This document shows positions 1-62,482 of a DNA stretch of 62,482 nucleotides, in pieces (positions within the stretch are counted from its first letter, which is position 1; each line of letters begins with the position of its first letter). The notes beneath the pieces are model-generated. The model did no database searches and was not told where the DNA came from. It was given only the letters and a program-made list of their open reading frames with translations. The DNA lies in assembly GCA_022450665.1 (NCBI GenBank), contig JAKUPQ010000005.1, forward strand, positions 1-62,482. The letters run 5' to 3'. Made by a program: the position numbers and the translations under genes. This stretch comes from Alphaproteobacteria bacterium (GTDB lineage Bacteria; Pseudomonadota; Alphaproteobacteria; Rickettsiales; VGDC01).

Positions 1-1
1 G

Positions 2-88
2 CTAAGAATCACCAGTACTGGTAACAAATATTTTGTGGCAGATGATCGTGTATTAAACAACATTATGCGCGACCGGAGCAATTACTAG
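2..88 (+). CDS. C-terminal tail of an unidentified gene cut by the window edge
   Basis: An open frame runs from the first bases of the window to a TAG at 86-88, giving 28 residues that end in RDRSNY. No start lies in the window, so if real it is the tail of a plus-strand gene beginning upstream. The peptide is too short to assign to a family. An open stretch of this length can occur by chance, so confidence is low. Confidence 0.3.
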   Translation, partial: LRITSTGNKYFVADDRVLNNIMRDRSNY

Positions 89-166
89 TGATACAGCTAT
101 CGATTGTATCACTTGCAATCTGTGCAACCAAGTATAAATAGCATGTGTATGATTTAGATCAATAGA

Positions 167-1087
167 TTACGATGGTGGCATTTCTGAATCAGATTTTTCG
201 TCCTCAGCAATTTCATTGCCTTCATGATCGTAAATCTCTTTAATTTTCTCTCCGGTTTGTTTATTACGCACCCGCTTCAAAATCGCATTAAACTGGCCAC
301 CAAATAGCATAGCCGATGCAGAGAAGTGCAGAAATACAAGGGTGATAATTACACCGGCAATACTACCGTAGCGTGTAGCGAAGTTGCCAAAATTTGCAAT
401 GTAATATGAAAATATACTCGCCAGCCCTACCCATAAAATCGAAGCAACAAACGCCCCCGGATACACTTCGCGCCAGCGTTGCTTGACGTTTGGCAGGAAG
501 AAATACATCATTGACATACCCGTTGCCAGCAACAAAAACGCAATGCTATAGCGCACAAAAGACAGCGATCCTGAATTTAGAAATGGCAAGGTACTGCCAA
601 GCCATGTTTCGATAAGCGGCCAAATGATAAGCGCGGTGGCGATGATTAAAAACCCAAATGCACACAGCAATACAAACCACACCCCTTGTAGACGCCGCTT
701 CCACAATGGGCGTGGCTCACGTACTTTATACATGTTGTTCAGCCCAAAACGCAGCCCTTCAATACCCGAAGATGCTACCCATAACGTGCCTACGGCAGCA
801 AAGCCCAATACTGTGCCATCGCGGTTTTCCATGATTTCACGAATGATAGGTGCAAGGGTTTCAACTACCTCGGGGGGCATGACCCGAAAACTTTTATCAA
901 TCAATATTTCCGCAAGCTCTGCATTACCTAACACACTGGAAAGCGCGACCAAAAAAATAATGAAGGGAAAAATAGCTAATATACTGGTATAAGCTGCATA
1001 GCCACCATATATGAGCAGGTTCTCTTTGATAGCGCCAATGACGCTTAGTCGCAGAGCGCGTGAATATAAAACAATATTGGAAAGCAT
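167..1087 (-). CDS. YihY/BrkB family inner-membrane protein
   Basis: Integral membrane protein of 306 residues with about six hydrophobic segments (first around residues 27-54, others near 95-115, 133-158, 180-200, 214-235 and 243-265). The N-terminal Ala-Ala-Tyr-Thr-Ser-Ile-Leu-Ala-Ile-Phe-Pro pattern and the later Gly-Ile-Glu-Gly-Leu-Arg-Phe-Gly-Leu-Asn stretch are typical of the YihY/BrkB (formerly RNase BN) family. The last 30 residues are hydrophilic and acidic, as is common in the family. The molecular function of the family is not settled; older links to ribonuclease BN are considered wrong. The ATG is preceded by AAGGAGC at good spacing. It stands alone, divergent from the phospholipase D gene. 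Confidence 0.88.
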   Translation of the reverse strand: MLSNIVLYSRALRLSVIGAIKENLLIYGGYAAYTSILAIFPFIIFLVALSSVLGNAELAEILIDKSFRVMPPEVVETLAPIIREIMENRDGTVLGFAAVGTLWVASSGIEGLRFGLNNMYKVREPRPLWKRRLQGVWFVLLCAFGFLIIATALIIWPLIETWLGSTLPFLNSGSLSFVRYSIAFLLLATGMSMMYFFLPNVKQRWREVYPGAFVASILWVGLASIFSYYIANFGNFATRYGSIAGVIITLVFLHFSASAMLFGGQFNAILKRVRNKQTGEKIKEIYDHEGNEIAEDEKSDSEMPPS

Positions 1088-1223
1088 GGGAAGCTCCTTT
1101 TAAGGAAGCTATAATAGTTGTTGAAGCATAAATAAACTATTCTGTGAGTGAATTGATAGAATATTTATAATATGCCTTCATGCTGCGAATAGAGAATGTT
1201 GGTGCAGAGTTTAAGGATAGATG

Positions 1224-2741
1224 ATGGAGAAAAATAACATGCAACACGCTATCCTCAAAAAACCAGATTTTGATAGCCACGATGCCGATGCCCTCGAAGA
1301 AATCATCGACAACATGGTGGCTGCACATCCAGAAAAATCAGGGTTTAACCTTTTGAAACGTGGCAATGAAGCTTTTGCCGCTCGTATGGCAATCATTCAA
1401 GCCAGCAAGCAATATATAGCTTTACAATATTATGTTTTACAAGACGATTTAACCGGCAAACTGCTGGTAGAAGAACTGTTACGTGCTGCGGATCGCGGCA
1501 TAAAAATACGATTGATATTGGATGATTTGGATTTTCGTCGTTCGCGGTTATCAATTCTTATTTTAGATGATCACGAAAATATTGAAATTCGGATTTTTAA
1601 TCCTGCCACTACCCGTCGTGAATTATGGCTTAATAAACTACTGCGAGCGTCACGGTTTTTTGAACGTTATTCTAAGCGCATGCATAATAAAGCACTGATT
1701 GTAGACGGGAGAATGGCGGTAGTTGGTGGACGGAATCTGGGGGATGAATATTTTGATGCCCGCGCCGATTTTGCTTTTAATGATTTGGATGTGCTGGTGC
1801 TAGGCGAGGTAATTACTCCTATTCAAAAATGCTTTGAAAGCTTCTGGACGTCACAATCTACATTTGACCTACCTGCACTTGGAATAAAAATGCCAGAGCC
1901 GCGAGCTGTTACTATACAGCGAATGGCTTTGCAAAAATATTACGATAAAATCGCCCCGCTTCGCACCATTGATTTCAAAAAACCTAAAGAGGTGATTGAG
2001 CAGCTTATTCATGAAAGGCTGCCTTTCAGTTGGGCAAAGGCAGAGTATATTTCGGATGAGCCAGATAAAGTGCTCACGCCATTAGAAGAAGCTGACAGCC
2101 CTCCAATGGCGCGATTGGAGGACATGTTGGAAAAAGCTCAGCATGAGTTTGTTGCGGTGTCGCCGTATTTTATTCCCGGCGACCATGGCACCGAAATCCT
2201 GGATAAACTTGTGCGGCGTGGCATTAATATCAGTATTCTCACTAACTCACTTGCATCTACCGATATTACTGCGGTGCATGCGGCCTATAGCCGTTATCGT
2301 ACGCGCTTGATCAAGCAGGGTGTAAATATGTTTGAGTTGAAGCCTCTTTCGGGCAAGCGCTCACGCCATAGCTTGCTGCGCAAAGGCTCTTCGCGTGCCA
2401 GCTTACATGCAAAAGTATACGTGGTGGATCGCAAATGGGTAATGATAGGATCGATGAATCTCGATCCGCGTTCATGGCGGCGTAATACGGAATGTATGGT
2501 CATGGTGCAAAGCGAGTCATTGGCCGCAGAAATTCTGGAAATGTTCGAACTGATAACCAGCCCATCCACAAGCTATGCGGTAAAACAAGCCAAGAATGGC
2601 CGCAAAGGCTTAGCGTGGCATAGCGAAGAAACACAGAAGTCTGAAAAAACCACAATATCTTACAAAGATCCTAAAGCAGGCATTATCCGGCGGTTTGCTA
2701 ATTATCTGTTTTATCACTTCGCACCGGAAGACCAGTTATAA
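1224..2741 (+). CDS. Cardiolipin synthase C-like phospholipase D protein
   Basis: Two HKD phospholipase D motifs are present. The first reads HNKALIVDG (His155, Lys157, Asp162, counting from the ATG at 1221) followed by a GGRN block; the second, HAKVYVVDRKWVMIGSMN, begins at His396. This two-motif layout without N-terminal membrane helices, together with the GGRNLGDEY sequence, matches the ClsC/YmdC branch of cardiolipin synthases, which transfer phosphatidyl groups between phospholipids at the inner membrane. Two adjacent ATGs (1221, 1224) follow AAGGA; the second has the better spacing, so it is preferred. The TAA stop lies inside a palindromic TTATAA that also supplies the stop of the converging exoD-like gene. 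The exact substrate is inferred from family only. Confidence 0.85.
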   Translation: MEKNNMQHAILKKPDFDSHDADALEEIIDNMVAAHPEKSGFNLLKRGNEAFAARMAIIQASKQYIALQYYVLQDDLTGKLLVEELLRAADRGIKIRLILDDLDFRRSRLSILILDDHENIEIRIFNPATTRRELWLNKLLRASRFFERYSKRMHNKALIVDGRMAVVGGRNLGDEYFDARADFAFNDLDVLVLGEVITPIQKCFESFWTSQSTFDLPALGIKMPEPRAVTIQRMALQKYYDKIAPLRTIDFKKPKEVIEQLIHERLPFSWAKAEYISDEPDKVLTPLEEADSPPMARLEDMLEKAQHEFVAVSPYFIPGDHGTEILDKLVRRGINISILTNSLASTDITAVHAAYSRYRTRLIKQGVNMFELKPLSGKRSRHSLLRKGSSRASLHAKVYVVDRKWVMIGSMNLDPRSWRRNTECMVMVQSESLAAEILEMFELITSPSTSYAVKQAKNGRKGLAWHSEETQKSEKTTISYKDPKAGIIRRFANYLFYHFAPEDQL

Positions 2742-3398
2742 ACCAAGTCCCCCTGCTATTTGAGCAATATTGGCGAATGTGTATACTATTCCTGCGGTTA
2801 GCAAGGTAATTGAAAGCAGGCCAATGCTTATCAACACGCCATCGCGTTCTACTAAACCCACAGCCAGCAATAGCATGGTGAATCCGGCAGGAAAATTTAT
2901 AAACGGAATTGGAAGCGCCAACAGCGCTCCCATCACAATGAATGCCAAGCCCAGCATGTAACGTATGGGCGGGACGCTCATTACTAAAATGCGAGGCTTG
3001 AGGTAAATTTCTATTTTGCATAAATATGGCAAGATTTTCTCTAACCAATGCCATAATTTTTGCGATTTCAGGCGTTTCGTTCTTATGCGCTTAGGTAGCC
3101 AAATTTGTCTGCGTGCAAAAAGCAGTTGACCACCCAACAATATAATAGGAATACCCGTAAGCGTGGTAAATCCAGGGATGCTAAACAGCGGTAAAGAACT
3201 AAGTAATGTAAATAACAATAGCGCCAGGGGTATGCTGTTTTCGCCAAGTACGGCAATGCAATCATTCACATAAACCGGCTCATCGCGCCGCGCCATGACT
3301 AATATGGCCTCAATGTTGTTCGAGGTAGGAGAAAATGTTTTAGGCGCATTAGAATCACATGCATCAGCCACGTTGCACCTCGGCAAATAAGGCGGCAT
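2736..3398 (-). CDS. ExoD family membrane protein
   Basis: Membrane protein of 220 residues with a cytoplasmic N-terminal part, a Gly-Glu-Asn-Ser-Ile-Pro-Leu-Ala turn and four to five hydrophobic segments (about residues 55-70, 75-92, 130-150, 153-172 and 185-210). The pattern FSIPGFTTLTGIPIILLGGQ followed by Trp-Leu-Pro-Lys-Arg is characteristic of ExoD, first described as needed for exopolysaccharide production in rhizobia; its biochemical role remains unclear. The ATG chosen overlaps the end of the upstream phosphatase-family gene by 35 bases, suggesting co-transcription and translational coupling. A later ATG near 3296 would remove conserved N-terminal sequence. The 3' end overlaps the converging phospholipase gene by six bases. 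Confidence 0.8.
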   Translation of the reverse strand: MPPYLPRCNVADACDSNAPKTFSPTSNNIEAILVMARRDEPVYVNDCIAVLGENSIPLALLLFTLLSSLPLFSIPGFTTLTGIPIILLGGQLLFARRQIWLPKRIRTKRLKSQKLWHWLEKILPYLCKIEIYLKPRILVMSVPPIRYMLGLAFIVMGALLALPIPFINFPAGFTMLLLAVGLVERDGVLISIGLLSITLLTAGIVYTFANIAQIAGGLGL

Positions 3399-4134
3399 GG
3401 TCGGAATAAGGCTGTGGAATCACACGTAGCTGCGTGCGTTTAGCAATCTCTGGTGTGCAGAGGCATAAATCGAGCACCAATTGTCTTTTGTGAAAGGTGA
3501 ATGTGGGTGCATCATGTTTATTCATTAAAATCAGGCCTTCATCATGGGTGAGGGGGTGCAGTTCGTCTAATCCGGTAAGCACATTAAAATCGCCCATAAA
3601 AATCACTTCGCCTGGTGTTTCGTGCATTAAGTCTCGTGTTTGTTCCAGCTGAAGTTTACGCACTGGTTTTTTGAGCGAAAAATGCGCAAAGAACAAGGTA
3701 AGGTTTTCTTCCAAAGTGATTTTATAGATGAGCTTTTTAGTGCCATAGGTGAAATGTATTTTTTCGTAAGCCAATTCATCCCGCGATATAAAAGCGTTGC
3801 TTTTGCCACGGGTAAAAGCAAGGTTGCGCAAAATGCTGTTGTGGCCATATTTGTTTTCGATGTCATAATGGGGGTATTCATCGTTTAGTATATGCTCAAA
3901 CTGATTAAAGCGCGAAGTATCGAACGAGCCGTTATCAATTTCCACAAAACAGCATATATCAGGTATTTCTTCGCGCATAATTTCTGCCAACTGGTCTAAT
4001 GCCTGCGTTTGCACTAATTGCGAACAGTACACATGGCGGTGCGCATAGCGCACATGATGCGCTAAACATCCGTTAATGCCGCGTGCATATCCCAAGTTGC
4101 TCATTAAAATTTTAAGTGGTTGCATTGCTTCCAT
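3364..4134 (-). CDS. Endonuclease/exonuclease/phosphatase family protein
   Basis: A 256-residue single-domain protein with the metal-dependent EEP fold. Visible are an early Ile-Leu-Met-Ser-Asn-Leu-Gly strand, Cys-Phe-Val-Glu-Ile-Asp (catalytic metal-ligand Glu), a central His-Phe-Ser-Leu-Lys strand, MGDFNV (Gly-Asp-Phe-Asn, catalytic Asp/Asn) and the terminal Ser-Asp-His-Ala motif, all in the usual order. The substrate cannot be read from sequence: members include DNases, sphingomyelinases and phosphoinositide phosphatases. There is no signal peptide, so it should act in the cytoplasm. It overlaps the ExoD-like gene downstream. It is divergent from thymidine kinase across a 127-base gap. Confidence 0.82.
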   Translation of the reverse strand: MEAMQPLKILMSNLGYARGINGCLAHHVRYAHRHVYCSQLVQTQALDQLAEIMREEIPDICCFVEIDNGSFDTSRFNQFEHILNDEYPHYDIENKYGHNSILRNLAFTRGKSNAFISRDELAYEKIHFTYGTKKLIYKITLEENLTLFFAHFSLKKPVRKLQLEQTRDLMHETPGEVIFMGDFNVLTGLDELHPLTHDEGLILMNKHDAPTFTFHKRQLVLDLCLCTPEIAKRTQLRVIPQPYSDHAALFAEVQRG

Positions 4135-4202
4135 GTTTCTAGATTTAGCAATTCAAGCATAAAGAAAAAATGCGGAAACGCTACAATTATGCATATGCGC
4201 GC

Positions 4203-4257
4203 TTGACAGGCTGGGCGCAAATTGCTGTCTTACAAGATGAAGGGATCATGAGGAGGA
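4203..4257 (+). promoter_or_regulatory. Candidate promoter and strong ribosome-binding site of tdk
   Basis: CTTGACA begins at 4202 and matches the -35 consensus well. A convincing -10 is not obvious at the expected distance (TGTCTT or TACAAG are the nearest). AGGAGGA at 4251-4257 is a near-perfect Shine-Dalgarno sequence four bases before the ATG and fixes the start of tdk. Confidence 0.4.
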
Positions 4258-4261
4258 CATA

Positions 4262-4870
4262 ATGGCCAAAATATATTTCAATTACTCTGCAATGAATGCG
4301 GGTAAATCCACCATATTATTACAAGCATCACACAACTATCACGAGCGCGGCATGAAAACCGTGTTATTAACCGCTTTCATGGATGATCGCTTTGGCCGTG
4401 GCCGAATCAGTTCACGCATCGGATTGGCGGCAGATGCACATACGTTTGATTCTGATATGGACTTACGTAAATTTGTAGGCGATATGCACCAAAACGAGAA
4501 AGTCGATTGTGTGCTGGTGGATGAAGCACAGTTTCTTTCTCCTGCACAAGTATGGCAACTCACTGCCATTGCAGATGAGCTGAAAATTCCAATTATGTGT
4601 TATGGCCTGCGTACTGATTTTCAGGGAAATTTATTTCCTGGCAGTTCCGCGCTTTTAGGTGTGGCAGACGATTTGCGTGAAATTAAAACCATATGTTGGT
4701 GCGGGCGCAAAGCCACTATGAATATGCGTCTTGGAGCAGATGGCAAGCCAGTAGATGAAGGCGAGCAGGTAATGATTGGCGGTGAAGAAAGTTATATTTC
4801 GGTATGCCGTAAACATTTCAAAGCAAAAGAGCAGGGCGCCACAATCAAGAAAAGCTCCAGTGCTGCCTAA
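4262..4870 (+). CDS. tdk: Thymidine kinase
   Basis: Phosphorylates thymidine to dTMP in the pyrimidine salvage pathway. The 202-residue protein begins with the family signature Tyr-Ser-Ala-Met-Asn-Ala-Gly-Lys-Ser-Thr (P-loop, residues 8-17), then DDRFG and SSRIGL, the Walker-B-like LVDEAQFL and the CYGLRTDF block. The structural zinc site is visible as CWCGRKA plus a later VCRKHF. The lasso loop and the EGEQVMIGGEESY stretch are also present. This is the type II bacterial kinase and closely resembles the enterobacterial enzyme in length and motifs. It is a single-gene unit followed by a strong terminator. Confidence 0.96.
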   Translation: MAKIYFNYSAMNAGKSTILLQASHNYHERGMKTVLLTAFMDDRFGRGRISSRIGLAADAHTFDSDMDLRKFVGDMHQNEKVDCVLVDEAQFLSPAQVWQLTAIADELKIPIMCYGLRTDFQGNLFPGSSALLGVADDLREIKTICWCGRKATMNMRLGADGKPVDEGEQVMIGGEESYISVCRKHFKAKEQGATIKKSSSAA

Positions 4871-4883
4871 TATATTTAGACGC

Positions 4884-4920
4884 AAAAAAGGTGATCAGCA
4901 TAACACTGATCACCTTTTTT
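4884..4920. terminator. Bidirectional rho-independent terminator
   Basis: A perfect 15-base inverted repeat, AAAAAAGGTGATCAG (4884-4898) and CTGATCACCTTTTTT (4906-4920), encloses a 7-base loop. A-tract and T-tract flank the stem, so it can terminate both tdk from the left and the converging OB-fold gene from the right. Confidence 0.92.
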
Positions 4921-4934
4921 AAAATGTGCTGCTA

Positions 4935-5693
4935 TTAGCGGGTAATTTGCGAATAAGCACGCGATAGGATAATGCGGTCAGCTTCAATAGCTTTTTTCTT
5001 AAACCATCCTTCATCCACTTCGCCAAATACAACAACTTCGTCACCTACTGCCAGGCGGTTAGCATTGGTGAACTCAACATCATCAGTTTCAATGCGAATT
5101 TCGCCATTGCCATAACGCAGCATGAATGCTTCATTATCGGAAATGCTGCTTACAACACCAGATAGGCGTACGTCTTGGTCATCGGTCAGGCCAGAGCCAT
5201 AAGTACCGTATGAAGCCATGTAGCTATCGTCGTTTTCGGGGCCAAAATTATTGTTGGTATAAACACGGTTATAGCCACTACCATCTACGGTAAGCTGATA
5301 AGCTTCAATTTCGTTGGCGGCAAACAGATTATTATCTACTTTGCCTGTTACAGTAACGCGATCGCCCATTTTTATGATGGTGTCAGCGTCTTTTCTGAAC
5401 AAGTCAGGCCATGTGTCATTAGTGTCCACCATGATGGTGCCACCTGGATGCTTCAATTTAAATTCATCATTATCAGTTATCTCACCAACAGTACCACTTA
5501 GTGTAATGTAGGTATCGTTTTTAAACTTCACGCTGCCATTTTCAGTACCTTCAACTGCTTCTGCGGCAGGAGTAGTGGTTTTAGCGTTCATGTTTGTTTT
5601 AGTGGTTACACTTCCGCTGGCTGCATAGGCTGCAACACCAGTCATGAGGGTTACTGCAATAGTAGATGTGGTAATTTTTAATAAGTTGTGCAT
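4935..5693 (-). CDS. Periplasmic tandem OB-fold (YgiW/YdeI-like) protein
   Basis: Begins with a clear signal peptide (positively charged start, hydrophobic core, cleavage near Ala-Tyr-Ala-Ala-Ser), followed by a Thr/Asn-rich linker. Two similar units follow. The first, about residues 60-135, contains ITLSGTVGEITDNDEFKLKH and later GDRVTVTGKVDNNLF. The second, about residues 170-245, contains VRLSGVVSSISDNEAFMLRY and later GDEVVVFGEVDEGWFKKKAIEA. Each has the beta-strand spacing of the bacterial OB-fold (BOF) family, whose known members YgiW and YdeI are periplasmic stress-tolerance proteins with one fold each. Duplication of the fold is the unusual feature. The function here is inferred only from fold. 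It stands alone, with its own terminator. Confidence 0.68.
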   Translation of the reverse strand: MHNLLKITTSTIAVTLMTGVAAYAASGSVTTKTNMNAKTTTPAAEAVEGTENGSVKFKNDTYITLSGTVGEITDNDEFKLKHPGGTIMVDTNDTWPDLFRKDADTIIKMGDRVTVTGKVDNNLFAANEIEAYQLTVDGSGYNRVYTNNNFGPENDDSYMASYGTYGSGLTDDQDVRLSGVVSSISDNEAFMLRYGNGEIRIETDDVEFTNANRLAVGDEVVVFGEVDEGWFKKKAIEADRIILSRAYSQITR

Positions 5694-5832
5694 GGTTAGC
5701 TCCTTGAATATTGCTTGTGATAATTTAAAAGCCTCCTCAATCTAGCGGCATCAAAATAAAAGTGCTGTCGTATAGGGAGGGAAATAAATAAAACCTGCAT
5801 AAATATGAAAACATTGCTTAAAGCTATGGTAG

Positions 5833-5860
5833 TTGACATTGCAACACGACCGTTTAAATA
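5833..5860 (+). promoter_or_regulatory. Candidate sigma70-type promoter of mnmC
   Basis: TTGACA at 5833-5838 and TAAATA at 5855-5860 are 16 bases apart and lie just upstream of the mnmC ATG at 5874. No Shine-Dalgarno sequence is visible before that ATG. The predicted transcript would have only a few untranslated bases, so the mRNA could be nearly leaderless. Confidence 0.4.
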
Positions 5861-5873
5861 GTATCACAGTCCC

Positions 5874-7682
5874 ATGACACAGCCGCTATATCCCGCACAA
5901 ATAGATTGGAACGAGCAAGGCCTGCCTATATCGCGTCACTATGGTGATGTATATTTTTCGAGTGAAGGCGGGTTGGACGAAGCGCGACACGTTTTTTTAG
6001 CGGGCAACAACATAGAACATCGCCTCGCTCATGAACCTGTATTTACTGTGGGTGAAATTGGTTTTGGCTCAGGGCTGAATTTTTTGGCGTTGTGGCAAAT
6101 GTGGGAAAAAATCGCCCCAGTTAATGCGCGCCTGTGCTTCTTTTCGGTAGAAAAACATCCGCTGCAATTAGAGGATATGGCAAGAATTCATGCGTTGTTT
6201 CCTGAGCTTTTGCCTTATAGCAAAGCACTTTGTAATGCTTTGCCACTGCAAGTGCCCGGCTATCATCGCATATATCTGGCAAATAATCGAATTCAGCTTA
6301 CGCTTATGTATGGGGATGCGCTGGATATGTTGCAACAACAGGATGCTAAGGCGGATGCATGGTTTCTCGATGGCTTTGCACCGCGCCTGAATGTAGAGCT
6401 GTGGAGCAATGCGATGACAGAGCAGGTTTGCAGATTATCTGCAAGCGGCGCAAGTTTGGCCACGTTTTCTACTGCATCATCAACATGTGATGCCTTATCT
6501 GCCGCTGGATTCGCTCTCAGCAAGCGCGCTGGTTTCGGGCGCAAAAAATATATGCTTACAGGCATAGCCCCGCAAAAAGATAGCGATGCGAAAAAACAAC
6601 CACCACCCAAAAGCGTTACAGTTATTGGTGCCGGACTCGCAGGAGCATCACTGGCACATGCACTGGCTAAGCGAGGTTGCAATGTGGTGGTGAAGGAAAA
6701 GCACCAGCCAGCGCAAGGAGCTTCAGGGAATCCCTCGGCAATATTTTATCCGGGAGTAACGGTGGGGTGGCAGCCACTAAGCCAACTATATTATATGGGG
6801 TTTTCTCACAGTCTGGCAATCTTGCGCGACTTAAGCACAAAGCATACAATTGCTCATGAGCAATGCGGCATGATTTTGTTTCCTAAACCGCAAGAAGTGA
6901 AAGAACGGCACCCAAAAATTCTTGCTACCATGCAGCCGCACCGTGATATTTTTTATGGGGTGAGTGCAAAAGAGGCCAGTGCATTAACAGGGTTGCCTAT
7001 GCCGGAGCTGGGGTTATACTTTCCGGCGGCAGGATGGGTGCATCTGGGGCAACTGACCCATGCCTTACTTGAGCAGCCTCAAATTACAATTGAAGCAGGT
7101 TCTGCTGTTGATGTTTTGCCGCATTACAGTACCAATGAGCCAGTTATACTATGCAATGGATGGCAAGCGGCAGATTTATACCCTGCACTGAAAGATAGTA
7201 TGCATATTGTAGGTGGGCAGATAACTTCACTAACAAAATCTACGGTGCTCAGCAAATTACGCTGTGTTGTGTCTTACGGAGGATACGCTACACCGGCCAT
7301 TGCAGGGCAGTATCATTTGGGTGCCACCTATGAAAAAATGGTGGATACTGCCGAGATAACACCAGAGGGGCATGCCCGAAATATTAATAAGCTTACGGCG
7401 TTTTTGCAGGAAATGATGCCTGATCCACCCTCTACGCAGTCTATTCCACCCAATACCATTCAGGGCTGGGCAGCGTTACGTACGGCAACTCCCAATCGCA
7501 CACCGTTGCTGGGGAAGCTGGATGAAGGATTATATGCCAGCCTTGCCCATGGATCTCGCGGATTGCTGTCATGCGGCTTATTTGGTGAACATATCGCATC
7601 TGTGATCTATGGAGAGCCATTGCCCATTCCACGCGACATTGTAAAAGTTCTTGCGGTTGATAGATATATGCACAAGGCGTGA
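5874..7682 (+). CDS. mnmC: Bifunctional tRNA U34 modification enzyme MnmC
   Basis: Carries out the last two steps of mnm5(s2)U34 synthesis in the tRNA wobble position. The N-terminal half (about residues 1-235) is the SAM-dependent methyltransferase, with the binding motif GEIGFGSGLNF near residues 60-70 and Trp-Phe-Leu-Asp-Gly-Phe-Ala-Pro as catalytic region. The C-terminal half is an FAD-dependent oxidoreductase starting with VIGAGLAGASLAHALA near residue 250, and ends with a HGSRGLLSCGLFGEHIAS block typical of this domain. Both domains are complete, so this is the fused form as in Escherichia coli, slightly shorter (602 residues). It converges on the AlkB-like gene. Confidence 0.95.
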   Translation: MTQPLYPAQIDWNEQGLPISRHYGDVYFSSEGGLDEARHVFLAGNNIEHRLAHEPVFTVGEIGFGSGLNFLALWQMWEKIAPVNARLCFFSVEKHPLQLEDMARIHALFPELLPYSKALCNALPLQVPGYHRIYLANNRIQLTLMYGDALDMLQQQDAKADAWFLDGFAPRLNVELWSNAMTEQVCRLSASGASLATFSTASSTCDALSAAGFALSKRAGFGRKKYMLTGIAPQKDSDAKKQPPPKSVTVIGAGLAGASLAHALAKRGCNVVVKEKHQPAQGASGNPSAIFYPGVTVGWQPLSQLYYMGFSHSLAILRDLSTKHTIAHEQCGMILFPKPQEVKERHPKILATMQPHRDIFYGVSAKEASALTGLPMPELGLYFPAAGWVHLGQLTHALLEQPQITIEAGSAVDVLPHYSTNEPVILCNGWQAADLYPALKDSMHIVGGQITSLTKSTVLSKLRCVVSYGGYATPAIAGQYHLGATYEKMVDTAEITPEGHARNINKLTAFLQEMMPDPPSTQSIPPNTIQGWAALRTATPNRTPLLGKLDEGLYASLAHGSRGLLSCGLFGEHIASVIYGEPLPIPRDIVKVLAVDRYMHKA

Positions 7683-7775
7683 AACGCGCATGATAGCTAT
7701 TGCGTTTGAATAAAGCTATGCAGATCGCGCACCACTCTATAATGCTGGGTGACACGGTGTTACTAACAAGGGTGA

Positions 7776-8378
7776 TTATGAATTAATAATCATATTGCGG
7801 AATGTGAGAGAAATGCGTCTGTCGCGATGGATAATTTGACTTCCATATTTGTCGGTCTTGCGAGAGGCAATACTATGCTTCCATTGGTGCCTTGCCTCGC
7901 CAGAGAAAATTAAGAGGCTGCACGGCTCTAACAGGCGACTGGTTTTCTCACCAGTAACGGGGTGGGTAAATTTCATCACGCATGGCGAACCAATACTGAG
8001 CGAGGCAATGATTTCTTCAAAGCACGGTACGCAATCGATATGCGGTGCAATCCCTTGGCCGGGTTGGTATTCATTGATAATCACCTGATCTGGCAATTTG
8101 GGAAAATAGCCTTCATTGTATAATCGCTGGCAATAATCTGCCAACCACTCCGGCAATAGCCCCAGCTGCATCGATGCATCCACACGTCGAGCCGTATAAT
8201 CATACTTCCAGCCATAATGCTGTACCCGTCGTTTCAGATCGTTAAGCCATGGGTGTTTGTCGATGGTGTTGAGAAGCGATGTTTCTTCCGCTGGGTTAAT
8301 GAAGTTGGGAATGTAAATTAGCCCATTTATATGAGAAATGGTTGGTTCTTCAGCAAATAATGATTCCTGATAAAGCAT
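7776..8378 (-). CDS. AlkB-like 2-oxoglutarate/Fe(II) dioxygenase
   Basis: Members of this family oxidatively demethylate alkylated nucleic acids or modify proteins and tRNA. Counting from the first possible ATG at 8402, the iron ligands are His121 and Asp123 in PHIDCVP plus His176 in QWKHSI, and the 2-oxoglutarate-binding Arg is in RRISLTFR near residue 196. The Asn-Glu-Tyr-Gln-Pro-Gly-Gln-Gly-Ile block before the HxD motif is typical. The length (about 200) and sequence resemble the ALKBH8/ALKBH4-like and bacterial AlkB-like single-domain group rather than E. coli AlkB. Two starts are possible: ATG at 8402 and ATG at 8378, the latter with AAGG upstream. I list the shorter form. Proximity to mnmC, another wobble-modification gene, is suggestive only. 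Confidence 0.82.
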   Translation of the reverse strand: MLYQESLFAEEPTISHINGLIYIPNFINPAEETSLLNTIDKHPWLNDLKRRVQHYGWKYDYTARRVDASMQLGLLPEWLADYCQRLYNEGYFPKLPDQVIINEYQPGQGIAPHIDCVPCFEEIIASLSIGSPCVMKFTHPVTGEKTSRLLEPCSLLIFSGEARHQWKHSIASRKTDKYGSQIIHRDRRISLTFRNMIINS

Positions 8379-8685
8379 AAGAATAAAAAGCCTTATATGC
8401 ATTCATATGTCAGAAACAACATACACTATATACAAATATCCATAGCCTTCACAGGTTTTGAGGATATGCAAGACAGTCTGATGTGGTTCTGGCCTCGGCA
8501 TTTGGTGTCCGAGAGTTTCATTTGGCGGCATAACTCCGCTGCTATTTCAACCCATGCCCCCAGCCATGTCCCCAATTTTTGAAAATCTCAAGGTATGGCT
8601 GAAAATATCCGTGGATTAAAAGCTATGCGGAAAGCCCCAGATGTCTAGGGCTTAAAATCTTGCGGGATGGTATTGGAAAGAAAAA

Positions 8686-8760
8686 TGGCTCCCCGGGCCG
8701 GATTCGAACCAGCGACCGATCGGTTAACAGCCGATTGCTCTACCACTGAGCTACCGAGGA
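8686..8760 (-). tRNA. tRNA-Asn (GTT)
   Basis: On the minus strand the gene folds as a complete cloverleaf of 75 bases including encoded CCA. The acceptor TCCTCGG pairs with CCGGGGA (one T-G pair), the D arm contains GCTCAGTGGTAGAGC, the anticodon stem-loop is ATCGGCTGTTAACCGAT with anticodon GTT, and the T arm contains GGTTCGAATCC. It has no neighbour tRNA. The bases between the AlkB-like gene and this tRNA (about 8403-8685) show no convincing gene; a 61-codon open frame there is rejected. Confidence 0.97.
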
Positions 8761-8898
8761 ACATTTCGAATATGCATGAAGCATTATGAGGCTTCAGCAT
8801 TAGTATGGCTAATTACTTAGGGCAAAAATTCGCCCAGTGCAAGCCAAAATACCATCAAATCCACCAAAAAGTTTTTCCGCTGGAAATGGTGACGTGTA

Positions 8899-10557
8899 TT
8901 AGCGCGATTGCACCACCACACATCCTACGCGACGGGTTTGCAAGTGGTTGCATTTGCCAATTGCGGAGGTTTTATTAACAAACGGGCCTGTGCGCAGGTG
9001 ATATACGGGGGTGGGGCTGCTGGACAAAGCGGGATAAGATATCTGTGGCTGCATACGCTCTAGTGCATCGCTATGGGTGGTTTGCAAGTTGCTCCAGCGC
9101 TTTTTAGCTTCGGCTACACTATTAAATGCACCTAATTGCACCCAATACATGCCCGCAGGGGCAGTCCCTGCGGTGCGGCTGTAGTTGCGATTAACCGCGC
9201 TACGGCGCGCATGTGCCGCTTGCGCATCTGGGCTGGTGCGCACTGTATTGGCCGTAGCTGAGGAACCAACTTCCTGTACCATGGTGCAACGCAGGCCTGA
9301 TTTTGCGGCAGCGCCACACAGGCGATTGATTTCATTTTGTTCGTTGAATGGCCCCATACGTAGCGAGGCGGTGCGACGCAGGCCTGAACCTGGAGTGCGC
9401 CAGGGCGAGATGATTCGCACACGTAGTAAACGCATCATTTCTGGGTTGCTTGCTGATAGCTGACGCCAATACTGCATGGCAGAATCTTTGCTATCAAAAT
9501 GGCTGAGCTGTACCCATAATGCGCGTGCGGGCAATGGCTGGCTAGGGAATCCACCATAGCCAACAGGTTTGTTAACCGGTACAGGGGCAACATTTCCAAA
9601 TGAAAGTGGCACCTGAATCGCTTCGGCAACTTCGATTTTAGCGCCGCCATTAACTAGCTGGGCAGGCGTCGTCGCCTCTGCTACGGGAAGTTGCGGCTGT
9701 GGAGCTGCGCGTTGCTGCTGCGGCATGGCTTGTTGTGTTTGCTGTGGTGCTTGCAATGTGCGCGGTGCGCGAGCAGGAACAACACGGGTTTCACCCGGAC
9801 GTAGCGCCGCCTGAGAAGGTAGGCTTTCAGACATAGATGCCGCTGCTGCACGATCGACATTATCCGGCCATGCAGGTTGTTCTATACGTTGAGGTGCACG
9901 GCGTTGTGCGGGTGCATCGGTCACGCGAATTTGCGCTGGATCTGCTGCGGGCGGCACAGGTGCTGGTTGTGTTTCTACAGGAGCCTCTTCATCATCACCA
10001 AAGCTTAACCACGGCAAAAATGTTTGACGGAAGCTTTTTTCTTTTTTAGGGGCAGTGGCCTGCATAGCAGTTTGTGTATTGGCGGCGATGGCTGGCTGTG
10101 GCGCAAGCGTGGTGCTTCCTTCAAAAGTTACATCTTCGTAACCTTCAGACACCATTTCTACGCTGATATTTTCTTCTATAGGTGCAAGCGCGGCATAGTT
10201 ACTATCGTCTGCTGTGGGTTCTGGCTGATACATGGAGGTTTCTACCACCAGACATTCAACATTGGACTGCGCTAATTGATTGCAGGTGCTTTGCGCGGCT
10301 TCGCGGTTGGTTACACCGCTGGCTTGGGTGCGATAATCGCCAGATACGGGCGCAATACGCACATTCATATTACCAAGCAAATCCGGATATTGACGTTGCA
10401 GCGTATCCCATTGTGTACGAGCGGCTTGCTCAGAGCTATGGCTACCGAATTGCAGTAAAAATGTGCTTGCCGCGTTGGCTGTCAGCGGGGAGATGGAAAG
10501 TGCGAGTGCAAGAGTGGCTCCGGCCACTGCCAACGAAGAAGAACGTACGATGCGCAT
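8899..10557 (-). CDS. Secreted protein with three SPOR-like repeats
   Basis: A 552-residue exported protein: a signal peptide (residues 1-29, ending Ala-Asn-Ala-Ala) followed by a SPOR-like repeat at about 31-110 (FLLQFGSHSSEQAARTQW), a long Pro/Gln/Ala-rich disordered linker (about 150-330), and two SPOR repeats near 340-430 (ALWVQLSHFDSKDSAMQYW) and 468-552 (MYWVQLGAFNSVAEAKKRW). Each repeat has the LRTGPF- or MGPF-like core and paired cysteines. SPOR domains bind denuded septal peptidoglycan, so a role at the division site or in envelope maintenance is inferred. A single TM anchor is absent; a cleaved signal peptide suggests a free periplasmic or lipid-independent protein. Codon and base use match its neighbours. 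Confidence 0.75.
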   Translation of the reverse strand: MRIVRSSSLAVAGATLALALSISPLTANAASTFLLQFGSHSSEQAARTQWDTLQRQYPDLLGNMNVRIAPVSGDYRTQASGVTNREAAQSTCNQLAQSNVECLVVETSMYQPEPTADDSNYAALAPIEENISVEMVSEGYEDVTFEGSTTLAPQPAIAANTQTAMQATAPKKEKSFRQTFLPWLSFGDDEEAPVETQPAPVPPAADPAQIRVTDAPAQRRAPQRIEQPAWPDNVDRAAAASMSESLPSQAALRPGETRVVPARAPRTLQAPQQTQQAMPQQQRAAPQPQLPVAEATTPAQLVNGGAKIEVAEAIQVPLSFGNVAPVPVNKPVGYGGFPSQPLPARALWVQLSHFDSKDSAMQYWRQLSASNPEMMRLLRVRIISPWRTPGSGLRRTASLRMGPFNEQNEINRLCGAAAKSGLRCTMVQEVGSSATANTVRTSPDAQAAHARRSAVNRNYSRTAGTAPAGMYWVQLGAFNSVAEAKKRWSNLQTTHSDALERMQPQISYPALSSSPTPVYHLRTGPFVNKTSAIGKCNHLQTRRVGCVVVQSR

Positions 10558-10716
10558 GTGATATTTTGCCTTATAGTACTAAGATGTTGCCGTCTGAAGG
10601 AATGAAGCTGCTATCTATTCACTATTCTTAATACAGCTTTCCCATTGTTGTGGCAGTAACATACTTTAGCAATATCAAAATGACAAAGCAAAAATGACGT
10701 AGCGCTATGATGTTGT

Positions 10717-10748
10717 TGCAAACTGTGGTTTTGTCCCCACAGTTTGCA
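10717..10748. repeat. Perfect 12-bp hairpin between divergent genes
   Basis: TGCAAACTGTGG (10717-10728) and CCACAGTTTGCA (10737-10748) form an exact inverted repeat around an 8-base loop. It lies in the 341-base gap (10558-10898) between the SPOR gene (minus) and the aldehyde dehydrogenase gene (plus). No T-tract follows on either strand, so it is not a simple terminator; an operator or structured 5' leader is possible. I see no gene in the rest of this gap. A GGGAG sequence before 10899 is the ribosome-binding site of the next gene. Confidence 0.65.
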
Positions 10749-10898
10749 GTGCCCCTAACTGACGATGATTTTGTGCAAAGCAGCATAAAATAACGTTTTT
10801 CACCCAGTGAATTCTGTTGCGCATAGGGGGGATGCTGGGCTATAACGAATGCCTATTTTATAAGATAAAAACACAGTAATATATTTGGGAGATAAAGC

Positions 10899-12467
10899 AT
10901 GAGCGCACTAGCAAAGGCAGATGACAATAGCACCAAAGCACTGACATTCATCAATGATGAAATGGCAAAAATCAACAGCCCTGTAACAATAAAATCAGAA
11001 TATGGAAATTTTGTGGGCGGTAAATTTGTTGCTCCAAAATCCGGCCAGTATTTTGATAATATTAGTCCGGTAAATGGTCAGGTATATAATCGTATTGCCC
11101 GCTCTAACGCTCAGGATGTTGCTGAAGCTATTGAAGTGGCGCATAAAGCATTTGAGAAATGGGGAAAATCCTCTCCCACCGAGCGCGCAAATGTGTTGCT
11201 TAAAATTGCAGACCGCATGGAGCAGAATCTGCAAACGCTGGCATTAATTGAAACATATGACAATGGCAAGCCTATTCGCGAATGTGCTTTGGCTGATGTG
11301 CCATTGGCGATAGACCATTTTCGTTATTTTGCCAGTGCTATCCGTATGCAGGAAGGCGGCATTTCTGAAATAGATGAAACCACCGTAGCCTACCATTTCC
11401 ACGAACCATTGGGTGTGGTAGGGCAAATTATTCCGTGGAACTTCCCTATATTAATGGCCGCGTGGAAGCTTGCACCTGCTGTTGCCGGTGGTAATTGCGT
11501 GGTAATGAAACCCGCAGAGCAAACCCCTGTTAGCATCATGGTGCTGATGGAATTGATTGCGGATATTCTGCCTGAAGGTGTCATTAATATTGTGCAGGGT
11601 TTTGGCAAAGAAGCAGGTACGGCACTAGCCACCAGCGACCGGATTGCAATAATTGCCTTTACCGGCTCCACCGCCGTTGGGCAAATTATTTATCGCAACG
11701 CTACAGACAATATTATCCCTGTAACGCTGGAATTGGGCGGAAAATCGCCAAATATATTTATGGGGGATATTCTTTCTCATGATGATGCCTTGGCCGATAA
11801 AGCGATCGAAGGCTTTGCTATGTTTGCTCTCAACCAAGGCGAAGTATGCACTTGCCCGTCACGTGCGCTGGTGCATGAAAGCATGTATGACCAGTTTATC
11901 GAAAAAGCCATTGCCCGTGTACAAAAAATCACTGTAGGTAATCCGCTGGAAATGACCACTATGGTCGGCTCTCAAGCATCGAAAGAGCAGTTGGAGAAAA
12001 TTCTTGGCTATTTAGAAATTGGCAAACAGGAGGGCGCTAAAACGCTCACTGGTGGTAAGCGCGCCGAAATTGGTAGTGGTTTAGAAAAAGGTTATTACCT
12101 TGAGCCGACTATCTTAGAAGGCACGAATGATATGCGCGTGTTCAAAGAAGAGATCTTTGGCCCAGTGGTGAGTGTTACCAAGTTTAAAACTACTGAGGAG
12201 GCGCTTAAAATTGCCAATGACAGCGAATATGGTCTTGCATCTGCGGTATGGACCCGGGATCAGAATACTGCCTACCAAATGTCGCGGGGCATACAGGCCG
12301 GCCGTGTATTTGTAAATGCCTATCACCTATATCCGGCACATGCAGCATTTGGTGGCTATAAAAAATCAGGCATTGGTCGCGAGAACCACAAAATGATGCT
12401 GGATCATTATCAACAAACCAAATGTGTTTTGACCAGCTACAGCCCTAACGCCATGGGTTTCTTTTAA
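10899..12467 (+). CDS. NAD-dependent aldehyde dehydrogenase (AldB/ExaC type)
   Basis: Oxidises an aldehyde to the acid in the cytoplasm. The 522-residue protein has the full ALDH fold: [20 protein letters not shown], the nucleotide-binding FTGSTAVGQ, the general base Glu278 in LELGGKSPN and catalytic Cys317 in GEVCTCPSR, then [10 protein letters not shown] and a C-terminal [12 protein letters not shown]. The Cys-Thr-Cys arrangement, the N-terminal extension of about 25 residues and the terminal Gly-Phe-Phe resemble AldB/ExaC acetaldehyde dehydrogenases. It is the first gene of a long plus-strand catabolic cluster. A 98-base gap with a large hairpin separates it from the next gene, so it may be transcribed with it or separately. 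Substrate is inferred. Confidence 0.88.
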
Positions 12468-12488
12468 ATAAAAAATAACTGATTTTTT

Positions 12489-12534
12489 GCGCTACAGAAA
12501 TTATTACCATTTTGGTAACAATTTCTGTAAGCGC
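12489..12534. repeat. Long imperfect hairpin between aldehyde dehydrogenase and acyl-CoA synthetase genes
   Basis: Three stacked stems: GCGCT/AGCGC, ACAGAAATT/AATTTCTGT and TTACCA/TGGTAA, that is 20 base pairs interrupted by one bulged A and one A-C mismatch, closed by a 3-base loop. A T-run lies 5' of it rather than 3', and the 3' side continues GAAACTATAAAAAATA, so it does not look like a standard terminator. It may be an mRNA processing or stabilising structure or a copy of an extragenic palindromic repeat; no second copy was noticed in the window. Confidence 0.75.
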
Positions 12535-12565
12535 GAAACTATAAAAAATACAATGGAGGTGCTTT

Positions 12566-14224
12566 ATGGCAGCGGTAGACAACGACCTTAACCCGTGGGT
12601 AGATGGTTTAACTATTAGTGATGTGTTGCGCAAAACTGCACATAGCTATGGCAAAAACGACGCACTCGTGTTTCCCAAGCTTGATTTTCGCATGAGCTAT
12701 GCAGATTTGGATCTGATGGTGGATCGCGTGGCTAAGGGGCTGATTGCTTTAGGTATTAAAAAAGGCGACCATGTGGCGTGCTGGGCAACAAATGTGCCGG
12801 AATGGCCATTGCTGCAACTTGGTACAGCGCGGGTTGGTGCGGTGTTGGTGACAGTGAATCCAGCTTATCGTTCAAGTGAGTTGGCCTATGTGCTAAAGCA
12901 AGGAAACATCAAAGCGCTTTTTCTGATAGAGCAGTTTAAAAGCTCTAATTATTACGACATATTTAAAGATGTTTGCCCTACATTGCCATGTGATAAGTTT
13001 CCGGCCCTCAGAATGGTTGTGTCCATGCATCCCACGGCACCCTCGGGTATGATGTCGTGGAAGGATATGCTGGCAAAAGGCGATAGTGTTTCTACTCAAC
13101 TTGTGAAGAAAGCAGAAGACAGTCTTTCATGCGATGAGCCGATTAATATTCAATATACTTCAGGTACCACCGGTTTTCCAAAAGCAGCAATGCTTACTCA
13201 CCGCAATATCCTTATGAATGGCTATTATGTGACTGGATGTCAGGATATTACGGATAAAGACCGCATGTGTATTCCGGTGCCCTATTATCATTGCTTTGGG
13301 CTGGTTATGGGAACGCTTGGCGCGATCACCCGTGGCGCGGCAATGATTATTCCTTCAGAATATTTTTGTCCTGAAGCAACGTTAGATGCCATGGAAAAAG
13401 AAAACGCCACAACAATTTATGGTGTTCCTACTATGTTTGTGGCCATGCTGTCGCACCCTAGCTATAAGACGCGTAGTTTCCCGCATATTCGTTCTGGAAT
13501 TATGGCGGGAAGCCCATGTCCCATCGAAACCATGAAACAGGTTATGAATGATATGGGCGTTAAAGAAATTACCATTGCTTATGGCCTTACGGAGTCCTCG
13601 CCAGTAATTACACAGACCCGCACTGATGATTCTATTGAATGCCGTGTAGAAACGGTTGGCAAGGCATTGCCAGGAGTGGAGGCGAAAATTATTGACCCCG
13701 AAACGGGGGAAACACTAGGCGTGGGAGAGCAAGGCGAATTATGCTCCCGTGGCCATGGAACCATGTTAGGATACTATAATAATGAAGAGGCAACTAATGC
13801 TTGCTTGCAAAGCGATGGTTGGCTGCATACCGGCGACATCGCCCTGATGCGTGAGGGAGGATATTATTCTATTACCGGACGCATTAAAGACATGGTGATA
13901 CGCGGTGGAGAAAATATATATCCTCGCGAAATTGAAGAATTTTTGTTCACTCATCCCTCCATTACCCAAGCGGCTGTGGTGGGTGTGCCCGACGAAAAAT
14001 ATGGCGAAGAACTTTGTGTGTGGATTCAAACTAAAGATAGCAAAGAAGTCACATGCGAAGAAATACGCGAATTTTGTAAAGGTAAGCTTGCACATTATAA
14101 GGTGCCGCGCTATGTCAAATGCGTAGAAGAATTTCCGCAGACCATCAGCGGCAAAATCCAGAAATTCAAAATCCGCGATGCGATGGTGGATGAGCTGGGT
14201 TTGAAGTCGCAGAAAACGGCGTGA
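12566..14224 (+). CDS. AMP-forming acyl-CoA synthetase (ACSF2-like)
   Basis: Activates a carboxylic acid to its CoA thioester through an acyl-adenylate. The 552-residue protein has the phosphate-binding YTSGTTGFPKAAMLTH, the Ala-Tyr-Gly-Leu-Thr-Glu-Ser motif, the ribose-binding Trp-Leu-His-Thr-Gly-Asp-Ile-Ala and the C-terminal catalytic Lys region SGKIQKFKIRD. The overall sequence, with NPAYRSSELAYVLKQ and GGENIYPREIEEFLF, resembles the medium-chain ACSF2/YngI group. A GGAGGT site precedes the ATG. The stop overlaps the ATG of the next gene by one base (ATGA), so the two are translationally coupled. The real substrate (fatty acid, branched-chain acid or acetoacetate) cannot be told. Confidence 0.87.
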   Translation: MAAVDNDLNPWVDGLTISDVLRKTAHSYGKNDALVFPKLDFRMSYADLDLMVDRVAKGLIALGIKKGDHVACWATNVPEWPLLQLGTARVGAVLVTVNPAYRSSELAYVLKQGNIKALFLIEQFKSSNYYDIFKDVCPTLPCDKFPALRMVVSMHPTAPSGMMSWKDMLAKGDSVSTQLVKKAEDSLSCDEPINIQYTSGTTGFPKAAMLTHRNILMNGYYVTGCQDITDKDRMCIPVPYYHCFGLVMGTLGAITRGAAMIIPSEYFCPEATLDAMEKENATTIYGVPTMFVAMLSHPSYKTRSFPHIRSGIMAGSPCPIETMKQVMNDMGVKEITIAYGLTESSPVITQTRTDDSIECRVETVGKALPGVEAKIIDPETGETLGVGEQGELCSRGHGTMLGYYNNEEATNACLQSDGWLHTGDIALMREGGYYSITGRIKDMVIRGGENIYPREIEEFLFTHPSITQAAVVGVPDEKYGEELCVWIQTKDSKEVTCEEIREFCKGKLAHYKVPRYVKCVEEFPQTISGKIQKFKIRDAMVDELGLKSQKTA

Positions 14225-14583
14225 TGAGGAAGTGGATTGCTTTGGTGTTGCTTAGCTTGATTGTAGCCGGGTGTGTAGAAAAACCTAAAGCAGCAGGGCC
14301 TTGGGAGAAGAATAGGCCAAAATGTGAAAAAATGGCCGAAGATAAGGGATACAAAAAGTTTACTGTAGCCGATTATTTCCTTAGTTTACTAGGTTTTGAT
14401 CGTGGACAGGATGCAGGACTAATGGTTGCAACATGCATGAAAGCTGCTAACCCCACCCCTAAAGCAGAAGTATGGCCGCAACTTGAATTTAAACGACAAA
14501 ATCAAAATGAGGAAGCTCCAGAGCCGATGATTCCTCATTTGCAAGAAATGCTAAACGAAGGACTAGATACCCATGGACTATAA
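14224..14583 (+). CDS. Small putative lipoprotein of unknown function
   Basis: A 119-residue protein starting at the ATG that overlaps the preceding stop. It has a short charged N-terminus, a hydrophobic segment and a lipobox ending Val-Ala-Gly-Cys near residue 18, so it should be lipid-modified and anchored in the envelope. Two further cysteines (in PKCEKMAED and in VATCMKAA) could form a disulphide. The rest is hydrophilic. I recognise no family. Its 3' end overlaps the acyl-CoA dehydrogenase start by 11 bases, so it sits tightly inside a catabolic operon whose other products are cytoplasmic. That context is odd and gives no clear role. Confidence 0.72.
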   Translation: MRKWIALVLLSLIVAGCVEKPKAAGPWEKNRPKCEKMAEDKGYKKFTVADYFLSLLGFDRGQDAGLMVATCMKAANPTPKAEVWPQLEFKRQNQNEEAPEPMIPHLQEMLNEGLDTHGL

Positions 14584-15718
14584 TCTCCCCGAACTTCACT
14601 CCATGTTGCGCGACACTGTGCGCGCCTTCGCTGAGAAGGAAATCAAACCTGTTGCCCATGAGCTGGACGAAAAAGAGCAGTTTTCACCTGAGCTTACACG
14701 CAAAATGGGCGAAATTGGTTTGTTTGGTATTGTTGTGCCTGAGCAATATGGTGGGCAGGGGATGGATTATCTGGCCTATGCGGTGGCATGCGAAGAGTTA
14801 AGCCGTGTTGATGGCTCCCAAGCGGCAACCATTACCGCCCATAACTCGCTGGGCGTGGGGCCGTTGTATTACTTTGGTTCTGAAGAGCAAAAGAAGAAAT
14901 ACTTGCCACAGCTTTGCACCGGCGAGAAACTTTGGGCGTTTGGCCTGACCGAGCCGGGTGCCGGAAGTGATTCGCGTGGCAGCAAAACCACCGCCAAAAA
15001 AGTGGATGGCGGGTGGAAAATTAATGGCAGTAAAATCTTCATCACCAATGGCTCCTGCGACATGAATGCAGGGGTGACGGTGCAGGCGGTAACAGGCGAA
15101 AAAGCCCCAGGAAACCCCGAGCTGACCTGCTTTATTGTTGAGCGCGGTACCAAAGGCTTTAGCGCCAAAACCATGCACGGCAAGATGATGTGGCGTAGCA
15201 GCGATACGTCGGAGCTGTATTTTGACGATGTGTTCGTACCTGATGAAAATATGTTGGGAAAACAAGGCAGTGGTAGCAGCCAAATGCTTGCCACCCTCGA
15301 TTGCGGTAAAATCGGCATCGCGGCCATGGGGCTGGGTTGTGCGCAAGGCGCATACGAAGCGGCGCTGGCCTATGCCCAAGAGCGCAAGCAATTTGGTAAG
15401 CCGTTGATCGCCTTCCAAGCTATTGCCTTCAAACTCGCCGACATGGCGATGAAAATCGAGCTAGGCCGCAACATGCTCTATAAAACCGCATGGATGAAAG
15501 ATCAAGGCCAAGTCATTACCAAAGAAGCAGCGATGGCCAAGCTTTATTGTTCCGAAATCGCTAGAGAAGTAGCTGACGAAGCAGTACAAATCCACGGCGG
15601 CTATGGTCTTATGAAAGAATACGACGTAGAGCGCTTCTACCGCGATCAGCGCCTGCTGCAAATAGGCGAAGGCACCAGCGAAATTCAACGCATAATCATT
15701 TCGCGGAACTTGGTTTGA
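14573..15718 (+). CDS. Acyl-CoA dehydrogenase, short/branched-chain type
   Basis: FAD-dependent alpha,beta-dehydrogenation of an acyl-CoA, passing electrons to electron-transfer flavoprotein. The 381-residue protein has LTEPGAGSDSRG and WKINGSKIFITNGS in the middle domain, the RKQFGKPL motif and C-terminal GGYGLMKEYDVERFYRD. The catalytic Glu is Glu366 in IGEGTSEIQR. By position in a leucine-type cluster one would call it isovaleryl-CoA dehydrogenase, but that enzyme characteristically has Ala here (GAGTSE) and its base elsewhere. The present protein instead matches the short-chain or 2-methylbutyryl-CoA dehydrogenase pattern. It may still act on isovaleryl-CoA. The ATG overlaps the lipoprotein gene; the gene precedes a small orphan gene and mccB. 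Confidence 0.9.
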   Translation: MDYNLPELHSMLRDTVRAFAEKEIKPVAHELDEKEQFSPELTRKMGEIGLFGIVVPEQYGGQGMDYLAYAVACEELSRVDGSQAATITAHNSLGVGPLYYFGSEEQKKKYLPQLCTGEKLWAFGLTEPGAGSDSRGSKTTAKKVDGGWKINGSKIFITNGSCDMNAGVTVQAVTGEKAPGNPELTCFIVERGTKGFSAKTMHGKMMWRSSDTSELYFDDVFVPDENMLGKQGSGSSQMLATLDCGKIGIAAMGLGCAQGAYEAALAYAQERKQFGKPLIAFQAIAFKLADMAMKIELGRNMLYKTAWMKDQGQVITKEAAMAKLYCSEIAREVADEAVQIHGGYGLMKEYDVERFYRDQRLLQIGEGTSEIQRIIISRNLV

Positions 15719-15721
15719 CTC

Positions 15722-16138
15722 ATGTTTAAAAGCATAATTCTAACTATCATTGTGGTTTGGGGCATATTTGCACTTCTCCCCGTAAAGGAAAGCGGAACAA
15801 TAACGCTTTATTTTAAATTTTGTGATGATTGGGTGCATGATCTTTATAGCTGTAGTTCTGACGTAGCTTTTATTTCTACTGCTTATAAAGTAGATTACGA
15901 TAAACAATGGGTTGTTTCTCAAACTACTTCTGCACGTTACGATGGTTGCTCGGTGTATAATGTAGATAATTGGTCATGTAAAGGGCGTAAGGTAGATTTA
16001 TCTATGAGCAATGGTAGGTTAATAGATAGGAACGATTCAAAAGCTATAAATATAAATGGAAAGGAATCTGTGTACCCCAAATACTTGCAAACATCCGCTT
16101 TAGCTTATTATGTATTTAAACTGAAATCTTTATTTTAG
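15722..16138 (+). CDS. Hypothetical membrane-anchored or secreted protein
   Basis: A 138-residue protein with an N-terminal hydrophobic segment (residues 4-20, IILTIIVVWGIFALLPV) that could be an uncleaved anchor or signal, then a mostly polar, Tyr/Ser/Asp-rich domain with five cysteines (near residues 34, 44, 77, 84 and surrounding positions) that may form disulphides outside the cytoplasm. I recognise no family. It lies three bases after the acyl-CoA dehydrogenase stop and 18 bases before mccB, both of which belong to one pathway. Its DNA is visibly richer in A and T than its neighbours. It looks like a lineage-specific insertion into the operon. No ribosome-binding site of its own is obvious. 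Confidence 0.6.
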   Translation: MFKSIILTIIVVWGIFALLPVKESGTITLYFKFCDDWVHDLYSCSSDVAFISTAYKVDYDKQWVVSQTTSARYDGCSVYNVDNWSCKGRKVDLSMSNGRLIDRNDSKAININGKESVYPKYLQTSALAYYVFKLKSLF

Positions 16139-16156
16139 AACTAGATAAATCAAATC

Positions 16157-17770
16157 ATGGACACACTTACCTCTACCATCAACACATCTTCCCAAACATT
16201 CAAAGACAATGCGGCCCATAATCAGGCGCTACTGGACGAGTTACGTCAGCGGTTGGCTATGGTCAAACAAGGCGGGGGCGAAAAATCGGTTGCCCGGCAC
16301 GTGTCGCGGGGCAAGTTTATTGCCCGTGAGCGCATCACGCATATTTTGGATGACGGATCGCCGTTTTTGGAAATTGGTGCGCTGGCAGCGTGGGAAATGT
16401 ATGAAGGCGGTGTGCCAAGCGCGGGCGTGGTGGCTGGCATTGGCCGTGTGCATGGCGTTGAGTGCATGTTGGTGGCCAACGATGCCACGGTGAAGGGCGG
16501 AACGTATTTTCCAATGACGGTGAAAAAGCACCTCCGCGCACAGGAAATTGCCCTCGAAAACCGCTTGCCCTGTATCTATCTGGTAGACAGCGGCGGCGCA
16601 TTTTTGCCCATGCAAGACGAGGTGTTCCCTGATAAAGAGCATTTTGGCCGCATTTTTTACAATCAGGCGCAAATGTCTGCCGCAGGTATTCCGCAAATTG
16701 CGGTGGTGCTGGGCAGTTGTACCGCTGGCGGCGCGTATGTGCCGGCTATGTGTGATGAATCGGTGATTGTGAAAGGCAACGGTACGATATTTTTGGCTGG
16801 CACACCATTGGTGAAAGCCGCCACGGGCGAAGAAGTGTCATCACAGGATCTGGGCGGTGCAGAAGTGCATACGGGCGTGTCTGGTGTGGCCGACCACTAC
16901 GCCGAAGATGAGCAAGACGCTTTGTTGATTACGCGAAATATTGTAGAGAGCCTGAATTACCAAACGGCTAAAAAGCCCTTGCTGAACCATGCCTTGCCAC
17001 CGCTATACGATGCGCAAGAGATATACGGAGTGCTACCTCAGGATACCACCCGCACCCCATTTGATATACGCGAGGTAATCGCACGTATTGTGGATGGCTC
17101 AGCGTTTCAGGAATTCAAAAAGAATTATGGCACCACTATCGTGTGCGGTTTTGCACGTATTCACGGGCAAATGGTCGGTATTGTCGCAAATAACGGTGTG
17201 TTGTTTTCGGAAAGCGCCGTAAAGGCAACGCATTTTATCGAGCTATGCGGTCAGCGCAAAATCCCACTGGTGTTTTTGCAAAATATTACCGGATTTATGG
17301 TGGGTCGCAAATACGAAGCTGAAGGTATTGCTAAGCACGGCGCAAAAATGGTGATGGCAGTAAGTAATGTAAAAGTACCCAAGTTCACGGTAGTGATCGG
17401 GGGTTCGTATGGTGCAGGTAATTATGGTATGTGCGGACGCGCCTATAGTCCGCGCTTTTTGTTCATGTGGCCGAATGCCCGCATTTCTGTGATGGGCGGT
17501 GAACAAGCGGCAGGAGTATTAGCAACTGTACGTCAGGATGCGCTGAAAAAGTCTGGAAAAACTCCCATGACCGAGCAGGAAATTGCTGATTTTAAACGCC
17601 CAACGCAAGAGCAGTTTGATAAACAATCGAGCGCCTATTATTCTACTGCGCGTTTATGGGATGATGGCATTATCGACCCCGCGCATACCCGCGATGTTTT
17701 GGGGCTTGCAATCAATGCCAGCCTGAATAAAGAAATTGATGACACCCAATATGGTGTGTTTAGAATGTAG
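16157..17770 (+). CDS. liuB: Methylcrotonyl-CoA carboxylase, beta (carboxyltransferase) subunit
   Basis: Transfers CO2 from carboxybiotin to 3-methylcrotonyl-CoA, the fourth step of leucine breakdown. The 537-residue protein begins with the family's Asn-x-x-Ala-His-Asn-x-x-Leu region, contains [22 protein letters not shown] (split over the start of the N-terminal carboxyltransferase domain), [33 protein letters not shown] and, in the second half, [15 protein letters not shown] and [16 protein letters not shown], both hallmarks of the MCC rather than the propionyl-CoA type. It is complete, in the usual size range, and ends in TAG. It is the partner of the biotin carboxylase and biotin carrier products encoded downstream. 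Confidence 0.95.
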
Positions 17771-17811
17771 CGCCGCTGTTATTTGGCGCGAAGAATTGGA
17801 AAGGATATCTA

Positions 17812-18600
17812 ATGAAACATCTCATTTGTGAGATTAAAAATGATGTGGCAGATGTGCGTCTAAACCGTCCCGAAGTGCATAATGCTTTCAACGAAACACT
17901 TATCAAAGAGCTTACAGAAACGTTCCGCGATTTAGGCGCTAACGATAAAGTGCGAGTTATTGTGATGTCAGGCGAAGGAAAGTCTTTTTGCGCCGGTGCC
18001 GATTTGAACTGGATGAGCCAGATGAAAAGCTATTCCATGGAGCAAAACATAGAAGACAGCCGCAAACTGGCAGAGATGTTTCACACTATCAATGAATGCC
18101 CTAAAGTGGTAATTGGTAAAGTTCATGGCGCTGCACTTGGCGGCGGAGTTGGCTTGGTTTCGGTATGCGATTATGCCATTGCCACCATAGATGCAAAATT
18201 TGGATTGACTGAAGTGCAGCTTGGCTTGGTGCCAGCAGTAATATCGCCATTTGTAGTGGCAAAAATGGGAGAATCTTATGCGCGTGTGTGGTTTATGTCT
18301 GGCGATAGATTCACGGCAGATCGTGCAGAGCACATGAACCTGATTCATGATGTGGCACATGATAATGCTACGCTGCAATTGCGCACCCGAAGCGCTATCC
18401 GCGATTTTATGCGTGCTGGCCCCACCGCAGCACGCGAAGCGAAAAAACTCATTGCCGATGTGCAAACTATGAAAGGTGAGCGTGAAAACCTTATTGCGCA
18501 CACCAGCAAAGTAATTGCCGAGCTTCGTGTGAGTGACGAAGGGCAAGAGGGCATGGAAGCCCTGCTTACAAAAAGCAAGCCAAGTTGGAATAAAGGGTAA
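17812..18600 (+). CDS. liuC: Methylglutaconyl-CoA hydratase (enoyl-CoA hydratase family)
   Basis: Hydrates 3-methylglutaconyl-CoA to HMG-CoA. The 262-residue crotonase-fold protein has the CoA-binding loop SFCAGADLNWM with the downstream MKSYSMEQNIEDS stretch found in this subfamily (as in human AUH), the second oxyanion loop GAALGGGVGLVSVCD and the catalytic-helix TEVQLGLVPAVISPFV. AAG/GGAAAGGAT before the ATG provides a ribosome-binding site. It lies between the two carboxylase subunit genes, as in liu operons, which supports the specific assignment over generic enoyl-CoA hydratase. Confidence 0.92.
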   Translation: MKHLICEIKNDVADVRLNRPEVHNAFNETLIKELTETFRDLGANDKVRVIVMSGEGKSFCAGADLNWMSQMKSYSMEQNIEDSRKLAEMFHTINECPKVVIGKVHGAALGGGVGLVSVCDYAIATIDAKFGLTEVQLGLVPAVISPFVVAKMGESYARVWFMSGDRFTADRAEHMNLIHDVAHDNATLQLRTRSAIRDFMRAGPTAAREAKKLIADVQTMKGERENLIAHTSKVIAELRVSDEGQEGMEALLTKSKPSWNKG

Positions 18601-18603
18601 GTT

Positions 18604-20103
18604 ATGGCCGGACGTATCCGCAAAATTCTGATAGCTAATCGCGGCGAAATAGCTAACCGCATCATTAGCACCTGCCGCGATTTGGGCATCGAAACCGTAT
18701 GCGTTTTTGCCGAGGCAGACCGCGATTTACCGTTTGTGTCCGAAGCAACCCAATGCCACAGTCTTGGTAGTGGAAGTTTGGCTGAAACATATATCAATAA
18801 ACAAAAGCTGATTGATATTGCACAAGCCACCGGCGCAGATGCCATACACCCAGGCTATGGGTTCTTATCAGAAAATGCTGATTTTTGTAAAATGGTAGAA
18901 TCTGCCGGGTTGATTTTTATTGGCCCGACAGCAAAAATTATTGCCTTAATGGGCGATAAGATCGCTTCGCGAGACACCGCAGAAAAAGCAGGTGTGCCGC
19001 TTATTCCGGGCTATAACGGTGATAAGCAGGATATGGAAACATTACGGGCTGAAGCGGATAAAATCGGCTATCCGGTGCTGGTAAAAGCTTCTGCCGGCGG
19101 CGGCGGAAAAGGTATGCGTGTGGTGGAAAAAGCTAAGGATTTTGCTGGCGCTTTAGAAGCCGCGCAATCCGAAGCACAAAATGCTTTTGGCGATTCGCGT
19201 GTGTTTGTCGAACGCTACATTACCAAACCGCGCCATATTGAAGTGCAGGTCTTTTCAGATACTCATGGTAACCATTTGCATTTGTTCGAGCGGGAGTGTT
19301 CAATTCAGCGTCGCCACCAAAAAATTATCGAAGAATCGCCATCCCCCGCTTTAAATGCCGAATTACGCGAAGAAATATGTGCAACAGCAGTAAATATTGC
19401 CAGCCATATTTCTTATCGTGGTGCAGGAACGGTGGAGTTTATTCTCGATGAAGATGGGCGTTTTTACTTTTTGGAAATGAATACACGCTTGCAGGTAGAG
19501 CATCCCATCACCGAGCTGGTGACCGGACAGGATTTGGTGCAATGGCAGATTATGGTGGCAGATGGTAAGCCATTGCCATTACGACAAAAAGACCTTGTGC
19601 AAAATGGCCACGCAATAGAAGTGCGGATTTATGCCGAAGATCCGGATAATAATTTTCTGCCCACCACTGGCACTATCGAACGTGTTGGCACGCCATGCGC
19701 GCAGCATTTGCGCTTTGAAAATGGCTATGCGGATGGCAATCAAATTACGGTTAACTACGACCCAATGCTGGCAAAAGTAGCGGTTTGGGCTGAAGAGCGT
19801 ACACTTGCCGCCGATAAGCTACGTCATGTGCTGGATGATGTGTGGTTTGCCGGAGTGAAAACCAATCGCAGTTATTTGCAACGTGTTTTAGCGCATCCGT
19901 CATTTATTGCAGGGGATACGTTCACTAGTTTTGTAGTTACACACGAGGCTGATCTCAAACAAAAGCCTATTGCTAATGATATACAGGCCGCCATGATTGC
20001 CGGTTTCGTTTTAGCGCGCCCGGAGCGGCAACGTCATCAGGCTTCGTCACAACCATATAACCCGTGGGTAGAACCCGTGCTCAGTGGTTTCAGGAACGCA
20101 TAG
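18604..20103 (+). CDS. liuD: Methylcrotonyl-CoA carboxylase alpha, biotin carboxylase part (split by in-frame TAG)
   Basis: ATP-dependent carboxylation of biotin. The 499 residues hold a complete biotin carboxylase: KILIANRGEIANRI at the start, HPGYGFLSENADF, the ATP-grasp Gly-rich loop KASAGGGGKGMR, the catalytic RRHQKIIEESP and EMNTRLQVEHPITE. Usual alpha subunits are about 660 residues and continue into the BT and biotin-carrier domains. Here a TAG at 20101-20103 ends the protein, and the next gene starts two codons later in the same frame with exactly the missing part. Read through, the product would be about 670 residues, a normal full length. Whether this is natural gene fission, a nonsense mutation or a sequencing error is not decided. 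AGGAA at 20092-20096 favours re-initiation. Confidence 0.88.
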   Translation: MAGRIRKILIANRGEIANRIISTCRDLGIETVCVFAEADRDLPFVSEATQCHSLGSGSLAETYINKQKLIDIAQATGADAIHPGYGFLSENADFCKMVESAGLIFIGPTAKIIALMGDKIASRDTAEKAGVPLIPGYNGDKQDMETLRAEADKIGYPVLVKASAGGGGKGMRVVEKAKDFAGALEAAQSEAQNAFGDSRVFVERYITKPRHIEVQVFSDTHGNHLHLFERECSIQRRHQKIIEESPSPALNAELREEICATAVNIASHISYRGAGTVEFILDEDGRFYFLEMNTRLQVEHPITELVTGQDLVQWQIMVADGKPLPLRQKDLVQNGHAIEVRIYAEDPDNNFLPTTGTIERVGTPCAQHLRFENGYADGNQITVNYDPMLAKVAVWAEERTLAADKLRHVLDDVWFAGVKTNRSYLQRVLAHPSFIAGDTFTSFVVTHEADLKQKPIANDIQAAMIAGFVLARPERQRHQASSQPYNPWVEPVLSGFRNA

Positions 20104-20106
20104 ATT

Positions 20107-20616
20107 ATGAAAAAAATATTTGTAATTAACGGACAAGAAGTGCCGGTTGAAAATATGGTCATTCGCGCAGGGCAGGTTAGCTTTACGTTGGATGGGGTGG
20201 ATTATGCTTTTTCAGGAGCGCCGGATGCGCATGGCGAATTCACTATTAACAGCCAACACAGCAATTACAATGGTTTTGTAGGCAAGCGTACACAGCAAGG
20301 CATGCAAACGATTTTTATGCATGGCGGTATCGAAGCACATATCGACCAACATGGATTAACCCGCAACAAAAGCCAAGCCGGTAGTAAAGGTGCGGCACAT
20401 ACGGCGCCCATGCCTGGTACGATACAAAAAATACTGGTAACGCCCGGACAAGTGGTAGAAGCAGGTGAGCCACTGGTAATCATGGAAGCCATGAAGCTGC
20501 AGCTGAATATCGAAGCCGCCTACGCAGGTACCGTAGAAGAGGTATTATGCGAAACAGGTGGGCTGGTGAGTGACGGTACGTTGTTAGTTGATGTAAAAAG
20601 TAACGATGCACAATAA
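20107..20616 (+). CDS. Methylcrotonyl-CoA carboxylase alpha, BT and biotin-carrier part
   Basis: A 169-residue protein in the same frame as the preceding biotin carboxylase gene. Residues 1-95 (with IRAGQVSFTLDGVDYAF) look like the BT beta-barrel that holds the alpha subunit onto the beta subunit. Residues 100-165 are a biotinyl domain with APMPGTIQKILVTPGQVVE and the biotinylation motif MEAMKL, Lys130 being the expected biotin site. Its ATG follows AGGAA at 10 bases. The stop is followed after 20 bases by the HMG-CoA lyase gene. Free carrier subunits are known in acetyl-CoA carboxylase; for methylcrotonyl-CoA carboxylase fusion is the rule, so this is unusual. Confidence 0.88.
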   Translation: MKKIFVINGQEVPVENMVIRAGQVSFTLDGVDYAFSGAPDAHGEFTINSQHSNYNGFVGKRTQQGMQTIFMHGGIEAHIDQHGLTRNKSQAGSKGAAHTAPMPGTIQKILVTPGQVVEAGEPLVIMEAMKLQLNIEAAYAGTVEEVLCETGGLVSDGTLLVDVKSNDAQ

Positions 20617-20636
20617 TTTGCACGAAAGGCCTTGCC

Positions 20637-21554
20637 ATGATGACAGTGACACCTAAACGGGTGAAAATTGTTGAAGTAGGTGCGCGGGATGGCCTGCAAA
20701 ATGAAAAAAAGCCCATCGCCACCCAAGATAAATTTACTTTCATTAAAATGCTGGCCGAAGCTGGGCATAAGAATATAGAGCTAACCAGCTTTGTACGACC
20801 TGATGCGATTCCTCAGTTATCTGACGCACAGGAATTAATGGCATTGGTCAACGCTCATCCTTTCGCGCCTGATATTCAGTTTTCGGCGCTGGTGCCAAAC
20901 ATGAAGGGGTTGGAAAAAGCGATTGAAACGGGAGTGAAAGAAATTGCTCTTTTTGTTGCTACTTCCGATAGCTTTTCAAAACGTAATATCAATGCCACTG
21001 TTGATGAATCATATGCCCGTATTGCACCGGTAGCAAAAGCAGCCTTAGATGAAGGACTGCGTGTACGCGGATACCTCTCTACTGTGTTTGGTTGCCCTTA
21101 TGAAGGCACTATTGCTACAAATGCGGTAGTAGATGGTTGTAAGCGACTCGAAGATCTGGGAGTGTACGAAGTATCCTTAGGGGACACGACCGGTGTAGCC
21201 ACTCCGCTTCAAGTACAAACTCTTTTGGATGTGCTACTGATTAACATCACACCCTATAAATTGGCAATGCATTTTCATGATACTCGGGGAATGGCTGTGG
21301 CTAATACCCTCGCTGCATTGGACATGGGAATTGTTAACTATGATGCCTCTGCCGGTGGTTTGGGAGGATGCCCTTATGCTAAAGGCGCAAGCGGTAATGT
21401 AGCTACAGAAGATTTGGTGTATTTATTTCACGCGATGAATATTCAAACCGGAATTGATATGGATAAGCTTATTTCAGCCTCGAAATTCATGCTTGATAAG
21501 CTAGATGTCGAAAGCCCGTCTAAGGTGCATCGCGTATTTGCGAATAACGGCTAA
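20637..21554 (+). CDS. mvaB: Hydroxymethylglutaryl-CoA lyase
   Basis: Cleaves HMG-CoA to acetyl-CoA and acetoacetate, the last step of leucine breakdown. The 305-residue TIM-barrel protein has the metal- and substrate-binding VGARDGLQNEK near the start, the barrel strand SLGDTTGVATP, HFHDTRGMAVANTLAAL with metal ligands, and the signature GGLGGCPYAKGASGN with catalytic Cys245. Two adjacent ATGs (20637, 20640) are possible. It is the end of the core leucine block. A 97-base gap without a clear terminator separates it from the next acyl-CoA synthetase, which may have its own promoter. Confidence 0.95.
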   Translation: MMTVTPKRVKIVEVGARDGLQNEKKPIATQDKFTFIKMLAEAGHKNIELTSFVRPDAIPQLSDAQELMALVNAHPFAPDIQFSALVPNMKGLEKAIETGVKEIALFVATSDSFSKRNINATVDESYARIAPVAKAALDEGLRVRGYLSTVFGCPYEGTIATNAVVDGCKRLEDLGVYEVSLGDTTGVATPLQVQTLLDVLLINITPYKLAMHFHDTRGMAVANTLAALDMGIVNYDASAGGLGGCPYAKGASGNVATEDLVYLFHAMNIQTGIDMDKLISASKFMLDKLDVESPSKVHRVFANNG

Positions 21555-21651
21555 TAAACTCTAAAAAAAGTGGCTTTCCCGATAATGCTCCTGTAAAAAT
21601 GCAGGTTAGCAAATAATAAATAATGCCTTAACGTGGCATAGGGAGCATTGC

Positions 21652-23298
21652 ATGGAACAACATAATATATACGATATGGCCTTGCCGCAGAATAAAGCCA
21701 ATTTTATTGCGCTAACCCCACTGCAATTTATAGAACGTACCGCACAGATCTATCCCGATAGGACATCTGTTATTCATGGCGATAAGCAGTTTACATGGAA
21801 GCAGACCTATGCGCGATGCCGGCAATTGGCTTCGGCTTTACAAAAGAAAGGCATAGTCCGTGGCCAAACCGTGGCTGTGCTGGCAAATAATACACCAGAA
21901 CACATCGAAGCGCATTACGGCATTCCCATGTGCGGCGCGGTTATTACCTCGCTTAATACCCGATTAGATGCTGCTCTAATTGCCTTTCAACTTATTCATA
22001 GTGAAGCAAAAGTATTGATTGTGGATCGCCAATACAGCGCACAAGTTCAAGAAGCGTTAGAAATGCTCGATAAAGCTCCGCTCATTATTGATATTGATGA
22101 TCCGGAATATAAAGGCGGTACATTGCTAGGCGATGCAGACTATGAGGCTTTTATTGCTACGGGCGATCCAGAATTTGATTGGTATTGGCCAAACGATGAA
22201 TGGGATGCTATTTCCATGAATTATACTTCAGGCACAACCGGCGACCCTAAAGGAGTAGTATATCATCATCGTGGTGCATTTTTAAACTCTATGGGTAATG
22301 CAGTAGCGTGGAACATGCAGCATCATCCGGTGTATTTATGGACGTTACCAATGTTTCATGCCAGCGGCTGGTGCTTTCACTGGACAATTACGGCGATGGC
22401 CGGAACGCATATTTGTTTGCGCAAAGTCGAGGCCGCCCCAATTTTTGATTTAATTAAAACCCATCATGTCACTTATTTTACCGCCGCGCCGATTGTACTG
22501 AATATGCTGGTGAATGCACCGCCAGAAGTGAAAAAGCGCTTTGATTATACGGTAAAAGTAATGACGGCAGGCTCGGCGCCACCAGCAGCGGTGCTGGAAG
22601 CAATGGCCACAATGGGTTTTGATGTGACGCATGTATATGGCGCAACCGAAGTATTTGGCCCTAATATGTCCTGTGCGTGGCACCCGGAATGGAGTGCGCT
22701 TGAGGATGAAGAACAAGCGTATCTTAAAGCCCGTCAAGGTGTGCGCACACAGTTTTTAGAAAAAATGATAGTTGGTAAAACAGACACTTGCGAAGAGGTG
22801 CCGTGGGATGGTCTAACCATGGGCGAAGTGCTTATGCGTGGCAATACCGTGATGAAAGGCTATTTGAAAAACCCGAAAACCACGGCAAAAACTTTTTCTG
22901 GTGGCTGGTATCATACGGGAGATCTAGCCGTGCGCCATCCCGATGGATACATAGAGGTCAAAGATCGCCTTAAAGATATTATTATTTCTGGTGCCGAAAA
23001 CATCTCTACCATCGAAGTAGAAAGCGTAATATATCGTCATCCGGCAGTGCTAGAGGCGGCGGTCGTGGCTAAACCTGATGATAAATGGGGAGAGGTTCCC
23101 TGTGCATTTATTGAGCTGAAACCGAATGCAGCATTGAGTGAAGATGAAATGATTACGTATTGCCGGGATAAAATGGCGCATTATAAAGCCCCAAAATATG
23201 TAGTGTTTGGTGCGCTGGATAAGACATCTACCGGTAAAATTCAAAAATATGTGCTGCGTGAAAAAGCAAAACATGTACCCATAAGGAAAACAGAATGA
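21652..23298 (+). CDS. AMP-forming acyl-CoA synthetase (second copy)
   Basis: A 548-residue adenylate-forming enzyme with NYTSGTTGDPKGVVYHHRG, the Tyr-Gly-Ala-Thr-Glu-Val-Phe-Gly motif, WYHTGDLAVRHPDGYIEV, KDIIISGAENISTIEVE and terminal Lys motif STGKIQKYVLRE. The YHHRGAFLNSMGNA stretch and the LPMFHASGWCFHWT motif place it with the medium/short-chain fatty acid (AMP-binding, AcsA-like LcfB/AAE) group. It differs clearly from the synthetase at 12566, so the cluster has two with probably different acids as substrates. GGGAG precedes the ATG. The stop overlaps the ATG of the thiolase gene (ATGA). Confidence 0.88.
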   Translation: MEQHNIYDMALPQNKANFIALTPLQFIERTAQIYPDRTSVIHGDKQFTWKQTYARCRQLASALQKKGIVRGQTVAVLANNTPEHIEAHYGIPMCGAVITSLNTRLDAALIAFQLIHSEAKVLIVDRQYSAQVQEALEMLDKAPLIIDIDDPEYKGGTLLGDADYEAFIATGDPEFDWYWPNDEWDAISMNYTSGTTGDPKGVVYHHRGAFLNSMGNAVAWNMQHHPVYLWTLPMFHASGWCFHWTITAMAGTHICLRKVEAAPIFDLIKTHHVTYFTAAPIVLNMLVNAPPEVKKRFDYTVKVMTAGSAPPAAVLEAMATMGFDVTHVYGATEVFGPNMSCAWHPEWSALEDEEQAYLKARQGVRTQFLEKMIVGKTDTCEEVPWDGLTMGEVLMRGNTVMKGYLKNPKTTAKTFSGGWYHTGDLAVRHPDGYIEVKDRLKDIIISGAENISTIEVESVIYRHPAVLEAAVVAKPDDKWGEVPCAFIELKPNAALSEDEMITYCRDKMAHYKAPKYVVFGALDKTSTGKIQKYVLREKAKHVPIRKTE

Positions 23299-24479
23299 GC
23301 GATGCAGTTGTAATTGTTGGTGCAGCGCGTACTCCCATGGGTGGAATGCTGGGAGATTTCGCTAATGCACCTGCCGTGTTACTAGGGGCTACCGCCATCG
23401 AAGCTGCGATGGAACGCGCAAAAATTAAACCCGAGCATATTGCCGAAGTGATTATGGGTTGCGTTTTGGCAGCAGGGCAGGGTCAGGCACCTGCACGTCA
23501 GGCTGCACGCGCTGCGGGTGTGGCTGATGCAAGTGGTGCCACAACAGTGAACAAAATGTGTGGCAGTGGCATGAAGGCTGTGATGCTGGCACATGATGCG
23601 TTATTAGCAGGTAGTGGCGTTGCTTATGTGGCTGGCGGTATGGAAAACATGAGCAATGCTCCCTATTTATTGCCCAAAGCCCGTGCTGGAATGCGCATGG
23701 GGCATGGTCAGCTAATCGATCATATGTTTTTTGATGGATTGGAAGATGCTTATGACAAAGGGCGATTAATGGGCAGTTTTGCCGAAGAATGCGCCAACAG
23801 GTATCACTTTACACGCGAAGCACAGGATGCCTTCGCTATCGAATCTTTACGCCGTGCATTGGCGGCAACAGAAGAAGGTAAGTTTACCGATGAAATTTCT
23901 CCCGTAGCACTTAAGGAGCGCAAAGGCGAGCGGGTTGTAGCACAAGATGAACAACCGGCAAAAGCGCGCCCTGAAAAAATTCCGCAGTTAAAACCTGCTT
24001 TTCGCGCCGACGGCACCGTGACTGCCGCCAATGCCAGCAGTATTTCGGATGGCGCTGCCGCATTGGTGTTAATGCGTGAAAGTGATGCACTGGCACAAGG
24101 CCTTACACCGCTTGCACGCATTGTTGCCCATGCCAGCCATGCCCGCGCACCGAGCGAATTTGCCGTTGCTCCTGTGGGCGCATTGCAAAAGCTATTACAA
24201 AAAGCAAATTGGTCGGTGGACGAAGTTGATCTGTGGGAAATTAATGAAGCATTTGCTGTTGTCACCATGGCCGCTATGCACGACCTGAAACTCGACCATG
24301 CTAAGGTGAATGTTCATGGTGGCGCATGTGCTTTGGGGCATCCCATTGGTGCATCTGGCGCACGTATTCTGGTTACGTTGCTTTATGCGTTGCAATATTA
24401 TGGAAAAACCAAAGGCGTAGCAACCTTATGCATTGGTGGCGGCGAAGCTACGGCCATGGCGATTGAGAGGTTGGCGTGA
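23295..24479 (+). CDS. Acetyl-CoA acetyltransferase (thiolase)
   Basis: Condenses or cleaves acetoacetyl-CoA (and perhaps 2-methylacetoacetyl-CoA). The 394-residue protein carries all thiolase residues: nucleophile Cys89 in NKMCGSGMKAVMLA, the NEAF motif in LWEINEAFAVV, the base His in GGACALGHPIGASGAR and Cys379 in LCIGGGEATA. It overlaps its neighbours on both sides (ATGA upstream, GTG start of the next gene downstream), showing tight coupling with the synthetase and the dehydrogenase. It completes the route from acetoacetate (HMG-CoA lyase product) or isoleucine-derived intermediates to acetyl-CoA. Confidence 0.95.
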   Translation: MSDAVVIVGAARTPMGGMLGDFANAPAVLLGATAIEAAMERAKIKPEHIAEVIMGCVLAAGQGQAPARQAARAAGVADASGATTVNKMCGSGMKAVMLAHDALLAGSGVAYVAGGMENMSNAPYLLPKARAGMRMGHGQLIDHMFFDGLEDAYDKGRLMGSFAEECANRYHFTREAQDAFAIESLRRALAATEEGKFTDEISPVALKERKGERVVAQDEQPAKARPEKIPQLKPAFRADGTVTAANASSISDGAAALVLMRESDALAQGLTPLARIVAHASHARAPSEFAVAPVGALQKLLQKANWSVDEVDLWEINEAFAVVTMAAMHDLKLDHAKVNVHGGACALGHPIGASGARILVTLLYALQYYGKTKGVATLCIGGGEATAMAIERLA

Positions 24480-25237
24480 ATATAACTGGAAAAGTAGCTA
24501 TTGTTACCGGCGGCGGCAGTGGTATTGGCGAAAATGTAGCGCGTGGTTTTGCCAAAGCAGGTGCAAAAGTTGTTATACTTGATCGCGATATGGATGCCGC
24601 CACCACAGTAGCCAAAGAAATCGGAGCAGCAGCAATAGAATGTGATGTTGCGGATAGCCAAAGCGCCACATCTGCATTTGAAGTATCGCGTCGAAACCAT
24701 GGCAATTGCCATGCATTAGTACATTGCGCTGGTATCCTTATGGGTAAGCGTATTTTGGGCAAAGATGGCGCGGCAGATCTGGAACATTTTGCCAAAGTGG
24801 TAAATGTGAATCTGGTGGGCAGCTTCAATATGCTGCGCTTAGCAGCAGCTCAAATGAGCGAGAACGATGCGCTTGACGATGGCGAGCGTGGCATAATTAT
24901 TACCACCTCCTCAATTGCAGCCTATGAAGGGCAAATAGGGCAGGCGGCATATGCAGCATCGAAAGGCGGCGTCGCCTCACTCACATTGCCTGCCGCCCGT
25001 GAACTGGCACGGTTTGGCATACGGGTAATGGCCATTGCCCCAGGCATGGTAGCAACGCCCATGATTATGCAGCTTCCGCAAGAAACACAAGAAGATCTGA
25101 TTGCACCGGTGCCCTTTCCACATCGTTTTGCGCAACCAGAGGAGTTTACAAAGCTGGCATTGCATATTATAGATAACGCCATGCTGAACGGCGAAGTGAT
25201 TCGACTCGACGGAGCAAATCGACTGCAACCCAAATAA
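24476..25237 (+). CDS. SDR-family 3-hydroxyacyl-CoA dehydrogenase (HSD10-like)
   Basis: A 253-residue short-chain dehydrogenase starting with GTG. It has the cofactor loop [15 protein letters not shown], an acidic Asp in VVILDRD suggesting NAD, and the catalytic set Ser146, Tyr159 and Lys163 in [13 protein letters not shown]. The C-terminal [16 protein letters not shown] block and the whole layout resemble type II 3-hydroxyacyl-CoA dehydrogenases (HSD17B10), which oxidise 2-methyl-3-hydroxybutyryl-CoA and short 3-hydroxyacyl-CoAs. Together with the thiolase it suggests isoleucine or short fatty acid breakdown. A residues-insertion around 125-135 (acidic) is typical of the group. Confidence 0.87.
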
Positions 25238-25250
25238 CAGAGCCATATTC

Positions 25251-26561
25251 ATGCGATTATCCCAATTCTTTTTGCCGCTAATTAAAGAAAATCCGGCAGA
25301 AGCTCAGATTGTGTCCCACCGTCTCATGCTACGGGCAGGAATGGTGCGTCAGCTTTCCGGAGGAATTTATAGCTGGCTACCCTTAGGGTTGCGGGTGCTG
25401 AACAATATTGCAAATATCGTGCGCGAAGAGCAAAACAAAGCCGGAATGAACGAAATTCTTATGCCTACCATTCAACCGGCAGAGCTATGGAAAGAATCTG
25501 GCCGCTACGATGATTATGGCAAAGAAATGCTACGTATTACCGATCGCCACGAACGTGAAATGCTGTATGGCCCCACCAATGAAGAAGTGGTAACAACTAT
25601 TTTTCGCGATGCGGTGAAAAGCTATAAAAATATGCCTGCAATGCTCTACCATATACAATGGAAATTTCGTGACGAAATTCGCCCGCGCTTTGGCGTAATG
25701 CGAGGCCGTGAATTCTTAATGAAAGACGCTTATAGCTTCGATATAGACGAAGAATCGGCTATCAAATCCTATAATTTAATGTATGACACCTATCTGAATA
25801 CCTTTGCGCGGCTTGGCGTGGCAGCAGTTGCAGTGCGTGCGCCCACAGGCCCCATTGGCGGAAGCCTGAGCCATGAGTTTCACATTGTTGCAGAAACCGG
25901 CGAAAGCGAAATTTATTACGACGCGCAACTGGATGATATCCGCGATGGTAAAATCACTATGTCTACGGAGCAAATGCGTGAGCTGTATGCCATGGAAGTC
26001 GAACAGCATGATCCTGAGCAATGCGATGTTCCTGCCGAGCGTTTGCGCAAAGCCCGTGGCATTGAAGTGGGGCATATTTTTAATTTTGGCACCAAATACA
26101 CCGAATGCATGAATGCCCGCATTGCAGGGCCAGACGGGCAAATGGTCGCGCCAAATTGCGGATCTTATGGAATTGGTGTATCGCGCCTAGTGGGGGGAAT
26201 TATTGAAGCTTGCCATGACGAAAACGGGATTGTGTGGCCAGAAGAAGTCGCACCTTTCAAAGTGGGCCTTGTGAATATTCGCGGCAAAGACGAAGCATGC
26301 GTCACAACAGCCGATAATATCTATAATCTTTTGCAAAATGCAAATGTGGAAGTGCTGTATGACGATACCGAAGAAAGCGCCGGAAAAAAATTCGCCGCGA
26401 TGGATTTGATTGGCCTGCCGTGGCAAATCGTGGTTGGCCCCCGTGGCGTAGAAGCTGGCACAGTAGAGCTAAAAAACCGTAAATCCGGCGAAAAGCAGGA
26501 ACTGAGCTTGGAGTCTGCACTGGAGATGATCACAAAACGCAAACAAGCCGTGGCGGCGTGA
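25251..26561 (+). CDS. proS: Prolyl-tRNA synthetase
   Basis: Charges tRNA-Pro. The 436-residue class II synthetase is the short form without the editing insertion found in alphaproteobacteria. Motif 1 region ([20 protein letters not shown]), motif 2 with [21 protein letters not shown] and motif 3 with [16 protein letters not shown] are all present, followed by an anticodon-binding domain. The ATG lies 14 bases after the SDR gene with no terminator, so proS may be transcribed from the catabolic cluster as well as from an internal promoter. Its downstream partners lolC, lolD and dnaE follow in the order common in Alphaproteobacteria. Confidence 0.96.
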
Positions 26562-26594
26562 TTAGCACATATTACATAGATAGAAACACCACTT

Positions 26595-27848
26595 ATGATT
26601 AAACCTTTTGAATGGATGCTGGCTTTTCGCTATTTGCGTGCGCGCAGGGCAGAGGGATTTATCTCGGTTATTGCCGGATTCTCGCTTACGGGCATTGCGC
26701 TTGGCGTGGCTACACTTATTGTAGTAATGGCGGTAATGAATGGTTTTCGCACCGAATTGCTCGGACGTATTTTAGGCATTAGTGGTCATGTGCAGATTTA
26801 TGATTCCCGTGGCGCGATGTTCGATTATGACGAACGCGCACAGGAGTTTTTAAGATTAGAGCATGTTACTTCTGCCTCTGCACAAGTGGAAGGGCAGGTG
26901 ATGGTAAGCGCCAATGGTCAGGCACAAGGTGTAATGATCAATGGGCTGCGTGGCAAAGACATACAAAAAAAACCATTAGTAGCAGAGCATATTGTTGCAG
27001 GCAATTTGGAAGCATTTAACAACGGCGAAGGCGTGCTGGTTGGGGCGAGGCTGGCACAAAAACTGGGGCTGGGCATTGGGGATAATATTACCCTCATATC
27101 TCCCGAAGGACGCGCTACAATTGCAGGAATGATGCCCCGCGTGAAAGCTTACCCCATTGCGGCAATGTTTGATGTGGGCATGTTTGAGTATGATTCCGGC
27201 TTGGTCTTTATGCCGTTTGAAGAAGCGCAAATCTTTTTCAAGCTAGCGCGTGGAGAAGATACCGCAGTGTCTTCTATAGAATTAATGGTAGACAATCCAA
27301 AACAAGCGGCAGCGGTGGCGGCAGAAATTGCCCGCACAAACCCACAGCTTTATGTGCAAAGCTGGGAAGATACCAACGCGCAGTTTTTTAATGCGCTAAA
27401 GGTAGAGCGCAGCGTGATGTTTTTGATTCTTACGCTCATCATAATTGTGGCTGCGTTTAATATTATCTCCAGCCTGATTATGCTGGTGCGCGATAAAACC
27501 CGCGATATAGCGATTATGCGTACTATGGGCGCTCCTCGCGGCTCAATATTGCGGGTGTTCTTTATATGCGGCTCCAGCATTGGTGTGATTGGTACTGTGA
27601 CGGGAGTGGCGCTGGGGCTGACATTTGCATTGAATATTGATAGCATTAAGGTGTTTTTACAAGGTCTTACCGGAGTAGAGCTTTTTGATCCCACGATTTA
27701 CTTCTTATCGACTCTGCCTGCCGAAGTGAACTTTGTTGAGGTCGCTAGAATTTCGCTAATGTCGCTGGCATTGTCTTTTGCTGCAACATGGTATCCGGCA
27801 TGGCGCGCAGCGCGCCTCGACCCAGCGGAGGCATTGCGTTATGAGTGA
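26595..27848 (+). CDS. lolC: Lipoprotein-releasing ABC transporter permease LolC/E
   Basis: Inner-membrane permease that extracts outer-membrane lipoproteins for hand-over to LolA. The 417-residue protein has the usual layout: one N-terminal transmembrane segment (about 22-47, with a preceding FEWMLAFRYLRARRAEGF), a large periplasmic domain, then three C-terminal segments (about 270-300, 318-345 and 380-405). ERSVMFLILTLIIIVAAFNI and RDIAIMRTMGAP are conserved LolC/E sequences. Only one permease gene is present, as in most alphaproteobacteria, which use a single LolC/E-like (LolF) type protein. It overlaps lolD by eight bases. Confidence 0.94.
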   Translation: MIKPFEWMLAFRYLRARRAEGFISVIAGFSLTGIALGVATLIVVMAVMNGFRTELLGRILGISGHVQIYDSRGAMFDYDERAQEFLRLEHVTSASAQVEGQVMVSANGQAQGVMINGLRGKDIQKKPLVAEHIVAGNLEAFNNGEGVLVGARLAQKLGLGIGDNITLISPEGRATIAGMMPRVKAYPIAAMFDVGMFEYDSGLVFMPFEEAQIFFKLARGEDTAVSSIELMVDNPKQAAAVAAEIARTNPQLYVQSWEDTNAQFFNALKVERSVMFLILTLIIIVAAFNIISSLIMLVRDKTRDIAIMRTMGAPRGSILRVFFICGSSIGVIGTVTGVALGLTFALNIDSIKVFLQGLTGVELFDPTIYFLSTLPAEVNFVEVARISLMSLALSFAATWYPAWRAARLDPAEALRYE

Positions 27849-28527
27849 TATACCGAGTGCATTAGAACTGCAGAATGTCACACGGCATTTTATGCAAGCA
27901 GGCGAAAAGCTGGAAGTATTGCGCGGTGCAAACCTCACCCTCAAGCGCGGTGAAATCGTGGCGCTGGTCGGGCCGAGTGGATCAGGTAAAACTACATTGC
28001 TGCAAATTACCGGACTTCTCGACCAGCCAAGCAGTGGCAATGTGGTAATAGGTGGGCGCGCAGTTGCAAGCGCTAAAGACAATATCCGTACCGAACGCCG
28101 GTTGCAGGATTAGGGATTTATCTATCAATTTCACCATTTGCTGCACGAATTTTCGGCACAGGAAAACGTGATGCTTCCCCTTATGGTGGGCGGAAAAACT
28201 AAAGCCAATGCGAAAAATCGCGCCAATGAATTGCTTGAGTCGCTAGGATTGGGGCATAGGCTCACCCACCGTCCGGCTCAACTTTCGGGAGGGGAGCAGC
28301 AACGTGTGGCTATCGCACGCGCTCTGGCTAATGAGCCTAAAGTAATTTTGGCAGATGAGCCAACAGGAAATCTTGACCCTCACACAGCAGATCAGGTTTT
28401 TGCCATGCTGATGAAAATTGCGCGTGAGAATGGTGTAGCGGCACTGATTGCTACACATAACTATGAGCTTGCAGCGCGGATGGATCGTAGCGTATTGATG
28501 GAAGACGGCGTATTAAAAAATCAATAA
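27841..28527 (+). pseudogene. lolD: LolD ATPase gene interrupted by in-frame TAG
   Basis: ATPase partner of LolC. From the ATG overlapping lolC the frame encodes Walker A GPSGSGKT (residues 44-51) and ends in TAG at 28111-28113 after RRLQD. Without any frame change it continues directly with the conserved Q-loop [10 protein letters not shown], then [15 protein letters not shown] (signature), [13 protein letters not shown] (Walker B) and the ATHNYELA H-loop, to a TAA at 28527. The total of 228 codons is the normal LolD length. The TAG occupies a position where homologues have a hydrophobic residue such as Leu; TTG to TAG is a single change. No strong re-initiation site is seen (next GTG/ATG at 28168/28171 lie after the Q-loop). 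As LolD is usually essential, a sequencing error, readthrough or a second copy elsewhere must be considered. Confidence 0.88.
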
Positions 28528-28533
28528 TCAGTG

Positions 28534-28884
28534 TTAACGGATTTTTTCATCGCTATAGGCGTATTTGATAAGCACACCAACCAAAAACCCAAAAATCATA
28601 TACGCCCAGATATCGGTTTTACTCCACTCAAATTGCAATAGATAATTGAAGTCAACATTCAGCTTATCCAGCACCTTGTCGGCGCTTTTGCCTAAATTTG
28701 TGCCATTAGAAAGGTCCATGAATAATCCGGTAATAATCTTGGCAAGAATAATAGTGCCAATCACACCAACCATACCGGGCACCAGCCACCAATGGATAAA
28801 GGTGTGAATGGTAAAAGGCGTTTCTTCATCATCTTTGCGTTTCAGGCGCATTTCTTCTTCTTTGTTGTGTTGCATATAGTCCAT
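28534..28884 (-). CDS. Hypothetical two-helix inner-membrane protein
   Basis: A 116-residue protein starting at the ATG at 28884 with GGGG upstream; an earlier possible start 20 codons upstream adds a stretch with no conserved look. The N-terminus is charged (EEEMRLKRKDDEE). Two hydrophobic segments, about residues 37-57 (LVPGMVGVIGTIILAKIITG) and 93-110 (IWAYMIFGFLVGVLIKYAY), flank a loop of about 35 residues. I recognise no family. It is a lone gene converging on lolD and divergent from dnaE. Confidence 0.6.
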   Translation of the reverse strand: MDYMQHNKEEEMRLKRKDDEETPFTIHTFIHWWLVPGMVGVIGTIILAKIITGLFMDLSNGTNLGKSADKVLDKLNVDFNYLLQFEWSKTDIWAYMIFGFLVGVLIKYAYSDEKIR

Positions 28885-28964
28885 GTGAACGCCCCATCGA
28901 GGATTATGTTGTAAGTGGCAAATTAGCAGTGGGATTCTGCCCATAATTTGCTACTGTGTGGTTC

Positions 28965-28979
28965 TTATACTGCGTATAA
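28965..28979. promoter_or_regulatory. Palindrome in the dnaE upstream region
   Basis: TTATAC (28965-28970) and GTATAA (28974-28979) form a perfect inverted repeat separated by TGC, 19 bases before the dnaE ATG. Both arms also resemble -10 boxes on opposite strands (TATACT, TATAAA), so it may be a divergent promoter core or an operator. This is weak evidence. Confidence 0.3.
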
Positions 28980-28998
28980 AATAATTTGGAAATAGTTT

Positions 28999-31900
28999 AT
29001 GAGTGACAGCCCGCAAAAAACATATGCGATTACACCGCGTTATGTGCATTTGCGCGTACATTCAGCCTATTCGCTATCCGAAGGCGCGATTCCGGTAAAA
29101 GAGGCGATTGCGCTGAGCAAGAAATTTTCCATGCCGGCTGTCGCTCTTACTGACACAAATAATCTTTTTGGCTCGCTTGAGTTTTCGCAGGCAGCGTCGT
29201 CCGCCGGTGTGCAGCCAATTATTGGCTGCCAATTATCGTTTAAACCGATTTGCGATAGCTCGCAAGTAGGAAAAAATGCGAGTGCAAAAACTCCATGCGA
29301 ACAATTATCGCTCTATGCTAAAAATGAAACCGGATATTACAATTTACTCAAATTGGTGAGCAAGGCCTACCTTAATCCGCCAGAAGACGCAATGGGCATG
29401 GCAATGCTTGCTTACGAAGATTTAGATGCCCATAAAGAAGGCATTATTGTGCTTACCGGAAGCATACACGGGGCAGTAGGACGATTCTTGCTGGCAAAGA
29501 AAGAAGCGCAAGCCGAGAATTTTTTGCTCAGACTTTCCAACATGTTCAAAGACAGCCTTTATGTTGAACTTCAAAGACACAACTTGCCAGAAGAGCAGCG
29601 CACTGAGCCAGATTTTATCGCATTGGCGCAAAAGCATAACTTACCTGTGGTTGCCACGAATGATGCGTATTTTACAACCCGCGATAAAGCAGAGGCGCAT
29701 GACGCGTTGCTATGCGTAGCGGGAGGTACATATGTAGCAGAAGAAAATCGCCGTCGGTTGAACGGGGAGTTTTATTTCAAATCGCAAGACGAGATGGCGC
29801 AGCTTTTTGCGGATATTCCGGAAGCATTGGCTAATACGGTGCATATTGCGCAGCGCTGTGCAGTCTTATCGCCCAAACGCGCTCCCATTTTGCCAAGTTT
29901 TGTGACTGACGAACAAAAATCTCAGGGGTATGATGAGGCTGCGGTGCTACGCGAACAATCACGCGAGGGGTTGGAATACCGGCTAAAAGCTCATGTGTAT
30001 ACCGAAGATATGAATGACACGCGGCGTGAGGAAATTGCCAAACCGTATTGGGAGCGTTTGGAATTTGAATTGGATATAATTATCCAGATGGGCTTTCCTG
30101 GGTATTTTCTGATTGTATCTGACTTTATTAAATGGTCGAAAGAGCATGATATTCCGGTAGGGCCGGGCCGTGGGTCGGGTGCAGGGTCGATTGTCGCATG
30201 GTCGCTGCTTATTACCGACCTTGATCCACTGCGCTACGGATTGTTGTTTGAGCGGTTTTTAAACCCCGAGCGAGTGTCAATGCCGGATTTTGATGTGGAT
30301 TTTTGCCAAGACCGGCGTGATGAGGTGATCCGCTATGTGCAGAATAAATATGGCTATGACCAAGTAGCGCAAATTATTACTTTTGGTAAATTGCAAGCGC
30401 GGGCAGTGTTGCGCGATGTGGGGCGTGTGCTGCAAATGCCCTATGGGCAGGTTGATCGCATTTCGAAGATGGTGCCAAACAATCCCGCTCAGCCATGCAC
30501 ATTGCAACAAGCCATAGATATAGAACCGATGTTACGTCAGGCGCGGCGCGATGATGAAGCGGTAGAAAAACTATTGCATATTGCTTTGCAGCTAGAAGGG
30601 TTATATCGCCATGCCTCCACCCATGCGGCGGGGGTAGTAATTGGCGATCGTAAGCTGGATGAGCTGGTGCCTATGTACCGTGATGCAAAATCGGACATGC
30701 CCGTAGTGCAGTATTCGATGAAATACGCAGAATCTGCCGGACTGGTAAAGTTCGACTTTTTGGGTTTGAAAACGCTGTCAGTTCTCAAAAACGCAACAGA
30801 TTTTATTAAGCTAAGCTGCGGCGATGATATTGACTTGCTAACAATTCCAGAGGGAGATCCCGCCAGTTATGAAATGCTGTCGCGGGGTGAAACCGTGGGT
30901 GTTTTTCAGTTTGAGTCAGTGGGTATGCGCGATTCATTATATAAACTCAAACCCGATTGTCTGGAAGATTTGATTGCGATGGTATCGCTTTATCGTCCGG
31001 GGCCGATGGATAACATTCCTTCGTATATTGCACGAAAACACGGCAAAGAAGAACCCGACTATATGCACCCTATGTTGGAAGAGGTGCTAAAGGAAACCCA
31101 CGGCGTAATCATTTATCAGGAACAAGTGCAAAAAATTGCGCAGGTTATGGGCGGGTATACCCTTGGTGGCGCAGATTTGCTTCGCCGCGCAATGGGTAAA
31201 AAAATTAAAGAAGAGATGGATGCACAGCGCGTTACCTTTACCGAAGGCGCGGTGAAAAACAAGGTAAGCGAAAAGCAGGCCAGCCAGATTTTTGACCATG
31301 TAGCTAAGTTCGCAGGATACGGATTCAATAAATCCCACGCCGCTGCATACGCATTGGTTGCCTATCAAACGGCGTATCTCAAGGCAAATTATCCGGTTGA
31401 GTTTTTAGCAGCCTCGATGAATTACGATTTGAACAACACCGATAAACTCGCGATATTCAGGCAGGAGGTTAAGCGGCTTGGCATAGAAATGTTGCCACCG
31501 GATGTGAATATGTCACAGCCGCTCTTTAGTGTAGAAGTGCTTACTGATGCGAAAGGTAAGCCGGTTTTAAACGAGAAAGGCGAGCAGAAGCGCGCTATAC
31601 GCTATGGCTTGGCAGCGCTTAAAAATGTTGGTGAATCGGCAATGGCGGCGCTAGTGGCTGAACGTACAGCCAGCGGTAAATTCAAAGATGTTTTCGGGCT
31701 GGTAGGTCGAGTTGATAGCCGTATGATAAACCGCCGCGCCCTTGAAAATTTGATTAAAGCAGGGGCGCTGGACAGCCTGAATCCCAACCGGCAGCAATTG
31801 TTAGAATCAGTAGATACATTGCTGTCGTATTCAGCCACCCTAGCGCGGGAACGCGAAAGCAATCAGGTGAGTTTGTTTGGCGACGCGGTGCATGATATGC

Positions 31901-32574
31901 CAAAACCCGCCCTACGAGAGCTAAAAGACTGGCCGCCATTGGAGCGTCTGCATCATGAGTTTTCTGCTGTTGGGTTTTATTTGTCTTCGCACCCCCTCGA
32001 AGGTTATGCGCGCAATTTAAAACGCATGGGTATTGTTTCGTCATCTAACTTTAGTAGCCGTTTAACTGCAAGTTATAGCATGGTCAAACTAGCGGGCATT
32101 GTTACTGGGGTTAAAACCCGGGTTTCTGATAAAGGAAAGTTTGCATTTGTACAGCTTTCCGATGTGGATGGTATTTTTGAAGTATCGATTTTTGATGAAA
32201 CAATGCTGTCTTCTAACCAGAATCTTTTGGAAAATGGCCAATTGCTGTTAGTGCAAGCAGAAGGAAAAATGGACGAAGGCGGCTTAAGGCTTATTGTTCA
32301 GGGATTATCTGCGCTCGATGAAGCGGTGCTTCGCGCCCAGCGTGGAGAGGTGCATATTTACGTTGACGGCGATGACGAGGCCGATCAGCTGAAAACAATT
32401 ATAGATTCATCGCTTTCGACGAGTAAACAAAGTGGCGTGCAAATAAAATTTTATGTAGACTGGGGGCGAAATGAGCGTGTGATCGTCGCACTCGATAAAA
32501 ATTATCATATTTCGCCAACAACAATAGCAAATTTAGAAGCGCTCGATGGAATAGCGCAAGTGGTAGAGGTTTAG
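28999..32574 (+). CDS. dnaE: DNA polymerase III alpha subunit
   Basis: Replicative polymerase catalytic subunit. The 1191-residue protein starts with the PHP domain (HLRVHSAYSLSEGAIPVKEA, residues about 16-35). The palm has GPGRGSGAGSIVAW and the catalytic acids Asp430, Asp432 and Asp434 in MPDFDVDFCQ. Later come YQEQVQKIAQVMGGYTLGGADLLRRAMGKK, the tandem HhH region GYGFNKSHAAAYALVAYQTA and an OB domain near 1030-1080 (VKLAGIVTGVKTRVS). This is the DnaE1 type with full length. It ends with TAG, which shows TAG serves as a normal stop in this genome. It is immediately followed by a small exported protein. Confidence 0.97.
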   Translation: MSDSPQKTYAITPRYVHLRVHSAYSLSEGAIPVKEAIALSKKFSMPAVALTDTNNLFGSLEFSQAASSAGVQPIIGCQLSFKPICDSSQVGKNASAKTPCEQLSLYAKNETGYYNLLKLVSKAYLNPPEDAMGMAMLAYEDLDAHKEGIIVLTGSIHGAVGRFLLAKKEAQAENFLLRLSNMFKDSLYVELQRHNLPEEQRTEPDFIALAQKHNLPVVATNDAYFTTRDKAEAHDALLCVAGGTYVAEENRRRLNGEFYFKSQDEMAQLFADIPEALANTVHIAQRCAVLSPKRAPILPSFVTDEQKSQGYDEAAVLREQSREGLEYRLKAHVYTEDMNDTRREEIAKPYWERLEFELDIIIQMGFPGYFLIVSDFIKWSKEHDIPVGPGRGSGAGSIVAWSLLITDLDPLRYGLLFERFLNPERVSMPDFDVDFCQDRRDEVIRYVQNKYGYDQVAQIITFGKLQARAVLRDVGRVLQMPYGQVDRISKMVPNNPAQPCTLQQAIDIEPMLRQARRDDEAVEKLLHIALQLEGLYRHASTHAAGVVIGDRKLDELVPMYRDAKSDMPVVQYSMKYAESAGLVKFDFLGLKTLSVLKNATDFIKLSCGDDIDLLTIPEGDPASYEMLSRGETVGVFQFESVGMRDSLYKLKPDCLEDLIAMVSLYRPGPMDNIPSYIARKHGKEEPDYMHPMLEEVLKETHGVIIYQEQVQKIAQVMGGYTLGGADLLRRAMGKKIKEEMDAQRVTFTEGAVKNKVSEKQASQIFDHVAKFAGYGFNKSHAAAYALVAYQTAYLKANYPVEFLAASMNYDLNNTDKLAIFRQEVKRLGIEMLPPDVNMSQPLFSVEVLTDAKGKPVLNEKGEQKRAIRYGLAALKNVGESAMAALVAERTASGKFKDVFGLVGRVDSRMINRRALENLIKAGALDSLNPNRQQLLESVDTLLSYSATLARERESNQVSLFGDAVHDMPKPALRELKDWPPLERLHHEFSAVGFYLSSHPLEGYARNLKRMGIVSSSNFSSRLTASYSMVKLAGIVTGVKTRVSDKGKFAFVQLSDVDGIFEVSIFDETMLSSNQNLLENGQLLLVQAEGKMDEGGLRLIVQGLSALDEAVLRAQRGEVHIYVDGDDEADQLKTIIDSSLSTSKQSGVQIKFYVDWGRNERVIVALDKNYHISPTTIANLEALDGIAQVVEV

Positions 32575-32579
32575 AAATT

Positions 32580-33206
32580 ATGCAAACAAAATCAGCAATT
32601 ATTGGATTAGCGGGACTCGCTGTGATCACCGGTTTTTACATGGTCAGCACACAAAATGCGCTGTCGTTTAGCAAGCAGCCGCTTACATCTCCGGATTCGG
32701 ATCTATCAGAAATGGAAAAGCCGCCAGAAGCACCTGCCATGACAATGGTAAATATTCCAGAAAATTGCCCCAGTATGGCTAATAGTGTACCGTTGGTATT
32801 CAATGATGAACATACCGATAAAACCCGCGAAGTTATCCGCGCCTACGAAATGCAATATAGAGACGGAGAGTTTATCGAAGAAGGTAAGACCCGTTATATA
32901 CAATATATTGACGTGAATAACGATGGTAATCAGGATTTCATGACGTTATACAATGGTTTGAACTGGTGTGGATCTATTGGCTGCGTGGTAGAGGTATTCA
33001 CGCAGGACGCAAATGGTGAATACACAGCTAGTCAGGCCTTTTATACTACGAAAGAGTCATCATCCTACGCATTGCAGGCTACTCATAATGGATATATGCA
33101 AATGATAACTCCGGTGCAAAACGCATTGCTACCTAAACAGCAACATTTATGGAAATGGACAGGGGAGCGCTACGAGGCCAATGAATATTGTCTGAATGGC
33201 AGCTAA
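32580..33206 (+). CDS. Hypothetical exported protein
   Basis: A 208-residue protein whose residues 6-24 (AIIGLAGLAVITGFYMVST) form an N-terminal hydrophobic segment, either uncleaved anchor or signal. A Pro/Glu linker (about 35-58) follows. The remainder includes YIDVNNDGNQDFMTLYNG, a calcium-binding-like Asp-x-Asn-x-Asp-Gly loop as seen in FG-GAP or dockerin-type repeats, and four cysteines (CPS, WCGS, GCVV, YCLN). I recognise no named family. The gene starts five bases after dnaE and may be co-transcribed; it converges on pabB with a seven-base gap. Confidence 0.6.
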   Translation: MQTKSAIIGLAGLAVITGFYMVSTQNALSFSKQPLTSPDSDLSEMEKPPEAPAMTMVNIPENCPSMANSVPLVFNDEHTDKTREVIRAYEMQYRDGEFIEEGKTRYIQYIDVNNDGNQDFMTLYNGLNWCGSIGCVVEVFTQDANGEYTASQAFYTTKESSSYALQATHNGYMQMITPVQNALLPKQQHLWKWTGERYEANEYCLNGS

Positions 33207-33213
33207 TCGCCAC

Positions 33214-34509
33214 TTACATGTTGCGCAGCCTATCTAATGATATGCACATAGCGCTGGCAATTCCACGCGCTTTAGTGAGTGTTTCTTCCCATTCGCCAAG
33301 GGGGGTGGAATCATGCACTATTGCGCCGCCCACTTGAAATTCAAATTGTGTGCCTTGCAAAATAATGGTGCGTATGACTACCGATAAATCTGCAGCACCA
33401 TCGCCACCAAACCAGCCAATGGCACCGCTATACACGCCACGCGCACGAGGCTCTATAGATGAGCATAATTCCATGGCCTGAATTTTTGGTGCGCCTGTCA
33501 TTGAACCGGGGGGAAAGCATTTTGCCACCAACTGTAATGGTGTGACATCGCCACGGCGCTGCCCGCTAATAGTAGACGACATATGATGCACCGTGGCATA
33601 GCTGCTGATTTCAAATAACGCCTCGGTCTTAACGCTGCCAATTTTGCAGCCACGGGCAATGTCATTGCGCATTAGGTCAACAATCATTAAATTTTCGGCG
33701 CGGTCTTTTTCGCTTTTGGCAAGCTGGCTGCATAAGCGCCTATCTGTTGCTGCATCTGCCGATCGCGGTGCAGAGCCTTTTATGGGGCGTACTTCTACAT
33801 GGCCTTCTTCTGTAAGCTGTAAAAAACGCTCTGGGCTAGAAGATACAATAGCAGTGTCGCCCTGCACCAATAATGCGCTATAGGGTGCAGGCGAAAGCTC
33901 AGCCAAGCGAGTAAATAGCGCGGCGGCACAAGGCTTAGTGGAAAATTCGCCAAAAAATTTGCGGGTAAGATTTGCCTGATACAAGCTTCCTTCTACAATA
34001 GCCTGCTGTATTGCCTCGACATATTGCAGATATTGCGCTTTATGCATATCCGAATGAAGCGTTGCAATAGCAGGTGGTTGTTGATGAAATGGCGATTTAG
34101 CAGGAGCGGGAGCTAGCGGCGCATCTGCATCCATACGATGCATAGTAAGAGTGGCAGCCTCATGATCAAACACTAATATGGTGGCGTAGCGACGCATACA
34201 TAACGATGGCATTGGTATATAGCTCGGCGCATCGCGGGTTAGATTCTCCACGCTGTTTTTAAGGCCATAGCCTAAATAGCCCAGCCAAAAATTAGCATAA
34301 CGCGGTAAATTCTGTGTGAGCTCCTGCTCCAAAGAATCAAAATCTTCAGATTCTATAGTGGTTTGAGGATATAACGCCAACAGCGAGTAGCGCCCGCTAT
34401 AAGTAGTTTTTAAACCGGAGTATAATAGCGCATAATCTAGCTTCTTCTCGGTCAGGGCAGGAAGGTAGTTGAGTGGTTCACACCATTCAAGCGCGGTGGG
34501 CGGCAGCAT
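33214..34509 (-). CDS. pabB: Aminodeoxychorismate synthase component I
   Basis: Converts chorismate plus ammonia to 4-amino-4-deoxychorismate for p-aminobenzoate and folate. The 431-residue protein has the chorismate-binding domain with RPIKGSAPRSADAATDR (the Lys found in PabB rather than the Ala of anthranilate synthases), MIVDLMRNDIARGCKIGSV, and PPGSMTGAPKIQAMELCS. The first 100 residues are the weakly conserved N-terminal domain. The amidotransferase PabA is not encoded nearby. Its start overlaps pabC by 23 bases. The usual neighbour pairing PabB-PabC supports the assignment, as does the fol gene block next to it. Confidence 0.93.
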   Translation of the reverse strand: MLPPTALEWCEPLNYLPALTEKKLDYALLYSGLKTTYSGRYSLLALYPQTTIESEDFDSLEQELTQNLPRYANFWLGYLGYGLKNSVENLTRDAPSYIPMPSLCMRRYATILVFDHEAATLTMHRMDADAPLAPAPAKSPFHQQPPAIATLHSDMHKAQYLQYVEAIQQAIVEGSLYQANLTRKFFGEFSTKPCAAALFTRLAELSPAPYSALLVQGDTAIVSSSPERFLQLTEEGHVEVRPIKGSAPRSADAATDRRLCSQLAKSEKDRAENLMIVDLMRNDIARGCKIGSVKTEALFEISSYATVHHMSSTISGQRRGDVTPLQLVAKCFPPGSMTGAPKIQAMELCSSIEPRARGVYSGAIGWFGGDGAADLSVVIRTIILQGTQFEFQVGGAIVHDSTPLGEWEETLTKARGIASAMCISLDRLRNM

Positions 34510-35338
34510 AAGCTTCTATATCCTTGTGTAATACAGAACGTAATGCGCTTGCCAAGGCCACGCTATCAGGAAATTGCCAGTTATTTGGCCGCAGCTCGGT
34601 AATGGGCATTGCCTGCCAAGTACTATTGGTGGCAACCATGGCATCGGCATTTTTCAAATGTGCGAGTGGAAAGCTTCCTTGCTCTATTTTGTAGGGTGAA
34701 AGCCGCAATATTGTACTGCGCGTAGTGCCGTCCAAAACTCCGCAATCAAGGGCTGGAGTAAAAAGCGTATCGCCTTTTTGCCAAAACACATTAGCAGAGC
34801 CGGCTTCGCATATATTGCCATGTGCGTTGAGTAGCAAACTATCAAGGCAGCCGTGTTTTGCCGCTTGAATACGCGCAAGTGTAGAATTTACCCCTTGCGC
34901 AATTTTATATTGAACAGGCAAAGCTTGGAGAGAGGGCTTTTCTATTTCACCAAGCCATAGCGTAGCTGGATCAATCGGAGGAGTGATCCGGCGCGTAGCT
35001 TCGATAACTAAGGTGCTATCGGCGGGGCCAGTGGGTAAATAGCCTATGCTGCCTACCCCACGACTGATGGCAATACGCAATGTGGCATCCACCAATCCAT
35101 TTTTAGAAATCAGCTGTAATGCAGGCTGACGCAAATCTGATATTCTAAATGGAATTTCAAGTGCTTGAAGGCCGCATTTGAGGCGGCGCATATGCAAATC
35201 CCACTGGTACGGGAGGCCTTTGTATACGGCCACGGTTTCGAATACGCCGTCGCCAAAGCGAAAGCCCCGATCCTGTACAGAAACCTGAGCCTTTTTCAAC
35301 GGGGTAAACCGACCATTTACATAGCAATATTGTGTCAT
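34487..35338 (-). CDS. pabC: Aminodeoxychorismate lyase (class IV aminotransferase fold)
   Basis: Releases pyruvate from aminodeoxychorismate to give p-aminobenzoate. The 283-residue PLP enzyme has VQDRGFRFGDGVFET near the start, Lys145 (in VQYKIAQG) at the position of the PLP lysine of D-amino acid aminotransferase and lyases, EAGSANVFW as the cofactor-binding loop, and the LDGTTRSTIL element. The same fold includes D-alanine and branched-chain aminotransferases; the direct overlap with pabB and the nearby folate genes favour PabC. It is divergent from the hypothetical gene at 35483 over about 144 bases holding promoters for both. Confidence 0.85.
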   Translation of the reverse strand: MTQYCYVNGRFTPLKKAQVSVQDRGFRFGDGVFETVAVYKGLPYQWDLHMRRLKCGLQALEIPFRISDLRQPALQLISKNGLVDATLRIAISRGVGSIGYLPTGPADSTLVIEATRRITPPIDPATLWLGEIEKPSLQALPVQYKIAQGVNSTLARIQAAKHGCLDSLLLNAHGNICEAGSANVFWQKGDTLFTPALDCGVLDGTTRSTILRLSPYKIEQGSFPLAHLKNADAMVATNSTWQAMPITELRPNNWQFPDSVALASALRSVLHKDIEAYAAAHRA

Positions 35339-35482
35339 GCTATGGTTGTAGCTGTAAAACTATAGAACGCCAATGAAAATTCACATCCGAAAACTTGCTC
35401 ATGTGAAATCTAAATAAAGTTTAATGTATTTTTTACATGCGCTGTGCTATTATTATTGTGCTTGTAATAAATTGGAGTTCGG

Positions 35483-36214
35483 ATGTCTGGTAATACTGAT
35501 ACACAAATAGCCCCTGAAACCGGTAGAAATCAGTCGGTTGAAGCCATGAGCAGAGCTGCAAGAGATGCTGCGGCGAATGCCATGCGCGGAATGTTTCGCG
35601 ATCATAATATGAAAAATGTTGGCATTGGTGCTGGCATGGTGGGGCACGATCAGCATCTGGCAGGCACTAAAAATACCAAGCTCAATACAATGCGCGATGA
35701 AGCGCGTAATGATGCGGTAGGAGTTCATGCTGAAGGCAGTGCAGCTGCACGTCTCGCTGAGATCGAGGCTTCGAAAAGTATCGACCCTAAATATGTTAAT
35801 CCGACTATGCATGATGATGCATTTGCGAAGCAGCCTGATAAACAACCAGAATTAAGCGGTAACGCTCAGAATAGTTCGCGTGGCCAAGAACGTGCTGCAA
35901 ATGAAGAAGCCGATAAAGCGCCACGTCCACGCGATATCACCGAAGCTACTGCCCGTAGTGCAAATGAAGGCTATTTAGGGAAGTTAGGTCGGCAAGACAA
36001 AGAGTCTTTATCTAAACCTAAAGAGCAAGCCACCAACAAGGACATTGGTTTTAAGCCTTCTGCATCTTTACGCGAGGCCGCAAGTCAGGTGCGCGTAGAT
36101 GTTGCCGCGCTAAGGAATGCTGGCGTTGCTATGGGTGGCAAAGACGGCGGCAGATCAACTCCCGCTGCCACAGTGCCTGCACAAGGTCGCCAACAAAGTG
36201 CAATATCAATTTAA
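35483..36214 (+). CDS. Hypothetical hydrophilic, probably disordered protein
   Basis: A 243-residue protein without a signal peptide or membrane segment, rich in Ala, Asn, Asp, Lys, Gln and Arg. The region from about residue 25 to 65 contains helical Ala/Arg/Met-rich sequence (SRAARDAAANAMRGMF) and the rest has low complexity with many short charged runs. I recognise no family. TGGAGT before the ATG is a plausible ribosome-binding site. It is located between pabC (divergent) and folB, with no sign of functional linkage to folate. Similar small hydrophilic genes occur at 39454, 40113, 42828 and 43239. Confidence 0.6.
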   Translation: MSGNTDTQIAPETGRNQSVEAMSRAARDAAANAMRGMFRDHNMKNVGIGAGMVGHDQHLAGTKNTKLNTMRDEARNDAVGVHAEGSAAARLAEIEASKSIDPKYVNPTMHDDAFAKQPDKQPELSGNAQNSSRGQERAANEEADKAPRPRDITEATARSANEGYLGKLGRQDKESLSKPKEQATNKDIGFKPSASLREAASQVRVDVAALRNAGVAMGGKDGGRSTPAATVPAQGRQQSAISI

Positions 36215-36292
36215 TCCGCACAGCTTACTTGCTTTTTTATGTAAAACAGGCAATTCTTTCGCGATAATTAATTTATTCGCGAAAATTTCTTC

Positions 36293-36697
36293 ATGCCACA
36301 TCAACGCCTTACCCAACCTTATCCGTTCTGTTTGAATATCGACCAGTTGTCGCTGCCGGTACATTTAGGTGTAACCGAGGCAGAGCAAGAACATGCACAA
36401 ACTGTGTATATGGATATGCGGCTATATTACCCCACCGTTCCTGATGCGAATAGTAACGATGGCCAAGAGTATCTCTGTTATGACGCGCTGTGTCAGCAAA
36501 TGCTGGATGCAGCCCAATCTAAGCCAATAGCACTCATAGAGTTTCTGCTAGGGGAGTTATACAGAGCCGCCCGCGCAATCATTCCAAACGAAATAAAGAT
36601 TTACATTAAAATCAGCAAGCCTCTGCCAGAATCTTTGATGGGCTATGCTGTGCAGAGCGCCGCTGTGGAATACACCGATTTGCTGGAAGGATTATAA
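36293..36697 (+). CDS. folB: Dihydroneopterin aldolase
   Basis: Cleaves dihydroneopterin to hydroxymethyl-dihydropterin and glycolaldehyde. The 134-residue protein shows LSLPVHLGVTEAEQEHAQTVYMD (split here as the early strand with conserved Gly-x-x-x-x-Glu), the central IALIEFLLGELYRAA helix and the terminal Lys region IKIYIKISKPLPES. It is first of four adjacent folate genes. The ATG at 36293 lacks a strong ribosome-binding site. TAA at 36695-36697 leaves a single base before the folK GTG. Confidence 0.88.
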   Translation: MPHQRLTQPYPFCLNIDQLSLPVHLGVTEAEQEHAQTVYMDMRLYYPTVPDANSNDGQEYLCYDALCQQMLDAAQSKPIALIEFLLGELYRAARAIIPNEIKIYIKISKPLPESLMGYAVQSAAVEYTDLLEGL

Positions 36698-36698
36698 T

Positions 36699-37256
36699 GT
36701 GATTTTGCTTGGCTTAGGCAGTAATCTGGGAGACCGCAAAAGTAATTTGGATGCCGCGTTAAAGGCGCTTGGGCAAGGCAATGATGCGCCACTGCAAATA
36801 CAGCATGTTTCGTCTATTTATGAAAGTGCCGCATTATTACCAGAAAATGCTCCACCAGAATGGGATATATCATATTATAATATCGTCATTTCTGCCATCA
36901 CTACGCTCAAACCCGAAAAATTATTGCAGACTATAAAACGCATTGAAGTGGAATTGGGGCGTAAAGATATTGGTCGCTGGGGGCCACGCATAATAGATAT
37001 TGATATTCTTGCGTATGATGACATGATTCATGAAAGTGAATCGTTGATAATTCCCCATGCAGAAATGCTGGGGCGTGATTTTGTAATGATTCCTTTGGCC
37101 GAACTTCACCCGCATTGGCATTACCCGACTGCGGCAAAGATAACAACGCAAACACCACTCACAGCACAACAAGTGGTGGAGCAAAAAGCCATGACGCTGG
37201 GAGAAGGCCTAAAGCGCTTACCTCTAACGTTGCAATGGCAGCAGGATAACGCATGA
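36699..37256 (+). CDS. folK: Hydroxymethyl-dihydropterin pyrophosphokinase
   Basis: Transfers pyrophosphate from ATP to the pterin. The GTG at 36699 is the chosen start: GGAAGGA lies seven bases upstream and the protein then begins VILLGLGSNLGDRKSNLDAA, as expected. An ATG at 36645 would place 18 non-homologous residues in front and overlap folB. The catalytic block RWGPRIIDIDILAYD and the later LIIPHAEMLGRDFVMIPLAE are typical. The 185-residue length is somewhat over the E. coli enzyme. The TGA overlaps the folP ATG (ATGA). Confidence 0.93.
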   Translation: MILLGLGSNLGDRKSNLDAALKALGQGNDAPLQIQHVSSIYESAALLPENAPPEWDISYYNIVISAITTLKPEKLLQTIKRIEVELGRKDIGRWGPRIIDIDILAYDDMIHESESLIIPHAEMLGRDFVMIPLAELHPHWHYPTAAKITTQTPLTAQQVVEQKAMTLGEGLKRLPLTLQWQQDNA

Positions 37257-38071
37257 CACAAGAAATTCGCACCCGCATTGTTGCTATCATTAACCTTACC
37301 CCTGATTCATTTTCGGATGGCGGAAAATATGCGGAGCCGGAATCTGCTGTTAGTGCCATGGAAAACATGGTGGAGCAGGGTGCAGATGTGCTGGATATTG
37401 GCGCAGAGTCTACCCGCCCGGGCGCACGCACCCTTTCGCACGAAGAGGAATGGGAGCGCTTATCACCCATTCTTAGCCTTGCGAAAAGCCGGTTTCCCCA
37501 CACGGCAATTAGTGTGGATACGCGTAACCCCACCACAGCTGCTCGCGCCATAGATTGCGGGGTAGATTGGATTAATGATGTTAATGGTGGCAAGGACCCG
37601 CAAATGCTGGCAGTTATTCGCAGTGCCTCGTGCAAATATGTGGTGATGCATTCGCTTACTGTGCCAGCTAACCCAAAAGAAGTGCTGCATGATAGCATAG
37701 ATGTGGTGACTTCATTGCGCAGCTGGGCAGAAAAGCGTATGCAGGATTTACACGATGCAGGCATAGCAAAAGAGCGTATTATTCTTGATCCGGGGATTGG
37801 CTTTGGAAAAACAGCCCAGCAATCCTGGGATATTTTGCGCAATATACCAAAACTTGCAGATATAGATGCACCAATGCTGGTTGGCCACTCACGAAAATCT
37901 TTTCTAAAATTGGTCACAGAAAAAGATGCAAAAGATCGTGACTTAGAAGGCAGCATGATATCGGCATGGCTAGTGCGAAACAAAATATCTTATTTACGTG
38001 TGCACGACGTGGTGGCAACAAAGCGAGCCATAGCTGTGGGAATGCAATTACAAGAAAGGTTAAATGCATGA
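37253..38071 (+). CDS. folP: Dihydropteroate synthase
   Basis: Joins p-aminobenzoate to the pterin pyrophosphate; sulfonamide target. The 272-residue TIM-barrel protein contains IINLTPDSFSDGGKY, DVLDIGAESTRPGA, VSVDTR-like SVDTRNPTTAARAI, INDVNGG, and GIGFGKTAQQSWDIL. The C-terminal substrate Lys/Arg region is VGHSRKSF. Starts and stops overlap with folK and folC by four bases each (ATGA), so the three genes are translationally coupled. Confidence 0.95.
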   Translation: MTQEIRTRIVAIINLTPDSFSDGGKYAEPESAVSAMENMVEQGADVLDIGAESTRPGARTLSHEEEWERLSPILSLAKSRFPHTAISVDTRNPTTAARAIDCGVDWINDVNGGKDPQMLAVIRSASCKYVVMHSLTVPANPKEVLHDSIDVVTSLRSWAEKRMQDLHDAGIAKERIILDPGIGFGKTAQQSWDILRNIPKLADIDAPMLVGHSRKSFLKLVTEKDAKDRDLEGSMISAWLVRNKISYLRVHDVVATKRAIAVGMQLQERLNA

Positions 38072-39378
38072 AAACCAAAATTCATACAGATATGATGCGC
38101 CTGCTCAAGCAAATGGAAAACCCTTATTTGCGGGCGATAGATTTGCAATTGGTGCGCATGGTGAATCTCATGAATGCCATTGGCCGCCCTGATAAAAAAC
38201 TTCCCCCCGTAATTCACGTGGCAGGAACAAATGGTAAGGGCTCCCTCATGGCGTATTTGCGCGCAATATATGAAGAAGCGGGCAAAGCGGTGCATGTATA
38301 TACATCGCCCCATTTGGTGCGTTTTAATGAGCGTATAGTTCTAGCCGGAAAAGAAGTGGAAGATGCAGAGCTATATGATGCATTACGCCGAGTGCATCAG
38401 CTAAACCAACAATTTCCAGCAACCCTATTTGAAGCCGTAACTGCCGCAGCATTTATTTTGTTTGCCAAGCATAAAGCTGATTTGATGCTGGTTGAGGTGG
38501 GAATGGGTGGCAGGCTGGATGCTACGAATGTTTTAGAACATCCGGCAGTGAGTATGATAACCCCCGTATCCATCGACCATAGCGAATATCTGGGTAAGGA
38601 CATTGCCGCTATCGCCCGCGAAAAAGCCGGAATTATGAAAAAAGATGTGCCATGCGTCATTGGCCCACAAAGTGAAGCTGCTATGGCCCTGTTGTCGGCG
38701 CATGCGCTTAAAGTGGGTACGCCGTTGATGCGTTATGGCATAGAGTGGCATTTAGAAAAACGGGGCGAAAGCTATTGGTATAAAAGCGACAGCCTTGAGT
38801 TGGAGCTACCTAAGCCTTCGCTGGCAGGCACCCATCAGTGGCAAAATGCCGCTACTGCAGTTGCTGCGGTAGATGTATTGAACCGTGATGTAATGAAAAT
38901 TGATCAGACAGTTATACAAAGCGGTATACCAAAAGCTTTTTGGGAAGGGCGCTTGCAGCAGCTTTCGGGAAAATGGCTGGATGGATTGCCTGCCGGAAGT
39001 GAAGTATGGCTTGATGGAGGGCACAACCCTGCTGCGGGTGAAATTTTGGCGCAATGGGCAAAGGAACGTTGGCAAGAGCCACAATTACACATGGTAAGCG
39101 GTATGCTTAAAGGCAAGGATGTGCGCGGGTTTCTTACGCCACTAGCTCCGCTAACCAAGCATTTATGGGCAGTGCCGATACATGACGAGCCAAATGCGCT
39201 TATGCCGGGCGAGTTAGAACATAAAGCCAAAAACATGGGTATGAAGGCCAATACCGCGCACCATGTGCGTGAGGCGCTACAATATATTGGCGAGTCTTCA
39301 GATAAAAACACCCCGCAAAACATATTAATTACTGGTTCGCTCTATTTGGTGGGGCAAGTAATTGCAGAAGGTGTGTGA
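38068..39378 (+). CDS. folC: Dihydrofolate/folylpolyglutamate synthase
   Basis: Adds glutamate to dihydropteroate and to folates. The ATG at 38068, overlapping the folP stop, gives 436 residues; upstream starts in the same frame run inside folP and are rejected. Visible motifs are HVAGTNGKGSLMAYL (P-loop), VYTSPHLVRFNERI, LVEVGMGGRLDATNV, SIDHSEYLG with catalytic His, and the Mur-ligase-type C-terminal domain with EVWLDGGHNPAAGE. It completes the fol block. Confidence 0.94.
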   Translation: MKTKIHTDMMRLLKQMENPYLRAIDLQLVRMVNLMNAIGRPDKKLPPVIHVAGTNGKGSLMAYLRAIYEEAGKAVHVYTSPHLVRFNERIVLAGKEVEDAELYDALRRVHQLNQQFPATLFEAVTAAAFILFAKHKADLMLVEVGMGGRLDATNVLEHPAVSMITPVSIDHSEYLGKDIAAIAREKAGIMKKDVPCVIGPQSEAAMALLSAHALKVGTPLMRYGIEWHLEKRGESYWYKSDSLELELPKPSLAGTHQWQNAATAVAAVDVLNRDVMKIDQTVIQSGIPKAFWEGRLQQLSGKWLDGLPAGSEVWLDGGHNPAAGEILAQWAKERWQEPQLHMVSGMLKGKDVRGFLTPLAPLTKHLWAVPIHDEPNALMPGELEHKAKNMGMKANTAHHVREALQYIGESSDKNTPQNILITGSLYLVGQVIAEGV

Positions 39379-39453
39379 AATTTTAATAATTATGTTATAA
39401 TATTTAAGTGAATATAACTTAAACTCATATTGTTACGCTGATAGGCATAAGTA

Positions 39454-40026
39454 ATGCGACAGGATGAAGAATTTACCCCTCTGCAAATCGTGAAGAAAAA
39501 TCTTTCAGATTTTAACCGTTGTGCGTATCGGGTGTATAAAACGCCTAAAGAGTTTGTGACGGTAGAGGCGGCCACAGCGCTGGAAGCATTTCGCGAAAGC
39601 GGCATAAAAAATCCGCTGCGCATTATACGTGAAACCCGCTTTATGGATCGCTTAGTCGATCAGGCGCGATTTACCGAAATGGAAGAAGTGATAAATACCG
39701 GCCTGATTATGGAAGCGCCAGCAGCCATAACCGGACACACCGAGGCTGTACCGCAAGCAGAGCCAAGCGAAGGCGAACTCCCTCCTGCTAAGGAAGTAGA
39801 TGCCGCTACTGCCAGCGATTCTGTTGCGGAAGGAGTTGATGAAATCGCTCCAGAGTCAGCACAAAGTGCTGAGCCAGAACATGTAGAAGATGCTGAGCTA
39901 AGCGAAGATGACGTGCAAGCACTGCTGGCCGATGACGAAGCTGCCCCCGAAGACAGCGCCGCAGCAGAGGATGATCTGTCGCCGGATGATGTGGCAAAGC
40001 TGTTGGGTGAAGAAAACAACGATTAA
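39454..40026 (+). CDS. Hypothetical protein with basic head and acidic tail
   Basis: A 190-residue cytoplasmic protein. Residues 1-80 are compact and mixed in charge (FTPLQIVKKNLSDFNRCAYR and ESGIKNPLRIIRETRFMDRL), while residues 85-190 are dominated by Glu, Asp and Ala. The tail has two similar segments, LSEDDVQALLADDE and LSPDDVAKLLGEEN, an obvious short internal repeat resembling amphipathic peptides. I recognise no family. An AT-rich upstream stretch contains a TATAAT-like box at 39396-39401. Confidence 0.62.
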   Translation: MRQDEEFTPLQIVKKNLSDFNRCAYRVYKTPKEFVTVEAATALEAFRESGIKNPLRIIRETRFMDRLVDQARFTEMEEVINTGLIMEAPAAITGHTEAVPQAEPSEGELPPAKEVDAATASDSVAEGVDEIAPESAQSAEPEHVEDAELSEDDVQALLADDEAAPEDSAAAEDDLSPDDVAKLLGEENND

Positions 40027-40112
40027 ATTTCAAAAATACTTTAGCGCTGTAATAATAGTTTAACAATGCTGTGCTAGCCTGACTGCAGATAAAAATTCTT
40101 AAGGTGAATTTG

Positions 40113-40562
40113 ATGAGCGATGATAAACCAACAAAAGTGAAACTAGGTAACACTCAACAAGCTGCTAAAAAGGTTTTTGAAGATGTTCGGTCCTTTGTAG
40201 GCCCTAAAGGTGATGTTAACGATAATACAGCTTCGCGTCTGAATCAGACACCGCAAACCATTAAGCAAGCAGCAGGTACAGTTTTTAATAGCGAAACGCC
40301 GCTTACTACCAAATTAACTGTGGTTGGTGGGGTGTCTACCGGCGTGACATTTGCGCTTACAGGGCTACGTAGCTTACGTAATGGCTTGTCTAAAGATGAA
40401 GACAACAAGCGCGATTATGGACTGGCAGCATTAGGTGCAGCCGAGACCGTTGGCGGCGCATTTATTGCCGCACTGTTTTGGAATAAAATGGCAATGGCTG
40501 GTGTGGAGGGTGGCGTAGATCCAACTCCTTTGCCAGCTACTCCGAGCCAAATCGGTAGGTAA
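40113..40562 (+). CDS. Hypothetical small membrane protein
   Basis: The ATG at 40113 has AAGG eight bases upstream and is preferred to the in-frame GTG at 40104, giving 149 residues. The first 60 are polar; two hydrophobic, Gly/Ala-rich segments follow at about 66-86 (LTVVGGVSTGVTFALTGL) and 105-130 (LAALGAAETVGGAFIAALFW), with a charged KDEDNKRD loop between them. I recognise no family. A terminator follows. Confidence 0.6.
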   Translation: MSDDKPTKVKLGNTQQAAKKVFEDVRSFVGPKGDVNDNTASRLNQTPQTIKQAAGTVFNSETPLTTKLTVVGGVSTGVTFALTGLRSLRNGLSKDEDNKRDYGLAALGAAETVGGAFIAALFWNKMAMAGVEGGVDPTPLPATPSQIGR

Positions 40563-40592
40563 TCGTTGCCGCTATAGCGATAAAACTAAAAT

Positions 40593-40622
40593 AAAAGCCT
40601 TGCCACATTGTGCAAGGCTTTT
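40593..40622. terminator. Bidirectional rho-independent terminator
   Basis: AAAAGCCTTGC (40593-40603) and GCAAGGCTTTT (40612-40622) form an 11-bp stem with an 8-base loop; T-runs and A-runs continue beyond it on both strands (TTTT to 40624). It serves the plus-strand gene at 40113 and parE on minus. Confidence 0.9.
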
Positions 40623-40643
40623 TTGTGGGCAACACATAGCGCG

Positions 40644-42653
40644 CTAAACATCCAAGGCATCGGTAAGCTCTTTGCCGCGTAGCGTGGTTTGTTCTTGAAT
40701 AAACTGAAAGCGTAATTCGGGCTTTTTACCCATAAGATGCGTGACGCGCTCAGCGGTTTCGTGTTCGTCTAAATCAGGAATTACCACTTTTAGTAAGCGT
40801 CGTTTTGCAGGATCCATTGTCGTTTCTTTAAGTTGCGGTGCGGTCATTTCGCCCAAGCCCTTGAATCGCCCCACTTCAAGCTTTCCGCGCCCTTTAGATA
40901 ACTCTTCAACCATTTTAACTTTGGTTTCTTCGTCTTGGGCATAATAGGTTTTATTGCTTTGCGTAATGCGGAACAATGGCGGCTGTGCCAGATATAAATG
41001 GCCGCCATGAATAATTTGCGGCATTTCCTGATAGAAAAATGTCATGAGAAGCGAGGCAATATGCGCACCATCTACGTCTGCATCGCACATAATCACCACT
41101 TTTTCGTAGCGCAATGCTTCGGGGTTGTAATGTTTGCCCGACCCGCAGCCAAGCGCCAACACCATATCTGCAATTTCCTGATTCGCGCTGATTTTTTCTT
41201 TGGTGGCGCTGGCAACATTGAGAATTTTACCACGCAGCGGCAAAATGGCTTGTGTTTCGCGATTGCGTGCTTGTTTTGCGCTTCCTCCTGCCGAATCACC
41301 TTCCACCAAGAATAATTCGGTGCCAATATTGCTGCTACGCGAACAATCTGCAAGCTTGCCGGGTAGCCGCAAACGAGTGGTTACTGCTTTGCGCGACACG
41401 GCGCGGTCTGCTTTGCGGCGCATACGCTCTTCAGCGCGATCAATAATAGACTGTACTAGCGCCGTGGCACTTTCGGTATCTCCTGATAGCCAGTGGTCGA
41501 AATGGTCACGTATGGCATTTTCTACCAGACGTGTAGCCTCGCTTGTCACCAGTTTTTCTTTGGTTTGGCCTTGAAAATGCGGGTTTTTGATGAATAACGA
41601 AATCACCGCAACCGCGCCATCCATCACATCATCGCCCGTGATGTTATTAATCTTTTTGTTGCCGGTCATTTCGGCATAGGCTTTGATGCCTTTAGTCAGC
41701 GCGGCTTTAAACCCATTTTCGTGGGTTCCCCCTTCGGGTGTGGGGATGGTATTACAATACGAGCTGCAGCGGCTATCGTCTTTCGCGTCCACATCGGCTG
41801 GCCATGTGACTGCCCATTCCACACGGCCTTTGCCGTCGGCAAGCTCCGCTTCGCCAGAAAATGCTTCGGCGGTTACAATGGGACGTTCTTCGGTAATTGC
41901 ATTCAAATAATCGAGAAGACCATTAGGAAAATGCAAGGTAGCACTGGCGGGTACGCTACTATTTTCGCCAATCAGCGACGCATCGCAGCTCCAGCGAATT
42001 TCTACGCCCTTAAATAAATATGCTTTCGAGCGCGCAAATTTGAACATGCGTTCAGGGCGAAAGCGCGGCTTGGAACCAAAAATCTCGGCATCCGGATGAA
42101 AGCTGATTTTTGTGCCGCGACGATTAGGAGCATTACCTGCATCTTCGAGTTTAGTTTGCGGAATCCCACGCGAGAATGTTTGGCGATAGAGTTTTTTGTC
42201 CCGCGCCACTTCTACCTGCATAAAATCAGTGAGCGCGTTGACCACCGAAATACCCACGCCATGCAACCCGCCGGAGGTTTCATAAACTTTACCGCGAAAC
42301 TTTCCGCCCGAATGCAGAGTGGTTAAAATCACTTCAAGGGCAGATTTATCGGGAAATTTTGGGTGCGGATCGATGGGGATGCCACGCCCGTTATCGGTAA
42401 CGGTCACCACATTTTCTGCAGCCAGATCCAGCTCGATATGGCTGGCATAGCCGGCCACGGCTTCATCCATCGAGTTATCAAATACCTCGCTCACCAAATG
42501 GTGCAAGGCAGATTCATCTGTGCCGCCAATATACATGCCCGGGCGCAGGCGTACAGGCTCCAACCCCTCAAGAACTTCAATATCCTCGGCGGTATAGCTA
42601 TCTTGTTTGACGGGCTTGGCAGCCTTAGCATCGGCAGAAAACAAATCACTCAT
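40644..42653 (-). CDS. parE: DNA topoisomerase IV subunit B
   Basis: ATPase subunit of topoisomerase IV, which decatenates daughter chromosomes. The ATG at 42653 (MSDLFSADAK) yields 669 residues; an upstream in-frame start adds 12 residues of no conserved look. GHKL motifs are present: EVFDNSMDEAVAG, TDNGRGIP and SGGLHGVGISVVNAL. The TOPRIM domain has FLVEGDSAGGSAKQARNR and MCDADVDGAHIASLLMTFF. The end, KKPELRFQFIQEQT, is of ParE rather than GyrB type. It ends in TAG. Confidence 0.93.
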   Translation of the reverse strand: MSDLFSADAKAAKPVKQDSYTAEDIEVLEGLEPVRLRPGMYIGGTDESALHHLVSEVFDNSMDEAVAGYASHIELDLAAENVVTVTDNGRGIPIDPHPKFPDKSALEVILTTLHSGGKFRGKVYETSGGLHGVGISVVNALTDFMQVEVARDKKLYRQTFSRGIPQTKLEDAGNAPNRRGTKISFHPDAEIFGSKPRFRPERMFKFARSKAYLFKGVEIRWSCDASLIGENSSVPASATLHFPNGLLDYLNAITEERPIVTAEAFSGEAELADGKGRVEWAVTWPADVDAKDDSRCSSYCNTIPTPEGGTHENGFKAALTKGIKAYAEMTGNKKINNITGDDVMDGAVAVISLFIKNPHFQGQTKEKLVTSEATRLVENAIRDHFDHWLSGDTESATALVQSIIDRAEERMRRKADRAVSRKAVTTRLRLPGKLADCSRSSNIGTELFLVEGDSAGGSAKQARNRETQAILPLRGKILNVASATKEKISANQEIADMVLALGCGSGKHYNPEALRYEKVVIMCDADVDGAHIASLLMTFFYQEMPQIIHGGHLYLAQPPLFRITQSNKTYYAQDEETKVKMVEELSKGRGKLEVGRFKGLGEMTAPQLKETTMDPAKRRLLKVVIPDLDEHETAERVTHLMGKKPELRFQFIQEQTTLRGKELTDALDV

Positions 42654-42718
42654 ATGCTGAATATATAGTGTGAATTGCCGTAGGTGCAAGTATTTATGCG
42701 GTCTTAGCCCCAGTCTGT

Positions 42719-42727
42719 TGTGGATAA
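42719..42727 (-). promoter_or_regulatory. DnaA box between parE and the gene at 42828
   Basis: TGTGGATAA at 42719-42727 is the exact reverse complement of the consensus TTATCCACA. It lies 66 bases upstream of the parE start in the divergent intergenic region. A TATAAT at 42801-42806 with TTGAGG 19 bases upstream may be the promoter of the plus-strand gene. A lone nonamer can arise by chance. Confidence 0.45.
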
Positions 42728-42827
42728 CTCACATAATACGATGTAACAAAACTTTCATTAAGTTTAGCAGCGATGTTGAGGTAGAATATTGGCATTGGAA
42801 TATAATAACTAATTTTAGGAGAGTATT

Positions 42828-43205
42828 ATGGTTGAAACCGCTGCGTTAAGAGATGCACTTGAAGCTATAGCAGAACGGGATAGTGAAACGAAAGGTCGTC
42901 GTCCAATTGACCCCAAAGTTGCTGAAACCCCTCCGAAAGATCCTGCATTGGCTGGTTCAGAAGAAGAGTTTTTGCTAGCCGTTAAAGAAAAAGAGCGACT
43001 TTCAGGTATGAGCGTGAGTAATAACACACCGCCTGAACAAGATCATGCAGACGAAGGCTTAGGCGGACAGGTTGCGCGATTGGCTGCAGAGCGTGCTGGT
43101 GAACGAGTAGGGGTAGATAAAAAAGATGTAGGTCCTCATACTGCAGCAGTAAAAGCTAAACAAGATCCAAATAATAGACCCGAGGAACTGAATTTTAACC
43201 GTTAA
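42828..43205 (+). CDS. Hypothetical small hydrophilic protein, C-terminus FNR
   Basis: A 125-residue protein with strong AGGAG upstream of its ATG. It is highly charged, with predicted helices in the first 25 residues and around 80-95 (GGQVARLAAERAGERVG), and no signal or membrane segment. It ends RPEELNFNR. The next gene's product also ends in FNR, in a similar context. I recognise no family. Divergent from parE; followed by 33 bases and the gene at 43239. Confidence 0.62.
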   Translation: MVETAALRDALEAIAERDSETKGRRPIDPKVAETPPKDPALAGSEEEFLLAVKEKERLSGMSVSNNTPPEQDHADEGLGGQVARLAAERAGERVGVDKKDVGPHTAAVKAKQDPNNRPEELNFNR

Positions 43206-43238
43206 AACTCTTTATTCACTTATGTAAGGCGGCTCGAA

Positions 43239-43745
43239 TTGTATACTCCTCAGTCTTCTGAGAATATGAAGGGCGCGATTGAGCAATTACTGTCGGAACA
43301 AGACAGAGAATTGCTCGATCGTGCGCCTAAAATGCATCGTGGTGACGGTGACGCAAGCGCACCAGAGCACACGGTGGATGATGGCATTTCTCGCTTGGCC
43401 GCGCGAATGCTGACAAAATTGCCAAGCACTATAGACAGCGCAGAAGACATTGTCCGTCCCCTTTCCCAGCGTGATGATGGCCGTTCGCACATTAATGCCC
43501 CACAAAATAAAATGGATATAGATGCCACTGATGTGGATGCATCTGCCAAAGGCGCCCAGCGTCAGGTTTCTAGTTTTTTGGCCACGCAAATTGCCGAAGA
43601 AATTGTTGATCCCGCGCATCTGAGCAAAGTAAAAGCGGATATCCTGAGCAACAATCCTTCTTATAAGCCAGAAGCACTTCCAAATGTGCAAAGAGTAGTT
43701 GCGCGAAATAGCGATGGCCCCGACATTTCGGGGTTTAACCGTTAA
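43239..43745 (+). CDS. Hypothetical small hydrophilic protein, C-terminus FNR
   Basis: A 168-residue protein if translation starts at the TTG at 43239, which has AAGG nine bases upstream; an ATG at 43266 is the alternative and would remove nine residues. The sequence is charged and largely helical (MKGAIEQLLSEQDRELLDRA; VSSFLATQIAEEIVDPAHL) without membrane segments. It ends GPDISGFNR, recalling the end of the preceding gene's product. I recognise no family. It converges on mfd with a 17-base gap. Confidence 0.6.
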   Translation: MYTPQSSENMKGAIEQLLSEQDRELLDRAPKMHRGDGDASAPEHTVDDGISRLAARMLTKLPSTIDSAEDIVRPLSQRDDGRSHINAPQNKMDIDATDVDASAKGAQRQVSSFLATQIAEEIVDPAHLSKVKADILSNNPSYKPEALPNVQRVVARNSDGPDISGFNR

Positions 43746-43762
43746 ATTTCACATTATATATA

Positions 43763-46700
43763 CTATGCCGCCAAGGTGGCAATTTCACCCAATGTGTGCG
43801 ATAGCTCGTTGAGGCGACTTTGTGCATCGGGTTTCCATTCGCGCATCAACACCAGCTTTTGATCATGGCGCAGCTTAATGTGCTTGGCATTTTGGGTAAT
43901 GAAGGCAATCAATTTTTCGGGATTGCTAAACAAGTTATTTCTAAATGCCAGCACCGCACCTTTTGGTCCCACATCTACCCGCTCTATTTCGGCTTGTTTG
44001 CATAAAATCTTAAGCTTCAGCACACCCAGCAAATGTTCGACTTCGACAGGCAGGGGGCCAAAGCGGTCTGCCAGTTCAATGGCAAAATTATCAATATCCG
44101 CATTCGTGGTTAAGAAGCCCATACGGCGATACAGCCCCAAACGCAATTGCAAATCCTGCACGTAGCTTTCAGGAATCAGCACCGACATGCCAATATTAAT
44201 TTGAGGTGTCCAACGCTCAGCCTCGGGTTGCGCGGTTTTGTCGCCTCCAAGTTTATCGGATTGTTGCTTGCGCTTGGCAGCAGCCACCGCTTCTTCAAAC
44301 ATATGCTGATAAAGCTCTACCCCCACTTCACGCACATGGCCTGATTGCTCCTCGCCTACAAGGTTACCAAATCCACGTATATCCATATCGTGGCTGGCGA
44401 GGCTGAAACCCGCGCCCAGCGTATCGAGGGTTTGCATCACTTCCAGCCGCTGTAAGGCTTGTTTGGTCAGGGTTTTGCCGTGGGGCAGGGTGAAATAGGC
44501 ATAAGCGCGTACCTTGCCTCGTCCCACCCGTCCACGAAGCTGATAAAGCTGCGACAGGCCAAACTGATCCGCTTTATGTATAATCATGGTATTAGCGGTG
44601 GGAATATCAATGCCAGATTCAATAATGGCAGTGGAGAGCAAAATGTCGTATTTCCCTTCATAAAAGTCGTGCATGATGCTGTCGAGTTCGGCTGGGGGCA
44701 TTTGGCCATGAGCTACGGCAAGCTTAGCGTCAGGTGCTATGGTATGAATTGCTTTTTGCACATCGGGCAGGTCTTTAATGCGCGGAACAACATAAAATAT
44801 ACGTCCACCGCGATGACGCTCACGGGCAATAGCCTCGCCCAATACTAGCCCATCATACGGCATAACAAACGTACGAACTGCCAGTCTGTCCACCGGTGGG
44901 GTAGTAATTAAGCTTAAGTCGCGCACGCCAGTCAATGCGAGTTGTAATGTGCGCGGAATTGGTGTGGCCGAAAGCGTGACTACATGCACATTATGCTTGA
45001 GGTTTTTAAGACGCTCTTTTTGCTTCACGCCAAAATGCTGTTCTTCATCTACAATCATCAGGCCAAGATTAGCAAAATCAATTTGCTGCGAAAGTAGCGC
45101 ATGGGTGCCAATGACAATATCGCACGTACCGTCTTTTAGCATCTGACGGGTTTTTGTTGCTTCTCGCGCAGGGACTAAACGCGATAGCTGCCGTATATTT
45201 AGCCCCAGCCCCTGAAAGCGTTCCACAAAATTACTATAATGCTGGCGGCATAATAAGGTGGTGGGAGATACTAAAGCTACCTGCACTTTGCCTTCTTGCG
45301 CATGGGTAGCCACAAAAGCGGCGCGCATGGCTACCTCGGTTTTTCCAAACCCCACATCGCCGCATACTAAGCGATCTGCCGGATGTCCGGATGCTAAATC
45401 CTCTAACACTTCGGTAATGCTACGTTCCTGATCTTCGGTTTCCACATAGGGAAAACGGGCAGCAAATTCATCATAAACACCATTTGGCACCGTTAGCACC
45501 GGCGCGGGATTAATAGCGCGGGCAGCAGCAATGTTAAGTAATTCTTCTGCCGCCATTTTAATGCGCTCTTTCATACGCGCTTTTCGGCTTTGCCAAGCTA
45601 CACCGCCTAGCTTATCCAACATGCCATCGCCTTCGCTTCCGGCACCAAAGCGACTGATAACATCAATATTTTCCACCGGAATGAACAGTTTGTCTTCGCC
45701 GGCATAAATTAGCTTAAGACAATCATGCTCGGCGCCCAGCACATCTACCGTATACAACCCTTCAAAGCGCCCAATGCCATGTTCTTCATGCACCACAAGC
45801 TCGCCTGGTGTCAGGCTGCTTGCTTCATCTATAAATGCTTCTGCTTTTTTGCGTTTACGTGTGGTACGCATAATACGCTCGCCCAGCAGATCTTGTTCCG
45901 TACTCAGAGCAATGTTATCCAGCTCGAAGCCATGTTCGATAGGCAACATAACCAATGCCAATTTAGGAAAGCGTGTACGGCTGGCGGTTTGCCAGTCATC
46001 GGCCAATACAGGTTTTATTGCATGTTCGGCTAATAAGTGGCGTATGCGCTCACGACTTCCGGTAGAATAACAGGCGAGTATCAGCGGTTTTTTTTCTTCG
46101 CCTTTGCTTTTATGGTAAGCCTTTAGCGCATCGAATACACTTGCCGGATTATTTGCGCGCTCTTTGGCAAAATCCCGCGATTTAGTGAAGGGAAGGGGAA
46201 TGAGCGTAGAGTCCTGCTTTTGTTCTTGCTTGAACGGCGTCAGTTCTGCCGTAATGTAGCCAGCCATGAGTGTTTTCCACTCCTCCTCACGCAGATAAAG
46301 CGCATCGGGCGGTAAGGGGTGATATGCTGCGCCCATGGTGACGCTTCCGGCGCGTTCACCGGTTTTACGTGCCTCATAATAATCGTGAATCACCGCCTCA
46401 CGATCGCTTACGGCGGTGGTAAGTTCGTGGCCGTGAGTAATGATGCTTTGCTTGGGCAAATAATCAAAAAACGTTTCCATGTTATTATGTAGCAGGGGCA
46501 GCCAATGCTCCATTCCTGCATAATGTTGCCCATTGCTTACAGATTCATAAAGCGGATCTGCTTTTGTGATTGCCCCAAACATCTCGCGGTAGCGGTTGCG
46601 AAAGTTTTGGATGTTTTCTTCGGTAAACACATATTCGCTAACGGTATGCAGGGTAACATCATCTAGCTCGCCCGTTGTCGTTTGAGATAAAGGGTCGTAG

Positions 46701-47287
46701 GTGCGGATTGTTTCGAGTTCAGCATCAAATAAATCCAGCCGCACACCTTCACTATGGCCTGCCGGAAAAATATCTATGATATCGCCGCGCACAGCAAATT
46801 CGCCAGGTTCCATTGCCTTTCCCAATCGGGTATAGCCATTTGTCGCCAGAAAATGCAGTAAATAATCGCGGTCTAATTTTGCACCTTTCGCCATTTTCAT
46901 GGCGGCATTAGCCATGAGCTTGCGCGGCGCAATGCGCTGGGTAATTGCATTGGCGGTAGTCAGTACAATGCGTTGTGCTTGCGGCTTTTGCGTCAAGGTG
47001 GCCAAAGTAATTACGCGTTCTGCCACAATAGAATGGTGGGGCGATACGCGATCATAAGGTAAGCAATCCCACGCCGGAAAAGTTAACGTTGAAATATCGG
47101 GGGCAATGCAGGCAAGCACATGGCTCAGCGTATCTATTTCGCGGTCATCGGTCGCAATATGAATGATGGGGCGTGTGCCGCCAGCGCGGGCGATTTCGGC
47201 CAATATAAATGCCTCGCTACCCGCAGGCGCTGGCGAAAGCACAGCATTGAGCGGCGCATCGGATAGTAGTGGCGAATAGCGTTTCAT
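43763..47287 (-). CDS. mfd: Transcription-repair coupling factor
   Basis: Removes stalled RNA polymerase at DNA damage and recruits UvrA. The 1174-residue protein has the UvrB-homology module at the N-terminus, the RNA-polymerase-interacting domain starting ELVVHEEHGIGRFEGLY, helicase motif I CGDVGFGKTEVAM, motif II IVDEEQHFGVKQKERLK, motif III TLSATPIPRTL, and the translocation region GRVGRGKVRAYAYF with QLYQLRG. The C-terminal domain is complete. It ends in TAG followed two codons later by TAA in frame. Its ATG overlaps the sdhE stop (TGA/ATG overlap region at 47284-47287), so it is coupled to sdhE. Confidence 0.96.
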   Translation of the reverse strand: MKRYSPLLSDAPLNAVLSPAPAGSEAFILAEIARAGGTRPIIHIATDDREIDTLSHVLACIAPDISTLTFPAWDCLPYDRVSPHHSIVAERVITLATLTQKPQAQRIVLTTANAITQRIAPRKLMANAAMKMAKGAKLDRDYLLHFLATNGYTRLGKAMEPGEFAVRGDIIDIFPAGHSEGVRLDLFDAELETIRTYDPLSQTTTGELDDVTLHTVSEYVFTEENIQNFRNRYREMFGAITKADPLYESVSNGQHYAGMEHWLPLLHNNMETFFDYLPKQSIITHGHELTTAVSDREAVIHDYYEARKTGERAGSVTMGAAYHPLPPDALYLREEEWKTLMAGYITAELTPFKQEQKQDSTLIPLPFTKSRDFAKERANNPASVFDALKAYHKSKGEEKKPLILACYSTGSRERIRHLLAEHAIKPVLADDWQTASRTRFPKLALVMLPIEHGFELDNIALSTEQDLLGERIMRTTRKRKKAEAFIDEASSLTPGELVVHEEHGIGRFEGLYTVDVLGAEHDCLKLIYAGEDKLFIPVENIDVISRFGAGSEGDGMLDKLGGVAWQSRKARMKERIKMAAEELLNIAAARAINPAPVLTVPNGVYDEFAARFPYVETEDQERSITEVLEDLASGHPADRLVCGDVGFGKTEVAMRAAFVATHAQEGKVQVALVSPTTLLCRQHYSNFVERFQGLGLNIRQLSRLVPAREATKTRQMLKDGTCDIVIGTHALLSQQIDFANLGLMIVDEEQHFGVKQKERLKNLKHNVHVVTLSATPIPRTLQLALTGVRDLSLITTPPVDRLAVRTFVMPYDGLVLGEAIARERHRGGRIFYVVPRIKDLPDVQKAIHTIAPDAKLAVAHGQMPPAELDSIMHDFYEGKYDILLSTAIIESGIDIPTANTMIIHKADQFGLSQLYQLRGRVGRGKVRAYAYFTLPHGKTLTKQALQRLEVMQTLDTLGAGFSLASHDMDIRGFGNLVGEEQSGHVREVGVELYQHMFEEAVAAAKRKQQSDKLGGDKTAQPEAERWTPQINIGMSVLIPESYVQDLQLRLGLYRRMGFLTTNADIDNFAIELADRFGPLPVEVEHLLGVLKLKILCKQAEIERVDVGPKGAVLAFRNNLFSNPEKLIAFITQNAKHIKLRHDQKLVLMREWKPDAQSRLNELSHTLGEIATLAA

Positions 47288-47562
47288 ATTTTTTGTACAG
47301 CCTCGGCATTAATGCGTATCAAAGCATCCCACACCGAATTTTGATGTTCGGGAGGTAATGGAAGTTCGTGAGAAAACCATTTCCATATATAACTATCAGG
47401 CTCATCAAGCAAGGTTTCGTATGCATCTAAATCGGCATCGCTTAAATGCTGTAATGCACTATCAGCAAAGCGTCCAAGCAGTAGATCGGTTTCTTTACAT
47501 CCCCTGTGCCAGCTCTGATAATAGAGTCGTTTGATGCGGTTTTCACGTAGGTTATCGGTCAT
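47284..47562 (-). CDS. sdhE: Succinate dehydrogenase flavinylation factor SdhE
   Basis: Small assembly factor that promotes covalent FAD attachment to SdhA. About 92-95 residues depending on start; the ATG at 47562 (MTDNLRENRIKRL) fits best, with another ATG at 47571 possible. The conserved Arg-Gly-x-x-Glu motif is RGCKE (Arg-Gly-Cys-Lys-Glu, preceded by Tyr-Gln-Ser-Trp-His), followed by the LSDADLDAYETLLDEPDSYIWKW core. The position between mfd and recG is common in Alphaproteobacteria. Confidence 0.93.
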   Translation of the reverse strand: MTDNLRENRIKRLYYQSWHRGCKETDLLLGRFADSALQHLSDADLDAYETLLDEPDSYIWKWFSHELPLPPEHQNSVWDALIRINAEAVQKI

Positions 47563-47666
47563 AACTATCAAAAAATCGGTTGTGTAGAGTGAATAAAAAG
47601 CTTTAAATTGACATACAAGGCCGTGATAATGGCTTATTCATTCTTAGCAATCAACGGGTAACTGCA

Positions 47667-48566
47667 ATGCCAGGACCATTTCGCCAGACAGACGCTGTTT
47701 TAACTATAGCACAAGTGAACGAACGCAGATCCATAGAAGTGACTGCTGCCAACCAAGTAGCCGGAGAATTAACCGGCTATAGCCCGGAGGATTTAGTTGG
47801 CATGGAGTTTGTAAAGCTTGTGCCAAGCAAAATACACGAAGTCATTGAAGATTATGTGGAGTTTGAGGACGGGCATAATGATGTTGGCGAAGTGCTACGT
47901 AAAGTGCGCGATTTTCGAATCAAAACTAAAGAGGGTAAAGAACTCTCGATAAATATGAAAATTGTACGGCACCACTCCAATTTGCATGATGAATTTATGC
48001 TAATTATGCAAGATGAAGAAGTACAGCGCGGCACCGATAGTTTTATGGCCGCATTGCGTGAGAATTTCGATGGCCATGCCGCTTTGAATCCCGACACACA
48101 ATTGCCAGACAGGTCCAGCTACGAAAAAGGCATGGATATGATCATGCTGCATATGGAAAATATTTCCAATGGCGTATGTGTGGCAATTTTTGAGCTTGAT
48201 GATTATCAACAAATCTTAGGAAAATATGGTGTGAATGCATGCCATAAAGCAATGCAGGACATAGCGGGTTTATGTAAGCAGAATCTGCGTAGTAACGATG
48301 TGGTTGCCCAATTCGATAAATCACGCCTTGCGCTGATTTTAGTGGGAACCACCCGCGAACCTGCAAAAATTGTGTTGAATCGCCTGCGTTGGCTGATAGC
48401 TGGCATGCATATCCGTACCCAACAGGGGGTAGATTTTCAAACCACTACCAGTGTTTTGTTCCACGAAATCGACAGCAATACACAGCCCGATGAGTTGATT
48501 GAAAAATTTGAATCAACCCTCGAAGATAAACCTGCAGAAAGCACCAATCTAGTCGTTGAAATATAA
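47667..48566 (+). CDS. PAS domain protein with degenerate GGDEF-like domain
   Basis: A 299-residue cytoplasmic protein. Residues 10-115 form a PAS-type sensor (VTAANQVAGELTGYSPEDLVGM, then RDFRIKTKEGKEL and the HDEFMLIMQD strand). Residues 135-280 follow the layout of a diguanylate cyclase domain (LPDRSSYEKGMDMIM, VAIFELDDYQQILGKYG, LRSNDVVAQFDKSRLALIL), but the GGDEF active-site motif is replaced by a sequence around Phe-Asp-Lys-Ser-Arg-Leu. It is therefore probably not an active cyclase; a binding or regulatory role is possible. No output DNA-binding domain. It overlaps or abuts recG and is likely co-transcribed. Confidence 0.68.
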   Translation: MPGPFRQTDAVLTIAQVNERRSIEVTAANQVAGELTGYSPEDLVGMEFVKLVPSKIHEVIEDYVEFEDGHNDVGEVLRKVRDFRIKTKEGKELSINMKIVRHHSNLHDEFMLIMQDEEVQRGTDSFMAALRENFDGHAALNPDTQLPDRSSYEKGMDMIMLHMENISNGVCVAIFELDDYQQILGKYGVNACHKAMQDIAGLCKQNLRSNDVVAQFDKSRLALILVGTTREPAKIVLNRLRWLIAGMHIRTQQGVDFQTTTSVLFHEIDSNTQPDELIEKFESTLEDKPAESTNLVVEI

Positions 48567-48579
48567 GTACAAAGCGACT

Positions 48580-50706
48580 ATGACCAGACCCGATATACTC
48601 GCGCCGCTATTCGATGATGTTACCAGTATCAAAGGGGTGGGTAATCATGTAGCAAGCTGTATGGGGCGGTTGTTACACCGCGATGGCAATGCCAAAACTG
48701 TGTTGCGCGATGTATTGTTTCATGCTCCTGTCGCCATAATAGACCGCCGTTTCTCGCCGCCAATCAGCGAAGCGCCAGAGGGAGTTATTGCTACATTTGA
48801 AGTTGAAATTCTTCAGCATTTCCCGCCCCCGCCACGCACTCGTCATATTCCGTATCGTATTTTGTGTAGTAATGATAGCGGTAGGTTAAATATTGCGATT
48901 TTTCATGCACGTAAAGATGTGATGCAAAAGCAATTTCCTATGGGAGAGCAGCGAATCGTCAGTGGACGTGTGGAATATTTTAATGGTCTACCGCAAATCA
49001 GTCATCCTGATTATGTGGTAACACCAGAAAACCGCTGGCAGGTCAATCGCATCGAGCCGATATATCCACTTACTGCTGGAATTAGCCAGAAGCAAATATT
49101 GCGCCTGATGGCCGAAACTTTAAAAGTTACTCCGCTACTGCCGGAATGGTGCGACAAGCACATGTTGCAACAGCAACAGTGGAGCGGATGGAAAAAGACA
49201 CTTACAACCCTGCATCGCCCTACCGATATGCAAGAGCTAACTTTAAGCAATCCATGGCGTCGCGTCGCATATGATGAATTGTTAGCCAACCAATTGGCAT
49301 TGGCTATTGTCCGTAAACGGCACCGCAAACAGGCGGGGCTGGTGGTTGAAAGCGATGGGCATTTGTATCGCGAAATGCATGATGCTTTGCCTTTTGAGCT
49401 TACCACGGGGCAAAATAAAGTGTTGCAGGAAATTCATATAGATATGGCAAGCGGAGCGCGTATGCTCCGTTTATTACAAGGCGATGTGGGCAGCGGAAAA
49501 ACCGTTGTAGCCATGTTGGCAATGGCGCATGTAATTGCCATGAAAAAACAAGCAGCGCTAATGGCTCCCACAGATATTCTGGCGCGGCAACATGCCAAGT
49601 TTTTCCGCAATATACTTTCGCCACTGGGATTACGTGTAGAATTGCTAACAGGAAAAACCGGCACCGCAAAAGAGCGCGAAGCATTGCGCACAGAAATTGC
49701 ACAAGGAGCGGTAGATGTTGTGATCGGTACACATGCGCTGTTTCAAGAATCTGTTGCTTTTGCTGATTTAGCCTTGGTAGTGGTGGATGAGCAGCATCGT
49801 TTTGGTGTAGCGCAGCGTATGCAACTGGCAAAAAAAGCAAAAATCCCTCCACATATTTTGTTGATGACAGCCACGCCTATACCGCGCAGTTTAACCATGA
49901 CGATATTCGGTGATATGGATAGTTCGATACTTTCTGAAAAACCGGCAGGACGCCAACCCATAGACACAAGGGTTATGCCATTGGAAAAACAGCAAGATGT
50001 GGTAAAAGCCCTGCATCGCGCAATAGCAAATGGTAACAAAATATATTGGATATGCCCGTTGGTTGAAGAAGCCGAAGAAAACTCTGATCCTAAGACAGAT
50101 TTAGCCGCTGCAGAAGCGCGGCACAAAGCCTTTGAGCAAGAATTTGGAGGACGAGTTGGTTTGGTGCATGGCCGGATGAAACCCGAGCAGCGCGAACCGG
50201 TTATGCAAGGATTTGCAGGCGCTGAATATGATGTTCTGGTCGCCACCACCGTTATTGAAGTGGGCGTTGATGTGCCTGACGCCACAGTGATGGTTATTGA
50301 ACATGCGGAGCGTTTTGGTTTGTCGCAACTACACCAGCTACGCGGGCGGGTAGGGCGCGGCAGTCGTAAGTCATCTTGTATATTATTATATGGCCATCCA
50401 GCTGGAGAAGTGGGGGAGCAAAGGCTTCGCATTATGCGCGAAACAGAAGATGGATTTCGTATTGCCGAAGAAGACATGCGTTTGCGTGGCGCGGGAGATG
50501 TACTGGGCACACGACAAAGCGGTGTACCCAATTTCTACTTTGCTGATTTAGTGCGCGACAGCGATTTGGCGTTGATAGCGAGAGACGATGCTAAGCTGAT
50601 ATTGCATAGCGACCCGCAATTGGAAACAGCGCGGGGCAAGGCACTGCGCGTTTTACTGTATTTATTTTCGTATGATGAAAATATCCGCTATTTACGAAGC
50701 GGCTAA
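48580..50706 (+). CDS. recG: ATP-dependent DNA helicase RecG
   Basis: Branch-migrates stalled forks and recombination intermediates. The ATG at 48580 is chosen over an in-frame TTG at 48556 that overlaps the preceding gene; it gives 708 residues. The wedge/OB domain is N-terminal (ITSIKGVG-like VTSIKGVGNHVA at the start). Helicase motifs are LLQGDVGSGKTVVAMLA, VVVDEQHRFGVAQRMQL, LMTATPIPRSL, TTVIEVGVDVPDATVMV and QLHQLRGRVGRG. The C-terminus is complete. It converges on lpxB with a three-base gap. Confidence 0.96.
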   Translation: MTRPDILAPLFDDVTSIKGVGNHVASCMGRLLHRDGNAKTVLRDVLFHAPVAIIDRRFSPPISEAPEGVIATFEVEILQHFPPPPRTRHIPYRILCSNDSGRLNIAIFHARKDVMQKQFPMGEQRIVSGRVEYFNGLPQISHPDYVVTPENRWQVNRIEPIYPLTAGISQKQILRLMAETLKVTPLLPEWCDKHMLQQQQWSGWKKTLTTLHRPTDMQELTLSNPWRRVAYDELLANQLALAIVRKRHRKQAGLVVESDGHLYREMHDALPFELTTGQNKVLQEIHIDMASGARMLRLLQGDVGSGKTVVAMLAMAHVIAMKKQAALMAPTDILARQHAKFFRNILSPLGLRVELLTGKTGTAKEREALRTEIAQGAVDVVIGTHALFQESVAFADLALVVVDEQHRFGVAQRMQLAKKAKIPPHILLMTATPIPRSLTMTIFGDMDSSILSEKPAGRQPIDTRVMPLEKQQDVVKALHRAIANGNKIYWICPLVEEAEENSDPKTDLAAAEARHKAFEQEFGGRVGLVHGRMKPEQREPVMQGFAGAEYDVLVATTVIEVGVDVPDATVMVIEHAERFGLSQLHQLRGRVGRGSRKSSCILLYGHPAGEVGEQRLRIMRETEDGFRIAEEDMRLRGAGDVLGTRQSGVPNFYFADLVRDSDLALIARDDAKLILHSDPQLETARGKALRVLLYLFSYDENIRYLRSG

Positions 50707-50709
50707 GAT

Positions 50710-51858
50710 TTATGCGGCAATCGCAGCTGCCGCTTTTTGCGAGGGTGTTGTTGTCGCGTGAAGCCCCAGTTTTTTGAGCGCAAGTGCAAAGGCATTAACC
50801 TGTAATTGGCGCTTACTATCCTGTGCAAGCAAACTGCGTAGTTCATTTAAAATACGCTCAGAGGTTGCTTCTTCTTGCAGCAGTTCCGGCACCACTTCGC
50901 TTTGCACCAGAATATTAACCAGCGTAACATAGGGCGTAATGATCATGCGACGCATAAGCCATGCGCTGATAGGATTTACTTTATACATTACCACCATAGG
51001 AGTGTTGCTGAGTGCCAATTCTAGGGTTACCGTACCTGATTTGGCAATGGCAACGTCTGCAGCGGCAAAGGCGTTCCATTTTTCCTGTGACTGATCGGCA
51101 ATCACCAATTTCGTTGGCCAATTTTTCGTTTGCGCGTGTATTGTATCCATCAAGTGTGGCACTGCAGGAATAACGGTGACGCAATGGGGGAACTGCTCGG
51201 CGATATGTGTCATGGTTTCGCGCAACACCGGAATATGGCGCTTTAGCTCGCCACTTCGACTGCCGGGAAGCACTGCAATCACTTTTGCATCCGCCGCAAT
51301 GCCGTGATGTGTACGAAACGATGCACCATCGCCGTTTACTGTAGTTTCTACCAATGGGTGGCCGACAAAATCTGCCTGCATGCCTTCTGCCTCAAAATAA
51401 GCGGGTTCAAAGGGCAGAAGAGTAAGCACTTGGTCATAAATTTGCGATAATCTTTTTGCACGCTCTGGCTTATATGCCCATACGCTGGGTGCAACATAAT
51501 GTACAAAACGCGGCGATTTATCATGACCTTTAGGCCAGTTTTTACGCAAGGCGTCGGCCACGCGAAAGCAAAATCCGGGGGAGTCAATGGTTACAATAAT
51601 ATCAGGTTGGGTACGCTGAATATCTTTTACGGTTATTTTAATGCGTTTTAGCAAGCGTGGAATATGAGGAATAACCTCTAAAAATCCCATCAGTGACAAT
51701 TCCGACATGGGAAATAAACTATGCAGTCCTTGCTCGTGCATTTGCGGGCCGCCAATACCATTGAATTCAATATCGGGGTGTTCTGCGCGCAAGGCTTGCA
51801 TTAAGCGCGCGCCAAGTAAATCGCCTGATTGTTCACCTGCTATGAGATATACGCGCAT
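50710..51858 (-). CDS. lpxB: Lipid-A-disaccharide synthase
   Basis: Joins UDP-2,3-diacylglucosamine and lipid X to make the lipid A disaccharide at the inner membrane. The 382-residue GT-B glycosyltransferase begins LIAGEQSGDLLGARLM, contains FNGIGGPQM, HYVAPSVWAYKPERAKR, VLPGSRSGELKRH and the C-terminal donor-site SGTVTLELAL. It is the last gene of the envelope operon, two bases after lpxI. Confidence 0.95.
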   Translation of the reverse strand: MRVYLIAGEQSGDLLGARLMQALRAEHPDIEFNGIGGPQMHEQGLHSLFPMSELSLMGFLEVIPHIPRLLKRIKITVKDIQRTQPDIIVTIDSPGFCFRVADALRKNWPKGHDKSPRFVHYVAPSVWAYKPERAKRLSQIYDQVLTLLPFEPAYFEAEGMQADFVGHPLVETTVNGDGASFRTHHGIAADAKVIAVLPGSRSGELKRHIPVLRETMTHIAEQFPHCVTVIPAVPHLMDTIHAQTKNWPTKLVIADQSQEKWNAFAAADVAIAKSGTVTLELALSNTPMVVMYKVNPISAWLMRRMIITPYVTLVNILVQSEVVPELLQEEATSERILNELRSLLAQDSKRQLQVNAFALALKKLGLHATTTPSQKAAAAIAA

Positions 51859-51860
51859 GA

Positions 51861-52739
51861 TCAGGAATCTTTCTGAGTGATGGTATCTTCCAGTGTAAAA
51901 CCCAATACAAACACCCCTAGCGCATCGGCTTTGAGCGCCACCGCCTGACGATCAAGAATAAGCGCGCCACCTGCTTCTATGGCAATGCCAGCAAATCCGG
52001 CATGAGCGATATTTTCTACTGTGGCAGTGCCTATAGTCGGTAAATCAACCCGCCGCTCTTGCGAGGGTTTTTTGACTTTTATTAGCACTCCACCATGGGG
52101 AACATTGCGCTTTAACAATCCGCAACGGCTGATTAGTTCGTCGGTGCCTTCAGCGGCTTCTACTCCTAGCACATATCCTTGTTGTATGATAACCGCTTGG
52201 CCAATATCCAACTCGCCCACCGCATGGCCAATGCGTACGCCGGTTTCGATGTCTTTTTGCGCTTCTTTAGTTGGCGAGATGCGGCCAATAAGCCCTTGGG
52301 GTGCAAGTAAATTCTGCAATACCTCATCTGCACCAATTACCTTAAAGCCTTCTTCTTCCAAATAATCGATCACGGCGGTAAGTAGCGAGTTATCGCCCGC
52401 GAAGAACGATTTTCCTAAGCGCGCCAAGAGCCGCGCACCTGTGCCGTCTGGGCGCAATGTGGCAAGGCTGGGGCGCTTTAGCCGACCCGCCATTACCAGC
52501 TCTTTAACGCCAGCTTGATGCAAGTGATGGAGCGATTCGCCAATGGCTCCCAAGCGCACTCGTGCATGAGGCTGGTTATCGAGTAATTCAGGGTCTACCG
52601 CACCCTCGAACCCTAAAATAAAATAGGGGCGATTTTGGCTTTTACAGGCATCAATCAAACGTGCGGGCAACTCGCCGCCGCCTGCAAGAATGCCCAAAGT
52701 GGGTAAGGTTTCGGCTTGCTCATGTATTTCAGCTTGCAT
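51861..52739 (-). CDS. lpxI: UDP-2,3-diacylglucosamine hydrolase LpxI
   Basis: Hydrolyses UDP-diacylglucosamine to lipid X; replaces LpxH in alphaproteobacteria. The protein (292 residues from the ATG at 52739; 302 from an earlier start at 52769) has GILAGGGELPARLIDAC at the start, LVMAGRLKRPSL, the catalytic-region RISPTKEAQKDIETG, AVGELDIGQAVIIQQG and GGVLIKVKKPSQERRVDLPTIG. The preferred ATG overlaps the lpxA stop by 11 bases. Confidence 0.93.
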   Translation of the reverse strand: MQAEIHEQAETLPTLGILAGGGELPARLIDACKSQNRPYFILGFEGAVDPELLDNQPHARVRLGAIGESLHHLHQAGVKELVMAGRLKRPSLATLRPDGTGARLLARLGKSFFAGDNSLLTAVIDYLEEEGFKVIGADEVLQNLLAPQGLIGRISPTKEAQKDIETGVRIGHAVGELDIGQAVIIQQGYVLGVEAAEGTDELISRCGLLKRNVPHGGVLIKVKKPSQERRVDLPTIGTATVENIAHAGFAGIAIEAGGALILDRQAVALKADALGVFVLGFTLEDTITQKDS

Positions 52740-53556
52740 CGCTAGTCGCACCTTGGGCAGTAGACTCACGGCGGGGCATAAGCATTTTGCGGCTGGTTTC
52801 TGCGCCCATGAATTTTAGCACTTCTGCCACCACCGGAACATGCCCCGATTGTTCTTCGATAATTGCTGCGCGGTCTGCCAATGTACCTTCGTCCGAATTG
52901 AACATGATTTTATACGCGTTACGTAGGGCGTGTATATCGCTGCGCTCAAGGTTACGGCGTTTGAGGCCAATCAGGTTGAGACCGGCCAGCCATGCGCGTT
53001 CGCCAACTACTGAACCATAAGGAATAACATCGCTTTCAACGCCAGACATGCCACCAATCATAGCGCCAGTGCCAATGCGTACAAACTGATGCACTGCTGA
53101 TAAACCGCCAATGATTGCGCCATCGCCCACCTGCACATGGCCGGCAAGGGTGGCATTATTTGCCATAATAACATGGTGTCCTAGCATGCAATCATGAGCG
53201 ACATGCGTGCTAACCATAAATAAGCAGTTATCGCCCACTTGGGTTAGCGCACCACCGCCTTCAGTGCCGGGGTTCATGGTTACATGCTCGCGGATGGTAT
53301 TATTTTTACCAATGACAAGGCGGGTTTTTTCGCCTTTATATTTTAAGTCTTGAGGTGCATGGCCAAGAGAGCTGAATGGAAAAATCTGCGTGTTATCGCC
53401 AATTTCAGTGTGCCCACTCACTGCTACATGCGAATGTAATACAAGGTTATTCCCTAATTTTACATGTGCTCCGATAACGCAGAATGCACCAATTTTTGTG
53501 CCGTCGCCAATAACTGCTCCATCTTCAACGATGGCGCTTGGGTGGATATTGCTCAT
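52729..53556 (-). CDS. lpxA: UDP-N-acetylglucosamine acyltransferase
   Basis: First step of lipid A synthesis. From the ATG at 53556, one base after the fabZ stop, the protein has 275 residues; ATG 53565 inside fabZ is less likely. It is a left-handed beta-helix of hexapeptide repeats (IHPSAIVEDGAVIGDGTKIG, VSGHTEIGDNTQIF). The catalytic His region is HVAHDCMLGHHVIMAN. HQFVRIGTGAMIGGMSGV and a helical C-terminus with NAYKIMFNS are typical. Confidence 0.95.
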   Translation of the reverse strand: MSNIHPSAIVEDGAVIGDGTKIGAFCVIGAHVKLGNNLVLHSHVAVSGHTEIGDNTQIFPFSSLGHAPQDLKYKGEKTRLVIGKNNTIREHVTMNPGTEGGGALTQVGDNCLFMVSTHVAHDCMLGHHVIMANNATLAGHVQVGDGAIIGGLSAVHQFVRIGTGAMIGGMSGVESDVIPYGSVVGERAWLAGLNLIGLKRRNLERSDIHALRNAYKIMFNSDEGTLADRAAIIEEQSGHVPVVAEVLKFMGAETSRKMLMPRRESTAQGATSDAS

Positions 53557-53557
53557 A

Positions 53558-54007
53558 TTATGCATCCACAATCATGGCGGAAAATGTAGCATCAGCAACT
53601 TTTTTGCCGTTTACAATAGCTTCTGATTTAAATTTCCAAACATTTCCACGGTTGCGTTCTTTAATGACATGCAATTCCAATTTGTCTCCGGGAATTACGG
53701 GCTTGCGGAATTTCGCTTCTTCAATTGACATAAAATACACAAGCTTGCCTTCGGCTTCTTCGCCCAGTGTTTCTACCACCAATACCGCAGAAGTTTGCGC
53801 CATAGCTTCAATAATCAATACGCCTGGCATAATGGGGCGTTGTGGAAAATGGCCAATGAAATGAGGTTCGTTAAATGTGACATTTTTTATGCCTGTGGCA
53901 CGCACATCTTTGTCGATATCTTCAACGCGGTCTATTAATAAAAATGGATAGCGATGAGGAATCATCTCCATAATACGGTTGATATCAATTGATGTGGTTT
54001 CGCTCAT
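53558..54007 (-). CDS. fabZ: 3-hydroxyacyl-[ACP] dehydratase FabZ
   Basis: Dehydrates 3-hydroxyacyl-ACP in fatty acid synthesis and so competes with LpxA/LpxD for the same acyl-ACP. The 149-residue hot-dog protein has [13 protein letters not shown], the catalytic His in [19 protein letters not shown] and the following Glu in [13 protein letters not shown]. Position between lpxD and lpxA is standard. Confidence 0.97.
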
Positions 54008-54009
54008 TG

Positions 54010-55029
54010 TTATGCCCTTTTCTTGATTAGTCTAGAAACTGCTGCCACTTGTCTGCGCCAATCCATAATGGGAATTGCGGGAAATCCTCCATAAATTGCG
54101 CCATCGGGAATATTGTTGCTTACACCGGCTTTTGCGGCCACGGTGGCTCCGTGACCAATGCGTATATGTCCTGCAACGCCCACTTGGCCTGCCAGTGTGG
54201 CGCCGTCACCAATCTCTGTGCTGCCAGAAACCCCTACTTGCGATACCAAAATCGCGGAGCGCCCCATTTTTACATTATGTCCGATTTGCACAAGATTATC
54301 TATTTTGCTGCCAGCGCCAATAATGGTGTCGGGGCCAGCGCCTCTGTCTATACATGATCCGGCGCCAATTTCTACGTAGTTTTCAACTATCACCCGCCCA
54401 AGCTGCGGTACTTTAATTGCTCCGGTAGGGCTTTTGGCGAATCCGAATCCGTCTTGCCCGATATTTACGCCGGAATGAATAATCACATGCGCGCCAATGA
54501 CTGCATGGGTAATGCTGGTATTTGCGCCAACACGGGTATGATCGCCAATTGTTACGCCATTGGCAATGACTGCATTGGGGGCAATCACGCAGTTCTTGCC
54601 TAATAATACGTGTTTGCCAATATACGCTCCCGCACCAATTTCGCACCCTTCGCCGATGGTTGCTGTGGTGTCTATGCTTGCGGAAGATGAAATTTCTGCG
54701 CAAGAGACAGGCGCGGGGAAAAAGAGTGTAGCTGTTTGCGCGAAGCAAAGATACGGGTTTTCAGAAACCAGCAAGGCCATAGTTTGCGGTGCTTTGGCCA
54801 TGTGTTTTGGATGAACAAAACATGCTCCTGCATGGCTTTGAACAAATGTTTCAATGTATTTGGGGTTGTCCAAAAAGCTTATATCTTCACGCGTGGCGGT
54901 GTCGAGAGGAGCCACGCTGCTGAACGAAGCATTGGCATCCGCGCCATTCGATAATTCGGCACTTGTCAGGCGCGCAATGTCACCTAATCTATGTGGGCCG
55001 GCATTTCGAAAGAAGCGCGGATCTGCCAT
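54010..55029 (-). CDS. lpxD: UDP-3-O-(3-hydroxyacyl)glucosamine N-acyltransferase
   Basis: Adds the second acyl chain during lipid A synthesis. The 339-residue protein has the N-terminal uridine-binding domain ([20 protein letters not shown]), then hexapeptide repeats ([40 protein letters not shown]), the DGFGFA motif and the catalytic His in [16 protein letters not shown]-terminus is a short helix ([17 protein letters not shown]). Two bases before fabZ. Confidence 0.96.
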
Positions 55030-55059
55030 GCTAATAATTACTTCACTGCGTTATTGGAA

Positions 55060-55605
55060 TTAAAACTTGATGTCTACACGAGGCAGGTCTTTATCCAACT
55101 GCGATAGTACGTCTTGCGTAATATCCAATTCTGGAGTGGCATATACCAGATTATTGGTTGGGATAACAATTTTGAAGCCACGGGCTTTTGCCATATCGCC
55201 AACAATTTTCATTACGGCTTCCTGAATTTCACCCACCGCTTCGTTATATGCTTCGCCTAAGCGCTCGCGTTTATCCTGCACGTCTTTTTGTGCATTTGTG
55301 ACTTGCTCGGCAAATTTACGCTTTTCTTGCTCTAATGCTTCTGGCGAGAGAATACTGCGCTTTTCGGACAAAGATTTGTCTTCTTTACGCAGTTTGTCTT
55401 CAATAGTTTTTAATTCGCCCTGATATTGATTGCGTTTGTTATCAATCAGGGTTTTCGCAGATTTTGCCGCAGCAGAATCACGCAAAATGGACTGAATATT
55501 GATGGTAACTATTTCTTGTGCAAAAGCGGCAACGGGAGTAAGCACCAGTGCGGCAGCCATGCAAAGTGGGGCTATAAGTGTTTTGAAGGCTTGAAGCGAA
55601 CGCAT
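55060..55605 (-). CDS. skp: Periplasmic chaperone Skp/OmpH
   Basis: Holds unfolded outer-membrane proteins on their way to BamA. The start is the ATG at 55605, preceded by AAGGAAC; 14 codons upstream in frame are not used. A signal peptide (residues 1-30, ending AAFAQ) precedes a short strand VTINIQSILRDS and a long coiled-coil (about 55-125, KTIEDKLRKEDKSLSEKRS and following) with the helical tentacle pattern of Skp, then a C-terminal strand region. 181 residues, similar to family. Between bamA and lpxD as usual. Confidence 0.9.
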   Translation of the reverse strand: MRSLQAFKTLIAPLCMAAALVLTPVAAFAQEIVTINIQSILRDSAAAKSAKTLIDNKRNQYQGELKTIEDKLRKEDKSLSEKRSILSPEALEQEKRKFAEQVTNAQKDVQDKRERLGEAYNEAVGEIQEAVMKIVGDMAKARGFKIVIPTNNLVYATPELDITQDVLSQLDKDLPRVDIKF

Positions 55606-55726
55606 AATATGTTCCTTTATTCTAAATCTTAAATGTTGTTGTGGCACAAAGTCCGTATTACAGCCTGAGCATAATAGATAAAAAATCCATCAGGCAAATA
55701 CCAAGAATGTGCATATCAGGGTTTCA

Positions 55727-58036
55727 TTAAAAGCGCGTACCAAAGTTGAAACGTATGGATTCTTCTTCATCTTCGTCTTGTTTAACAATGGCTTTGGCAA
55801 AATCAATGCGTATTGGACCAAATGGGGATGTCCATGCTAAGCCCACACCGCTTGCTACGCGCATATCGGCATTATCCAGGACTTCAAAGCCAGTATCATC
55901 CACATCCCATAGGCTACCAAAATCGGTAAATACGGCTCCGGTAAAGCCCATTTCATCGGGCAATCCGAGTGGGAAGCGTAGCTCAGCGGTACCGGCATAA
56001 TATATATTTCCCCCCAATGCATCGCGGGTAATGCTGTCACGAGGGCCAACACCAGCATTGTTAAATCCGCGAATTTCACGCCCGCCAATAAAGAAGCGAT
56101 CCTGAATACGCACATCTTCGCCAATACCGAGAATATGTCCACCTAAACCAAGCAATTGCACTGTCCACTTAGGTGCTACCGGATAGAAATACTCGGCGCG
56201 GGCCTCGTGACGCAAGAAGTCGGAATCACCGCCTAAGCCAGCATATTCCTGGCTGGCGCGCAGATACCAACCCTCTGTTGGGTCAAATCGGTTATTTCGT
56301 GAATCATAAATCAATGAATGCCCTACGGATGAGGTTACCGTAGTACCTTCTTGATCCAGTACAAAACGCGATGCAAATGGCTGAACATTAGAAACCGTGT
56401 TTTCACGCAGTGTATAGTTAACGCTATGGCGCAGACGTTCACTGAGCGAATAATTCATGCGCAGCGTGAAGCCGTTTGTCTCGCGATCAAATGAGCTTTC
56501 CTGACGTAAATCTTGTTGTATACGGAAAACGTCAAATCCAGCGGCTAAATCACGGCCGAGGAAATAAGGCTCGGTAAAGCCGAGGTCGATTTGCTGGCGT
56601 TCGGCGGCGATCATGGCGCGTACCCGTAAATCTTGTCCGCGACCCAAAAGGTTTTTCTCGCGCACACCCACATCGGCCAATGCGCCATCCACGGTTGAGA
56701 AGCCAACACCGAAGGTTAATTCACCGGTAGAGCGCTCTGCGACATCTGCATCGATTACAATTTTATCGTCATCGCTACCGCGCTTTTCGCTGATTTTCAC
56801 ATCTTCGAAATAACCAAGGTTATTGATGCGCTGCTCAGAGCGGCGCAGTTTCGAGGTATTATAAGCATCGCCTTCTGCCAAGCGAAATTCCCGGCGCACG
56901 ACTTTATCGAGGGTACGCACATTGCCGTTGATATTAATGCGCTCCACATAAACCCGTGGACCTTCGCTGATTTTATAGGTCAGGTCGATAATATCACGAT
57001 GCGGATCACGATCCAGCTCTGGGGAAACATCCACGAATGCAAAGCCCTGATCGCCCAGCACTTGCAGCATTTCATCAATAGTGCCTTCAATTTTTTTGGC
57101 GTTAAAGCGCGAACCTTCACCAGTTTGCACAACTTCTTGCAAGTTATCGGTATTTACTCCAGCCAAACGATTATCAATATTTACTTTGCCGAAGTTATAG
57201 CGATCGCCTTCTTCCACTGTAAAAGTAAGGTAAAACCCTTGCTTGTCAGGAGTTAATTCGGTAATGGCAGATTTCACCTGAAAGTCTGCATAGCCGTTAG
57301 AAACATAGTAACGACGTAATAGCTCTTGATCGTAAAGCAAGCGATCGGGGTCGTATTTGTCATCGCTGGAGAAGAAACGGTACCAGCGATGTTCTTCAGA
57401 GCGGATAACATCGCGCAGACTGTCATCGCTGAAATTTTCGTTGCCGATGAAAGAGACTTTTTTGATGCTGGTAACAGGGCCTTCTGCAATTTCATATACC
57501 AGATTCACACGGTTTTGTTCCAGCGTTATGACCTGTGGTGTTACCGTTGCCGAATAGCGGCCATTGCTGCGGTATAGGTCGAGAACACGCTTTACGTCGC
57601 TTTGTACTTGGGTGCGGGTATAAATAGAGCGTGGACGCAGTACCACTTCGCTTTCAAGGTCTTTGTCGTCGATTTGGTCGTTACCTTCAAACACGACTTT
57701 ATTCACAATGGGGTTTTCTACCACATTTACAATTAGCGTGCCGTTATTGCGGTCGATAGTAACATCGGAGAAAAATCCGGTTTCAAACAGGCGCTTGAGG
57801 GCGGTGTTAATTTCGCCCTGTGTATAGTTCTGGCCTGTGCGAATATCCAGATAGGATTTCACGGTTTGCGCCTCTACACGCTGATTGCCGCGAACGTCTA
57901 CATTGTTGATAACTGTTTGCTCAGCGGAATAAGCACTTGTGTCATTAGCTTGCGCTATGGCAGTGCTGGGCATCGCAACAGATACGGTCAGACTGGCTAT
58001 AACAAGAGGTGCGGCTATGATTTTATGAAATGTCAA
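55727..58036 (-). CDS. bamA: Outer-membrane assembly factor BamA (TTG start)
   Basis: Central beta-barrel of the outer-membrane insertion machine. The frame begins at a TTG at 58036 (preceded by GGAG at about eight bases); no ATG or GTG lies in frame between that and an upstream stop, and the N-terminal signal peptide (LVIASLTVSVAMPSTAIAQA) requires a start there. Five POTRA domains span about residues 40-430 (DVRGNQRVEAQTVKSYLDI, VVFEGNDQIDDKDL, VSFIGNENFSDDSL, VNIDNRLAGV, ININGNVRTLDKVV). The barrel ends with a C-terminal aromatic FNFGTRF. GGREIRGFNNAGVGPRD carries the conserved VRGF/Y-like lid motif. 769 residues, full length. Confidence 0.95.
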   Translation of the reverse strand: MTFHKIIAAPLVIASLTVSVAMPSTAIAQANDTSAYSAEQTVINNVDVRGNQRVEAQTVKSYLDIRTGQNYTQGEINTALKRLFETGFFSDVTIDRNNGTLIVNVVENPIVNKVVFEGNDQIDDKDLESEVVLRPRSIYTRTQVQSDVKRVLDLYRSNGRYSATVTPQVITLEQNRVNLVYEIAEGPVTSIKKVSFIGNENFSDDSLRDVIRSEEHRWYRFFSSDDKYDPDRLLYDQELLRRYYVSNGYADFQVKSAITELTPDKQGFYLTFTVEEGDRYNFGKVNIDNRLAGVNTDNLQEVVQTGEGSRFNAKKIEGTIDEMLQVLGDQGFAFVDVSPELDRDPHRDIIDLTYKISEGPRVYVERININGNVRTLDKVVRREFRLAEGDAYNTSKLRRSEQRINNLGYFEDVKISEKRGSDDDKIVIDADVAERSTGELTFGVGFSTVDGALADVGVREKNLLGRGQDLRVRAMIAAERQQIDLGFTEPYFLGRDLAAGFDVFRIQQDLRQESSFDRETNGFTLRMNYSLSERLRHSVNYTLRENTVSNVQPFASRFVLDQEGTTVTSSVGHSLIYDSRNNRFDPTEGWYLRASQEYAGLGGDSDFLRHEARAEYFYPVAPKWTVQLLGLGGHILGIGEDVRIQDRFFIGGREIRGFNNAGVGPRDSITRDALGGNIYYAGTAELRFPLGLPDEMGFTGAVFTDFGSLWDVDDTGFEVLDNADMRVASGVGLAWTSPFGPIRIDFAKAIVKQDEDEEESIRFNFGTRF

Positions 58037-58060
58037 GGGCTTGGCTCCGGCGGGGCAGCT

Positions 58061-58081
58061 TGTGGATAAGTTTGTGGATAA
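58061..58081 (-). promoter_or_regulatory. Two tandem DnaA boxes upstream of bamA
   Basis: TGTGGATAA at 58061-58069 and again at 58073-58081 are two perfect TTATCCACA boxes on the minus strand, in the same orientation and 12 bases apart. They lie 25-45 bases upstream of the bamA start, in the bamA-rseP gap. The spacing of about one helical turn allows cooperative DnaA binding. Confidence 0.65.
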
Positions 58082-58138
58082 TGGTTTATGTACACATTTT
58101 ACCCTAGGTTAAATAGTCCATTTAGCCCCGTGGTGCAA

Positions 58139-59272
58139 TCAGAAAATGGTGCGTAAGTCATTGAGGATGGTAAAAGCCATTAAGCACGCAATGAGAGCAA
58201 AGCCAACCCGGAAGCCATATTCTTGGAATTTTTCAGCCAATGGGCGCCCAGTTGTTGCTTCGATAGCATAAAATAATAAATGCCCACCATCCAGCAAGGG
58301 GATAGGAAACAGGTTCACCAAGCCCAAATTTGCTGAAAGCATGGCAATAAACCAGATAATGGTACCAAAATCCATTACCGTGGCTTGGCCGGATAGCTTT
58401 GCAATGCCTATCGGCCCTTTGAGTTCGCTGGCATCTCTGTCGCCGGTAATCATTTGCCCCACGGCATACAGGCTAGTGGCGCAAATGTTATAGGTGCGCT
58501 TAACAGATTCTAAAACTGCTTCAAAAAAGCCCATGTCCTGACTGGTGTGTTCCTGACTTTGAATACCCAGCATCGGCCAATCGACTTTATTGCCAAATGC
58601 ATCATCTATTTGCGTCATGCGCGGTGTCACGTCTTGTTCTATTATGGTGCCGTCACGCTCAGAAACAATGTGAACAGGAGTGCCGGTATTAGTGGCGATA
58701 ATGCGCGGAATATCGCCAAAAGTTTTCACTTCTTTTCCATCGATGCTAACAATAATATCGCCAGATTTAAAATCGGCGGTGGAAGCAACCGAATCGGGCA
58801 AAACAACGCTTACTACGGGGGTAGTGGATGCCATGCCATAGGTAAGCAAAATGCCGGTGAGGATGCTGATAGTAAGAATAAAATTAAATGCAGGCCCCGC
58901 AGCCACAATGGCGGCTTTTTTCCACAAAGGCTTATAATGAAAGCTGACGTCTTTTTCTTCATCAGTCATGGTAGCGGCTTTTTCAGCGTCGGGCGTACTG
59001 GCTGCCCCGGAATCACCAAACATTTTTACATACCCGCCCATGGGAATCAGGCTGAATTTCCAGCGCGTGCCGGATTTATCATTCCAGCCAAAAAGTTCTT
59101 TACCGAAGCCAATAGAAAATGCTTCGATCTTTACGCCGCACCATTTGGCAATGATGTAGTGACCAAATTCATGAATAAATACAATTACGGATAAAATCAG
59201 GAAAAAAGACCATGCGTAATGAATGGTGTTCAAAAAACCTTCGGGTGTAAAAACAGAAAGTAAGGTATCCAT
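58139..59272 (-). CDS. rseP: Site-2 intramembrane metalloprotease RseP
   Basis: Cleaves signal and anti-sigma proteins within the membrane. The 377-residue protein has the zinc motif HEFGH at residues 34-38 in the first transmembrane helix, a PDZ domain at about 150-230 (SVVLPDSVASTADFKSGDII), and the third-ligand motif NLFPIPLLDGGHLLFYAIE. GYVKMFGDSG is typical of the family. Located between dxr and bamA; two bases after dxr. Confidence 0.94.
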   Translation of the reverse strand: MDTLLSVFTPEGFLNTIHYAWSFFLILSVIVFIHEFGHYIIAKWCGVKIEAFSIGFGKELFGWNDKSGTRWKFSLIPMGGYVKMFGDSGAASTPDAEKAATMTDEEKDVSFHYKPLWKKAAIVAAGPAFNFILTISILTGILLTYGMASTTPVVSVVLPDSVASTADFKSGDIIVSIDGKEVKTFGDIPRIIATNTGTPVHIVSERDGTIIEQDVTPRMTQIDDAFGNKVDWPMLGIQSQEHTSQDMGFFEAVLESVKRTYNICATSLYAVGQMITGDRDASELKGPIGIAKLSGQATVMDFGTIIWFIAMLSANLGLVNLFPIPLLDGGHLLFYAIEATTGRPLAEKFQEYGFRVGFALIACLMAFTILNDLRTIF

Positions 59273-59274
59273 AT

Positions 59275-60456
59275 TTAATCCAGTAGTTCCATAGTTTTTA
59301 TACGCACCATTGTGTCAATTGCTTCTACATCATCCAGTGATGCAACAGTTTGTGCAGGAAGTTTTTCCAGCATTTTCTCAACGGTTGCAGTGATGTCAAG
59401 AAAGCCAATGCGCTGATCTAAGAAGGCTTGAACGGCAATCTCGTTTGCAGCGTTGAGTATAATAGGCGCGCTTGCTCCACATTGCAACGCTTCTCTTGCT
59501 AAACGTAGGGCGGGAAATCGTTTTTCGTCAGGGGCTTTAAATGTTAGCTGGCCTGTCTGTGCCAAATTCAGCGGGGGGCATGGACTATGCATACGGGTAG
59601 GGTGGCTGAGCGCAAATGCAATGGGAGTCACCATTGTCGGCTGGCCCATTTGCCCGAGAGTAGAGCCATCGCGATAACGCACCATGCTGTGGATAATAGA
59701 CTCAGGATGCACAATAATTTCTATCTGCGACTCACTTACAGGAAACAAGTGATAAGCCTCGATAAGCTCCAGCCCTTTATTCATCATGGTAGCGGAATCT
59801 ACTGTGATTTTTGCGCCCATATCCCAGTTGGGGTGCTTCAATGCTTCGTCTAACGTAACATTTTGCATTTCGGCATAGGTTCTGTCACGGAAAGGGCCAC
59901 CGGATGCAGTGAGAATAATAGCTTCAACGGTTTCAGGGTGGATAAAATCAAATACCTGATAAATAGCACTATGTTCAGAATCGACGGGGATTAATGTGGC
60001 ATTATGCTCTTGAATCTCTGTCAACATAAGATCGCCCGCGCAAACCAAACATTCTTTATTTGCAAGGGCAATACGGGCGCCTTGGCGAATTGCATTTAAT
60101 GTGGGTTTTAAACCCGCAGCACCCACAATAGCCGATAGCACAATATCCGTAGGGTAGTTAGCAGCTTCTAAAACCCCTGATTCACCGCCAGCTACTTGAA
60201 TAGAAGTGTCTGCAAGGGCATTTTTAAGAGTATTAAAATGCTCCGGATTACCAATGGCCACAAATTTTGGATGATAGCGTCTTGCGATAGCAATCAGCTT
60301 GTCCACATTATTCATGGCCGTAACGGCGACCAAATCAAAATGTTCGGGTGCATGGTCTAGCAATTCAAGCGCGGTGCTGCCTATAGAGCCGGTAGCACCT
60401 AGGATAGTTAGGCGCTTTGGGATAGTGGAGCTTGCATTATCGTTATCAGCGGACAT
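59275..60456 (-). CDS. dxr: 1-deoxy-D-xylulose 5-phosphate reductoisomerase
   Basis: Second enzyme of the MEP isoprenoid pathway and target of fosmidomycin. The 393-residue protein has NADPH loop LGATGSIGSTALELL, ANKECLVCAGDLM, metal/substrate block PVDSEHSAIYQVF, ILTASGGPFRDRTYAEM, HPNWDMGAKITVDSATMMNKGLE (split here) and a C-terminal helical domain. One-base overlap with cdsA stop. Confidence 0.96.
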   Translation of the reverse strand: MSADNDNASSTIPKRLTILGATGSIGSTALELLDHAPEHFDLVAVTAMNNVDKLIAIARRYHPKFVAIGNPEHFNTLKNALADTSIQVAGGESGVLEAANYPTDIVLSAIVGAAGLKPTLNAIRQGARIALANKECLVCAGDLMLTEIQEHNATLIPVDSEHSAIYQVFDFIHPETVEAIILTASGGPFRDRTYAEMQNVTLDEALKHPNWDMGAKITVDSATMMNKGLELIEAYHLFPVSESQIEIIVHPESIIHSMVRYRDGSTLGQMGQPTMVTPIAFALSHPTRMHSPCPPLNLAQTGQLTFKAPDEKRFPALRLAREALQCGASAPIILNAANEIAVQAFLDQRIGFLDITATVEKMLEKLPAQTVASLDDVEAIDTMVRIKTMELLD

Positions 60457-61319
60457 TACATACCGATGGTGGAAACGGCAGGATCAAACGACCACAGTTG
60501 AAAATGATAGATAATCGCCAACAAGGGGGCTGTGAATGTTAATCCATCCACCCGATCAAGTATGCCACCATGGCCGGGAATTAAGTGGCTGCTGTCTTTC
60601 ATGCCTGCTTCACGCTTCATCCATGATTCAAATAAATCACCCAATTGAGCTACCACGGCAAGCAATGCACTCAGAATAGCGGCTTGTATAATATTGTTGG
60701 GGAAGGGGAAGAAAACAGACAAGATACAGCCAATGGTAACGGCGCTCAACATGCCGCCAAACAAACCAGCCCATGTTTTCTTAGGGCTGAGGCGCGGGGC
60801 GAGCTTTGGCCCACCAATCGAACGACCCGCAAAATATGCACCGATATCTGTGGCCCATATGGTGCTTAAGAAATATACCAGCAAAGTAAAGCTACCTTCG
60901 AGCGAAGGTTCTCTCAGCAAGATCAGGGAAAGGCATGTAACCGTTACATAAGCAACGCCCGCCCAGCCCCAGCGCGGGCTCATGCGGTGTTCTATCATGC
61001 TGTCCCATTCGCGCATCATTAACACGGCAGTAAGTAGCACGAGTGTATAAAATGCCACTCCTCCCATAGCTACTGCACCCAGCACAAGCGGAGCAAGGAT
61101 TACGGCAGAAATCACGCGTTTACGGAATTCTGGGCTATCCAAATGCACGGGACGCGGAGGAATAGTTTCCTCGGTTTCTCCCGGAACTTTAGCACCACCG
61201 GGTACCGCTGCGTCTTGATGTGTTTGCGTGCTATGACGTTGTTTTAATTCTTTTTCATTTTCAAAGGTCACGTCTTCATCCATTCCAATAATTTTCCAGT
61301 CTTCAGGCAGTGGTGCCAT
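60456..61319 (-). CDS. cdsA: Phosphatidate cytidylyltransferase with N-terminal extension
   Basis: Makes CDP-diacylglycerol for all phospholipids. ATG at 61319 with GGGAG eight bases upstream gives 287 residues; it overlaps uppS by 17 bases. The enzyme body starts near residue 65 (FRKRVISAVILAPLVLGAVA), has six to eight hydrophobic segments and ends with the CDS signature KDSSHLIPGHGGILDRVDGL. The first 60 residues are hydrophilic (with DEDVTFENEKELKQRHSTQT) and not part of the usual enzyme. Confidence 0.92.
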   Translation of the reverse strand: MAPLPEDWKIIGMDEDVTFENEKELKQRHSTQTHQDAAVPGGAKVPGETEETIPPRPVHLDSPEFRKRVISAVILAPLVLGAVAMGGVAFYTLVLLTAVLMMREWDSMIEHRMSPRWGWAGVAYVTVTCLSLILLREPSLEGSFTLLVYFLSTIWATDIGAYFAGRSIGGPKLAPRLSPKKTWAGLFGGMLSAVTIGCILSVFFPFPNNIIQAAILSALLAVVAQLGDLFESWMKREAGMKDSSHLIPGHGGILDRVDGLTFTAPLLAIIYHFQLWSFDPAVSTIGM

Positions 61320-62034
61320 AGCGTCGCTCCCGTTTTGTGTATTCTTCCAGCGCCAGTTTGAAATTCTCAATACCAAAGTCTGGCCAGAATACCGGAGTAA
61401 AAAACAACTCCGTATATGCTTGTTGCCACAGCAGAAAATTACTCAGGCGTTGCTCACCGCCAGTACGAATTAATAAGTCAGGATCTGGCAGGCCAGAAGT
61501 ATATAGATAATCACTTATCGTATCTTCTGATATATCATTTGGTGTAAGAGTGCCATTAGCCACTGCTTGAGCGATTAATTGTGTTGCCTGAGTGATTTCG
61601 TTTCGGGAGCCATAGCTGAGCGCCACAGTGAGTTGAAAGCGACTGTTTTTCGCAGTTTTTGATTCTGCATCCGATATTTGCTTGCGTATTGCGGGTTCGA
61701 GCAAGCTGGTATCACCAATAATTTTTAAGCGTATTTCGTGTTTAATCAGCGTTTTGAGTTCGCGTTCTAGATAAATACGCAACAGCTGCATAAGGTCGCT
61801 AATCTCATTTTGCGGACGATTCCAGTTTTCGGAAGAAAAAGCATAAATCGTTAAATAATGAATACCCAGCCCCTGGCATTCAGATAGCAAATTGCGTAGG
61901 GCTTCGGCACCTTTTTTATGACCGGCGGTACGGGGCAACCCGCGCGACTTTGCCCAACGCCCATTGCCATCCATAATTATGGCTACATGGTTGGGAAGCC
62001 GCTGCTGCTCTGAATTGGCCGCTGCCGCTGTCAT
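61303..62034 (-). CDS. uppS: Undecaprenyl diphosphate synthase
   Basis: Builds the C55 lipid carrier for peptidoglycan and LPS. ATG at 62034 with AGGGAA seven bases upstream gives 243 residues. IIMDGNGRWAKSRGLPRTAGHKKGA (split here) holds the catalytic Asp and diphosphate site; YLTIYAFSSENWNRP, LTVALSYGSRNEI and LPDPDLLIRTGGEQRLSNFL (conserved Arg residues) follow. The cis-prenyltransferase family assignment is clear. Confidence 0.96.
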   Translation of the reverse strand: MTAAAANSEQQRLPNHVAIIMDGNGRWAKSRGLPRTAGHKKGAEALRNLLSECQGLGIHYLTIYAFSSENWNRPQNEISDLMQLLRIYLERELKTLIKHEIRLKIIGDTSLLEPAIRKQISDAESKTAKNSRFQLTVALSYGSRNEITQATQLIAQAVANGTLTPNDISEDTISDYLYTSGLPDPDLLIRTGGEQRLSNFLLWQQAYTELFFTPVFWPDFGIENFKLALEEYTKRERRYGTTA

Positions 62035-62082
62035 AATCAAATTCCCTAATTAGCGTTGCTATTAAGATCGGAGCTTAAGTGT

Positions 62083-62482
62083 TTATACAGCCAGAATATC
62101 TTTTTCTTTTGATGCAAATGCGTCATCTATTTTTTTGACATATTCATCGGTGGTGTCTTGAATCAAGTCCGCGTTATGTTTTTGTTCGTCTTGAGAAATC
62201 TCGCCGTCTTTTTCCATTTTTTTGAGGCTGTCCATACCGTCGCGGCGGACGTTGCGCACTGAAACTTTGGCTTGTTCGGCATATTTAGACGCAATTTTCA
62301 CCAGTTCTTTACGGCGTTCTTCCGTTAAATCAGGCAGTGGAATGCGAATAAGTTGTCCTTCGCTCATGGGATTAAGCCCTAATCCCGCGCTGGAAATGCT
62401 TTTTTCTACAGCGTTCACCATAGTTTTATCCCATACCTGAACTGTAAGCAAACGCGCTTCTGGAACACCAATAGTGCCAACT
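62083..62482 (-). CDS. frr: Ribosome recycling factor, 5' end beyond the window
   Basis: The carboxy-terminal 132 residues of RRF, which with EF-G splits post-termination ribosomes. Visible are [49 protein letters not shown] and [21 protein letters not shown], all standard. A full protein is about 185 residues, so roughly 50 N-terminal residues lie beyond 62482. An ATG/Met-like codon at 62451 is an internal Leu/Met position, not the true start. First gene of the envelope operon seen here. Confidence 0.95.

Follow-up and report, generated by a model that had tools for sequence, protein, structure and literature searches.

The window analysed here is a 62,482-nucleotide stretch of contig JAKUPQ010000005.1, from an alphaproteobacterial genome of the order Rickettsiales, and the carboxylase, hydratase, lyase and dehydrogenase genes described below lie on its forward strand. 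The carboxyltransferase (CT, beta) subunit of 3-methylcrotonyl-CoA carboxylase (MCC) is encoded at 16157..17770 (537 amino acids). Its closest PDB matches are 9tps_A of the L. pneumophila MCC series (cf. 9tqc; 9.5e-235) and 3u9r_B, the beta subunit of PaMCC (8.9e-231), whereas the PCC beta subunit 3n6r_B is matched at 2.2e-71 only. Next to it lies an enoyl-CoA hydratase family gene (17812..18600), from its context probably a methylglutaconyl-CoA hydratase, and further downstream is the gene for hydroxymethylglutaryl-CoA (HMG-CoA) lyase (20637..21554; NF004283, 405 bits with a cut-off of 246). An acyl-CoA dehydrogenase of the short-chain type is positioned 5' of the carboxylase genes (14573..15718); isovaleryl-CoA as its substrate is not settled. 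Between this gene and the beta subunit, the operon also contains a 138-residue ORF (15722-16138) that is hydrophobic near its N-terminus and matches no NCBIfam family. The lyase, the hydratase and the dehydrogenase together form a leucine-degradation neighbourhood, and the placement of the split subunit in a leucine/isovalerate-type operon agrees with its assignment to MCC alpha by an earlier reading of the sequence alone. A promoter and terminator scan gave nothing above chance.

The two ORFs that correspond to MCC alpha lie between the hydratase and lyase genes. The first (18604..20103) encodes a biotin carboxylase (BC) of 499 residues, identified by Pfam and a PDB match. Biotin_carb_N, CPSase_L_D2 and Biotin_carb_C all score above their cut-offs and reach residue 444, so that the carboxylase is complete, with intact ATP-grasp and C-terminal domains; the motifs AGGGGxGM and EMNTRLQVEHP are invariant in the BC alignment of 27 rows. 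The second ORF (20107..20616) encodes 169 residues that comprise predicted BT-barrel strands and a biotin carrier domain (BCCP), with a Biotin_lipoyl match at residues 99-162 (61.7 bits, cut-off 22.1) and the biotinyl motif MEAMKLQ. One gene of the biotin/lipoate ligase family is present in the genome. The junction reads TTC AGG AAC GCA TAG ATT ATG: the TAG stop at 20101..20103 is followed in frame by the ATG at 20107, and AGGAA (20092..20096), a candidate ribosome-binding site within the F-R-N codons, stands 10 nt ahead of that ATG. These letters are as the sequence-only reading gave them, and its expected fused length of about 670 residues is matched by a read-through product of exactly 670, for which the closest PDB entry is the MCC alpha subunit of P. 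aeruginosa (3u9s; 1.6e-174). An MCC-type beta subunit, an intact BC and a biotinyl lysine motif are thus all present. However, BC and BCCP, which are fused in one alpha chain in MCC as it has been described (PMC3199775), are encoded by two separate ORFs in the window and in its six relatives, and we therefore file the enzyme as an MCC variant rather than as a standard member.

To place the break, we aligned the split BC with fused MCCs and predicted the structure of the read-through product with AlphaFold2 (27 rows, mean pLDDT 82, pTM 0.76); the top fold match of the model is human MCC alpha. The model has a helix at 458-470, a loop at 471-501 and eight strands within 502-580 (502-508, 511-521, 524-529, 532-538, 545-550, 554-562, 568-572 and 577-580), and the stop takes the place of residue 500, directly before barrel strand 1. 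The barrel part is of low confidence (pLDDT about 45-60), and the model shows the hook as disordered. The BCCP half folded alone gave a low-confidence model (mean pLDDT 65), which was left unused. In the BT domain of geranyl-CoA carboxylase, a long helix lies inside an eight-stranded barrel and is linked to it by a 'hook', the C-terminal segment of which starts with a conserved Trp buried in the beta subunit (PMC4673880). The corresponding central helix in the window is alanine-rich (BC residues 458-470; 19975..20013) and, by alignment to fused MCC, is followed by a hook loop that ends in the motif GFRNA (residues 471-499; 20014..20100). The hook Trp is Trp488 (codon 20065-20067), conserved in at least 90% of the 27 rows. 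Fused MCCs read DPxSPWxxxxGWRLN at the aligned stretch and continue into the barrel sequence, and the split BC of the window reads NPWVEPVLSGFRNA and stops. Alignment and predicted secondary structure thus assign the central helix to the BC chain and the barrel strands to the other chain, so that the break is predicted to fall inside BT, after the hook, with helix and hook on the BC side and all eight strands on the BCCP side. This position replaces the BC-BT linker, where the sequence-only reading had put the break and which alignment and model reject; nor does each half comprise whole domains, since BT is divided between the chains.

The same break is found, at the same position of the protein, in six further genomes, with different stop codons and junctions. 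An order-wide search of 55 genomes with the read-through protein as the query yielded the window and four broken genomes: G001, the only genome of the same family, and G004, G009 and G030 of the same order. Two more cases, a Bacteriovorax MAG (L037) and an unplaced alphaproteobacterial MAG (L039), came from a scan of named genomes, so that seven genomes in two phyla share the break. Most of the rest of the order carry a fused BC-BCCP protein that is 37-51% identical, and this protein is PCC-like wherever a neighbouring carboxyltransferase is visible. Measured from the end of the stop to the next start, the offset is +3 in the window, -1 in G001 and G004, -8 in G030 and G009, and +8 in L037. 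In L039 it is +966 nt with another ORF in between (6489-7454), which is hydrophobic and spans 172 codons from stop to stop. Only one of the six adjacent junctions, that of the window, is in frame; the other five are out of frame. The BC proteins of five of the seven members end in GFRNA (window), RFRNA, GFRNA, GFRVA and GFRNI, and all seven keep the biotinyl motif EAMK and an alanine-rich BT helix. The break therefore recurs more than chance would give. Unbroken genes in all close relatives, the outcome that the sequence-only reading had named as speaking against it, were looked for, and the close relatives proved to be broken too. Every clade member whose source is named is a MAG, and no member is known as a cultured strain.

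Both genes are under purifying selection. Between the window and G001, pN and pS are 0.17 and 0.82 for BC, and 0.38 and 0.77 for BCCP; pN/pS alone is quoted, since dS is saturated between these two genomes. In both genes divergence is higher at third codon positions than at the first two, and the barrel part of BT is weakly conserved (32% identity between the window and G001). Seen in the window alone, two ORFs that are in frame, lie one codon apart and sum to a normal length, in a gene that is fused in most of the class, could be taken for an ordinary MCC alpha gene interrupted by a recent nonsense mutation or by a sequencing or assembly error. This reading is highly improbable, because six other genomes share the break, five with adjacent out-of-frame junctions and one with separated genes, and because selection acts on both halves; the junctions of the relatives already refute a pseudogene or an assembly error. 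The same junctions bear on a programmed read-through of UAG that would yield the full-length subunit. The reading frame of the window is indeed continuous except for one UAG. However, the adjacent relatives have TGA or TAA together with frame changes, so that no fused chain is possible there, and the genes are 966 nt apart in L039. Read-through cannot be the general rule when adjacent junctions are out of frame; the out-of-frame and separated junctions rule it out, and for the clade it is very unlikely, with a negligible share of the probability. The in-frame relation in the window is the part of the observation that arises by chance, at one in three, and since only this junction is in frame, read-through is not needed.

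A further possibility is that the BC and BT-BCCP proteins serve another acyl-CoA carboxylase, acting on acetyl- or propionyl-CoA, and not MCC. In the 99% complete genome of the window, we found two biotin carboxylases and two carboxyltransferases, the MCC genes described here and a PCC-type pair on contig C42, and a search for AccABCD found none. With no more than two genes each for BC and CT, and no AccABCD, a supply of malonyl-CoA by these proteins is also conceivable, and BC and BCCP, as free-standing proteins, could in principle serve more than one enzyme. Against this, the neighbouring CT matches MCC far better than PCC and stands alongside the hydratase and HMG-CoA lyase genes, and the second carboxylase on C42 is of the PCC type; Rickettsia likewise lacks AccABCD, and PCC has been proposed as its ACC replacement (PMC5615194). 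We consider service to another carboxylase improbable. The BC-BCCP gene on C42 also appears broken, but the interruption is a run of 10 N (L001, 1490-1499) with a similar stretch repeated on both sides, that is, a scaffold gap and not a second split gene.

The sequence-only reading had called the architecture uncommon, which holds within the class and does not hold in general. In a class sample of 385 genomes, 190 have a strong match, and among the matches listed all except the window's own are fused open frames; apparent stops in two fused class genes (G326 and G120) disappeared when the sequences were read, both genes being unbroken. A search of 398 genomes from the phylum found no additional clade member at E <= 1e-176, a cut-off that would also miss distant members such as G009. 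Matches in plasmid records are all below 60% identity, with no close relative among the matches listed. The split architecture is rare among proteobacterial MCCs. Beyond the clade, many Bacteroidota have BC proteins of 488-511 residues that end 3-13 residues past the Trp, and such proteins are also present in Chlorobiota, Ignavibacteriota, Planctomycetota, Chloroflexota and Zixibacteria. Proteins of the Flavobacteriaceae type (479-485 residues) end past the helix region and have no Trp, and those of Bacillota (446-453 residues) have neither helix nor hook. In a Poseidoniales archaeon MAG (L097), an MCC-type CT, 69% identical to the beta subunit of the window, is encoded close to a split BC and a BCCP; these lie outside the clade, and Phe takes the position of the hook Trp.

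The seven split BCs form one clade with an SH-aLRT value of 100. When all 35 split rows were held together, the likelihood was better than that of the free quick tree (p-AU 0.65); the test therefore does not reject that the split/fused difference arose once, and a fission within the clade is not demonstrated. A tentative reading, which we hold to be possible but doubtful, is that the clade represents a three-component MCC lineage of at least two phyla with a two-chain BT, derived from an old stock of split-type acyl-CoA carboxylases and not from breakage of a fused gene. If so, one fusion or fission event at the hook would explain the whole sampled family.

The best explanation of the locus, held with good confidence, is a functional and evolutionarily stable alpha 'subunit' of MCC made of two polypeptides, with BT rebuilt in trans. 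The working two-piece alpha proposed by the sequence-only reading is upheld in so far as the pieces are conserved and very probably both functional; it is amended in that the pieces are not whole domains. The first gene would give a biotin carboxylase whose C-terminal tail consists of the BT helix and the hook. The second, probably translated by coupling at the adjacent stop and start, would give a protein in which the BT beta-barrel and the biotin carrier domain are joined. The AGGAA lies inside the conserved FRN codons in the window and in G001, where it is 6 nt ahead of the ATG, and this placement fits translational coupling. By analogy with the enzyme described next, the tail helix very probably inserts into the second protein's barrel to form the BT domain in trans, and the hook Trp would dock on the carboxyltransferase subunit, so that BC, BCCP and CT would be held in one complex with no covalent link between BC and BCCP. 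In the two-subunit pyruvate carboxylase of Methylobacillus flagellatus (MfPC), a BT-like domain is formed from the C-terminal helix of alpha and the sheets of the beta subunit, and deletion of the helix or the A465R substitution abolishes the holoenzyme (PMC5059739). We infer expression, stoichiometry and activity of the window's enzyme, and also its trans-assembly, the last from this precedent together with the alanine-rich tail helix of all seven members.

We compared the window with known carboxylases. Fused MCC alpha of P. aeruginosa (3u9s) and human (8j7d) has the same order of BC, BT helix, hook Trp, barrel and BCCP and the same MCC-type beta subunit, but it is one polypeptide, while in the window there are two, with the break where the hook ends. 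The two-subunit pyruvate carboxylase resembles the window in having an alanine-rich helix at the end of its BC chain and the barrel strands on another chain (PMC5059739). Its BT-like domain is known to assemble in trans, as the domain of the window is proposed to do, but its other chain also holds CT, in an alpha2beta4 enzyme, whereas the CT of the window is a third protein. In three-component acyl-CoA carboxylases, for example the ACC/PCC of Sulfolobales, BC, BCCP and CT are likewise three polypeptides (PMC3199775); those enzymes are ACC/PCC and the enzyme of the window is MCC, and the likeness is one of subunit count. BCs of 488-511 residues in Bacteroidota, Chlorobiota, Ignavibacteriota, Planctomycetota and Chloroflexota end 3-13 residues past the hook Trp, as in the window, and several are directly followed by a BCCP gene. 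These BCs are about 46-52% identical to that of the window; many have no BCCP or CT nearby, and the CT, where seen, is mostly PCC-like (about 30-34%) and not MCC.

A literature search, to which subscription papers were mostly inaccessible, found no account of an MCC alpha that is split. The three-component MCC would be new, and the kind of split architecture is already known. For annotation, genes for 499-residue 'acetyl-CoA carboxylase biotin carboxylase' proteins with a helix-hook tail may be of the MCC type. A natural MCC whose break coincides exactly with the hook's end would mean that MCC too can form its BT domain from two chains, and it would provide a natural system for testing how the hook and a covalent link between BC and BCCP contribute to the assembly of large carboxylases.
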